Shown here one piece after another: positions 1 through 47,706 of a stretch of DNA of 47,706 nt. The stretch comes from Oscillospiraceae bacterium (lineage in GTDB: Bacteria; Bacillota; Clostridia; Saccharofermentanales; Saccharofermentanaceae). Position 1 is the stretch's first letter. Each line of letters opens with the position of its first letter. The position numbers and the translations under genes are program-made. The notes beneath the pieces are model-generated. The model searched no databases, was not told the DNA's origin, and worked only from the letters and a program-made list of their open reading frames with translations. The stretch is taken from positions 1 to 47,706 of the forward strand of contig SVJC01000004.1 in the NCBI GenBank assembly GCA_015069215.1, read 5' to 3'.

Positions 1-1
1 G

Positions 2-667
2 CTCGTCGTCACACGTGACCATAAGGTCCACAAGGAGATATTGGAGGCCGCAAAGCAGTACTGCACACCGGTCTTAAGGACTTCTCAGGCGACATCCGAC
101 TTCTCGTCAGAGCTCGTAAAATACCTCAAGCTGGAGCTCGCTCCGAGAGTATCGATGCACGGCGTTCTCGTAGAGGTCAACGGTGAAGGTATCCTGATCC
201 TCGGCGAGTCCGGCGTAGGTAAATCCGAGACCGCGCTTGAGATCGTAAAGAGAGGTCACAGACTCATAGCAGATGACCAGATCGAGATCAGAAAGGTTTC
301 CGAGACAACGCTTTTGGGCCGCGCACCCGATGTCATCAAGCACCTTATCGAGATCAGAGGCATCGGCATCCTTGACGTTAAGGAGCTCTACGGTGTTTCC
401 GCGGTCAAGCCGCAGGAGAACATCGACTTCGTCATCAACCTCGAATTGTGGGACGAGAAAAAGGTATACGACAGATTAGGTCTTAACGATGAGACCACTG
501 AGATCCTCGGAATAAAGGTTCCTTCGGTAACCATTCCCGTAGGACCCGGACGTAACCTCGCGATTATCGTCGAGGCTGCGGCTATCAACTACAGAGTCAA
601 GAAGATGGGCTACAACGCTGCCCAGGATCTTGTCTCGAGAGTATTCCCGGGTAAGTCGGATGCCTGA
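2..667 (+). CDS. hprK: HPr kinase/phosphorylase, 5' truncated by window edge
   Basis: Open frame continues to the window start ([19 protein letters not shown]...); P-loop [15 protein letters not shown] and [10 protein letters not shown] motifs typical of HprK. Confidence 0.95.
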
Positions 668-1583
668 GCTGAAAGTCAGTGAAAACGTTATATTAAAACC
701 ATATTCAACTTTCCGGACAGGCGGTCCGGCGAGGTTCTTTGCCGAGCCTTCAAACGAGAAAGATCTTTCCGAGGCATTTGATTTTGCCCGCGGAAAAGGC
801 CTTGAGGTCTTCATTTTGGGGAACGGATCAAACTGCCTGATATCGGATAAAGGCTTTGACGGCCTTGTCATCAGGATCGGGAAGCTGATGGGTGACATCT
901 CATCCGAGGAAGGCCATGACGGCCTCACTTATGTGACTGCAGGAGCAGGCTGTCTTCTTTCAAAGTTCGGAAATTACTGTGCCGAAGCGGGATTTGAAGG
1001 CGCTGAGTTTGCCTGCGGGATCCCGGGAACGGTCGGAGGCGCTGTCTTTATGAACGCAGGCGCATACGGCCGCGAGATAAAAGACATCGCAGTAAGCGTA
1101 AGATATTTCGAGAACGGAGAGATCAGGGAAATCCCTGCTTCAGAGTGCGGTTTTGCATATAGGACAAGCCTTTTCGACAAGAAAGCGGAAAACGGTGAAG
1201 ATGCCGTGATCCTTTCTTTAAAGGCAGCACTGCCCAAAGGAGACAAGGAGAAGATCCTCTCATATGTCGAGGAATTAAGGCAGAAGAGGACCGCGAGCCA
1301 GCCTTTGGACGTACCCAGCGCGGGCTCCACGTTCAAGAGACCCGATGGCTATTTTGCCGCAAAACTCATAGAGGATTCAGGCCTTAAGGGTTTTGCGCTC
1401 GATAATTCAGGCGCACAGGTGTCGCCAAAACATGCGGGTTTTGTGGTCAACAACAACGGATCCGCATCAGCTGAAGACATACTCAAATTAATTGATTATA
1501 TAAGCGGTAAGGTATTTGAGGATTCCGGAGTCAGGCTTGAGAGAGAGGTAAGGCTCATTGGTGAATTCGGGGGTAAACGGTAA
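660..1583 (+). CDS. murB: UDP-N-acetylmuramate dehydrogenase (MurB)
   Basis: [43 protein letters not shown] motifs; ATG at 660 overlaps the hprK end. Confidence 0.95.
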
Positions 1584-2480
1584 ATGGAACTAATTATTCT
1601 CACGGGAATGAGCGGCGCGGGAAAAAGTGCCGCGGTCCGTTATCTTGAGGATCAGGGTTATTTCTGCATGGACAACATGCCGCCCTATGTCCTTCCTGAC
1701 CTGGTAAACGGGTTCTACAAGGGCAGGAGTGGAGAGGCTTTTACGGTCAGCAAGCTGGCTTTTGTCGTTGATGTCCGTTCGCAGGAGTACTTAGACGGGT
1801 TCTCCGATGCGATGGCGCAGATCGACGAGATGGGAATACCGTATAAGATTATTTTCTTCGAGGCATCGGATCACGTGCTCATTACGCGTTATCAGGAGAC
1901 GAGAAGAAAGCACCCGCTCGCAAAGAACATGTCGCTGATAGATGCCATCAAGGCCGAGAGGACCAAGCTGTTAAATGTCAGGAGCATGGCGACGAACATC
2001 ATCGACACTACCATGCTGAGCGAAAACAAGCTCCGCGCCACGCTGGGCGAGATAATTGATGCCGGCCAGGATAACGGAATGGTCATCTTCGTGGAGTCCT
2101 TCGGCTTCAAGTATGGTGTTCCGGTCGACTGCGATTACTGCTTTGACGCAAGGTTCCTGCCAAACCCCTACTATGTCCCCGAACTCCGTAACCATACCGG
2201 AGAAGAGGCTGAGGTATCAGGCTATCTGGAAGGGTTTGATGAAACAGGCCGTTTCATCGACAAGGTCAAGGACCTTATGTTATTTACTATTCCTTTTTAT
2301 ATAGATGAGGGTAAGGGAAGCCTGCACATCGGATTCGGCTGCACCGGCGGAAGACACAGATCGGTCTACTGCGCCGGAAAGATCGCCTCGCTCCTTGATG
2401 AAGCGGGATACAAGTGCGTCCTTCACCACAGGGACATCGACAAGGAAGCGGCACGCTACGGCAAGACGGAGAACACCTGA
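1584..2480 (+). CDS. rapZ: RNase adapter protein RapZ (YvcJ family nucleotide-binding protein)
   Basis: GMSGAGKSAA P-loop, DNMPP, DARFLPNPYYVPELR, IGFGCTGGRHRSV motifs. Confidence 0.95.
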   Translation: MELIILTGMSGAGKSAAVRYLEDQGYFCMDNMPPYVLPDLVNGFYKGRSGEAFTVSKLAFVVDVRSQEYLDGFSDAMAQIDEMGIPYKIIFFEASDHVLITRYQETRRKHPLAKNMSLIDAIKAERTKLLNVRSMATNIIDTTMLSENKLRATLGEIIDAGQDNGMVIFVESFGFKYGVPVDCDYCFDARFLPNPYYVPELRNHTGEEAEVSGYLEGFDETGRFIDKVKDLMLFTIPFYIDEGKGSLHIGFGCTGGRHRSVYCAGKIASLLDEAGYKCVLHHRDIDKEAARYGKTENT

Positions 2481-3370
2481 TGGAAGGGGAGAGCTTTTCT
2501 TCATCGGTAGGTAACGAAGTCTGTCAGCTTCGTGCGAAAAGCCCGTCCAGGCGGTATTTTCTGGCAGGGCTCCTGTGCTCACAGGCATTGGCCGATCAGA
2601 AGGATATGCCCCTTAAGATCCGTCTCCACATCGACAATGCGGGAAAGCTTGAATCGTTCTTCGATGAAGAGGGATATTCTGCCTCGTTCGAAAATCAGAC
2701 TCTCATGCTGAAGCGAAAGAGATCTGACGTAGGCACCACTCTCCTTGAGGACATGACCTGTGCTTGTCTTTCCGGGACGATACCCGAAGAAGCAGCAGAT
2801 GATGACGGCACCCACAGATTTGAAAGATATTTCATGAGAGGGATCTTCCTCGGATGCGGCTATATCTCGGATCCCGTAAAGACCTACAGGGCTGAATTCC
2901 ACGTAAGCAATGGCGCCTGCGCCATCCTTACCGTGCAGGCACTTCACTCTCTCGGGATCAATGCTTCTCTTACTTCAAGGGACAATTATGCGCAGATATA
3001 TTTCAAGGCCGGCGACAGTGTTTCCGATTTTCTCGGTTACATCGGTGCGGTCAAGGCAGTGCTCGAGTTTGAGAACATCAGGGCCGCAAAGGAACTCAAC
3101 AGGCAGGTATCCAGGACCTTCAACTGTGACGTCGGTAATTCCAGAAGACAGTCGGAGGCGGGTGCTTCGAGGAACGAACTGATAGAGAAGCTCATGAAGT
3201 CGCCTCTTGCGAGTAACCTCACGCCGGAGCTTAAGGAAGCCGCCAAGGCCAATCTGGAGAACCCGGGTGCGTCCATAGCCGAACTCGGCGCCATGATGGA
3301 TCCTCCGATAAGCAAATCAGGCATGAGCCACCGTCTTTCCAAGCTTTTGGAGCTTGCTGAAGGACTCTGA
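2480..3370 (+). CDS. whiA: WhiA-type DNA-binding regulator
   Basis: ATGA overlap with rapZ; RRYFLAGL/FLGCGYISDP and C-terminal LGAMMDPPISKSGMSHRLSKL helix-turn-helix. Confidence 0.92.
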   Translation: MEGESFSSSVGNEVCQLRAKSPSRRYFLAGLLCSQALADQKDMPLKIRLHIDNAGKLESFFDEEGYSASFENQTLMLKRKRSDVGTTLLEDMTCACLSGTIPEEAADDDGTHRFERYFMRGIFLGCGYISDPVKTYRAEFHVSNGACAILTVQALHSLGINASLTSRDNYAQIYFKAGDSVSDFLGYIGAVKAVLEFENIRAAKELNRQVSRTFNCDVGNSRRQSEAGASRNELIEKLMKSPLASNLTPELKEAAKANLENPGASIAELGAMMDPPISKSGMSHRLSKLLELAEGL

Positions 3371-3489
3371 AAAAGACCGTTACCATATATAAAAAACTCT
3401 TGAAATTTGAGATAAAGTTAGAGGCGTGTTAAAATATGCGTTATCTTTTGTAACGGCGGGGGGCCGATTAACAAAGAAGAGGAACGCGT

Positions 3490-5373
3490 ATGAACCGTGG
3501 GGATCAGTACATAGAACCCGATAACAGCTTCTATAAGCCGTCCAGGGACCCTAATGAGACGACCATGATGATGGTCGTTACGCTGACGGTGCTTTTCGTT
3601 ATCCTCACCTCAGTACTTGCCGCGGTCTATTTCCGAAAGACCACATCTACGGAAACTCTTGCCCCCATCGGTTCAGGAAATTCAGTATATATCTCAGTTG
3701 CGTCACCGACGCCTTCCCCGATCCCTCCGCTCTCTCCAAACCAGAACCCGGTACTTTACCCCGGACTTGCGTCCGTCAAGATCAACCCTGAAGCAAAGGT
3801 CGTTGATGATGCCATTCCCTCAAAGCGCGGAATCTCAGAGCAGGTCTTCGTAAACAAGAAGATCATCGACGCAAAGACCGGATACATCAGGAACAATCAG
3901 ATCTATTTCAAGGACCCTGTTGATTTCGGAGCCATCCCCGGTATTTTCACTTTCCGCGGAAACAACTTCCGTAACTGCGCTTCCTTCGGCTATACGAACG
4001 TCGTCGCCGGTACCCTTAACCAGAAATGGGAGTACAACAAGCTCGGCAAGCGTCTTGCTTCCACGCAGAGCTTTGAATGGCAGGGCGTCAGATGGACCGG
4101 TCAGCCGCTGGTAGCCGAATGGCCCGATTCTTTGAGAACGGTCATGAATATGTACAACAGTGCCAAGATGCAGGCTGCTCTGGCAGAGGTCATAATCGCT
4201 TCACTTGACGGTAAGATCTATTTCCTTAACCTTTCAACGGGAGAACCGACCAGAAAGCCGATCGACGTCGGCGCGTCCATAAAGGGAACGCCCGCTCTTG
4301 ACCCCAGAGGATATCCTCTGCTCTATGTCGGCCAGACGGATAACAACGGCGGCAACACGTTCGGTATGTACATCTTCTCCCTCATCGACGGATCGCTCCT
4401 CTGGTCCTATGACGGCTCCGAGGACGGTGCGTACAGGAGCAACTGGTCAGCATTCGATTCATCGCCGATCGTAAGCGGTGAGACCGATACCCTGATCTGG
4501 CCTTGCGAAAACGGCATGATCTATACGTTTGATCTGCACACTTCCTATGTTCCGGGAGCCATTGCCATTTCAGTCGCACCTGAAGTCACGAATTACAAGT
4601 ACATCTTCTCCGACAACACGACTTCCCACATGGGTGTTGAAAGCTCGATCGCATGCTACGGAAACTACGGTTATTTCGTTGATAACACAAAGAATCTCTG
4701 CTGCCTCGACCTTAACACGCTCAAGATGGTCTGGACGAGAGTATTGGGAGATGATTCCGACGTTACGCCGATTATCGATGAGCAGGACGGAGTGCCCTAC
4801 GTATACATCGGGACCGAGGTCGACAACCAGGGCGGAACCGGCAAATACAGCGGTGCCGCATACATCTACAAGATCAACGGGCTCACGGGTAAGATCGAAT
4901 GGCAGTCTTCAGAACCCTGCTACACATTTAACGGTGAGACTTCTGAAACCGACCAGAGCGGCGGATGCTTGGGCAACCCGATCGTAGGAAAGAAGACCAT
5001 CTCAAATCTTGTCATTTTCTCTTTTAGTATGACAAATGATCTCGCTGCGGGTAATAAACTTATTGCTTATGACAAGACCTTGGGTACCAAGGTTTGGGAA
5101 TATAATATGAACATCTATTCCTACAGCTCGCCTGTCGATTTCTACGATTCGGACGGAAACGCTTATATCGTAATCTGCGACTCGATCGGGCAGGTGCACC
5201 TTGTTAACGCTCAGACGGGCGAACGCATTAAGTATATTCAGACCTCGAAGAATCTCGGAACGCCCGAGAAGACATCTTCCGGCATCAATATCGAAGCTTC
5301 CCCGATCGTTTACAACGGTTACATGATCGTCGGTACGACGACAGGAAGCATCTTCGGAATAGTTATCGAATAA
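3490..5373 (+). CDS. Single-TM protein with extracellular PQQ-type beta-propeller repeats
   Basis: N-terminal TM (MMMVVTLTVLFVILTSVLAAVYF), Pro-rich linker, repeated G-K-I-Y-F-L/D-x-x-TG blades. Confidence 0.75.
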   Translation: MNRGDQYIEPDNSFYKPSRDPNETTMMMVVTLTVLFVILTSVLAAVYFRKTTSTETLAPIGSGNSVYISVASPTPSPIPPLSPNQNPVLYPGLASVKINPEAKVVDDAIPSKRGISEQVFVNKKIIDAKTGYIRNNQIYFKDPVDFGAIPGIFTFRGNNFRNCASFGYTNVVAGTLNQKWEYNKLGKRLASTQSFEWQGVRWTGQPLVAEWPDSLRTVMNMYNSAKMQAALAEVIIASLDGKIYFLNLSTGEPTRKPIDVGASIKGTPALDPRGYPLLYVGQTDNNGGNTFGMYIFSLIDGSLLWSYDGSEDGAYRSNWSAFDSSPIVSGETDTLIWPCENGMIYTFDLHTSYVPGAIAISVAPEVTNYKYIFSDNTTSHMGVESSIACYGNYGYFVDNTKNLCCLDLNTLKMVWTRVLGDDSDVTPIIDEQDGVPYVYIGTEVDNQGGTGKYSGAAYIYKINGLTGKIEWQSSEPCYTFNGETSETDQSGGCLGNPIVGKKTISNLVIFSFSMTNDLAAGNKLIAYDKTLGTKVWEYNMNIYSYSSPVDFYDSDGNAYIVICDSIGQVHLVNAQTGERIKYIQTSKNLGTPEKTSSGINIEASPIVYNGYMIVGTTTGSIFGIVIE

Positions 5374-5390
5374 AAGGTTAAGGCAACGTG

Positions 5391-5801
5391 ATGGAATTTG
5401 ATGTGGCATATGACAATATCTCCGTTCTCGAAGTCGGCATTACGGCTTTTGGCAACGAGGGCTATGCGGTCAAGTATGATTTCATCAAAAAGGTGATCCA
5501 GTGGCGTGACAGCTACATGTGGAATAACAACTTTACCCGTTCCCTCAACGAATCCGATTACAAGACCTTGAAAGAGGAACTGCCCAAGAGCGGAATGCTC
5601 GAGTGGATGAAGGGATATAACAATGGTCTTTCCGCAGATTTCGGCGATGAGTCCGCCGTTTTGGGAGAGTGGAAGATCACCGTTGAGTTCGAAGACGGCA
5701 CAAAACTCGTTGCAGGTGCCGAACAGCATTTCCCCAAAAAGTGGAAGCTTCTCAAGTCTCTTATCGAGAGAACTACAGGCTGCAGTTTTGTCCTCAGATA
5801 A
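5391..5801 (+). CDS. Hypothetical protein (137-aa frame opens at GTG 5388)
   Basis: Intact ORF between co-oriented genes with matching codon usage; no family recognised. Confidence 0.6.
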   Translation: MEFDVAYDNISVLEVGITAFGNEGYAVKYDFIKKVIQWRDSYMWNNNFTRSLNESDYKTLKEELPKSGMLEWMKGYNNGLSADFGDESAVLGEWKITVEFEDGTKLVAGAEQHFPKKWKLLKSLIERTTGCSFVLR

Positions 5802-5881
5802 GGCTACGTTTACCTTGCGGCTCTTTATATAGTAGGGTAAAATCTATCTCACACTATTTATATTGATCCGGAGGTACCGGT

Positions 5882-6367
5882 ATGAGCGACAAGAGAGCTG
5901 ATTACCTGTCATGGGACGAGTATTTCATGGGCGTTGCGTCACTTGCTTCAAAGAGGTCTAAGGACCCCAACACACAGGTAGGCGCATGCATCGTAGACAG
6001 CAAGAACTACATTATCTCTGTCGGATACAACGGAATGCCTCTCGGATGCTCTGATGATGAATTCCCGTGGGACAGGAACGGCGGCACGCTCGATTCCAAG
6101 TATGCTTACGTTACACACGCTGAACTTAACGCGGTCTTAAACAGCAAGACTGCGGATCTTGACGGCGACACGGTCTATACGACACTGTTTCCCTGCAATG
6201 AATGCACAAAGGCTCTTATCCAGAAGAAGGTAGGAAGGGTCGTTTATCTTGACGACAAGTATCACGACACCGAGACTGCCCAGGCAGCAAGACGCATGTT
6301 CGATGCTGCAGGAGTAAAGTACGAGAAATACGAGCCTACCGGCAGGAACATCAATCTCAACCTCTGA
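5882..6367 (+). CDS. dCMP/cytidine deaminase family protein (ComEB-like)
   Basis: HAELNAVLN zinc-binding HAE motif and PCNEC motif; GACIVDSKNYIISVGYNGMP; SD ggaggt upstream. Confidence 0.88.
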   Translation: MSDKRADYLSWDEYFMGVASLASKRSKDPNTQVGACIVDSKNYIISVGYNGMPLGCSDDEFPWDRNGGTLDSKYAYVTHAELNAVLNSKTADLDGDTVYTTLFPCNECTKALIQKKVGRVVYLDDKYHDTETAQAARRMFDAAGVKYEKYEPTGRNINLNL

Positions 6368-6379
6368 GGTCCCCAATTT

Positions 6380-8389
6380 ATGAAGCTTGGAACAAATACC
6401 CGCAAGGCATCAGTCCTGATCGTTGCGATCCTTCTTATATGCATGTTTCCCGTAAACGTTTTCGCGGCGCCCTCGGGAAAAGCAAAGGGCAACTGCTGGG
6501 GCAGCGGCGGCCAGTTAACGGTCGAGCTCTCCGGCTGCAGCGGATATAAGACCATCACGGTTACCGCGGAGTTTTCGGGCACAATAAAGAAAGCTTCGGG
6601 ATGGGGTTTTGATTCATATAAGATCAGCGGCAAGAGGGTTATCGCGACTGTTTCCTCGTCCGGTCCCAACAAGTGGGCCTTCAACGGAAGCGTCGGCATC
6701 CAGGTCGACGGCAGCAATGTTAAGTCAGCCAAGCTCATTTCGGTAAAAGGAGACGGTGAGGAAGGTTCCGTCTCGGGAAACAACGGAAACACCAATGCCT
6801 CAAATGAGGGCAACGGCGGACCGACAAAGGCTCCCGCAAGGAACGTAAAAGGCGAAAAGGGCGATGACTGGCTCACGACAAAGGGCTCGAAGATAGTCGA
6901 CAAGAACGGTACCGAGGTCTGGCTGACCGGCTGCAACTGGTTCGGATACAATACCGGAACAAACCTTTTCGACGGCGTATGGAACTGCAATCTCAAGGAG
7001 GCCCTCCGGTCGATCGCAGACCACGGATTTAACCTTCTCCGCGTCCCAATGTCATCCGAGCTCATCCTCCAGTGGAAGAACGGGCAGTATCCCAAGGCAA
7101 ATTACAACAACGCTTATAACGAAGAACTCAACAAGATGAACTCTCTTGAGATCTTCGATTATGTTCTGTCGCTTTGCGAGCAGAACGGAATGAAGGTCAT
7201 GATAGACATTCACTCGGTCAAGACCGATGCCGCCGGACATAACTACCCGGTCTGGTTCAACGGGAATATTACCGAAGCCGATTTCATAGAATCCCTCAGA
7301 TGGATGGCCGCCAGATATAAGGACAATGATACGATAATCGCATTTGACCTTAAGAATGAACCTCACGGGAAACCTTCCGAGTCGCCCCGCGCAATCTGGA
7401 ACGATTCAGACGATCCCAACAACTGGAAGAAGGTCGCCGAGAAGACGGGCAAGACCATCCTTAAGGAAAACCCCAATGTCCTGATCGTCATCGAGGGCAT
7501 CGAGTGCTATCCGAAAGACATCAAGGCCAACAACTTTACGTCGACCGACCAGAAGGACTACCACACCACCTGGTGGGGAGGAAACCTGATGGGCGTCAAG
7601 GATTACCCGATAGACCTGGGCTCAAAGGAGTTCAATAAGCAGATCGTCTATTCGCCTCATGATTACGGCCCGATCGTCTACAAGCAGCCCTGGTTTGAGA
7701 GCGCGTTCACATATGAATCGCTGAAGAAAGATGCCTGGGATCCGTACTGGCTCTTTATTGCCGACCGTGACATTGCACCGGTCCTCATCGGCGAATGGGG
7801 CGGATTCATGCAGGGCGATAACCTGACCTGGATGAAATACATCAGACAGCTGATAGACGAGAAGAAGCTCAACCACATTTTCTGGTGCTTCAATGCGAAT
7901 TCGGGTGACACGGGCGGACTGGTCAAAGATGATTTCAAGACCTGGGATGAAGAGAAATACAATCTTGTTAAGGAAGTTCTCTGGCAGAACGGTTCCGGAA
8001 GATTCGTAGGTCTGGACCACAAAGTCCCGCTTGGAGCGAACGGAATATCCCTTTCGGATTTTTCGGGAAAGATCGTCAGGATTGAATCCGAAACGACCAC
8101 GTCCCAAAAGCAGACTGAGAGCGAACCCGCTTCTTCGTTAGAGGAAACGACGGCTTTGCAGACAGATGCTGAGACTATGCCTGCTCCCGCCGGAAGTGAA
8201 AAAACACCCTCCAACGTGCGAAGGATCGTTTTGGCAGTTATAATAATTACTGTAAGTTTGGGAGTATGCGTTCTGGCAGTGGTGGCAGGAACCAGGGCTG
8301 CTTCAAAGAACGCTTCCAAGACTGCAGATGATAAGGAGGACTCCCTGACCGGCGGAGATTCCGCTGACAAGGAGAACGCTGATGATTAG
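6380..8389 (+). CDS. Membrane-anchored glycoside hydrolase family 5 endoglucanase with N-terminal CBM-like domain
   Basis: Signal peptide; beta-rich N-terminal domain; GH5 signatures DLKNEPHG and LIGEWGG; C-terminal TM ([22 protein letters not shown]) plus acidic tail. Confidence 0.85.
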
Positions 8390-9356
8390 TTACGGATTGT
8401 TGGATAATTCATTTCTCGAAAGGCTTCTCTGGATAGGGATACCTCTTGTGCTGCTCATTCTCGTGATCGCCTTTGCCGTCTGGCGTTTTCTTGAAGACCG
8501 CAAGGCCAAGCGTGAAAAGGCATGGGCTGTCGAAAGGCGCAAACTTGAAATAGTTGACGGCGTGGAAGACCGCACTGATGACGGCGGAAGGAAGATGCGC
8601 GAGGCTGAGAGGGCCAGAAGAGAAGCTGAAAAGCGTGCAAAGGAAGCCGCTGAGACCACAAACACCTTAATAGGCGGAAAGAGCGAAGCTGAACGTGAAG
8701 AGAGCAAAGCCGAAGATGTCTTCGGACAGCTTGGAATTTCTTCCAAGAAGGCTGCGAAAATGGACTATGAGCGTGACCAGCTCGTTATCAACGGCTATCT
8801 CCAGAAGTCCAACACCGCTCCGATAAGACCGGTATATTCAAATACTTTGGAAGCCAGACGCGAACAGAAGGCTGAGCTGGATTCGGATCAGGTAGGCGAG
8901 GAGGCAAACACTCCTGCGCTGGTTACAGATTCTGCCGCACCTGCAAAGATCAAGCCCACCAATCTTAAAAGACCTACTTCCGCAAAAGTCGGGAAAGGCT
9001 CGGTTGCCGATTACATAAGAAGAAGGGCGACAGACGAGGAAGAAGACGATTCCCCCATGATGAGTAACGTCATGCGCCCCGAGATCGGGACCGAAGTCGA
9101 AAACGCAGTGGTAGAGCGCCCTGCCGAGGTCCAGGCGGAGAAGCCTGACATTATGAAAGTCGGCGAAGAGGCGATCCTTCCTGCCGCCGAAAAGCCGGTC
9201 GAGGGCTTCAAATCTGCAGCCCATGAGCCTGTCAGGCACAAGAGGCCGTCTTCGAGCGTGAAGCGGAAGAAAGTTGAAGCTCCTACCCGTCCCGGAAGCG
9301 GTGAAGTAAAAGCAGAACCTGATTCGATAACGGGACAGGGCGTTAGGGATGCATAG
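8382..9356 (+). CDS. Hypothetical protein: N-terminal TM and long charged, low-complexity tail
   Basis: Starts inside the 3' end of the GH5 gene (8-nt overlap); [23 protein letters not shown], then K/R/E-rich tail. Confidence 0.75.
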
Positions 9357-9454
9357 ATAAACATCAAAATATTTTTTGAAGATAAAAATCTGCAATTTCA
9401 ACAAAATAGGGCGTTTGCGGTTTTTACACTTTTGTAGAAAAAACTGATTTTCTC

Positions 9455-9482
9455 TTGTTTTTTGCCATAGGCACTGTATAAT
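9455..9482 (+). promoter_or_regulatory. Putative sigma-A-type promoter for the 9545/9645 unit
   Basis: TTGTTT (9455-9460), 16-nt spacer, TATAAT (9477-9482). Confidence 0.6.
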
Positions 9483-9544
9483 AGAGTTGTTAACAAAATG
9501 TTAACGCTTCGTTAAATTATTTATGTCCCCAGGGAGGGTACCTG

Positions 9545-9652
9545 ATGACGGCAAGCAATAAGTTGAGCAGGATTATTGCGGTCTTTTTATGTGCGGGTTC
9601 GGAACTGAATGTTTGTGGGCATGATGCCTGTGAGGTGACTGTTCATGGATAA
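9545..9652 (+). CDS. Short upstream ORF (35 aa), translationally overlapping the 9645 gene
   Basis: Strong SD (agggaggg) before ATG; MTASNKLSRIIAVFLCAGSELNVCGHDACEVTVHG; TAA at 9650-9652 lies 5 nt past the A of the next ATG. Confidence 0.45.
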   Translation: MTASNKLSRIIAVFLCAGSELNVCGHDACEVTVHG

Positions 9653-11990
9653 GAACCACGTTAAGATCACTGGAACCAGAATAGTTGTTTTCCTTTTAAG
9701 TTTCATTGTTGCGATCGGCTGTTTTTCGTTTTTCAGAACGAATGTGGTCGAAGCAGCGGCAAGCCACAAGTTTGAGTGGACATCCAAGTGGAACGGAAAC
9801 GATGCCGGCAAATTCAAGATCACGGTAAGCGGTTATAAGAAGAATACAACCGTCAAGATCAAGGTCGATTTTGCTCATGAGGCGCAGGTCCGTGTCTATA
9901 ATACTTATACATATACTCTCTCGAACGTTCCCAATAGTGACCAGGCGCGTTATATAAGCTTTAAGTTTACCAGCAGCCCCATGGTCATCGAGGGTGACGC
10001 TACCGGAATGAATGTTGCGGAGAAAAAGGCCACCGTAACGAGAGTAAGCGGTACGGTTGCCACCAGTGCGACAACGAAGGCTACGACCAAAGCCACGACG
10101 AAAGCAACTACCAAAGCAACCACAAAAGCGACAACGAAGGCTACGACTAAGGCCACGACTAAGGCAACGACAAAGGCTACGACGAAAGCCACGACAAAGG
10201 CTACTACCAAGGCAACCACAAAAGCCACAACAAAGGCAACGACAAAAGCTACCACCAAGGTTACGACCGTAGCCACGACAACACATAAGAAGGCAACTTC
10301 CAACAAGAAGTCGGGATCAGACAAAAAGTCTGCATCTAAGGCAAAGCCCACAAAGAAGGTTAAAGTAAAGTCTTTGGCAGCAACTACTACTGTTACCGAG
10401 ACCAACAATGTCGGTATCGTTCCCATTCCCGTAGCCGGTATTGACGGAACCACAACGACAGAGACCGATCCTTCAGAGCTCGAACCGACACCTGTTGAGG
10501 CAGCTCTGGCTCACAATGAGTTGGGCAAGAACAAGAAGTCATTTGCATGGCTTTGGATCGTAGTTGCCCTTGCTGCCGCAGGTCTGACATTCCTCAGGAT
10601 CAGGAGTCTTAAGCTCGCCGGCAAGGCAGGCAAGGATCTTCTCCTTGATTTCATCCCCGGAGTCGGCGACCTTGTTTATGCAATGAGCGGATCAAGCCAG
10701 AAATATGCACCGATCGCTGCTGATGCCCAGCACGGATACAGCTATAATCCTGCTGCCGGAAAGAAAGAGATCAAGATGCTCGAAGAGAACGCAAAGCAGG
10801 CTGAACAGGCTGCTTCAAAGCCTGTCCGTGCACCGATCAAGCGTCCTAAGGAACTTTCAGTCAACCATGCCGCTGTCGCAGCCGCAGCTGTAGCAGGAAC
10901 AACGGCAGGCAAGACGGAAAAGTCCGAAGAGCCCGTAAAGGCAGAGGCAAGGCCCAAGGCAGCTTCACCTTTCAAGCCCGTAGACGGCTTAGAGCGTCCT
11001 GAAGAAGTCGATCCGAATAAAGTCTTCAATACGGAAGTATCACATACCACAGACGAGATAATGACATCGGCCTTCAAGCCGACAGCAGGCACACGTCCTT
11101 CTGAAAAGATAGTCACATCCGCATTCAAGCCGTCTGCAGGCACACATCCGTCTGACAAGATCGTTACTTCTGCAGTAAAACCGACAACCAAGTTCACACC
11201 CCAGAAGAAGACTTCTGCTCCGTCAAGCACTGACAGCGAAGCCATCAGACAGGCAAGGGAAAGAGCTGAAGCGGCAAGGGAACAGCAGGCAATGCGTGCT
11301 GCAATGAGGACCGGTAGGTCAGTTGCCGAGATCAAGGGCGAACCTCCCAAGCAGGTACAGCAGGTTACAGGCAAGCGCTCCGCATTCTCATCCAATCCTG
11401 CGGCTCCGTCTGCAAAGGCTGCCGGCGCTTCTTTAGGCGTAGGCGCTACAGCAGCTGCCGCACCGAAAGATGGTCCTGAGATCAATCCTTCACGTGCGAA
11501 GGCATCGTCCAATTCCAACCAGCTTGGCACAATGCTGGCCGGCAAGAAGAACAGCAGCGGAAGAGCACCTGTATGGGCAGCTCCCGGAACAGCAGGTATC
11601 AACCCTTTCAAGCAGAGTGCCGAAGCTCAGGAAGAAGCACAGAAAGAAGCTGAAAGAGAAGCTGCTGAACAGGCTTCCAAGGAAGAAGCACCCGTACGCC
11701 AGAGCTATGCTGATCAGGCGAAGAGCCATAAGTCGGCTTTCTTCTCGAGAGCGGCATCCAACAAGGAAGCTCAGAGTGAAGAACCTGAATACAGTGCAGG
11801 CGCATACGGCAGCATAGTCCGTCCTTCGGCTCAGGTCGAGAACGAGCAGCATGCACGTGATACGCACTACAAGCCTGCCATGGGACAGCAGCTCGAAGGC
11901 CAGAGACCTGCGATCATGGATCCCAGCACTCAGGCGGCTCCTACGGCAGTCAAACCCGTTTTGGGATTCAAGCCTATCGCACCGCAGTAA
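9645..11990 (+). CDS. Surface-anchored single-TM protein: signal sequence, beta-rich domain, (TTKA)n linker, TM, long disordered cytoplasmic tail
   Basis: Signal sequence; 16 tandem TTK units; TM SFAWLWIVVALAAAGLTFL followed by positive RIRSLKLAGKAGK; repeated SAFKP motifs. Confidence 0.8.
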   Translation: MDKNHVKITGTRIVVFLLSFIVAIGCFSFFRTNVVEAAASHKFEWTSKWNGNDAGKFKITVSGYKKNTTVKIKVDFAHEAQVRVYNTYTYTLSNVPNSDQARYISFKFTSSPMVIEGDATGMNVAEKKATVTRVSGTVATSATTKATTKATTKATTKATTKATTKATTKATTKATTKATTKATTKATTKATTKATTKATTKATTKVTTVATTTHKKATSNKKSGSDKKSASKAKPTKKVKVKSLAATTTVTETNNVGIVPIPVAGIDGTTTTETDPSELEPTPVEAALAHNELGKNKKSFAWLWIVVALAAAGLTFLRIRSLKLAGKAGKDLLLDFIPGVGDLVYAMSGSSQKYAPIAADAQHGYSYNPAAGKKEIKMLEENAKQAEQAASKPVRAPIKRPKELSVNHAAVAAAAVAGTTAGKTEKSEEPVKAEARPKAASPFKPVDGLERPEEVDPNKVFNTEVSHTTDEIMTSAFKPTAGTRPSEKIVTSAFKPSAGTHPSDKIVTSAVKPTTKFTPQKKTSAPSSTDSEAIRQARERAEAAREQQAMRAAMRTGRSVAEIKGEPPKQVQQVTGKRSAFSSNPAAPSAKAAGASLGVGATAAAAPKDGPEINPSRAKASSNSNQLGTMLAGKKNSSGRAPVWAAPGTAGINPFKQSAEAQEEAQKEAEREAAEQASKEEAPVRQSYADQAKSHKSAFFSRAASNKEAQSEEPEYSAGAYGSIVRPSAQVENEQHARDTHYKPAMGQQLEGQRPAIMDPSTQAAPTAVKPVLGFKPIAPQ
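10071..10262 (+). repeat. 12-nt tandem repeat (consensus ACNACNAARGCN), 16 units, encoding (Thr-Thr-Lys-Ala)n
   Basis: Read directly; in phase with the 9645 frame, with synonymous variation between units. Confidence 0.95.
11064..11165 (+). repeat. Two 51-nt direct repeats encoding TSAFKP(T/S)AGT(R/H)PS(E/D)KIV, plus a degenerate third copy
   Basis: TSAFKPTAGTRPSEKIV / TSAFKPSAGTHPSDKIV / TSAVKPTTKFTPQ. Confidence 0.85.
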
Positions 11991-12033
11991 GCACAATTAA
12001 TTACAGCCAAACGGCTCGGAAAGAGAATGGTTT

Positions 12034-12071
12034 CGGCGGCTTCGTTTAACGGAGCCGCCGCTCTATTTTTT
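12034..12071 (+). terminator. Intrinsic terminator after the 9645 gene
   Basis: 11-bp stem cggcggcttcg / cggagccgccg (one G-U), loop tttaa, T-run 12066-12071. Confidence 0.7.
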
Positions 12072-12143
12072 TCAAAGGATATTCGGCGGCGGTTTCATAG
12101 TGTATTATTATCAGTAGAGACCATCAGCGGAGGTCATTCTGTC

Positions 12144-13208
12144 ATGAGCAAAAACATCGCGATAATCACAGGCGCGTCATCCGGCATCGGCAAGGCTTTC
12201 CTTGAAGAGATCGTTAAGGAGCGCGGCGCATACGGCTGTGTCCCGTTTGACGAGATCTGGGCCGTTGCCAGGCATGTGGACAAGATCGTTGAGATAAAGG
12301 CCCTTCTCGGTGAGGACCGCATAGTTCCGGTAAAGGCTGATCTTTCATCCGCAGAGGATCTTTCGATCCTTGCCGACCGTCTTGCTTCAGAAAAGCCCGT
12401 GGTCGGTCTCCTAATCAACTGCGCCGGAATGGGCATGAAAGGTGCCGTTGAGGACCTTCCTGCCAAGACCATTGAGGATACGGTAGATGTCAACTGCACG
12501 AGTCTTGCAAAGCTCACCCGTATCTGCATGCCTTACATGATCGCAAAGACTCCGCTCTGGACCGAGGATAACAGCCCGAGGATCATCAACATCGCTTCGT
12601 CCGCGGGATTCCTTCCCCAGCCCGGATTTGCGGCTTACGCTGCAAGCAAGGCTTTCGTCATCTCATTTTCGAGAGCGCTTTACTATGAACTCATCGATTA
12701 CAACATCGTAGTTACCACGGTCTGCCCGGGTCCAGTCAAGACTGATTTCCAGCGCAAGGCCACAGGAGGAGTGCAGTCTGAATTTACTGGCATCAGACAG
12801 TATGTCGTTGCAGATCCGGTCAAGCTTGCCAAGGCTGCTATCAGGGCCTCGAGAAGCGGAAGACAGATCCTGGTCTACGGTTTCTCTCAAAAGGCGCTTC
12901 ACGTAGCTTCAAAGATAATCCCGACATCCTGGATCCTCTACATCGAAAAGGTCTTCATGCCGGTACAGAAAGTATCCGCAGGTGTCGAAGAAGAAGGCAG
13001 CGCGCCTTATGTGCCTGAGGAAAGACGTGAACTTGAGAGCGGAGCAAGCGTTGAAGGAATTCCCGCACCGGAACCTGAAGACGACGATGTTTCAGTTTCT
13101 GAAGACAAAAAAGAAGAAGCGGATTCCGCAACTGAAGAAACGGTTAAGGAACCTGAGCAGGAAAACGAAGAAACACAGTCTGAAGACAAGACAAACGAGA
13201 CTGCGTGA
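12144..13208 (+). CDS. Short-chain dehydrogenase/reductase with acidic C-terminal tail
   Basis: TGASSGIGKAF, NCAG, YAASKAF motifs; SD ggaggt; ORF-track start 12027 lies upstream of the terminator hairpin and is unlikely. Confidence 0.9.
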   Translation: MSKNIAIITGASSGIGKAFLEEIVKERGAYGCVPFDEIWAVARHVDKIVEIKALLGEDRIVPVKADLSSAEDLSILADRLASEKPVVGLLINCAGMGMKGAVEDLPAKTIEDTVDVNCTSLAKLTRICMPYMIAKTPLWTEDNSPRIINIASSAGFLPQPGFAAYAASKAFVISFSRALYYELIDYNIVVTTVCPGPVKTDFQRKATGGVQSEFTGIRQYVVADPVKLAKAAIRASRSGRQILVYGFSQKALHVASKIIPTSWILYIEKVFMPVQKVSAGVEEEGSAPYVPEERRELESGASVEGIPAPEPEDDDVSVSEDKKEEADSATEETVKEPEQENEETQSEDKTNETA

Positions 13209-13229
13209 CATAATTCCGGAGGCGTTGAT

Positions 13230-13568
13230 ATGAGTGCTAAGACTAAAGTTGAACCTACATTTGCAGGCATTTTCAGGGCAGTGGAGCAGAGAGCCGCGAA
13301 GACGAGATTCCTCAAGGATACCGCGACGCAGATCACGCTCAAGGGCAACCTTGATAACCAGCCGTTCTATGTAAAAGTTGAAGACGGCAAGGCTGAGGTC
13401 GCTCCTTACGAATACATCAACGCTCCGTTCTACATCGATGCCGATGCCGATGCGATCACTGCCGTTTTGAACGGCGTAATGACCTTTGCTTCGGCTGTTG
13501 CACAGGGTTTCATAACCGTAAACGGTGACGCCGGTCAGGCTTATCTTTTCATAACCACGCTGTTTTGA
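13230..13568 (+). CDS. SCP2-like (sterol carrier protein 2 fold) small protein
   Basis: TLKGNLDNQPFYVKVEDGKAEVAPYEYINAPFYIDADADAITAVLNGVMTFASAVAQGFITVNGD resembles the SCP2 pattern; SD ggaggcg. Confidence 0.5.
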   Translation: MSAKTKVEPTFAGIFRAVEQRAAKTRFLKDTATQITLKGNLDNQPFYVKVEDGKAEVAPYEYINAPFYIDADADAITAVLNGVMTFASAVAQGFITVNGDAGQAYLFITTLF

Positions 13569-13619
13569 AATACAAAAGACAATAACAAATGCCTTTCATG
13601 TGAGTTATAATCTTCCTGT

Positions 13620-15203
13620 ATGGCTATTAGGTTAAACGGCATCTTTAAAGACAACATGGTGTTCCAGTGGGGCGCGGAACTGCGCGTATTCGGCAATTCC
13701 GACAAGCCTTGCACCATTTGTTGTGAACTGTTCAAAGAAGGATTTGAAGAGCCCGTTTTGATGGCCGAGTCAACGACCGAGGAAGACGGAAGTTTCCTTA
13801 TCTGTGTAAATCCCGTGGAAGAACCGGACGGACCTTTTGAGATAAGAGTATCTGCAGAAGGCGAAGAGCCGGTCATCATAAAGAATGCATATGCGGGTGA
13901 GGTCTGGCTTGCCGCCGGTGAGGCGAACATGGAATATCCGCTCGCCAGGACCGAATTTGCCAAGTATCTGATACCCAAGATCGGCAAGACCGAGATCAGG
14001 TATTACAAAGTTCCGCAGGCCGGTTTCCTTGACGAGGACCTGGTAAAAGCCGAAGACGAATCCGGCTGGATAGAGGTGGATTCCGAGACGGCAGGCGAGA
14101 TGAGCGGCGTTGCCTTCTATTTTGCCCAGTCGATCGAATCCAGGATCGATTCCAAGATCGGTATCATACAGTGCACGTTCAGTGGTTCGACCATTGATTG
14201 CTGGCAGAGCGTTGAGAGCCTTTTGACCACGGAAGAGGGCAAGGCTTATATCAAGGAATTCGATGAGCGCACGTCAGAATATACTCCTGAAGAATTCGAT
14301 GCTTTACAGGCCAGATTCGATAAGCGCGAGGAAGAATACAACAAGAGCCTTAAGGGAATCCTCGAGGAGAATCCGAACCTGACATATCTTGAGACTGATA
14401 CCCTCATCGGTCAGGCTCCCTGGCCGCCGCCGGTCGGCCCCAGGGCAATAAGACACCCGGGTTCGTTTTTCGAGAGCATGATCTTAAGGGTTGCTCCCTA
14501 TACGTTAAGAGGTGTCATCTTCTATCAGGGCGAATCTGATACTGACGGTCACCAGACCGAATACGGACATGCTTTTGAGTCGCTGATCAGTGAATGGCGT
14601 GAAGTCTTCTTCGATGATGAACTTCCGTTCCTTTTCTGCCAGCTCCCGATGTATATTTCAAAAGACCGCAAGTATATGGGCTACGATGACATGTCATGGC
14701 CGCTCCTCCGCGAACAGCAGCAGATAGTCGCCATTGACGTAAGAAATGCTTATATGGCCGTCACCGTTGACGCCGGTGAGTTTGACAATGTTCATCCTTC
14801 CGATAAAAAGACTCCGGGCGACAGGCTCGCTCTTCTTGCCCAGAAGTTCGTTTACGGTTTCGAAAACATCGAGGCGGTATCTCCGTTCATAATCGATGCA
14901 AGACGCGGCGAAGGCGTAGAGATCACGTTCGGCGGAGACTACATGCTCCTCAACCTCACGACCGGTTTCGGACCTGAGGATTCAGGCTTCGAGGTTGCCG
15001 GTGAAGACGGAGAGTTCTATCCTGCGGAGGCCACGGTCGATTTTGACGGAAAGACGGTCCTTCTGTCGTGCCCGATGGTCGAATATCCTTCAAAGGTCCG
15101 CTATGCCTTCTTCTCTTACGGACCGACACCGCTTCATGCTCAAAACGGCCTTACCGCCACTCCGTTCCAGGTCCGTATCGATAAGGATCTCGGCGGAAAC
15201 TGA
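13620..15203 (+). CDS. Sialate O-acetylesterase family (SGNH-like) esterase
   Basis: FKDNMVFQ, GEVWLAAGEANMEYPL, GVIFYQGESD, LPFLFCQLPMY motifs. Confidence 0.85.
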   Translation: MAIRLNGIFKDNMVFQWGAELRVFGNSDKPCTICCELFKEGFEEPVLMAESTTEEDGSFLICVNPVEEPDGPFEIRVSAEGEEPVIIKNAYAGEVWLAAGEANMEYPLARTEFAKYLIPKIGKTEIRYYKVPQAGFLDEDLVKAEDESGWIEVDSETAGEMSGVAFYFAQSIESRIDSKIGIIQCTFSGSTIDCWQSVESLLTTEEGKAYIKEFDERTSEYTPEEFDALQARFDKREEEYNKSLKGILEENPNLTYLETDTLIGQAPWPPPVGPRAIRHPGSFFESMILRVAPYTLRGVIFYQGESDTDGHQTEYGHAFESLISEWREVFFDDELPFLFCQLPMYISKDRKYMGYDDMSWPLLREQQQIVAIDVRNAYMAVTVDAGEFDNVHPSDKKTPGDRLALLAQKFVYGFENIEAVSPFIIDARRGEGVEITFGGDYMLLNLTTGFGPEDSGFEVAGEDGEFYPAEATVDFDGKTVLLSCPMVEYPSKVRYAFFSYGPTPLHAQNGLTATPFQVRIDKDLGGN

Positions 15204-15206
15204 TCT

Positions 15207-15650
15207 ATGGAGAACCATATGAACATTGCGTTTTTCACACGCCCAAAGCAGGATGTCACATTCGTCTATTCTGATTCAACCGTAAGGCAGACGCTCGAAA
15301 AGATGCATGCCACCGGTTTTTCCGCGGTGCCCGTTTTAGACCGCGACGGACACTATGTCGCTACAGTCAGTGAGGGTGATCTTCTGTGGTTCATTATCAA
15401 GGGCGAAGGCGGCGAGCCTCATACGATGGCCATTGAAAGCCTTGAGGAATTCCGTCTGACAGATCTCATCGACCAGACAAAAAAGAACCCGCCCGTCACC
15501 ATCAGTGCTTCGATCGAGAACCTGATAATCCGCGCCATGGAGACGAACTTCGTGCCGATCACCGATGACCGCGGAATGTTCATAGGCATCGTAACGCGCC
15601 GTTCCATCATCAAGCACTTCTACGAAAAGAACATCTTTCCGACTTCCTGA
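15207..15650 (+). CDS. CBS-domain-pair protein
   Basis: TLEKMHATGFSAVPVLDRDGHYVATVSEGDLLW and NFVPITDDRGMFIGIVTRRSIIK. Confidence 0.85.
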   Translation: MENHMNIAFFTRPKQDVTFVYSDSTVRQTLEKMHATGFSAVPVLDRDGHYVATVSEGDLLWFIIKGEGGEPHTMAIESLEEFRLTDLIDQTKKNPPVTISASIENLIIRAMETNFVPITDDRGMFIGIVTRRSIIKHFYEKNIFPTS

Positions 15651-15678
15651 TGGCATAAACCAAAATTAAAACAAAATA

Positions 15679-15708
15679 AGAGGCCCGGACGGATCCGGAC
15701 CTCTTTTT
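15679..15708. terminator. Bidirectional terminator between convergent genes
   Basis: agaggcccgga cgga tccggacctct; one C-A mismatch on +, G-U on -; T-run on +, T-rich tract on -. Confidence 0.7.
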
Positions 15709-15730
15709 CGTTTTCGGCACGCTTTAGGCG

Positions 15731-17248
15731 TTATTTGACTACTTTTACCGTTGAAAGGTCAACGACGTACATCGGCCAAGTCTTATATCCGTCGATGCGG
15801 TTGCTTACGATCGTGATGGAAGTGGGATCCTGGATGTATACGTTGTTGTTGTCCTTTACCATGCAGGAAAGGATCTCGTGATAGTACTCAACCTTCTTTG
15901 CCTCGTCCTTTTCCATGGGGATGAGCTTGAGAAGCTCGTCAACTCTTGCATTGGAGTAGTTGAAGAAGTTCTTTGAGCTGTCTGAAGCGTAACGGGCGAG
16001 AACGTCGTAAGGTGCGAAAGCGCTGTCAACGCAGATTACGGTCGTGTCATATTTTCTGTTGCTGTATACCTGATCGAGCCATGTAGCCCAGTCAACCTGG
16101 TTGATCTTGAGGTTAACGCCGATCTTCTTGAGCTCTGCAGCGATCTCAACAGCTGCATTAACGTGGAGAAGGTAAGATGAGCAAACTGTGACGGTTGACT
16201 CAAATCCGTCGGGGAAACCTGCTTCCTCAAGGAGCTTCTTTGCCTTCTCAGCATCATAAGTGTAGGTGCTGTCGAGAGATGTGTCGTAGTACTTGCCCAT
16301 GGCGGGGCTCATTGCAGTTGTGAGCACAACGCCGTTGCCGTCTGTGGAAACGGAGATGACGTCTTTTCTGTTTATGGCATAGTTGAGAGCTTCACGTACC
16401 TTGGGGTTGTCAAAAGGAGCAACCTTGTTGTTGAGGATGAAGATCTGGGGCATGTTGGAAACATTGGAATCGACTCTGAACTTTGTCTGGTCGATCTGCT
16501 TTGCACGGTCAGTCGTGAAGTGAGGGAAGATGTCGATGCTTCCGTTCGTGAGCTCGACCATGCCTGCATCGATGTCAGCACAGATCTTGAAAACTGCTGT
16601 GTCGATGGATGCCTTTGTTCCCCAGTAACCGTCGAATCTTGAGATGGTGACGTTCTGACCGGGATTGTAGGAATCGAACTTGAAAGGGCCTGTTCCGATG
16701 GGCTTTGTCTGGCAGTCCTCATAACCTGAAGGAATGATGCCGACAGTGAAGTAGCTTAAGAGCTCACTGCTCTTTTCCTTGAGCTTGACGATGACCTTGG
16801 AAGCGTCATCCTTGCTGACAGATACTTCGGATACGACCTTGAGAGCGTCTACCGGAGCCTGTTCCTGGCCGGAAAGAAGGCCTGCAGCTCTGGAGATGGA
16901 GAAAACGACATCTTCAGGTGTCATTTCCTTGCCGTTGTGGAACTTTACGCCCTTGCGGATGGTGAATATATATTCGTCCATTTCAGGTGAAAGCTCGTAG
17001 CCTGTTGCCAGACACGGATTCAAAGCACCCTCTGAATCGAACTTGTAAAGGCCTTCGTAAATGTTGAAAATGATCTCACGGTCGCCGGCTGCGTTTACTG
17101 TATGCGGATCGAGGACCGAAGGTTCCTGCGTGATGCCGACCGTAACAGTGCTCTTGGCAGCGTTGTTCTTTGAGCAGCCGCAGATGATTCCGGTAAAGAC
17201 TACAGCCGAAAGCAATACGGCCAAAGCCTTGCGGGAAAACTTGTTCAT
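15731..17248 (-). CDS. ABC transporter substrate-binding lipoprotein, family 5 (peptide/nickel type)
   Basis: Lipobox IICGC; VGITQEPSVLDPHTVNAAGDREIIFNIYEGLYKF; VREALNYAINRKDV. Confidence 0.92.
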   Translation of the reverse strand: MNKFSRKALAVLLSAVVFTGIICGCSKNNAAKSTVTVGITQEPSVLDPHTVNAAGDREIIFNIYEGLYKFDSEGALNPCLATGYELSPEMDEYIFTIRKGVKFHNGKEMTPEDVVFSISRAAGLLSGQEQAPVDALKVVSEVSVSKDDASKVIVKLKEKSSELLSYFTVGIIPSGYEDCQTKPIGTGPFKFDSYNPGQNVTISRFDGYWGTKASIDTAVFKICADIDAGMVELTNGSIDIFPHFTTDRAKQIDQTKFRVDSNVSNMPQIFILNNKVAPFDNPKVREALNYAINRKDVISVSTDGNGVVLTTAMSPAMGKYYDTSLDSTYTYDAEKAKKLLEEAGFPDGFESTVTVCSSYLLHVNAAVEIAAELKKIGVNLKINQVDWATWLDQVYSNRKYDTTVICVDSAFAPYDVLARYASDSSKNFFNYSNARVDELLKLIPMEKDEAKKVEYYHEILSCMVKDNNNVYIQDPTSITIVSNRIDGYKTWPMYVVDLSTVKVVK

Positions 17249-17279
17249 TTGAAAATCCCCCCTGAACTTGATTTATCTA

Positions 17280-17307
17280 ATTATAAGGTCAGGTTTGAGA
17301 GTGTCAA
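17280..17307 (-). promoter_or_regulatory. Consensus promoter for the substrate-binding protein gene
   Basis: On minus strand: TTGACA (17302-17307), 16-nt spacer, TATAAT (17280-17285). Confidence 0.75.
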
Positions 17308-17322
17308 AAAGGCAACGCACAC

Positions 17323-17346
17323 AAAAAAAAACAGGCGAAAGCGCCT
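17323..17346 (-). terminator. Minus-strand intrinsic terminator-like hairpin upstream of the promoter above
   Basis: Minus strand aggcg cttt cgcct g followed by a 9-T run. Confidence 0.55.
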
Positions 17347-17481
17347 AATCTATTTATGTTTACTAAAAATTCAAATTTATAGAGTCAAAAAAATAAAACT
17401 TTTTTGCCGTGAGGGAGTATAATAAAACATGTTATTTAGGAGCCGTATGTTTTAACACGGCCGAAATCAGGGAGACGATAT

Positions 17482-19230
17482 ATGAAGAGATGTCCGGTAT
17501 GCGGTGTAATGATGGGAGACAACGTAGCACGTTGCTCGATGTGCAAATACGACTTCCAGAAGGCTTCTCAGGGCGACGTCAATACTGCTGCAGCTGATGC
17601 CAAGAAGGTTCTTGAGCAGAAGGAGCAGGAGAAGATAGCTCGCGCCGAGGCCAAGAGAAGCGAAGAAGAGAAGCGCATCATTGAAGCTATGGAAAAGCTT
17701 GAGCGCGACTATAACACGATGCAGGACAAGTTTAATTCCGAGAAGCTCAAGCTTGATTCGGAATTCTCAGCTTTCCAGAAGAAGAAGCTCGATGAGAAGA
17801 TAGCGCTCGAACAGACTGTCGACACTATCCGCAACGAGGTCGGCGAGGCACGTGAGAGACGTGACGCAATGCGCAAGGAAGCTGATTCCATCGTTAAGGA
17901 AGCTAAGGAAAAGACCAAGAAAGAGCACGACGAGATGATCGCCGCAGCTCAGGCTGAGCAGAAGCGCATCCTTGAGGAAGCACAGCGCCAGACTGAAGAA
18001 CTCGCCATCCAGGTCGAGAAAGAATACAAGGAAGCCATGGCCAAGCGTAACGAGCTGATCAAGCAGGCTGAAGAGATACAGGCCATGATGGATAACGCCG
18101 ACAAGATCAAGGCTGAGAGAGAGAAAGAACTCCAGACGATCGAGGCAAACATCGTTAAGCTCAACGCTGATTTTGAGAAGGAGAAGGTAAGGATCGCCGA
18201 GGAGTCCAAGAAGGTCTCCATGGAGCAGGCTTCCGAAGCTCTCAAGATCAAGGATCAGGCTGAAGCAGAAAGAGATAAGGCAAAAGCAGAGACAGAGAAG
18301 CTCATCGCTGCCGCAAATGCAGAGCGCGAGAACATCATCGCAGAGCTCGAGCAGCGCAATAAGCAGGCACAGAGTGAACTTGACAGCCTGACCGATCAGG
18401 CAAGAAAGGTCATGGCTGAGGCTGAGGAGGCTGCCGCAAAGCGCGACGAGCTCAACCAGCAGGCTGCCGCTGCAAGGGAAGAACTCAACAAGCAGGTCGA
18501 GACAGTCAAGGCTGACCTCGCTGCAAGGGAGAAGGAGCTTGACCAGAGGATCAAGTCCGCCAATGCAGATCTCGAAGTCGTTGAAGCAAAGAAGAATAAT
18601 GCCGAGCAGCTCACAAGCCAGTATGAGGCTGAGCAGAAGAAGCTCGAAGGCGAGATAGCCGGTCTGAAGAATGAACTTGATGAAGCCAACCGCGTTATTG
18701 CAGATTCCAAGAAAGCAACTGTCCTCGCTGAGGCTGCTGCCCAGGAGATCGTTCTCAACGCAGAGAAGCAGGCTGTATTCCTCAAGGAAGTTGCCCTCAG
18801 TGAGAGCGAGAAGGGCTCCATGTTGAAGCAGATCGAAGAATTGGAAAATCAGATTAAGGAGAAGGAAATGGAGAAGGCTGAACTTGAGAAGAAGCTTGCT
18901 GCACTCGACGAGTCCGTAGCATTGCTCGAGAAGAGAGTCAGGGAGGGAGTTTCCGGAGCAGCGGACGGCCCCAAGGAATACAGCGTTGAGGTTGTCGGAC
19001 ACAACAGAATGTCCGAAGTCGACGTCAAAGCTCTTTCTGAGGTCCTCAAGAAGAAAGCAGCTGAAGGCTGGAAGCTCGTTTCTGCGATCGATGATGACGG
19101 CGGAAAGCTCATCTCTTCCATGGGTGGTTCAGAGGCTGCATCTCTGTCCGGCGGTTCCTTCAATACCAAGGAAGACCGTGTCATCCTGATCTTCGAGAGA
19201 CCTCTCCAGGAAACAAGAAGAGTCAGATAA
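17482..19230 (+). CDS. Zinc-ribbon / long coiled-coil / DUF4177-like C-terminal domain protein
   Basis: N-terminal CPVCG...CSMCKYDF; about 450 residues of E/K/A heptad-like coiled coil; C-terminal YSVEVVGHN...EGWKLVSAI...ILIFERP. Confidence 0.75.
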   Translation: MKRCPVCGVMMGDNVARCSMCKYDFQKASQGDVNTAAADAKKVLEQKEQEKIARAEAKRSEEEKRIIEAMEKLERDYNTMQDKFNSEKLKLDSEFSAFQKKKLDEKIALEQTVDTIRNEVGEARERRDAMRKEADSIVKEAKEKTKKEHDEMIAAAQAEQKRILEEAQRQTEELAIQVEKEYKEAMAKRNELIKQAEEIQAMMDNADKIKAEREKELQTIEANIVKLNADFEKEKVRIAEESKKVSMEQASEALKIKDQAEAERDKAKAETEKLIAAANAERENIIAELEQRNKQAQSELDSLTDQARKVMAEAEEAAAKRDELNQQAAAAREELNKQVETVKADLAAREKELDQRIKSANADLEVVEAKKNNAEQLTSQYEAEQKKLEGEIAGLKNELDEANRVIADSKKATVLAEAAAQEIVLNAEKQAVFLKEVALSESEKGSMLKQIEELENQIKEKEMEKAELEKKLAALDESVALLEKRVREGVSGAADGPKEYSVEVVGHNRMSEVDVKALSEVLKKKAAEGWKLVSAIDDDGGKLISSMGGSEAASLSGGSFNTKEDRVILIFERPLQETRRVR

Positions 19231-19258
19231 TCTTTTCACGGTTTAAACAGATTTATGG

Positions 19259-19289
19259 GAGGCTGCACAAGTTGCAGCCTCTTTTTTTT
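19259..19289 (+). terminator. Intrinsic terminator
   Basis: gaggctgca caagt tgcagcctc followed by TTTTTTTT. Confidence 0.9.
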
Positions 19290-19417
19290 CTTTTTTGGAG
19301 ATGAAATCAAATGCACAAAAAAAGTTTCAATTTTGTTTGTGGTTTTGTGGAATTAGACTATCAAATATTTTATAATAGGAAAGTTATTGAAAATTTGAAT
19401 CCAAGGAGGAATGACTG

Positions 19418-21493
19418 ATGGAAAATTATTCCGCAGACAAAATTCGCAATATCGCGCTGTTCGGGCACGTCGGGTCCGGAAAGACGACACTCGCTGAGGC
19501 GATTCTTTTTTACACCAAAGCGATCAGCCGTCAGGGCAAGATCGTTGACGGAAACACGACACTTGACTATGATCCCGAAGAGATCAAGCGTCAGATGTCT
19601 GTTAGCCTTTCCGTTGCCTGCTGTGAGTATAAGGGCAGCAAGATCAATATCATCGACACACCCGGTGACTTCGATTTTCTGGGCGAAGAGATGAGCGGAA
19701 TAAGGATCGCCGATTCCGGTGTCATCATGATCTCCGCTAAGGGCGGTACATCCGTAGGTTCCGAGAAGGCAATAAGACTCCTTAAGGGTAAGAAGGTTCC
19801 TTTCCTGTTCTTCATGAACAGAATGGATGAGCCTAACGCAGACTTCGAGGCAGTTGCTGCCCGTATGATGGAGCGTTACGGACCTTCAGTCATCCCGCTC
19901 TCTTTCCCCATCATGAAGGACGGCCAGATGACAGGCATCGTCGATGTTATGAACCGCAAGGCTTTCAACGTCGACAAGGCAACGGGCAAGTTCATTGAGT
20001 ATCCGCTTCCCGAAGAATACAACGAGAGAGTTGATGACCTCCAGAACAAGGTCAACGAAGTCGTTGCAGAAGCTGACGATGCTCTCATGGAGAAGTTCTT
20101 CGCAGGCGAGCCTTTTACAGAAGACGAGTTCCGTCACGGCGTACATGCCGGCTTCCGTGAAGGTAAGCTCCACCCGATCTATTGCGGTTCCGCATACATG
20201 AACTGGGGTATCGACTTCCTCCTCAACTGCATCTCGAAGGATACACCTCCGGCAGGCAAGAAGCCCGCTTTGGAAGCTACTCTTCCCGACGGCGGCACAC
20301 AGATGGTCGGATGCTCCATCGACGATCCGCTCGCTGCATTCGTATTCAAGACGATCTCCGACCCGTTCGTCGGTAAGATCAGTATCTTTAAGGTCAACGC
20401 AGGTACACTCCGTGCCAACTCCACCGTCTACAACGCCACAAAGGGCAAGGAAGAGAGGATCGGCGGTCTCTTCTATCTGAGAGGCAAGGAGCAGATCGTA
20501 ACCGATAAGGTCACCGCCGGTGATATCGGTGCTGCAGCAAAGCTCGCCAACACGGATACCAACGATACGCTCTGCGACAAGGCACGCATTCTCGAGATGC
20601 CTAAGATCAAGTTCCCTACACCCGTTCTTTCCAAGAGCATCGTTCCTGATAAGAAGGGTGAGGAAGATAAGATCATAACAGGTCTTACAAAGCTCGCAGA
20701 CGAAGATCATTGCTTCTCAGTTGAGACCAACCCCGAGACAAAGCAGATGGTCCTCTCCGGCCTCGGCGACATGCAGCTCAAGGTCATCATCAGCAAGCTC
20801 AAGAGCGTTTACAACGTTAACTGCACGCTGGATGCACCCAGGGTTGCTTACCGTGAAGCCATCCGCAAGAAGGTCAAGGTCCAGGGTAAGCATAAGAAGC
20901 AGTCCGGCGGCCACGGCCAGTACGGTGATGTCTGGATCGAGTTCGAGCCCAATGCAGAGACAGAGGATCTCGTATTCGAAGAGAAGGTCTTCGGCGGCGC
21001 TGTCCCGAAGAACTACTTCCCGGCAGTCGAAAAGGGTCTTCAGGAATCCGTAAAGAAGGGCGTCCTCGCAGGCTATCCCGTTGTTAACCTTAAGGCAACC
21101 CTCCTCGATGGTTCTTACCACCCGGTAGACTCTTCAGAAATGGCATTCAAGATCGCTGCAAACCTCGCTTTCAAGGCCGGTATGGCAGCAGCTAGCCCTG
21201 TTCTCCTCGAACCCATCAGCAAGGTTGAGGTACACATCCCCGAGGATAAGCAGGGAGACATCATGGGCGATCTCAACAAGCGCCGCGGAAGGATCATGGG
21301 CATCGATGCAGACGAGTTCGGTTCTGTAGTCAATGCTGAGGTTCCTACGGCTGAAATGCTCGAATACGCTACAGACCTTAAGTCAATGACTCAGGGCCGC
21401 GGATGGTTCTCCATGGAGCACGTACGCTATGAACCCGCACCTGACGAAATCGCTCAGAAGGTCATTGCAGAGGCTAAGGTTGAAGAAGAGTAA
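19418..21493 (+). CDS. Elongation factor G-like GTPase (EF-G paralogue type)
   Basis: GHVGSGKTTLAEAIL, DTPGDFDF, NRMD GTPase motifs; C-terminal EF-G domains IV/V. Confidence 0.92.
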   Translation: MENYSADKIRNIALFGHVGSGKTTLAEAILFYTKAISRQGKIVDGNTTLDYDPEEIKRQMSVSLSVACCEYKGSKINIIDTPGDFDFLGEEMSGIRIADSGVIMISAKGGTSVGSEKAIRLLKGKKVPFLFFMNRMDEPNADFEAVAARMMERYGPSVIPLSFPIMKDGQMTGIVDVMNRKAFNVDKATGKFIEYPLPEEYNERVDDLQNKVNEVVAEADDALMEKFFAGEPFTEDEFRHGVHAGFREGKLHPIYCGSAYMNWGIDFLLNCISKDTPPAGKKPALEATLPDGGTQMVGCSIDDPLAAFVFKTISDPFVGKISIFKVNAGTLRANSTVYNATKGKEERIGGLFYLRGKEQIVTDKVTAGDIGAAAKLANTDTNDTLCDKARILEMPKIKFPTPVLSKSIVPDKKGEEDKIITGLTKLADEDHCFSVETNPETKQMVLSGLGDMQLKVIISKLKSVYNVNCTLDAPRVAYREAIRKKVKVQGKHKKQSGGHGQYGDVWIEFEPNAETEDLVFEEKVFGGAVPKNYFPAVEKGLQESVKKGVLAGYPVVNLKATLLDGSYHPVDSSEMAFKIAANLAFKAGMAAASPVLLEPISKVEVHIPEDKQGDIMGDLNKRRGRIMGIDADEFGSVVNAEVPTAEMLEYATDLKSMTQGRGWFSMEHVRYEPAPDEIAQKVIAEAKVEEE

Positions 21494-21574
21494 GTATCAT
21501 TACCTTACATGCTAAGGTCCTCCGCGCGGGCGCAGCTCGCTTGTGCGGAAGTCCGCTCGCAAAGCAATGATACT
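21493..21574 (+). other. Candidate structured RNA element in the 3' region of the EF-G-like gene
   Basis: 9-bp closing helix agtatcatt/aatgatact enclosing acctta-catgc-taaggt and tccgc...gcgga hairpins. Confidence 0.4.
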
Positions 21575-21596
21575 CTTGGAGAAAACAGAAAATGAT

Positions 21597-21633
21597 AAAG
21601 GGGCTGTTGCTAAACAAGCAACAGTCCTTTTTT
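21597..21633 (+). terminator. Intrinsic terminator
   Basis: 14-bp stem aaaggggctgttgc / gcaacagtcctttt (two G-U), loop taaacaa, T-run. Confidence 0.85.
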
Positions 21634-21685
21634 CTGGGCTCAAACTTCGCGGAAAAACGGTTAAGCAATTACTGACAGAGTCACG

Positions 21686-21914
21686 TCATTCCGGAATAGC
21701 GATATTTCGTTTTTGGAATGAATATCCTCAAGCAGTTTTGATAAATAATCCGACTTTTTGATTCCGAAAACCGTTATTCTTGATTTTGGAATGAAAAATC
21801 TTTCTTCAAAGGTTGTTTTTCGATGATTATGTCATTCCAAAATCAGACTTTTTAAAATCTGGAACGACGCAGTCTACAGTTCCGGTCAAAAGTGAGCAGG
21901 TATTCCCGGAATGA
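21686..21914. repeat. Intergenic cluster of GGAATGA / TCATTCC inverted repeats
   Basis: Five exact 7-mers (21686 -, 21715 +, 21788 +, 21832 -, 21908 +), incl. a perfect 14-nt inverted repeat 21781-21794 / 21832-21845. Confidence 0.7.
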
Positions 21915-21938
21915 AAAACGGGTGCGTAATAGCACCCG
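21913..21938 (-). terminator. Intrinsic terminator for the 21965-25147 gene
   Basis: Minus strand cgggtgc tattac gcacccg followed by TTTTT. Confidence 0.7.
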
Positions 21939-21964
21939 CTGTAGTGTTTGAATTGCAGCAACGA

Positions 21965-24900
21965 TCAGTAGATCTTGTAGATGATCGTTTTCTCTTCCGT
22001 GAAGTAAGCGACCTGCTGGAGGTTCTGCTCGAAGAATTCACGGTTGAAGAATACGTCTTCACCGTAGTCACCGTCTTCGAAGTCAGGATCAGCGATGAGG
22101 TAACGGATTCCACGCTCCTTGCAGTAACGCTTGAATTCCTTGATGTCGCCGCCGCATCCTGAGATGAGCCAGAGGTAGATCGTGTCACGTGTGTTGGTGT
22201 CGTGACCTGCTGACCATGCGTAGTAAGGCCAGCCGTAGTACATCGGACGTCCTGCGAGCAGGAAACGGTTCATGGACCATTCAGGTGTCAGGAAGACGTC
22301 GTTGGGTTCAGTATTCTTTTCGATCCATTCAGTGACAGGCGAGTTAACGTTTACTGCCATCGGAGTGGAGTTGATGTTGATGTATGTTGCCCATTCGGAG
22401 ATACCGGTACCGACGAGGGCTACGAGGAGAATGAGAGCTGCGAGTACGCCGAAGATCTCGAAAATGACCCAGACAGGGCCTGGGAGACCTTTTGCCTTGG
22501 CAGGCTCTATGGCAGCATGCTCAAGGACCATCTCAGGCTCATCATCTTCATCGTCATCTTCTTCGTCCGATTTATCGTTATCAGACTCCTTCTCGTCAGT
22601 CTCTTTGACATCGGATTTCTTCTCTTCGGTTTCTTCCTTGACCAGAGCCTTTTCCTCAGACTTTTCGGAATCTTCGGATTTCTCTTTCTTATCTTCCTCG
22701 TCTTCGTCAAGAACCTCGAAAGGCATTTCGTCAGTGTCTTCTGTTTCTTCCTTAGCGGAATCAGGTTCGTTCTTGTCAGAAGACTTTTCGGAAGAGGACT
22801 CATCGGTCTTTTCTTCAGCCTTTTCTTCGGAATCTTCGGACTTGGCAGCTTCCTCAGTGATGGCAGCAGAACCGGGTCTCATTCCTGCAGTAAGTTCAGC
22901 GGGAATGTCTGAATCAGAGTCTTTTGCTTCTTCTTTGCTTTCGTCAGCCTTATCTGCGGCATCGGAGGCCTTTTCATCCTTGAATGCGACTTCGGCATCA
23001 TCGGAATCATCGGAGACTTCTGTTTCGGAAGAAGTATCTTTGCCGGCATCCTCAGCTTTAGCGGCTTCCTCGGTAATTGCCACGGAACCCGGGCGCATTG
23101 AGACGGTACGCTCATCCGGGATCTTGGAAAGCAGACGGGAGTCCTTATCTTCGGACTTTTCTTCTTCTTTTTTATCCTCTGCCTTCTCGTCGTCTGTGAT
23201 TATCTCTTCGGGCAGATCTGCGGAAGCGTCATCAGAATCGGTGATGACTTCGAAAGGACCTTCATCGTCACCGAAATGGACTTCTTCGGGTTCCTTCTTA
23301 ACGGATTCCTCAAGTGCTTTGGTCTCTTCCTCAGTTACGGGAGCAAGCTCTCCTTCTTTTTCGGCCTTGGCGATGTTGGCTTCAAGAGCCTTCCGGTCGA
23401 CGGTTTCTTCTTCGGGTTCTTCCACTTCGACGTCATCTTCGGCGTCTGCATCGAAATCCTCGGCATCAACTGCCAAAACGGCCTTTCTTCTTCCGGGAAC
23501 CACGAACAGATTGGCAAGGAGCAATGCGACAAATGCATCGATCAGGATTAACGATACCTGGATGAACTTGTGGTTCGCAAGCATTTCACGGGTGACCTGG
23601 AAAAAGAATGCGAAGATCATGGGGTTCAGGAATGCGAGCATGAGGAAGAATCTGTACACGGGCTTCTTTCTGATTATGTCGTGGATCAGAAGGATGACTG
23701 TGCACAATTCAGCAGCAATGAGCGTTGCGCCCGTAACCGTAACGATGTATGTTCCCCAGCTTAAGATGACATTGGAAGTGATCGGATTGGAAGTCTCTGA
23801 AAGGAGGAATCCGGGATTGTATGCCATGGAGAGGACATTCTGGGCGCCGCCCGAGAATACCATCGTCTGGATGTAAGAGGATACGACAGCGCAGATAGCG
23901 ACCATCAGGTGCAGGAGCCTGCTCTCTGAAACGAGTGCCATTCCGAAAAGAACGAGCAGCAGTGAAATGAGGCAGGAACCGTGGAAATACGGCATGACTA
24001 TCACAAGTATGCAAGAGTAGAGTGCGACAGTTCCGGCTGAGAGCGGGTCATCCTTTCTGGGAAGCCATGCGTTCCTGGAGAACAAGATGGCCTTGAAAAC
24101 TCCGGAGAAAGAACCCGCGCTCATTACGGAGATGCAGAGTCTTCTTACGAAAGGTATGAAAAGGATAACGCAAATGAGCACCACAGCGATGCCGAGCATC
24201 AGGTGGCGCTGGTTCGGATAAACATTGATGGCCCATACGCCCCATTCGTCGTAGGGGGTGGTGCCGTACCATGAAGATTCTGACATTATCTCGGTGATTG
24301 CTCCTACGGGTGTCTGGCCCTTTGAGATGAGATCGCCGATGTGGATGAATACGTTAAGTGAGCTCCTGAGGAAAACGAGTATGGGTGAAAGCGCAAACGC
24401 AAGACGTCTTCCGGAAAGGAGAGAAGCAAGGAGTCCCAAGAGGACCATTGCGCATACCATCGAGATTATCGAAGGTACGTTGAGTGCGTAATCGATGGGG
24501 AAACCCAGGTATTCGAGCATTCCGGCGAGGAAATAGAACATGAAGTGGTACTTGATGCCGTCACCTGAGAAATGCATGTATTCGGAAGGAAAGTTAAATC
24601 CTCTGCCGAATGAGGAGACCATTGCCGTGTGGGGCGAGAGGTCTGAGAATGTGGAATAGCCGTTCAAGAGATAGCCGCCGTCGATCCTGTATGTGTAGAA
24701 CATGAGGAAAGCAGCGACCACTGTGGTAAGAAGGATGGAGAAGCTGTAAAAAAGCGTATTGGAAGGCTTGTTTACATACTGGGGAAGCTTTGTTACGGAT
24801 TCTCCTTCTTCCTCTTTCCTGATGCGTCTCTTGTTTACGAGCATCAGGCAGGTGAGGACGAGCCACAGGAATAAAGCGGCGGTGACCATGAAACTGATCT

Positions 24901-25147
24901 TCATGCAGAGCTTGTCGCTTGCGACTATATAGGAAAGACCAAGTATCACGTAATAGTTGACGAACGGAACACAAAGCATGCCGGTAACTGTTCCGGCAGA
25001 AACAACGAACAGGGTGCTCGGTATGTTTTCGATCGCCTTGACGGAGGGCGCACAGGCCAAATACAGACGTCTGACATCGGGAACACAGATGGACACGAGG
25101 ACCATTCCCGTTATGGCGCATACGCAAAGATACAGAAATGCGAGCAT
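21965..25147 (-). CDS. Large polytopic membrane protein (GT-C glycosyltransferase-like) with a ~300-residue acidic disordered insert
   Basis: Many TM helices, D/E/K/S-rich insert, final TM, then FLTPEWSMNRFLLAGRPMYYGWPYYAWSAGHDT...GIRYLIADPDF. Confidence 0.75.
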   Translation of the reverse strand: MLAFLYLCVCAITGMVLVSICVPDVRRLYLACAPSVKAIENIPSTLFVVSAGTVTGMLCVPFVNYYVILGLSYIVASDKLCMKISFMVTAALFLWLVLTCLMLVNKRRIRKEEEGESVTKLPQYVNKPSNTLFYSFSILLTTVVAAFLMFYTYRIDGGYLLNGYSTFSDLSPHTAMVSSFGRGFNFPSEYMHFSGDGIKYHFMFYFLAGMLEYLGFPIDYALNVPSIISMVCAMVLLGLLASLLSGRRLAFALSPILVFLRSSLNVFIHIGDLISKGQTPVGAITEIMSESSWYGTTPYDEWGVWAINVYPNQRHLMLGIAVVLICVILFIPFVRRLCISVMSAGSFSGVFKAILFSRNAWLPRKDDPLSAGTVALYSCILVIVMPYFHGSCLISLLLVLFGMALVSESRLLHLMVAICAVVSSYIQTMVFSGGAQNVLSMAYNPGFLLSETSNPITSNVILSWGTYIVTVTGATLIAAELCTVILLIHDIIRKKPVYRFFLMLAFLNPMIFAFFFQVTREMLANHKFIQVSLILIDAFVALLLANLFVVPGRRKAVLAVDAEDFDADAEDDVEVEEPEEETVDRKALEANIAKAEKEGELAPVTEEETKALEESVKKEPEEVHFGDDEGPFEVITDSDDASADLPEEIITDDEKAEDKKEEEKSEDKDSRLLSKIPDERTVSMRPGSVAITEEAAKAEDAGKDTSSETEVSDDSDDAEVAFKDEKASDAADKADESKEEAKDSDSDIPAELTAGMRPGSAAITEEAAKSEDSEEKAEEKTDESSSEKSSDKNEPDSAKEETEDTDEMPFEVLDEDEEDKKEKSEDSEKSEEKALVKEETEEKKSDVKETDEKESDNDKSDEEDDDEDDEPEMVLEHAAIEPAKAKGLPGPVWVIFEIFGVLAALILLVALVGTGISEWATYININSTPMAVNVNSPVTEWIEKNTEPNDVFLTPEWSMNRFLLAGRPMYYGWPYYAWSAGHDTNTRDTIYLWLISGCGGDIKEFKRYCKERGIRYLIADPDFEDGDYGEDVFFNREFFEQNLQQVAYFTEEKTIIYKIY

Positions 25148-25296
25148 AATTTCTCCCTTCTAACAATTTAAATAATTATATCAATTATTAAAAAGAGCAA
25201 CTTTTACAAACTTATAACAGTTTCTGATAAAGGGGGGAAAAGATTTGTGAAAAAGGTCTATAATCTCCATATATCTTGTGAAGAGAAAGGTTTTTC

Positions 25297-26352
25297 ATGA
25301 AAATAGTTGTTTTGGGCGGCGGTCTGTCGCCGGAGCGTGATGTTTCGCTCAAATCCGCAAGTCTCATCGCTAACGCACTTCTTTCAAGGGGTCATGAGGT
25401 TGCGCTGATAGATCTTTACGATGGCATTGAGAACAATAACCCCGCCGAGAGCTTTTTCAGGCGTGGAACCGTTAACCCTTATACTTACACGATCCCCGAG
25501 ACCGAACCTGATCTCGAGGAGATCATCAGCCGTCACGGCGGAAGAAGGCAGTGGGTCGGCCCGAGGGTCATTGAACTCTGTCAGTACGCCGACAGGGTAT
25601 TTTTAGGTCTCCACGGATCACACGGCGAAAACGGTCAGGTTCAGGCACTTCTTGATGCCTATGACGTTAAGTACACCGGCTGCGGCTATCTCGGTTGCGC
25701 CATCGCGATGGATAAGACACTGTCCAAGGCACTTATCGCAGGAGCGGGGATCCCTACTGCCAAGTGGATCAGCGGCAAATACGAGGAAATGACACCCGAA
25801 AGGATCAAGTCCGAGATCGGAATCCCTTGCGTGATCAAGCCCATCGGCTGCGGTTCTTCATGCGGCGTCTCCATTGTTAAGACCGAAGAGGAATTCGGAC
25901 CTGCACTCGAGTGGGCCGCTTCCTATAAGCAGAGCATCCTGGTCGAAAAGTTCCTCAAGGGACGTGAGGTCACGATCGGCGTGGTAGGCCACAGGGCTCT
26001 CCCGATCACCGAGATCATTCCTCACGAGGGTTTCTACGATTATAAGAACAAATATCAGGACGGTCTTACCACTCATGTATGCCCGGCCCGGATCGATCCG
26101 GCCGACTACAAGAAGTGCCAGGATCTTGCAGTCAGGATATTCGACATATTAAGGATGAACCAGTACGGAAGGATCGATATGATCTACGACGAGAATACCC
26201 ATGAATTCTGGTTCATTGAGGCAAATAACCTCCCCGGAATGACCAACACGTCGCTTCTTCCAGAGGCTGCCAAGGCCGAAGGCATCGCTTATGAGGATCT
26301 TTGCGAGAAGATAGTCATGAGCGCCGGAAGAGATGAGATAGAGGGGCTTTGA
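25297..26352 (+). CDS. ddl: D-alanine--D-alanine ligase
   Basis: GGLSPERDVSLKSA, GLHGSHGENGQVQALLD, ATP-grasp FWFIEANNLPGMT. Confidence 0.9.
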   Translation: MKIVVLGGGLSPERDVSLKSASLIANALLSRGHEVALIDLYDGIENNNPAESFFRRGTVNPYTYTIPETEPDLEEIISRHGGRRQWVGPRVIELCQYADRVFLGLHGSHGENGQVQALLDAYDVKYTGCGYLGCAIAMDKTLSKALIAGAGIPTAKWISGKYEEMTPERIKSEIGIPCVIKPIGCGSSCGVSIVKTEEEFGPALEWAASYKQSILVEKFLKGREVTIGVVGHRALPITEIIPHEGFYDYKNKYQDGLTTHVCPARIDPADYKKCQDLAVRIFDILRMNQYGRIDMIYDENTHEFWFIEANNLPGMTNTSLLPEAAKAEGIAYEDLCEKIVMSAGRDEIEGL

Positions 26353-26421
26353 CCCGGCAAGTAGCCGCAAAGACCCTTATGTGTTAAAATCTAAAGGTTA
26401 AACTTACGGAGGAACGGCCAG

Positions 26422-27030
26422 TTGGATTATCTTGAAGGATTAATGCTCGGCAAGCTTTGGAGCGATACCGATTATGAGAACAGAAAGCATTTCTGGCTCT
26501 TCATAATCTATGGACTCCTTTGCAACTGCATAGTCCTCTACACGTATTTATTCGGAAAGAGACTTCTCGGGATCGGCGATTTGGGAATGCCCCTTTTCGC
26601 TGCATTTATCGTGCTTTTCGTAGCGTGTCCGTTCATCAATTTCAGATATTACCGAATGCCCTTATGGGGCAAAATATTGGTTTTGGCAGAGAAGATATTC
26701 AAATCTTATCTTGTTCTCAGTTTTACCGTGAGCCTCATGCTCCCGAGACTTACGGTCAAAGCAGGCGATCTCCAGACATTCATTGTTGATTATCTCAACA
26801 AGACCCTTGAGGAGTACACGACAAAATATGCTGCAAGTTCCGGTTCGTTTGCAACGGTTACCGGAGTGCTCGCAGGAGGCCTCCACGTAATGCTTACGGT
26901 TTTGGGCATCATCGTAGTGGCAATGATCGTGCCGGGTCTCATCTACATCGTATTCAGATTGGCTCAGTTTGTCTGGGATTGGCTCATCAACACATTGATC
27001 TTAAAGAGATTCTTCCCCTCGAAGCGTTAA
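26422..27030 (+). CDS. Hypothetical membrane protein (TTG start)
   Basis: SD ggagg upstream; about 5 hydrophobic segments. Confidence 0.7.
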   Translation: MDYLEGLMLGKLWSDTDYENRKHFWLFIIYGLLCNCIVLYTYLFGKRLLGIGDLGMPLFAAFIVLFVACPFINFRYYRMPLWGKILVLAEKIFKSYLVLSFTVSLMLPRLTVKAGDLQTFIVDYLNKTLEEYTTKYAASSGSFATVTGVLAGGLHVMLTVLGIIVVAMIVPGLIYIVFRLAQFVWDWLINTLILKRFFPSKR

Positions 27031-27072
27031 TTCCTTCGGTTGAATCTCTTTCCGCGGAAACAGGAGGAATTT

Positions 27073-28080
27073 ATGGCAGAGCTTAGAGACAGAATTGACA
27101 TAACGGTTGAAGAGCTCGAGGAGAGTCTTGGTGCATCGAATCTGCCCAGATTCATATCGGAATCGGAGAAGTCTTTTCTCGGAAGGATCGATTCGATCTG
27201 CTCCGAGATATGCAATGACATGAACAAAAAGGCCATCTTCGTTTCGGGGCCTACTTCCTCTGGCAAGACGACTTTCACATTGAGGCTGGCAAAGAACATT
27301 ACCGAAGCAGGCCGTAAAGCATGCCATCTTTCGCTCGATGATTACTACTATCTTAAGGAACTGACCTTTGACCGTGAGGGAAGGCCGGATTTTGAGACTA
27401 TCGATGCGCTTGACGTTGAAAGGATCCAGAACGACATCGCTAAGATCCTGAACGGCGAGACGGTAATACCGCCATACTTTGATTTCCAGACGAGGACCCA
27501 GCATGAAGGCAAGCCCGAGAATGCCATTTCTTTAGGTGAGGACGGCGTTCTTGTGGTCGAAGGCCTCCACGGACTCAATCCCAGGATATCAGGTAACTTC
27601 GGGGACAAATGTTCCAAAGTATTCATCATGCCTTACGGCAATGTTTATTGTGATACAAAGCTCATGGACAGCAATGAGATCAGGATGCTCAGGAGGATCG
27701 TCAGGGATTTCAGGCACAGAAGTGCACATGCCATCGCGACGATCGACTACTGGCCTATGATCAGCAAGTCGGAGGAGAAGTATTACACGGAATACCTTAC
27801 AAGCGCCGATTATCACGTGAATTCGTTCCTTGCATATGAGAGCCTCATCATCGCGCCCCTCGCTTTAAGCGACATCAGGTCGGCGCTGAAGCAGGTCGAA
27901 AAGGGTACCATCGAGCCTAGCGTTTTCATGGAAAGATCCAATACGGGCAAGCCTTTTGCCGATCTTTCCGCCGCTCTTGCGAAAGCTTCCAAGCTTATAG
28001 GCCACTTGGACAAGATCCCTGTCGTAAGTCCTGACCAGGTTCCCGCGGAATCCATCTTGAACGAATTCATCAGCGGTTAA
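27073..28080 (+). CDS. Uridine kinase / phosphoribulokinase-family nucleoside kinase
   Basis: VSGPTSSGKTTFTLRLA P-loop, LDDYY, VEGLHGLNP; SD aggagg; start moved to 27073. Confidence 0.85.
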   Translation: MAELRDRIDITVEELEESLGASNLPRFISESEKSFLGRIDSICSEICNDMNKKAIFVSGPTSSGKTTFTLRLAKNITEAGRKACHLSLDDYYYLKELTFDREGRPDFETIDALDVERIQNDIAKILNGETVIPPYFDFQTRTQHEGKPENAISLGEDGVLVVEGLHGLNPRISGNFGDKCSKVFIMPYGNVYCDTKLMDSNEIRMLRRIVRDFRHRSAHAIATIDYWPMISKSEEKYYTEYLTSADYHVNSFLAYESLIIAPLALSDIRSALKQVEKGTIEPSVFMERSNTGKPFADLSAALAKASKLIGHLDKIPVVSPDQVPAESILNEFISG

Positions 28081-28095
28081 CGAAGGAGGCTAAAA

Positions 28096-29067
28096 ATGCC
28101 TATCAGAATAGCAGACAATCTTCCGGCAAGGCAGATCCTTGAGCAGGAAAGAATATTCGTTATGGAAGAAAACCGCGCTCTTACGCAGGACATAAGGGCG
28201 CTCAAACTTGTCATCCTCAACCTGATGCCTGACAAGATTACAACAGAGACACAGCTCTTAAGGGCTCTTTCAAATACGCCGATCCAGATCGACATAGAGC
28301 TTCTTTGCATGGCTTCGCACCAGTCCACACATACCAGCGCAAAGCATCTGACGAAGTATTACGAGACCTTCGACAAGATCAAGGGTCAGTATTTCGACGG
28401 CATGATCATCACGGGTGCACCCGTCGAAAAGCTTCCTTTTGAGGAAGTCGATTACTGGGAAGAGCTCTGCCAGATACTTGAATGGAGCAAGACTCACGTT
28501 TACTCGACCCTGCACCTTTGCTGGGCAGCTTTTGCCGGACTCTACTACCACTACGGCGTACCTAAGTACGTCCTGGACAAGAAGGTCTTCGGCGTTTTCG
28601 AGCATTCGATGACATGGAGCCGTCCGGTCAAGCTCTTCAGAGGCTTTGACGATATTTTCTATGTTCCCCATTCCCGTTATACGGAGATAAGGAAAGAAGA
28701 CATCTTAAAGCACAAGGAACTGAGGATCCTTTCAGAGTCCGAAGAGTGCGGGATCTATGCGGTCTCCGATCTGCACGGACGTCAGATCTTCATCACGGGT
28801 CATTCCGAGTATGACAGGGAGACATTGGACAGGGAGTATAAGAGAGATCACGGTGCAGGTTTGGACACCGCACTTCCGGTCAACTATTACACTGACAACG
28901 ATCCTGAAAAAGGACCGCTCCTCAGATGGAGATCATCAGCTACACTGATGTATACGAACTGGCTCAACTACTACGTTTACCAGGAAACTCCGTTCGATAT
29001 CGGAGCGATCAGCAGCATAAAGAATGAAGATCTGGTACCCGGAAGGGACGAGGAGAAGCATGAGTGA
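28096..29067 (+). CDS. metA: Homoserine O-acyltransferase, MetA family
   Basis: [56 protein letters not shown]-type active site, [11 protein letters not shown]. Confidence 0.95.
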
Positions 29068-29953
29068 TATCGAGGTCACGATCCTGAATGAAGAACTGGT
29101 CCGGGACATGGCTCCGGCCCGTCCTGCTTCGGGGCACAAGGGAACATTCGGAACGGCGCTCGTCACCGCCGGTTCTGAATACATGCCGGGCGCCTGCGTG
29201 CTTGCATGCGGTGCAGCCTTAAGATCCGGCTGCGGCCTTGTGCGCGTGTTCTCTGAGAAAAGAACCCTTGACGCTGTAGGCGTAACTCACCCCTGCGCGT
29301 TGCAGTCGCTCCGTGACGGAATGCCGACCGCAGTTCTCAGGACCGCGGGACGCCTTATTGAAAGCGCCGACTCCGTACTGATCGGCCCCGGAATGCCGGC
29401 TGATGACCTTAACATCAGACCTCTTCTTGAACTGTTCATCAGAAAGAACGTAAACCTTGTCATCGATGCCGGAGCCCTTAGTGCCGCAGCTCACGACAAG
29501 GAGCATATCCTGCCGATGCTGAGACACAGGGAGACCCCTGCGGTCCTTACTCCGCACCCGGGCGAATTCGCCAGGATCTCCGCGGGAGTTGAAGGCATAA
29601 GCCCGGATGACTCTTCCGAGACGGCTGCGGTAAAACTTGCAGCCAAGCTCAAGAGCGTGATCGTCCTCAAGAACAGCAGGACGGTGATCGCCATGCCTGA
29701 CGGCAGATTATTTAAGAACGAGACCGAGAATGACGGTCTTGCAAAGGGAGGCTCCGGCGATGTCCTCGCAGGCCTTGCCGCAGGACTCCTCGCACAGGGA
29801 GCAACTCCTGAAAAGGCTGCCTGCGCAGCAGTTTGGATCCATTCGCAGGCAGGTCTTGCCGCTTCGGCAAAATACGGCAGGAGAGCAATGCTGCCGTCTG
29901 ACCTGGAGGAGTTCCTCCCGGATGCTTTCACGAAAGCTGGTTGGAATTCATGA
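29060..29953 (+). CDS. nnrD: ADP-dependent NAD(P)H-hydrate dehydratase
   Basis: [46 protein letters not shown]; 8-nt overlap with metA. Confidence 0.92.
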
Positions 29954-31098
29954 GTGATTTTAGAACAGACTACTATGACCGTTCGTGCGTTGAGATAGAT
30001 CTCAATGCTTTAAGGCATAATTTCGCGGAGATAAGAAAAGTAACGTCTCCCGGGGCCGGAATCCTTGCCGTAGTTAAGGCGGATGCATACGGACACGGGG
30101 CTTACGAGACGGCAAAGACGCTTTTGGAGTGCGGCGCAGCGGGCCTTTGCCTGGCCACGATCGATGAGGCCGTGGAGTTAAGACACCGCGGAATAGATGC
30201 TCCCATGATGACCCTCGGATTCACGGACAAGAGCCGTTATGCCGATGCGGTCAGATATGACATCGGACAGGCGGTCTACTCTTTTGACATCGCCAAGGCG
30301 TTGTCTGACGAGGCGGTCTCTCAGGGCAAGCAGATCAAGATCCACATCAAGCTCGATACCGGAATGGGCCGTATCGGATTTCCGACGGACGGGGCAGGCA
30401 CGGAAGAGATCATCAGGAGCTGCAGGCTTCCGGGGATCATTCCTTACGGCGTGTTCTCGCATTTTGCGGTAGCTGATACGGATGACGATTCTTACACGAT
30501 TAAGCAATACAACGCTTTCATGGAACAGATAAAGGTTCTTGAGAGCGAAGGCATAGTTTTTGCCAAGAAGCACATATGCAACAGCGCGGGTATCATGAGG
30601 TTCCCTGAGATGCACCTCGATCTGGTAAGAGCAGGCATAATCCTTTACGGACTGATGCCGCCCGGATGCCCCGAGCCTCCGGTCAAGCTTGACCTTATCC
30701 CGGTAATGAACTGGTATGCGAAGGTAATACACGTCAAGAAGATACCTGAAGGCGCCACGGTCAGCTATGGAAGGCATTTCACGGCGAAACGCGAGACCGA
30801 GGTCACCACGGTCGGGATCGGATACGCAGACGGCTTGTCCAGACTGCTCTCAAACGGTTTTGAGCTTGTGGTGGACGGTGAGAAGTGTCCGATAATCGGA
30901 AACGTATGCATGGACATGTGCATGGTGGATACCACTGACATGAAGGTCAGACCGAAGGTCGGCGACAAGGTCGTTGTTTTCGGAAGGGACAGGCTTGCTG
31001 ACGATCTGGCCGACAGGATGGGCACCATTAACTATGAGATAACCTGTGACGTTGGAAAGAGAGTAAGGCGGATCTACACGGGCGGTGACTCGAAATGA
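29950..31098 (+). CDS. alr: Alanine racemase
   Basis: EIDLNALRHNFAEI, AVVKADAYGHGA, DTGMGRIGF, YADGLSR; ATGA overlap with nnrD. Confidence 0.95.
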   Translation: MSDFRTDYYDRSCVEIDLNALRHNFAEIRKVTSPGAGILAVVKADAYGHGAYETAKTLLECGAAGLCLATIDEAVELRHRGIDAPMMTLGFTDKSRYADAVRYDIGQAVYSFDIAKALSDEAVSQGKQIKIHIKLDTGMGRIGFPTDGAGTEEIIRSCRLPGIIPYGVFSHFAVADTDDDSYTIKQYNAFMEQIKVLESEGIVFAKKHICNSAGIMRFPEMHLDLVRAGIILYGLMPPGCPEPPVKLDLIPVMNWYAKVIHVKKIPEGATVSYGRHFTAKRETEVTTVGIGYADGLSRLLSNGFELVVDGEKCPIIGNVCMDMCMVDTTDMKVRPKVGDKVVVFGRDRLADDLADRMGTINYEITCDVGKRVRRIYTGGDSK

Positions 31099-33722
31099 CC
31101 TTCCTGACGGCACTTTACACACTGATAATCTACCCGATCGAGCTTCTGTTTGAGATAGTCTTTTCGATCATATCAAGATTGTCCGGCAACGTTGTCGTCT
31201 CAATAATCATCTTAAGTCTTGTCTTCAACCTGGTTGTGCTCCCGCTTTACAGACGTGCGGACAAGATCCAGGAAGAAGCCCGTGAGAAAGAGATAAAGCT
31301 CGCTCCCGTCATCAAGCACATCCGCAAGGTCTTCTCCGGTGACGAACGCTTCATGATCCTTCAGACATACTACAGGCAGAATGATTACAGCCCGATGAAT
31401 GTTCTGAAGAGCTCTGTTTCATTGCTTTTGCAGATACCGTTCTTCATCGCCGCATACAGGATGCTCTCAGGATGCAGCCTGCTTTCAGGCGTATCTGTGG
31501 GCCCGATAAAGGATCTCAGCGCGCCTGACGGAATTCTCGTGATCGGAGGCATCGCCATAAATGTTCTCCCGATCCTGATGACCTTGATCAACCTCATTTC
31601 GGGATTCATATACGGTAAGGGACTGCCTCTCAAGTCAAAGCTTCAGATGTATCTGATCGCCGCGGTATTCCTTGTTTTCCTTTACAATTCACCGGCGGGC
31701 CTCGTCTTTTACTGGACGCTCAACAATGTTTTCTCATTGGTCAAGAACATCGTGATGCTGGTCCTTCGAGGCAAGAAGGAAAAGACAGGGGAGACTGTTT
31801 CAAAACAGAAAGTGTCTTTAAAGACCGATCCGGAAGCCATGAAGAAAAGCAATGCTCTTTTCATCGCTTCGGCCGTATTCCTTGCTTTGTTCACGGGATT
31901 ATTCATCCCGGCCAATGTTATTTCGGCATCGCCACAGCAGTTCATGAACAGATACACGATGAGCGATCCGGCCCTCTATCTGTTCTATCCGCTCCTTACG
32001 GGAATAGGCCTTTTCGTCCTTTGGACAGGACTTTTCTACTATCTTGCATCGCCCAAGGGCAAAAGCCTGATGAGCAAGGTGATGTTCATTTTCTGCGCTG
32101 GAGCTTTGCTCAACAACACCATGTACAGCAACTTTTTTGGCGACATGGTTGAGACCCTGCAGTATGTAAACAACCCCCGTTTTGCAACTGATGACATGAT
32201 CTGGGATGCGGTCTTCCTGCTCTTCGCGGCGGCATTTTGCATTCTCTTCATCCGGTTTGCCAAGAGCTTTCCTGCGATCCTGGCGGGATGCGGCGCGGTC
32301 GCTCTCATCCTGATCTCATGCGGCAACATCAAAAAGATCAACGACCAGTATAAGCTTGCTTTTAACAGCTATTCCGCAGAACAGCCCTCATTTGAGCTGT
32401 CAAAAGACGGACAGAACGTTGTGGTGATAATGCTCGACCGTGCGGTCGGATCGATGGTCCCTTACATAATGAACGAAAAGCCCGAACTTAAAGAAAGTTT
32501 TGACGGCTTTACCTGGTACCATAACACACTGTCTTACGGACAGAGCACGAATTTCGCTTCGCCCGCGCTTTACGGAGGTTATGATTACACCCCTGAAAAG
32601 ATAAACGAGAGAGCTGATGAATCCCTTGTCGATAAGCAGAATGAGTGCCTTAAGGTCATGCCGACCGTATTTTCGAAGGAAGGCTGGGACTGCACGTTCA
32701 TCAACCCGACCTATGCCGGATACAGCTGGATCCCGGATCTTACGGTCTTCAGGGATTTCAAGGGCCTGAAGGCCTATAACACGGGATACCACTATCTTCC
32801 GGATCTTCCCAAGAAATGCGCCAACCTCGAAACGGCTCTTTGCCGCAACCTTTATTGCTACAGCCTTTTCAAGTCATCTCCCGTTGTGATCCAGCCCTAT
32901 CTGTATGACTCCGGAAGATACAACTCGATCGGTTCGATGACAGGCGAAGACAGATCTTCGTTCCAGGTCGTAGACGGAACATCCCGCGCGCTCGGGCACT
33001 ATCTGAGCTTTGAGGCTGAATATTATGCGCTGAAATCCATGTCTTCGATGACAAAGATATCCGAAAAGGGCAACAACATGGTCATTTTCGCGAACAAATC
33101 AACGCATGACATGTCGATGCTCAAGGAACCGGAGTATGAACCGAAATACTATGTGGACAACACCGAATACGATAAGACACACAAAGACAGGTTTACCGTC
33201 GATGGCAAGACGCTCAGGATGGAGACGACTCCCCAGTATCTGTTCTACGAGATGAACATGGGAGCGCTTCTTTCCGTCGGAAGATGGCTTGATTATCTGA
33301 AAGAGCAGGGCGTTTACGACAACACGAGGATAATAGTCGTGTCAGACCACGCATATGGCGTAGGCCAGTATGACGAGCTGCTCTTCAATAACGAGGGCGC
33401 CGATTTCGATGCCCAGGGCTTCATCCCGCTCCTTATGTACAAGGATTTCGGAAGCAGGGGATTCAAGGTTTCAGAAGAATTCATGACAAATGCAGATACC
33501 CCTGCGCTTGCGACACAGGGGATCATAAACAATGCGGTCAATCCTTTTACCGGTAATCCTCTTTCGGCTCCTGAAAAGAAGAAAGTGCCTCAGAAAGTTA
33601 TTTTCTCTGGTTCCTGGGACGTTCTGACCAACGGAACCAACACATTCGACAGATCCCAGTGGTATTCGGTCAGGGACAATGTCTGGGACCGTTCAAACTG
33701 GAAGTACGAAGGCTTTCACTGA
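31095..33722 (+). CDS. Fusion protein: YidC/Oxa1-like insertase domain + TM segments + sulfatase/alkaline-phosphatase-superfamily domain
   Basis: N-term NLVVLPLYRRADKIQEE...KSSVSLLLQIPFFIAAYRML...YWTLNNVFSLVKN (YidC-like); C-term NVVVIMLDRAVGSMV...SYGQSTNFASPALYGG...IIVVSDHAYGVG. Confidence 0.82.
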   Translation: MTFLTALYTLIIYPIELLFEIVFSIISRLSGNVVVSIIILSLVFNLVVLPLYRRADKIQEEAREKEIKLAPVIKHIRKVFSGDERFMILQTYYRQNDYSPMNVLKSSVSLLLQIPFFIAAYRMLSGCSLLSGVSVGPIKDLSAPDGILVIGGIAINVLPILMTLINLISGFIYGKGLPLKSKLQMYLIAAVFLVFLYNSPAGLVFYWTLNNVFSLVKNIVMLVLRGKKEKTGETVSKQKVSLKTDPEAMKKSNALFIASAVFLALFTGLFIPANVISASPQQFMNRYTMSDPALYLFYPLLTGIGLFVLWTGLFYYLASPKGKSLMSKVMFIFCAGALLNNTMYSNFFGDMVETLQYVNNPRFATDDMIWDAVFLLFAAAFCILFIRFAKSFPAILAGCGAVALILISCGNIKKINDQYKLAFNSYSAEQPSFELSKDGQNVVVIMLDRAVGSMVPYIMNEKPELKESFDGFTWYHNTLSYGQSTNFASPALYGGYDYTPEKINERADESLVDKQNECLKVMPTVFSKEGWDCTFINPTYAGYSWIPDLTVFRDFKGLKAYNTGYHYLPDLPKKCANLETALCRNLYCYSLFKSSPVVIQPYLYDSGRYNSIGSMTGEDRSSFQVVDGTSRALGHYLSFEAEYYALKSMSSMTKISEKGNNMVIFANKSTHDMSMLKEPEYEPKYYVDNTEYDKTHKDRFTVDGKTLRMETTPQYLFYEMNMGALLSVGRWLDYLKEQGVYDNTRIIVVSDHAYGVGQYDELLFNNEGADFDAQGFIPLLMYKDFGSRGFKVSEEFMTNADTPALATQGIINNAVNPFTGNPLSAPEKKKVPQKVIFSGSWDVLTNGTNTFDRSQWYSVRDNVWDRSNWKYEGFH

Positions 33723-33724
33723 TC

Positions 33725-34384
33725 TCAGGCTTCTGCTTCGGCTCCGTCAGATCTGCCGTTGCCAGGCTTTTTGCTGCCGCGGTCCTTTCTGTTACCGCTG
33801 CCGCCTCCGTCACGGCTTGAAGTACGCTTTCCGTTTCCTCCGGATCCGTTCCTTCCTCTAAGGGACTTTACGGTCAGTGAAGTCACTTTGCCGTCCTTGT
33901 CCACTTCGATGACTACGACATCCCCGGTCTTGATCTCACTGATCGTATCGTCAGTGTCGTCATCGTCATTTTCAAGCGTGATCTTTGAAAGTCCGGAAAG
34001 ATCATAGGTCTTATTGCCGCCGGTAGCGTTGAATGAGTAACCGAAACCTCCTGAGGGACGGTTGCTTCCTTTGCCGTCATCCGAGGGTCTTGTCCGGTCG
34101 CCCGGCTGTTCATTGGCTTTGCCGCTGCCGCTTCTGCCGTTACCCGGAGTGCGGGCCTTCAATTCGCCAAGCTCTATGGTGATCTTCGTTCCGTCGATCG
34201 ACGTGACTTTGCCGACTGCCTGCCCGGCATCGGAACGGATCGGGGCCTCTGTCTCAAATGACGGGGAAGTGGAATCTCCGTCTGAAGGCATTCCCTGTCC
34301 GGGCTTGATCCCTGCTTTGCAGCCTGCGAAGGCTCCCATGATCGCTGTTGCCGTCAAAAGTGCAATGATCTTCTTATGTTTCAT
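33725..34384 (-). CDS. Putative lipoprotein with DUF5666-like core and Arg/Gly/Ser-rich basic tail
   Basis: Lipobox GAFAGC; start ATG 34384 with SD aaggag; VGKVTSIDGTKITIELG and IKTGDVVVIEVDKDGKVTSLTV. Confidence 0.65.
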   Translation of the reverse strand: MKHKKIIALLTATAIMGAFAGCKAGIKPGQGMPSDGDSTSPSFETEAPIRSDAGQAVGKVTSIDGTKITIELGELKARTPGNGRSGSGKANEQPGDRTRPSDDGKGSNRPSGGFGYSFNATGGNKTYDLSGLSKITLENDDDDTDDTISEIKTGDVVVIEVDKDGKVTSLTVKSLRGRNGSGGNGKRTSSRDGGGSGNRKDRGSKKPGNGRSDGAEAEA

Positions 34385-34542
34385 GTTTTTTAACTCCTTT
34401 TTCCTTTCACCGGAATACCCCCGCTGAGGGTTCGATGAGTATATTGTGCAAGTCGTTCTTAAAACGAACTTAAAAAATTGAATAATATGCGCTATAATAC
34501 TGTCGCTGTTTTTATGCGCGTATTTAAGGAGAGATATTTTTA

Positions 34543-35853
34543 ATGAGTACATTTACGGATAGTTACAAGGTGCCAGAGCTCAGAAAGAAGATGTGGTTCA
34601 CCTTTCTGATCGTGTCGGTCCTTGCACTGCTTTCGCTCGTTCCCGTTCCGGGGATCGATCATGCCGGTGCTGCTGAAGCAGTATCCAAATGGGGTGACAC
34701 AGGTAAGCTTTTGGACGTCATGTCCTTTAAGGCTTTGGGCAATGTCGCCGTTACCAGCCTCGGCATCTATCCGTTCCTCATTGCTTCGATAATAATGCAG
34801 ATCGTTACGATCGTTGTACCCAAGCTCCGCAACATCGCCCAGACAGGCGAGGCCGGAACAAAGATCATCACAAAGCTCACCAGGATCGCAGCAGTTATTG
34901 CCGATGTCATTTTTGCAGTGCTCTACTGTGTAGGCATGAGAAACCACGTATGGACCTCAATAAACTACTGGGCTGCGATCATCCTCGCATGCGTATGCCT
35001 TGCTGCCGGCGCGGCGCTTTTCGGCTGGTTCATCGAACTCATCAACAATAAGGGTGTCGGTTCGGGTCTGGTCGTTGTTATTCTGGCATGCATCGCCCGC
35101 AACATTCCCGATGAATTAAAGGCTCTCTACGAGAAGGCTTCAGTTTTGGGTGTTCCTGCCGCTATCGGACTGACAGCTGCAGGCGCCATTGTTGCTGTTG
35201 CGCTTCTGGTCTTCATCGTCTGGTTCTACATGGGAGGCAAGAAGCTCCACATCCTGTTCTCCAAGAGGACCGTCGGCATGAAGCAGTACGCAATGCAGAA
35301 CCAGATCCTTCCCCTGAAGGTTGCACAGGCCGGCACGATGCCCATCGTTTATTCGATCGCCATCATGCTCATTCCGGCAGTCATCATGTGCCTGGTTATG
35401 CCTGAGGGAACAGAGAACATACTTCTCCTCGGATTCGTAAACTTCAAGCGCAGCCTTTCTTTCTATCTGCTCTACTGCATCTTTGTGGCATTCTTCACAT
35501 ATCTTTTCGCCATGATCCAGTTCAACCCCATGGATCTCTCAAACCAGATCAAGCAGAACGGCGGATACATTCAGGGTCTGCGTCCGGGAAAGACAACATC
35601 CCAGTATCTTATGAGCCTGTACAACAACCTGAACATTGCAGACGCCACATTCCTTGTCGCGGTCAGCCTTATCCCCATGCTTCTCGACCTGATCCCTGCA
35701 CTTAAAGGAATCTTTTTCGCAGGAATCGTCCTGATCCTTCTGGGCGGCGGCCTGATCGAACTTAAGACGGTTCTCGAAAACGGCCTTTCAACAGAAGAAG
35801 AGAAGGCAAAAGCAGCAGCTAAGGACAAAAAGAAGAATAAGTATGCAAAGTAA
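34543..35853 (+). CDS. secY: Protein translocase subunit SecY
   Basis: PGIDHAG, GIYPFLIASIIMQI, GGYIQGLRPGKTTSQYL; SD aaggagag; TATAAT at 34493-34498. Confidence 0.95.
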   Translation: MSTFTDSYKVPELRKKMWFTFLIVSVLALLSLVPVPGIDHAGAAEAVSKWGDTGKLLDVMSFKALGNVAVTSLGIYPFLIASIIMQIVTIVVPKLRNIAQTGEAGTKIITKLTRIAAVIADVIFAVLYCVGMRNHVWTSINYWAAIILACVCLAAGAALFGWFIELINNKGVGSGLVVVILACIARNIPDELKALYEKASVLGVPAAIGLTAAGAIVAVALLVFIVWFYMGGKKLHILFSKRTVGMKQYAMQNQILPLKVAQAGTMPIVYSIAIMLIPAVIMCLVMPEGTENILLLGFVNFKRSLSFYLLYCIFVAFFTYLFAMIQFNPMDLSNQIKQNGGYIQGLRPGKTTSQYLMSLYNNLNIADATFLVAVSLIPMLLDLIPALKGIFFAGIVLILLGGGLIELKTVLENGLSTEEEKAKAAAKDKKKNKYAK

Positions 35854-35887
35854 GCACCCAGATCATTAAACGGAGGTAAGCTTAATC

Positions 35888-36541
35888 ATGAATCTTATTA
35901 TTATGGGAGCGCCCGGTTCGGGCAAAGGCACATCAGCCACAGTAATCAGAGAAAAGTACGGCCTTGACCATATCTCGACCGGAGATCTTTTCAGATACAA
36001 CATCAAGGAAAACACTCCTCTCGGCATTGAGGCAAAGTCTTATATCGACAAGGGAGCTTTGGTTCCCGATGACGTTACCATCAGAATGGTCGAAGACCGT
36101 CTCAAGAACCTCAAGAGCGACAAAGGCTTCATCCTTGACGGATTCCCGAGAACGATCGCTCAGGCAGAGGCTCTCGACAAGATCCTTGAAAAGCTCGGAT
36201 CCAAGATCGATGCAGTCATGTACGTCGTAACGGATGACGACGTCATCATCGACAGAGTCACGACAAGACGCGTCTGCGAGAAGTGCGGCGCAAGCTTCAA
36301 CGTCAAGTACATGCCTTCCAAGGTTGAGGGCGTTTGCGATGTCTGCGGCGGCAAGACCATCCAGAGATCTGACGACAATCCTGAGACAGTCCAGTCCAGA
36401 CTCGATACATACAGAAAAAACACAGCACCTCTCATCGATTTCTATGCTGCAAGAGGCCTGATCGTTGAGGGAAACAACAACGTCAGCTCCGAGACATGCA
36501 TCAAGGAGATCGAAGACGGACTTGCAAAGCTCGGACTTTGA
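35888..36541 (+). CDS. adk: Adenylate kinase (zinc-lid type)
   Basis: MGAPGSGKGT, FILDGFPRT, CEKCGASFN...CDVCGG lid. Confidence 0.97.
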   Translation: MNLIIMGAPGSGKGTSATVIREKYGLDHISTGDLFRYNIKENTPLGIEAKSYIDKGALVPDDVTIRMVEDRLKNLKSDKGFILDGFPRTIAQAEALDKILEKLGSKIDAVMYVVTDDDVIIDRVTTRRVCEKCGASFNVKYMPSKVEGVCDVCGGKTIQRSDDNPETVQSRLDTYRKNTAPLIDFYAARGLIVEGNNNVSSETCIKEIEDGLAKLGL

Positions 36542-36562
36542 TCTTTAGAAAGAAGTTTTTAA

Positions 36563-37333
36563 ATGATAGAAATACTCACCAACGAAGAATTTGAGAAGAT
36601 GAAAGCTTCCGGAAAGATACTCCAGGAAGTTTTCAAGGCTTGCAGGGACTTTGTAAAGCCAGGCGTTTCCACGCATGACGTAGACAAGCTCTGCTATGAC
36701 ATCATCAGAAGCCATGACGCCATCCCGTCATTTCTCAATTACGGCCAGCCCCCGTTCCCCGGAACGATCTGTGCTTCCGTAAATGATGAGGTCGTTCACG
36801 GCATCCCGAAGAAATCCAGGATCCTTGAGGAAGGCGACATCCTTTCCGTTGACGTCGGAGCGATCCTTGACGGTTATCATTCCGACGCATGCAGGACATA
36901 TCTTGTCGGCGAAGTTGCTCCCGAGGTCAGAGATCTCGTTGAGAGAACGGAAAAGTCATTCTTTGAAGGACTTAAGTATGCCCAGGTAGGCATGAGGACC
37001 GGAGATATCGGTGCTGCCGTCCAGGAATACTGTGAAGGTTTCGGATACGGCGTTGTAAGGGAACTTACAGGTCACGGCATCGGAACGACGATGCACCAGG
37101 ATCCTGATGTACCCAATTACGGCAAGGCCGGCCACGGCAAGAAGCTTACCAAGGGTATGGCTATCTGCATCGAACCGATGATCACGCTCGGCAGCAGGGA
37201 AATAGAGATGCTCGGCGATCAGTGGACTATCGTCACACAGGACGGAAGTCCCGCAGCACATTATGAGAACACGATCCTCATCACTGATGAAGGACCTTTT
37301 ATGACTACCTATGATTACGAGGAGGGTTTTTAA
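36563..37333 (+). CDS. map: Type I methionine aminopeptidase
   Basis: [47 protein letters not shown]. Confidence 0.97.
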
Positions 37334-37566
37334 TGGGTAAGGAAGATGTTATTGAAGTTTTGGGCGTAGTTGACGAGGCACTCCCGAACGCGATGTTCAA
37401 GGTAAAGATCGACAGCGGACATGTCGTTCTCGCTCACCTGTCGGGAAAGCTCAGACAGAATTACATCAAGATCCTTCCCGGTGACAAGGTCACACTGGAA
37501 ATCTCTCCCTACGATCTTTCCAGAGGAAGGATTACCTGGAGAGGCGAGAAGAAGCCTAAGGCTTGA
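37333..37566 (+). CDS. infA: Translation initiation factor IF-1
   Basis: [74 protein letters not shown] overlap with map. Confidence 0.96.
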
Positions 37567-37716
37567 TCTCACTTACTGTTTTTCTCTGAAAAACACTTTT
37601 TCATACGGATCTGTTGATTGCGCGGAGTTTTCGCGCAATGGCATTTTCGGGTTTTTACGGGCCGGTTTTGGCAGATTTTTGTCTGCACGGGGTGAATATA
37701 TATAAGGAGCATTTAT

Positions 37717-38508
37717 ATGGAAGAAGAAAAGAAAGAAGTCTCTGAAGTAAAGGAAACAGAGAAAAAAGAAGTTAAGGCTGAAGGCAAAAAGTCTTTCCTG
37801 AACGAGAACACTCTTGAGATCATTACGGTAATACTGCTCGGCATCACCGCGCTTCTTACCGCATGGGCAAGCTATGTCGGCTCGATCCACGGCGGCAATC
37901 AGGCTACGAACTATGCAACGAGCAACAATATCTCGAGCGACGGTAACTCACTTTACAATGCCGCAGTACAGAATCTTTCCCAGGATATGGGGATCTGGAA
38001 CACCATTGCCTCTTATGAGGTAGAGATCCTTTATGCTGAATCCGTCAAGGACAATGCAGCCATCGAGGCAAATGTCTGGAAGCTTCAGTGGTTCTGCGAG
38101 GACAACCTTCCCGAGAACATGGCGGCTGCCATCGGATATGACGTCGAAAAATTCAACGACGGCAACAACGATACTCAGGAGATCCTTGAATGGCTCAAGG
38201 ACGATAAGGCAATAACAACACCTTTCACTGAAGAGTTCGTCAACAAATATTTCGAAGAGGCAAACACAAAGCTCGAGGAAGCAGAAAAGGTTATCGAGCA
38301 GGGTAAGCAGGATAACGCAAACGGCGACAAGTTCTCGCTCGTAACGGTAATCTACAGCGTTGCGCTCTTCCTTCTCGGCATTGTCGGAGTCTTCAAGAAC
38401 ACTACAAACAAGAAGCTCGTTCTTGCAGTCAGCGTTGTATGCCTGATCATTGCGGTCATATTCATGTGCACCATCCCGCTTCCTACATCCGGCGGTATCT
38501 TCGGATAA
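37717..38508 (+). CDS. Uncharacterised membrane protein (DUF4337-like)
   Basis: Charged N-terminus, TM ITVILLGITALLTAWASYVGSIHGG, two C-terminal TMs; SD aaggagc. Confidence 0.65.
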   Translation: MEEEKKEVSEVKETEKKEVKAEGKKSFLNENTLEIITVILLGITALLTAWASYVGSIHGGNQATNYATSNNISSDGNSLYNAAVQNLSQDMGIWNTIASYEVEILYAESVKDNAAIEANVWKLQWFCEDNLPENMAAAIGYDVEKFNDGNNDTQEILEWLKDDKAITTPFTEEFVNKYFEEANTKLEEAEKVIEQGKQDNANGDKFSLVTVIYSVALFLLGIVGVFKNTTNKKLVLAVSVVCLIIAVIFMCTIPLPTSGGIFG

Positions 38509-38538
38509 GTAGATACATTATTAAAGTGATGTTATAAT

Positions 38539-38564
38539 AGGACCGCCTTCGGGCGGTCCTTTTT
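38539..38564 (+). terminator. Intrinsic terminator with UUCG tetraloop
   Basis: ggaccgcc ttcg ggcggtcc TTTTT. Confidence 0.9.
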
Positions 38565-38615
38565 ATCTTTTGTGCGGATGCTCAAAAAAGTGTCCTGCCA
38601 TGTGAAAAAATTCAG

Positions 38616-38643
38616 TTGAAAATCAAAATGTTTTTGCTATAAT
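38616..38643 (+). promoter_or_regulatory. Promoter of the rpmJ-rpsM-...-rplQ unit
   Basis: TTGAAA (38616-38621), 16-nt spacer, TATAAT (38638-38643). Confidence 0.75.
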
Positions 38644-38712
38644 AGTACGGCATGCGCCCAAAAAGCGCCTGTGTTTTGTTGTGGAAAAATAAAGCAACCA
38701 GGAGGTTTACTT

Positions 38713-38826
38713 ATGAAAGTCAGACCGTCAGTAAAGCCGATGTGCGAGAAGTGCAAGATCATCCGCAGGAACGGCAAGGTTATGGTCATTTGCTCCGACC
38801 CCAAGCACAAGCAGAGACAGGGTTAA
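38713..38826 (+). CDS. rpmJ: 50S ribosomal protein L36
   Basis: [39 protein letters not shown] aggagg; below the ORF-track length cutoff. Confidence 0.97.
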
Positions 38827-38890
38827 TCAGGCAAATGTCGGGTCTGTCATGTGTCGGAATTAGCCCTGACGCGAATTAGAAAGACAGGCC

Positions 38891-38996
38891 GCGGGCAAAC
38901 AAGCTCCGCCCGCAAACAATCGGAAGAATATTACACGCCATACTGTAAGGGCGGCTGCTCTTGAGGATAAACCCCGGAGTTCCTTACGCCGCGTGT
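38891..38996 (+). promoter_or_regulatory. Candidate structured leader between rpmJ and rpsM
   Basis: Hairpin gcgggc/gcccgc (38891-38913); compound stem acacgc/gcgtgt + gtaagg/ccttac (38933-38996). Confidence 0.45.
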
Positions 38997-39039
38997 CGTA
39001 TATATGAAGTATTACCACAATTCTATGGAGGTACACTAA

Positions 39040-39408
39040 ATGGCTCGTATAGCCGGCGTAGATTTACCGAATGACAAGAGGATCGAGACCGCTCTTACTT
39101 ACATTTTCGGTATTGGAACAACAAGCGCTGCGGACATCATCCGTGAGACAGGAATCAATCCTGATACGCGCGTAAAGGACCTTTCTGAGGACGAGGTCGC
39201 TAAGATCCGTGATCAGATCGAGAACAACTACAAGGTCGAAGGTGACCTTAAGAGAGAGATTGGCGCCAACATCAAGAGACTTACCGATATCGGTTGCTAC
39301 AGAGGACGCCGTCACAGATTAGGACTCCCCGTAAGAGGCCAGCGCACAAAGACGAATGCTCGTACCCGTAAGGGCCCTAAGCACACCGTCGCAGGCAAGA
39401 AGAAGTAA
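39040..39408 (+). CDS. rpsM: 30S ribosomal protein S13
   Basis: [26 protein letters not shown]...[29 protein letters not shown]. Confidence 0.98.
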
Positions 39409-39426
39409 GGGGAGGTAAACTGATTT

Positions 39427-39816
39427 ATGGCAGTTAAGAAAAGTACAAGACCCAGAAGAAGCGAGCGTAAGAACGTCGTAGACGGTCAGGCTCATATTCA
39501 TGCTACATTCAACAATACGATAGTTACCATTACCGACAAGCAGGGCAATGCAATTTCATGGGCTTCTGCAGGTATGGATGCCAAGGGTTCCCGTAAGGGT
39601 ACAAGCTATGCAGCACAGGTTGCATCCGAGAAGGCTGCAAAGGCTGCTTGCGATCACGGTATGAAGACCGTTGATGTCTATGTCAAGGGGCCCGGATCCG
39701 GACGTGAGTCCGCTGTTCGTGCGCTTGAGACCGCAGGCCTCAGAGTAACAATGATCAAAGATGTTACTCCCGTTCCGCACAACGGCTGCCGTCCGCCTAA
39801 GCGCAGAAGAGTTTAA
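39427..39816 (+). CDS. rpsK: 30S ribosomal protein S11
   Basis: [16 protein letters not shown]...[14 protein letters not shown]...[18 protein letters not shown]. Confidence 0.98.
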
Positions 39817-39866
39817 TCCTTCTTCGTGCTTCTAACTATCTAAAACGAAAGAAAGAGGATAAATCA

Positions 39867-40460
39867 ATGGCCAGAGATATGACACCTGTCCTTAAGAAGT
39901 GCAGAGCCCTCGGTATTGAGCCTGCGTATCTGGGACTTAATAAGCAATCAAAGAAGAAGGCTAAGGTCGTCCGCAAGATGAGCGAGTACGGCATGCAGCT
40001 CAAGGAGAAGCAGAAGGCTAAGTTCATCTACGGAGTCCTTGAGAAGCCTTTCAGAAACTACTATGAGAAGGCACAGAAGCTTCACTACGGCACAACCGGT
40101 GAAAACCTCATGATCCTTCTCGAGACAAGACTTGACAACGTTCTGTTCAGAATGGGTTTTGCACGTACAAGAGACGAGGCAAGACAGATCGTAAGCCACA
40201 GAGAAGTTAAGGTTAACGGCAAGATCGTTAACATTCCTTCTTTCGGCGTTAAGGTCGGCGATCAGATCGAGATCAAGGAAAAGGCAAGAGGATCTCAGCG
40301 TTTCAAGGATATCGTTGAGGTTACCGGCTCAAGACGTTCTCCTGAATGGGTCGAGAGCGATCTGGAGAAGCTTGCAGGAAAGATCATCAAGCTTCCTACA
40401 AGAGAGCAGATCGATGTACCTGTTAACGAAGTACAGATCGTCGAGTTGTATTCTAAGTAA
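39867..40460 (+). CDS. rpsD: 30S ribosomal protein S4
   Basis: RLDNVLFRMGFARTRDEARQIVSHREVKVNGKIVNIPS (S4 domain); N-terminus lacks the 4-Cys zinc motif. Confidence 0.97.
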   Translation: MARDMTPVLKKCRALGIEPAYLGLNKQSKKKAKVVRKMSEYGMQLKEKQKAKFIYGVLEKPFRNYYEKAQKLHYGTTGENLMILLETRLDNVLFRMGFARTRDEARQIVSHREVKVNGKIVNIPSFGVKVGDQIEIKEKARGSQRFKDIVEVTGSRRSPEWVESDLEKLAGKIIKLPTREQIDVPVNEVQIVELYSK

Positions 40461-40514
40461 TAGCTAGGATATAACCGAAGAAATAGACCCCAAAAACTAT
40501 CAGGAGGATTAGAT

Positions 40515-41465
40515 ATGATGGAAATCAGCCAGCCGACAATCAAGTGCGTTGAGTCCAACGACGATAAGTCATACGGCAAATATACCATTGCCCCGCTCGA
40601 GCGCGGTTTCGGTACAACCCTCGGAAATTCGCTCCGCAGAGTTCTTCTCTCATCGCTTTCCGGTGCGGCAGTTACATCTGTAAAAATCGACAAGATTAAG
40701 CATGAGTTCTCCACTGTTCCGGGAATAATCGAAGACATGACCGAGATCATCCTTAACATCAAGGGTATCCGCGCTAAGCTTCACAACGAGTCTAATATTG
40801 TCAGCATCAGCGTTGCCAAGGGCAGAACCGGCGCGCTCACAGCAGGCGATATCGTACACGGACCTGATGTCCAGATTATGAATCCCGATCACGTCATCGC
40901 TCACCTCAACGGTGCAGACGACGTATTCATGGAGTTCACACTCAGCAAGGGACGCGGCTACAACACCGCTGAACAGAATAAGCCCAACAAGCAGGTCATC
41001 GGACTCATTCCGATCGACTCGATCTTCACACCTGTCAAGAAGGCTAACTACAAGGTTGAGAATACCCGTGTAGGCGCAAGAACAGACTACGACAGCCTTA
41101 CTATCGAAGTCTGGACAGACGGAACGATCGAAGTTGACGAGGCTCTGTCCTCTGCAGCTAACTGCCTCATCGACCACCTCAAGTTCTTCACAGCTCTCGC
41201 AGATACTGATTCCGCACTGAGCTTCAAGAGCATTGAAGAGTCCGGTGAGCACAACAGCAAGCTTTCGGGCGTTATTGAGGATCTCGATTTCTCCGTCCGT
41301 ACTTACAACTGCCTCAAGAGAGCACAGATCAACACTGTCGGCGATCTTGTAGCACGTACGATGGATGAGATGATCAAGGTAAGAAACCTCGGTAAGAAGT
41401 CTCTTGAAGAGATCATCGAGAAGCTCGAGGGTATGGGTCTTCACCTCAAGGACCAGGAAGAATAA
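40515..41465 (+). CDS. rpoA: RNA polymerase alpha subunit
   Basis: PLERGFGTTLGNSLRRVLLSSLSGAAVTSVKI and C-terminal VRTYNCLKRAQINTVGDLV...NLGKKSLEEI. Confidence 0.98.
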   Translation: MMEISQPTIKCVESNDDKSYGKYTIAPLERGFGTTLGNSLRRVLLSSLSGAAVTSVKIDKIKHEFSTVPGIIEDMTEIILNIKGIRAKLHNESNIVSISVAKGRTGALTAGDIVHGPDVQIMNPDHVIAHLNGADDVFMEFTLSKGRGYNTAEQNKPNKQVIGLIPIDSIFTPVKKANYKVENTRVGARTDYDSLTIEVWTDGTIEVDEALSSAANCLIDHLKFFTALADTDSALSFKSIEESGEHNSKLSGVIEDLDFSVRTYNCLKRAQINTVGDLVARTMDEMIKVRNLGKKSLEEIIEKLEGMGLHLKDQEE

Positions 41466-41489
41466 CTTACATCTTAGGAGGAAAATAAG

Positions 41490-42011
41490 ATGCCTAACAG
41501 GAAAATCAGCCGTCCTTCAGACCAGCGCGCTGCTATGCTGAAGAATCAGGTTACTAATTTGATAATAAACGGCAGACTTGAGACGACAGTTGCTCGTGCC
41601 AAGGAAGTAAGCGCCATCGTTGAAGGTCTCATTGCAACAGCAGTTAAAGAGAAGGACAACTACACTACTAAAGAGATCACAGTCTCTGCTGCAAAGCTCG
41701 ACGGTAAGGGAAAGAAGGTTCTCAAGACCAAGACTTCCAAGTCCGGCAAGAAGTACGAAGTAGTTGACCGTGAAGTTAAGACAAAGACCGTTCAGGTTGA
41801 CAACCCTTCACGTCTTGCAGCCCGCAAGCAGATGGTTAAGTGGCTTTACAAGAGCCATGACAGCGAGGGCAACATCATCAACCCCGTCAACAAGATGTTC
41901 GATGAGATAGCTCCCAAGTACGTCGGCAGAACCGGCGGCTACACAAAGCTTGTCCGCATCGGCCAGAGACGTGGTGACGGTTCCGAGATGGCTATCCTTA
42001 TGTTCGTGTAA
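41490..42011 (+). CDS. rplQ: 50S ribosomal protein L17
   Basis: RKISRPSDQRAAMLKNQVTNLIINGRLETTVARAKEV; long basic insert before GGYTKLVRIGQRRGDGSEMA. Confidence 0.95.
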   Translation: MPNRKISRPSDQRAAMLKNQVTNLIINGRLETTVARAKEVSAIVEGLIATAVKEKDNYTTKEITVSAAKLDGKGKKVLKTKTSKSGKKYEVVDREVKTKTVQVDNPSRLAARKQMVKWLYKSHDSEGNIINPVNKMFDEIAPKYVGRTGGYTKLVRIGQRRGDGSEMAILMFV

Positions 42012-42053
42012 TATACACAAACACAAAGATACCTTTAATCGTAAAAAATTAGC

Positions 42054-42085
42054 CGGGGGAGGTATGTAACCTCCCCCGTTTTTTT
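42054..42085 (+). terminator. Intrinsic terminator after rplQ
   Basis: cgggggaggt atgta acctcccccg TTTTTTT. Confidence 0.95.
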
Positions 42086-42122
42086 GTAATATAGCTTAAA
42101 ACTGTTATCAGAGGGGATCAGC

Positions 42123-43934
42123 GTGGAAAAGATATCCGTACAGGATGTTACGTTCACTTACGGCTCGGAAGGAGCCGATGTTTCCGCGCCTGCCGAACCC
42201 GCATTGGAGAACATAAGCCTTGAGATCGATAAAGGTTCATACACCGCGATCCTCGGAGCGAACGGTTCAGGCAAATCAACCCTTGCAAAGCTCATCGACA
42301 TAATCGAGGTTCCCGATTCAGGAAGGATAGTCATTTTCGGGCAGGACACGTCTGACGATGCATTGTTCTGGCAGATAAGGGAAAAGAGCGCGTGCGTTTT
42401 CCAGAATCCCGACAACCAGATAGTCGGAACCATAGTCGAAGAAGACGTCGCATTCGGTCCTGAGAACTTAGGGATCAAGCTTCCTGAGCTCCGTGAAAGA
42501 GTTGACCAGGCAATGAAGGATGTTGGTATCTACGAGTTAAGGCTCCGCGAAGCATCCGGCCTGTCAGGCGGACAGAAGCAGAAGCTCGCCATAGCGGGAG
42601 CCCTTGCCATGAGACCGGACATCCTGATCCTTGACGAGGCAACGGCCATGCTCGACCCGAGGAGCCGCGATGAATTCCTGGCGGTAGCCGAGGACATGCG
42701 TCTCAAAAAGGGCCTGACTCTTATAACCATAACGCACGACATGTCCGAAGTCATGCGCTGTGAAAAAGTAATCGTGCTCTCAAAGGGCAGGAAAGCTGCT
42801 GAAGGAACGCCTTCGCAGATATTTGCTGACATTTCCTTGGAACAGTACGGATTAAGAAGACCTGTCAGCATAAGATTTGCATATGAGATCGCAAGGCTTG
42901 CGGGAACCTCACTGACGGCTGAAGACCTGACGGGTGAAGCCAGGCTCCGTGAAAAGCTCGTCAAGATATTGAGCGATCCTGATCTGAATAGGAATCCTGA
43001 TATTCCTGAGGCAAAAGAAAACTTCAGATCCAAGTCATCCGGACGGAAGATCATGTCCGTAAAGGACCTGTTCAGCACGTACGACGGCGGAAAGACATTT
43101 GCGTTAAAGAACATCAACCTCGATGTCTATGAAGGCGAGATATTGGGAATAGTCGGAGAATCAGGGTGCGGCAAGACGACCCTGATATCCCACATGAATT
43201 CCATCCTCAAGCCTTCTTCAGGAGACATAGAGATATATCCCGTGGACGGGATCACGCTTAGGTGCTCGCAGAAAAAGGATGTCCCGAGGATAAGACAGAC
43301 CGTGGGACTCGTTTTCCAGTATCCCGAATATCAGCTCTTTGAAGAGACGGTCTATAAGGACATCTGCTACGGATTGAGGAAGATGAAGCTCTCCGCGGAG
43401 GAGCAGAAGGAAAGGGCAGTAAGGGCGGCAAGGGCTGTCGGCCTTGATAAGGACATCTTAAGAAGAAATCCTTTCGAGCTTTCCGGCGGACAGAAGAGGC
43501 GTGCCGCAATGGCAGGAGTTCTTGCCATGAGTCCTAAGATACTGGTCCTTGACGAGCCTGCAAGCGGACTTGATCCCGCAGGACGCGAAGAGATGTTTGC
43601 ACTCATAAAGTCGCTCAGGGAACTCGGAACGACAGTCATAATCGTGTCGCACAACATGGATGAGGCAGCAGCGTACTGCGACAGGATCTGCTGCATCAGA
43701 GACGGAGAAAATAAAGTGACGGAGACTCCCGACAGTCTTTTCGGAGACAGGGAAAAGACTGCCAGGATCGGAATAGACCAGCCGAAGATCACCAAGTTTA
43801 CGAACCTTCTCAAGGCTGATCTCAAAAAGTTGATGCCGCAGACGGATTTCGGCAAGCCGCTTTTCGATCCCGAAGAAGAAGCGCGCAGTGTCTACAGGGC
43901 AGTGCTGAAAGCGAGGCTGGAAGATGTTAAGTGA
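42123..43934 (+). CDS. Energy-coupling factor transporter ATPase, EcfA-EcfA fusion
   Basis: Two complete ABC cassettes: GANGSGKST/LSGGQKQK/LILDEATAMLDP and GESGCGKTT/LSGGQKRR/LVLDEPASGLDP; GTG start. Confidence 0.92.
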   Translation: MEKISVQDVTFTYGSEGADVSAPAEPALENISLEIDKGSYTAILGANGSGKSTLAKLIDIIEVPDSGRIVIFGQDTSDDALFWQIREKSACVFQNPDNQIVGTIVEEDVAFGPENLGIKLPELRERVDQAMKDVGIYELRLREASGLSGGQKQKLAIAGALAMRPDILILDEATAMLDPRSRDEFLAVAEDMRLKKGLTLITITHDMSEVMRCEKVIVLSKGRKAAEGTPSQIFADISLEQYGLRRPVSIRFAYEIARLAGTSLTAEDLTGEARLREKLVKILSDPDLNRNPDIPEAKENFRSKSSGRKIMSVKDLFSTYDGGKTFALKNINLDVYEGEILGIVGESGCGKTTLISHMNSILKPSSGDIEIYPVDGITLRCSQKKDVPRIRQTVGLVFQYPEYQLFEETVYKDICYGLRKMKLSAEEQKERAVRAARAVGLDKDILRRNPFELSGGQKRRAAMAGVLAMSPKILVLDEPASGLDPAGREEMFALIKSLRELGTTVIIVSHNMDEAAAYCDRICCIRDGENKVTETPDSLFGDREKTARIGIDQPKITKFTNLLKADLKKLMPQTDFGKPLFDPEEEARSVYRAVLKARLEDVK

Positions 43935-44733
43935 CATAAGCCTCGGAAGGTATTACAAAGTTGACTCGCTCCTCCACAGGACGGATCCCAGGGTAAAGGC
44001 CCTGCTCTATCTCGTCTATCTGGTGGTCATATTCATGATCAAGTCACCGGAAGCGATAGGCGCTCTGGCAGCTGTAATAGGCGTTCAGGTCTTCATGGCA
44101 AAGGTAAGCCTGTCTGTCATTTGGAAGACCGTCAGACCGGTCCTTCCGCTGTCTATATTCATCCTGATACTGAATCTCCTGACCATCAGCCAGGGAGAAA
44201 TTCTTTTCCAGTGGAAGATAATAACGATCACCGATTACGGTGTTGCAAGGGCTGTGCTTATGGCGATAAGGCTGATATTCCTCATCCTTTCGACGAGCCT
44301 TCTGCTCACGCTTACCACCACTCCGCTAAAGATCGCGGAAGCTTTGGAGAGCCTTTTTTCGCCCTTGAAGCTGATCAAGGTCCCGGTCCACGAGATGGCC
44401 ATGATGATGTCGATCGCATTGAGGTTCATACCGACTCTGATCGAGGAGACGGACAAGATAATGAAGGCGCAGGTCTCAAGAGGTGCCGATTATGATACCG
44501 GCTCGTTCCTGAACAGGGTAAAAGGATACATCACGGTTCTTATCCCGCTCTTTGTTTCGAGTTTCAGAAGAGCCGAAGAACTTGCTGTTGCGATGGATGC
44601 CAGATGCTACAGGGGAGGCGGCGGAAGAACAAAGCTGAACCCTCTGAAACTGACGGCTACAGACGTATTGACAGGCCTGTTCCTGACCGTCTGCGCGGCA
44701 GGTCTTGTCGTCATGGATTTGTCTTTGAGATAA
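43924..44733 (+). CDS. ecfT: Energy-coupling factor transporter transmembrane protein EcfT
   Basis: YYKVDSLLHRTDPRVKALLYLVY...MMMSIALRFIPTLIEETDKIMKAQVSRGAD...ELAVAMDARCYRGG. Confidence 0.93.
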   Translation: MLSDISLGRYYKVDSLLHRTDPRVKALLYLVYLVVIFMIKSPEAIGALAAVIGVQVFMAKVSLSVIWKTVRPVLPLSIFILILNLLTISQGEILFQWKIITITDYGVARAVLMAIRLIFLILSTSLLLTLTTTPLKIAEALESLFSPLKLIKVPVHEMAMMMSIALRFIPTLIEETDKIMKAQVSRGADYDTGSFLNRVKGYITVLIPLFVSSFRRAEELAVAMDARCYRGGGGRTKLNPLKLTATDVLTGLFLTVCAAGLVVMDLSLR

Positions 44734-44791
44734 ATAAGTCCCTGTGATAGAATTCTATTGTTGAAAACAAAGGAAGGGCGGATTATAAGCC

Positions 44792-45769
44792 ATGTCATAC
44801 TATGTCGGGATCGACCTCGGCGGCACTAACATCAAGGCCGGCGTAGTCGATGGTGAGGGCAAGCTCCTCAATAAGCTTTCCATAAAGACTAACGCGGATC
44901 GTGCGATGGAGGATATCATCCACGATATGGGCACTCTCGCAGCAGATGCTATCAAGGATGCGGGACTCGAGGTAAAGGATATCGAAGCCATCGGTATCGG
45001 TTCACCCGGAACTCCCGACAACGATGACGGACTGCTCGTTTATTCAAGCAATCTCCCGTTCAATAAAGCTCCCATGAGAAAGCTCATCAGGGAAGTCATC
45101 GATCTTCCCGTATACATCGATAACGATGCTAACTGTGCGGCAATGGCTGAGGCTGTTGCAGGCGCTGCCAAGGGAACAAAGGATTCCGTAACCATCACTC
45201 TCGGTACGGGCGTCGGCGCAGGTGTCATCGTCAGAGGCAGGATCTATTCAGGCTTCAACCAGGCAGGTTCCGAGTTCGGACACACCGTTCTCGTATCAGG
45301 CGGCGTACAGTGCGGATGCGGCCGTAAGGGGTGCTTTGAGCAGTATGCTTCAGCTACCGCTCTTGCAAGAATGACAAGAGAAGCTGCAGAGGCAAATCCT
45401 GATTCACTCCTTAACGAAGTTTACAAGGAATTCGGCGAATGGAATGCGCAGATCGCATTTGTGGCTCTCAAGAAGGGTGACAAGGTCGCAGCAGAAGTTG
45501 TCGACAAGTACACTTCTTACCTTGCTGACGGTCTTGCAAATGCCATCAACGCTTTCATGCCTGAGATCTTAGTCGTAGGCGGCGGTGTATGCAACGAAGG
45601 CGACCCGCTCCTCATTCCGATGCGCGAAAAGACAATGAGCAGACCTTATTTCGGACCAGGAGTTCCGAAGACAAGGATCGAGCTGGCCCAGATGGGCAAC
45701 GATGCAGGTATCGTCGGTGCAGCCATGATGGGCAAGTCCTGCTTGGACGACGGCAAGAACGGCATCTGA
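44792..45769 (+). CDS. ROK-family glucokinase
   Basis: GIDLGGTNIKAGVVD, LGTGVGAGVI, ROK zinc motif CGCGRKGCFEQYAS. Confidence 0.92.
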   Translation: MSYYVGIDLGGTNIKAGVVDGEGKLLNKLSIKTNADRAMEDIIHDMGTLAADAIKDAGLEVKDIEAIGIGSPGTPDNDDGLLVYSSNLPFNKAPMRKLIREVIDLPVYIDNDANCAAMAEAVAGAAKGTKDSVTITLGTGVGAGVIVRGRIYSGFNQAGSEFGHTVLVSGGVQCGCGRKGCFEQYASATALARMTREAAEANPDSLLNEVYKEFGEWNAQIAFVALKKGDKVAAEVVDKYTSYLADGLANAINAFMPEILVVGGGVCNEGDPLLIPMREKTMSRPYFGPGVPKTRIELAQMGNDAGIVGAAMMGKSCLDDGKNGI

Positions 45770-45773
45770 TAAA

Positions 45774-46535
45774 ATGCCGAGGCTCTGTTTCATAACCGAG
45801 TTTGACGGGACCGGATTTGCCGGATTCCAGTCACAGGAGAACGGCAGAGCCGTGCAGGATGTGCTTGAGAGCGCTCTTGCAGAATTATTCAAAGAGAAGA
45901 TCAGACTTACGGGATGTTCGAGGACTGACGCGGGTGTGCACGCTAAGTGCCACTTAAGTCACGCCGACGTCCCGTTTGTCATTCCCGAAGAGAAGTTCCC
46001 GCTCGCAATGAACGCGCTCCTTCCGGACGATGTTGCGGTCAAGCGGGCGTTCTATGCCAATGATGATTTTTCGGCACGATTTTCGATCAAGGGCAAAAAG
46101 TATATCTACAGGATATATGTCTCACCGACAAGGGATCCTTTTCTGGACAGATACGCATATTATTGCCCGGTCATGCCTGATATCGGGGCAATGAAGCAGG
46201 CAGCTAAAGCCTTTGCGGGAGAACATGATTTCCGCGCGTTCTGTGCAGCAGGCGGCAGCCAGAAGACTTATGTCAGAAGGCTTAATGAAGTTTCGGTCAG
46301 GACATCGGGAGATGATCCGCTTCAGATTGAGATCGAAGTGAAGGGTGAAGCTTTCCTTTATAACATGGTCCGCATAATCGCGGGGACCCTGCTTTACGTG
46401 GGGCAGGGCAAGATACCTGCCGATGGTATAGACGAGATCATCGAAAAGGGCGACAGGAGTCTTGCAGGCAAAACTCTTGCCGCGAAAGGCCTTACTTTGG
46501 AAGAAGTCTTATTCGATGAGCAGACTGCACGCTGA
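45774..46535 (+). CDS. truA: tRNA pseudouridine(38-40) synthase TruA
   Basis: YDGTxFxG-like EFDGTGFAGFQSQ, GCSRTDAGVHA, GEAFLYNMVRIIAGTLLYVG. Confidence 0.95.
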   Translation: MPRLCFITEFDGTGFAGFQSQENGRAVQDVLESALAELFKEKIRLTGCSRTDAGVHAKCHLSHADVPFVIPEEKFPLAMNALLPDDVAVKRAFYANDDFSARFSIKGKKYIYRIYVSPTRDPFLDRYAYYCPVMPDIGAMKQAAKAFAGEHDFRAFCAAGGSQKTYVRRLNEVSVRTSGDDPLQIEIEVKGEAFLYNMVRIIAGTLLYVGQGKIPADGIDEIIEKGDRSLAGKTLAAKGLTLEEVLFDEQTAR

Positions 46536-46634
46536 GCCACCGATTTTTCCCTAAAAAGATTTTTAAGGTGATATAATTATCTTTAGCGTGGGCGTGGAAT
46601 ACCTGCGCAAATTTTTAAAGGGAGGATTAGATTT

Positions 46635-47069
46635 ATGTCATGGTGGATCTACTGGCTGATAATACTCATCGTAATGATTATCATTGAAGCCGCCACAACT
46701 GCTCTCGCAACCATTTGGTTCGCGGCCGGAGCTCTCGTGGCTATGATCATGGACCTGTGCGGCGCACCCCATACTCTGCAGATCATCGTAATGGCAGCTG
46801 TGTCTGTCGTTACCTTCGTAATCTGTATGATCTGGATCAGGCCTAAGCTTGAATCGCTCCGCAGGGCAAACATCCAGAGGACCAACGCCGACAGGCTCAT
46901 CGGAATGGAGGGTGTTGTCATAGTACCCGTCAATCCCGTTGAAGGAAAAGGCCAGGTCAAAGTGGAAGGCCAGATCTGGAGCGCTAAATCAGAAAGCGCG
47001 ATAGACGAAGGCATTAAAGTAAGAATAAAGGCGATCGAAGGCGTTAAGCTTATCGTCGATCCCGTTTAA
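46635..47069 (+). CDS. NfeD-like membrane protein
   Basis: N-terminal TMs, then RTNADRLIGMEGVVIVPVNPVEGKGQVKVEGQIWSAKSESAIDEGIKVRIKAIEGVKLIVDP. Confidence 0.88.
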   Translation: MSWWIYWLIILIVMIIIEAATTALATIWFAAGALVAMIMDLCGAPHTLQIIVMAAVSVVTFVICMIWIRPKLESLRRANIQRTNADRLIGMEGVVIVPVNPVEGKGQVKVEGQIWSAKSESAIDEGIKVRIKAIEGVKLIVDPV

Positions 47070-47084
47070 CAACCGGAGGTATTT

Positions 47085-47706
47085 ATGAACAATTTATTCG
47101 CAGCAGTAACGGCAGGCGGCGCAGTGATCGGAGTTATAGTCGCAGTCCTGTTCATCATTCTTATTCTTGCAAACATCAAGATCGTTCCCCAGGCAACGAC
47201 ATTCATCATCGAGCGTCTGGGAACATACAGAACAACATGGGATACGGGTCTTCACCTCAAAGTTCCTTTCATTGACCGTGTAGCAAAGAAGATCTCCCTC
47301 AAGGAGAAGGTTGCTGACTTCGCTCCCCAGGCAGTTATCACAAAGGATAACGTTACGATGCAGATCGATACGGTCCTTTTCTATCAGATCGTTGATCCTA
47401 AGCTCTACACATACGGAATCGAGCGTCCTATCGTAGCTATCGAGAACCTCTCTGCTACAACGCTCCGTAACATCATCGGTGACCTCGAGCTCGACCAGAC
47501 TCTCACATCCCGTGACATCATCAACACGAGGATGAGAGAGATCCTCGATGAAGCTACAGACCCTTGGGGAATCAAGGTCAACCGTGTTGAGCTCAAGAAC
47601 ATCATTCCGCCTAAGGAGATCCAGGCAGCGATGGAGAAGCAGATGAAGGCTGAGCGTGAGAAGAGAGAAAAGATCCTCATCGCAGAAGGTGAAAAGGAAT
47701 CTGCCA
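47085..47706 (+). CDS. SPFH/Band 7 domain protein, 3' truncated by window edge
   Basis: MNNLFAAV...TM...IVPQATTFIIERLGTYRTTWDTGLHLKVPFIDRV...WGIKVNRVELKNIIPPKEIQAAMEKQMKAEREKRE; SD ggaggt. Confidence 0.93.
   Translation, partial: MNNLFAAVTAGGAVIGVIVAVLFIILILANIKIVPQATTFIIERLGTYRTTWDTGLHLKVPFIDRVAKKISLKEKVADFAPQAVITKDNVTMQIDTVLFYQIVDPKLYTYGIERPIVAIENLSATTLRNIIGDLELDQTLTSRDIINTRMREILDEATDPWGIKVNRVELKNIIPPKEIQAAMEKQMKAEREKREKILIAEGEKESA

Follow-up and report, generated by a model that had tools for sequence, protein, structure and literature searches.

A conserved structured leader between rpmJ and rpsM in the alpha operon of Clostridia and its candidate ribosomal protein ligands

The rpmJ-rpsM gap and its transcription context

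The window, which is the whole stretch of 47,706 nucleotides analyzed here, carries a ribosomal protein (r-protein) operon in which rpmJ and rpsM are separated by a gap of 213 nt at 38827-39039, a spacing that had already been recorded in the initial annotation. The genes and features of the locus are listed below.

37717-38508: membrane-protein ORF, preceded by infA and upstream of rpmJ
38539-38560: terminator between the membrane-protein ORF and the rpmJ promoter
38616-38643, + strand: promoter TTGAAA-N16-TATAAT 5' of rpmJ, with 11/12 consensus matches and a TG before the second hexamer
38713-38826, + strand: rpmJ (L36), identified by ORF translation and by tblastn in relatives
38841-38890, + strand: hairpin H1, identified by stem pairing across spacers
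38858-38865, + strand: octaloop of H1, AAUUAGCC
38891-38913, + strand: hairpin H2, identified by stem counts across spacers
38928-39003, + strand: hairpin H3, a compound stem, identified by covariance model R1 and by class-wide covariation of its core
38951-38957, + strand: core GCGGCUG inside H3
39027-39031, + strand: Shine-Dalgarno (SD) sequence GGAGG of rpsM, seen in the sequence 31 nt 3' of the H3 outer stem
39040-39408, + strand: rpsM (S13), the first cistron under presumed control and a candidate ligand
39427-39816, + strand: rpsK (S11), a candidate ligand
39867-40460, + strand: rpsD (S4), encoded in cis here and the favored ligand
40515-42011, + strand: rpoA and rplQ, the distal genes of the operon; rpoA was also checked in relatives

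The rpmJ promoter TTGAAA-N16-TATAAT, or a close variant of it, is kept in most loci of the family, including those without the inserted membrane-protein gene, and no promoter-like site was found within the gap of the window. Since the promoter lies upstream of rpmJ and there is none in the gap, the leader is part of the mRNA and located between rpmJ and rpsM; the independent promoter that, according to the initial annotation, would have removed the structure from the message was thus not found. This arrangement leaves rpmJ outside the direct reach of leader control. Because a search of the + strand of the gap did not reveal a terminator-like site either, we infer that the leader is more likely to act via translation than via attenuation.

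Two further observations were made upstream of the gap. The membrane-protein gene and the terminator (37717-38560) lie between infA and rpmJ in only part of the genus and are absent from that position in other relatives. In addition, a small hairpin, TGCGC...GCGC, was observed at the 5' end of the rpmJ transcript directly after the promoter (38616-38670); it is kept throughout the family and may represent either a further element or a 5' stabilizer.

Conservation and covariation of the hairpins

Folding of the window gap gave an MFE z of -1.14, with 24 of 200 shuffles folding equally well, and its significance could therefore not have been shown from one sequence in the initial annotation. The rpsM loci of 40 relatives and 80 named contigs were gathered, together with further spacers from other families of the order and from across the class Clostridia. 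Almost every family member had an rpmJ-rpsM spacer of ~175-245 nt, apart from a few shorter spacers in sister genera. Alignment of whole spacers with MAFFT followed by RNAalifold was too loose and proposed only short pairs, including one between the H2 loop and the SD; anchor-based stem counts were used instead.

H1, which had been missed at the outset along with the class-wide invariant core GCGGCUG, is the strongest family-specific element. Its outer stem is GGTCTGTC/GACAGGCC (38841-38848/38883-38890) and its inner stem GTGTCGG/CTGACGC (38851-38857/38866-38872). Inner pairs 1 to 4 were formed in 61 to 62 of the 62 spacers with compensatory pair types, the fourth pair, for example, occurring as AU (32), GC (16), CG (7) and UA (3), and the outer helix was present in 39 sequence versions. 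The octaloop has the consensus A[A/U]UUAGCC over the same 62 spacers.

H2 (GCGGGC-AAACAAGCTCC-GCCCGC, with stem arms at 38891-38896 and 38908-38913) corresponds to the gcgggc/gcccgc hairpin proposed initially. It recurred in 61 of 64 spacers, where 24 different stems enclosed a constant GCU[C/U] loop. This loop is partly complementary to the SD, making a loop-SD pairing plausible as judged from the letters; GCU[C/U] fits GGAGG imperfectly, and the SD itself shows no variation.

H3 is the compound stem of the initial annotation, in which ACACGC/GCGTGT (38933-38938/38991-38996) forms the outer helix and GTAAGG/CCTTAC (38945-38950/38982-38987) the middle helix, followed by an upper helix, CTCT/GGAG. 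The core GCGGCUG makes up the 5' side of an asymmetric internal loop between two helices and is presumed to be a protein-recognition site. Covariance model R1, which describes H3, scored 72.5 bits at the window copy, its sole match in the genome. Family genomes each had exactly one R1 match, located some tens of bases 5' of rpsM, the sole exception being G147, which lacked a match and also yielded no rpsM.

The core extends well beyond the family. GCGGCTG was present in 35 of the 43 class Clostridia spacers of at least 80 nt, compared with 0.38 expected from dinucleotide shuffles, and in the class logo the G preceding CGGCUG stood at 97% with the neighboring positions varying. When scored strictly, with no bulges allowed, two stems joined by an asymmetric loop with GCGGCUG on its 5' side outscored every one of 40 shuffles in 43 of 91 sequences from the order and the class, and many pair types were seen at each position. 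In an alignment of 15 cores, 12/12 pairs changed on both sides, and the covariation score was 1.03 compared with 0.34 for shuffled and at most 0.31 for slid alignments. These 15 cores were picked to be in register, with the 40-shuffle test serving as the control for selection; loops were trimmed, and in a few cores one extra unpaired base was dropped for the purpose of alignment only. The stems thus covary across relatives, the check that had been proposed with the initial annotation.

Order and class spacers outside the family were mostly without H1 and H2, and in genomes without the element the spacer was often ~20 nt. The H1-H2-H3 form is a lineage-specific elaboration of the class-wide core, comprising two extra hairpins. 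Both the constant placement of the element 5' of r-protein genes within the mRNA and its covarying secondary structure are as generally expected of r-leaders, and it is well supported as a conserved, structured leader that belongs to an r-protein operon and adjoins the rpsM initiation region.

The UUAGCC of the H1 loop is complementary to the GGCUG of the H3 core, suggesting a possible pseudoknot. Both motifs are invariant in the genus, to which the UUAGCC partner is mainly limited, and the pairing is beyond the reach of covariation. Among the class spacers UUAGC was not enriched (6 observed, 8.2 expected), and the pseudoknot was rejected as a class-wide feature. Since UUAGC is not conserved across the class, the pseudoknot is not essential to the class-wide mechanism.

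Some variation in distribution and form was also observed. Outside the class, one other genome of the phylum (G304; locus L308, ~1490-1560) has the same GCGGCUG hairpin 5' of rpsM and rpsD in cis, and the element is therefore not confined to the class. A second model, R2, was rejected as a phylum-wide detector because it contained too little information; it gave few matches, of which one in the phylum was the rpsM leader of G304, and the off-target matches inspected lay elsewhere. Four class Clostridia loci (L225, L231, L232 and L240) have spacers of ~300-340 nt with extra repeat-like sequence around the core hairpin.

Comparison with known leaders and with 16S rRNA

In the available text of Eckert and Weinberg (2020; PMC7247131), an S4 r-leader of Clostridia is placed upstream of rpsM, rpsK, rpsD, rpoA and rplQ; it is structured with covariation, and its ligand was chosen by precedent. 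The same text describes a GAAA conserved toward the 5' end and reports no clear mimicry of rRNA. This r-leader shares its class and its position before rpsM-rpsK-rpsD-rpoA-rplQ with the window and most of its relatives. Because the gene position and the class are the same, the class-wide core, compared here by text description only, is probably the motif of Eckert and Weinberg or overlaps it. The invariant feature found here, GCGGCUG, is not mentioned in the available text of that paper, whereas GAAA, counted here as a k-mer at any position, stood at 32 in the class spacers compared with 29.7 expected and was not enriched in the order or family either. The window copy also differs in adding H1 and H2, and five carriers are without rpsD in cis. 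Such a leader before rpsM in Clostridia had already been predicted; here, its persistence without rpsD in cis was observed in some genomes.

A scan of the window, order and class loci with Rfam 15, as suggested with the initial annotation, returned no corresponding family at the gathering threshold. The alpha operon ribosome binding site of Escherichia coli (RF00140) gave a weak match of 20.6 bits in the window, where most of the matching positions cluster at the SD and the start of rpsM, and 36.2 bits in the best relative, compared with a gathering cutoff of 38; membership in this S4 operator family was rejected on these scores. The two elements are alike in their position before rpsM, in belonging to an r-protein operon and in the proposed S4 repressor. 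In E. coli, however, the leader pseudoknot includes the start site according to the available text of a 2024 review (PMC10931766), whereas the conserved hairpins here end before the SD; the H3 outer stem ends 43 nt 5' of the rpsM ATG (39040), close to the distance of about 40 nt given in the initial annotation.

S4 leaders from this phylum and from a related one were also considered. In Bacillus, the target of S4 is its own rpsD mRNA (available text of PMC10931766), and a conserved GUAA is common to the Bacillus rpsD and Fusobacteriales S4 leaders (available text of PMC7247131). In the window, the middle stem of H3 includes GUAA, which is replaced by GUAG, GUGG or GUGA in relatives; GUAA is a feature of the Bacillus and Fusobacteriales leaders and not the conserved feature here.

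The 16S rRNA of one relative (G026) contains CGGCU at ~504. In the known 16S structure, this CGGCU is part of a bulged 5' strand flanked by two helices, and its GGC pairs with GCC of the 530 loop. H3 is similar to 16S h18 in that its CGGCU likewise bulges from the 5' strand where two helices meet; in this genus, the UUAGCC of the H1 loop could supply the distant GCC partner. It has been shown that h18 changes conformation after S4 binds the neighboring five-way junction (PMC10296100). In the same 16S rRNA, GCGGCUG also occurs at the 3' end (~1522) and CGGCU or GGCUG near 588, 732 and 1311. Given these similar short matches at other sites, mimicry of h18 was not accepted as proof of S4; the resemblance is not specific and is a lead only.

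Position of rpsD and the candidate ligands

The gap contains a conserved, folded leader through which a ribosomal protein very probably shuts down its own operon. We propose that the mRNA from the rpmJ promoter would carry the gap as a cis-acting leader and that excess free r-protein would bind H3 at the asymmetric internal loop GCGGCUG. Bound H3 would block translation initiation at rpsM, the SD of which is 31 nt downstream, and by coupling the repression would extend to rpsK-rpsD(-rpoA-rplQ). H1 and H2 would be family-level additions, probably stabilizing the bound state, with the H1 loop UUAGCC possibly pairing with the H3 GGCUG and the H2 loop perhaps touching the SD. The most likely ligand would be S4, as in E. 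coli, where S4 is the repressor of the alpha operon (available text of PMC10931766), and as in the Clostridia prediction of Eckert and Weinberg. S4 is the best candidate for the ligand, at about even odds, and we lean slightly toward the full model, in which a cis-acting leader with an H3-bound r-protein, most likely S4, blocks rpsM initiation. Of the autoregulatory element bound by S4 or S13 that the initial annotation had envisaged, the conserved leader in the mRNA near the rpsM initiation region has been borne out; S4 is favored as its ligand, and S13 becomes a rival.

The position of rpsD bears on this choice. Although rpsD is in cis in most leader carriers, in five genomes (G024, G110, G026, G038 and G057), which represent four genera and two further families of the order, rpsK is immediately followed by rpoA, and GCGGCUG is intact before rpsM. 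Their relocated rpsD genes are divergent (~40% identity), and GCGGCUG was not found upstream of the stand-alone rpsD in any of these five. With rpsD displaced, an S4 feedback loop would no longer close on its own gene. Nor does the leader go together with rpsD in cis in the rest of the sampled genomes of those two families: genus g19 has rpsD in cis and no core, and g21 is without both. The S13 and S11 genes, by contrast, always adjoin the leader. It is therefore possible, if tentatively so, that a leader of the same type has S13 or S11, always encoded directly downstream, as its ligand, with S4 incidental and the leader not, or not only, an S4 operator. In 16S rRNA, both GCGGCUG and GGCUG are likewise present near the 3' end and near 1311, but these resemblances are short, and each could be due to chance. 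Moreover, neither S13 nor S11 is named as an established r-leader ligand in the available text of PMC7247131 and PMC10931766, whereas S4 is the precedent, and a stand-alone S4 could still control the rpsM leader in trans in the rpsD-displaced genomes.

Within two families of the order, the absence of rpsD from the operon together with the presence of a divergent stand-alone S4 gene (~40% identity) was observed in G054 and G064 in addition to the above five genomes (loci L288-L294 and L315-L327), and in G066, G104, G035 and G051 both kinds of S4 gene are present. In G054, GGCGGCTG before the stand-alone rpsD was considered as a leader copy and rejected, since its sister G064 has GGCGGTTG at this place and the letters are for the most part base-paired within another hairpin.

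The alpha operon encodes S13, S11, S4, the RNA polymerase alpha subunit and L17, so that the leader would link the supply of ribosomes with that of RNA polymerase, and the control of this operon has only been predicted for a large group of Clostridia from the gut and the rumen. The lineages in which the leader is kept and rpsD is gone constitute a natural experiment that could separate S4 from S13/S11 as ligand. If the ligand were S13 or S11, this would explain why the leader stayed before rpsM-rpsK after rpsD was displaced and would provide a lead on the control of alpha operons without rpsD, which the available text of the 2024 review (PMC10931766) states to be unknown for Bacilli.

An r-protein operator is also to be preferred to an element for RNA processing, stability or insulation between rpmJ and rpsM, such as a nuclease site allowing different expression levels of the two genes. 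The element does separate two cistrons, with rpmJ excluded from the region under control, and a spacer of ~20 nt suffices in many clostridial genomes, as would fit a processing hairpin. Such a hairpin would not, however, need a seven-base invariant internal loop on freely changing stems, the gene context is constant in the family, and leaders before the alpha operon are of a known kind, leaving this explanation unlikely. Chance or composition-driven folding without conserved function, with which the window MFE z alone would be compatible, is refuted by covariation, together with conservation, over genus, family, order and class, and we consider it wholly improbable.

Short tandem duplications were observed at the rpsM start in two related MAGs (L057 and L075), and these may be real or an assembly artifact.
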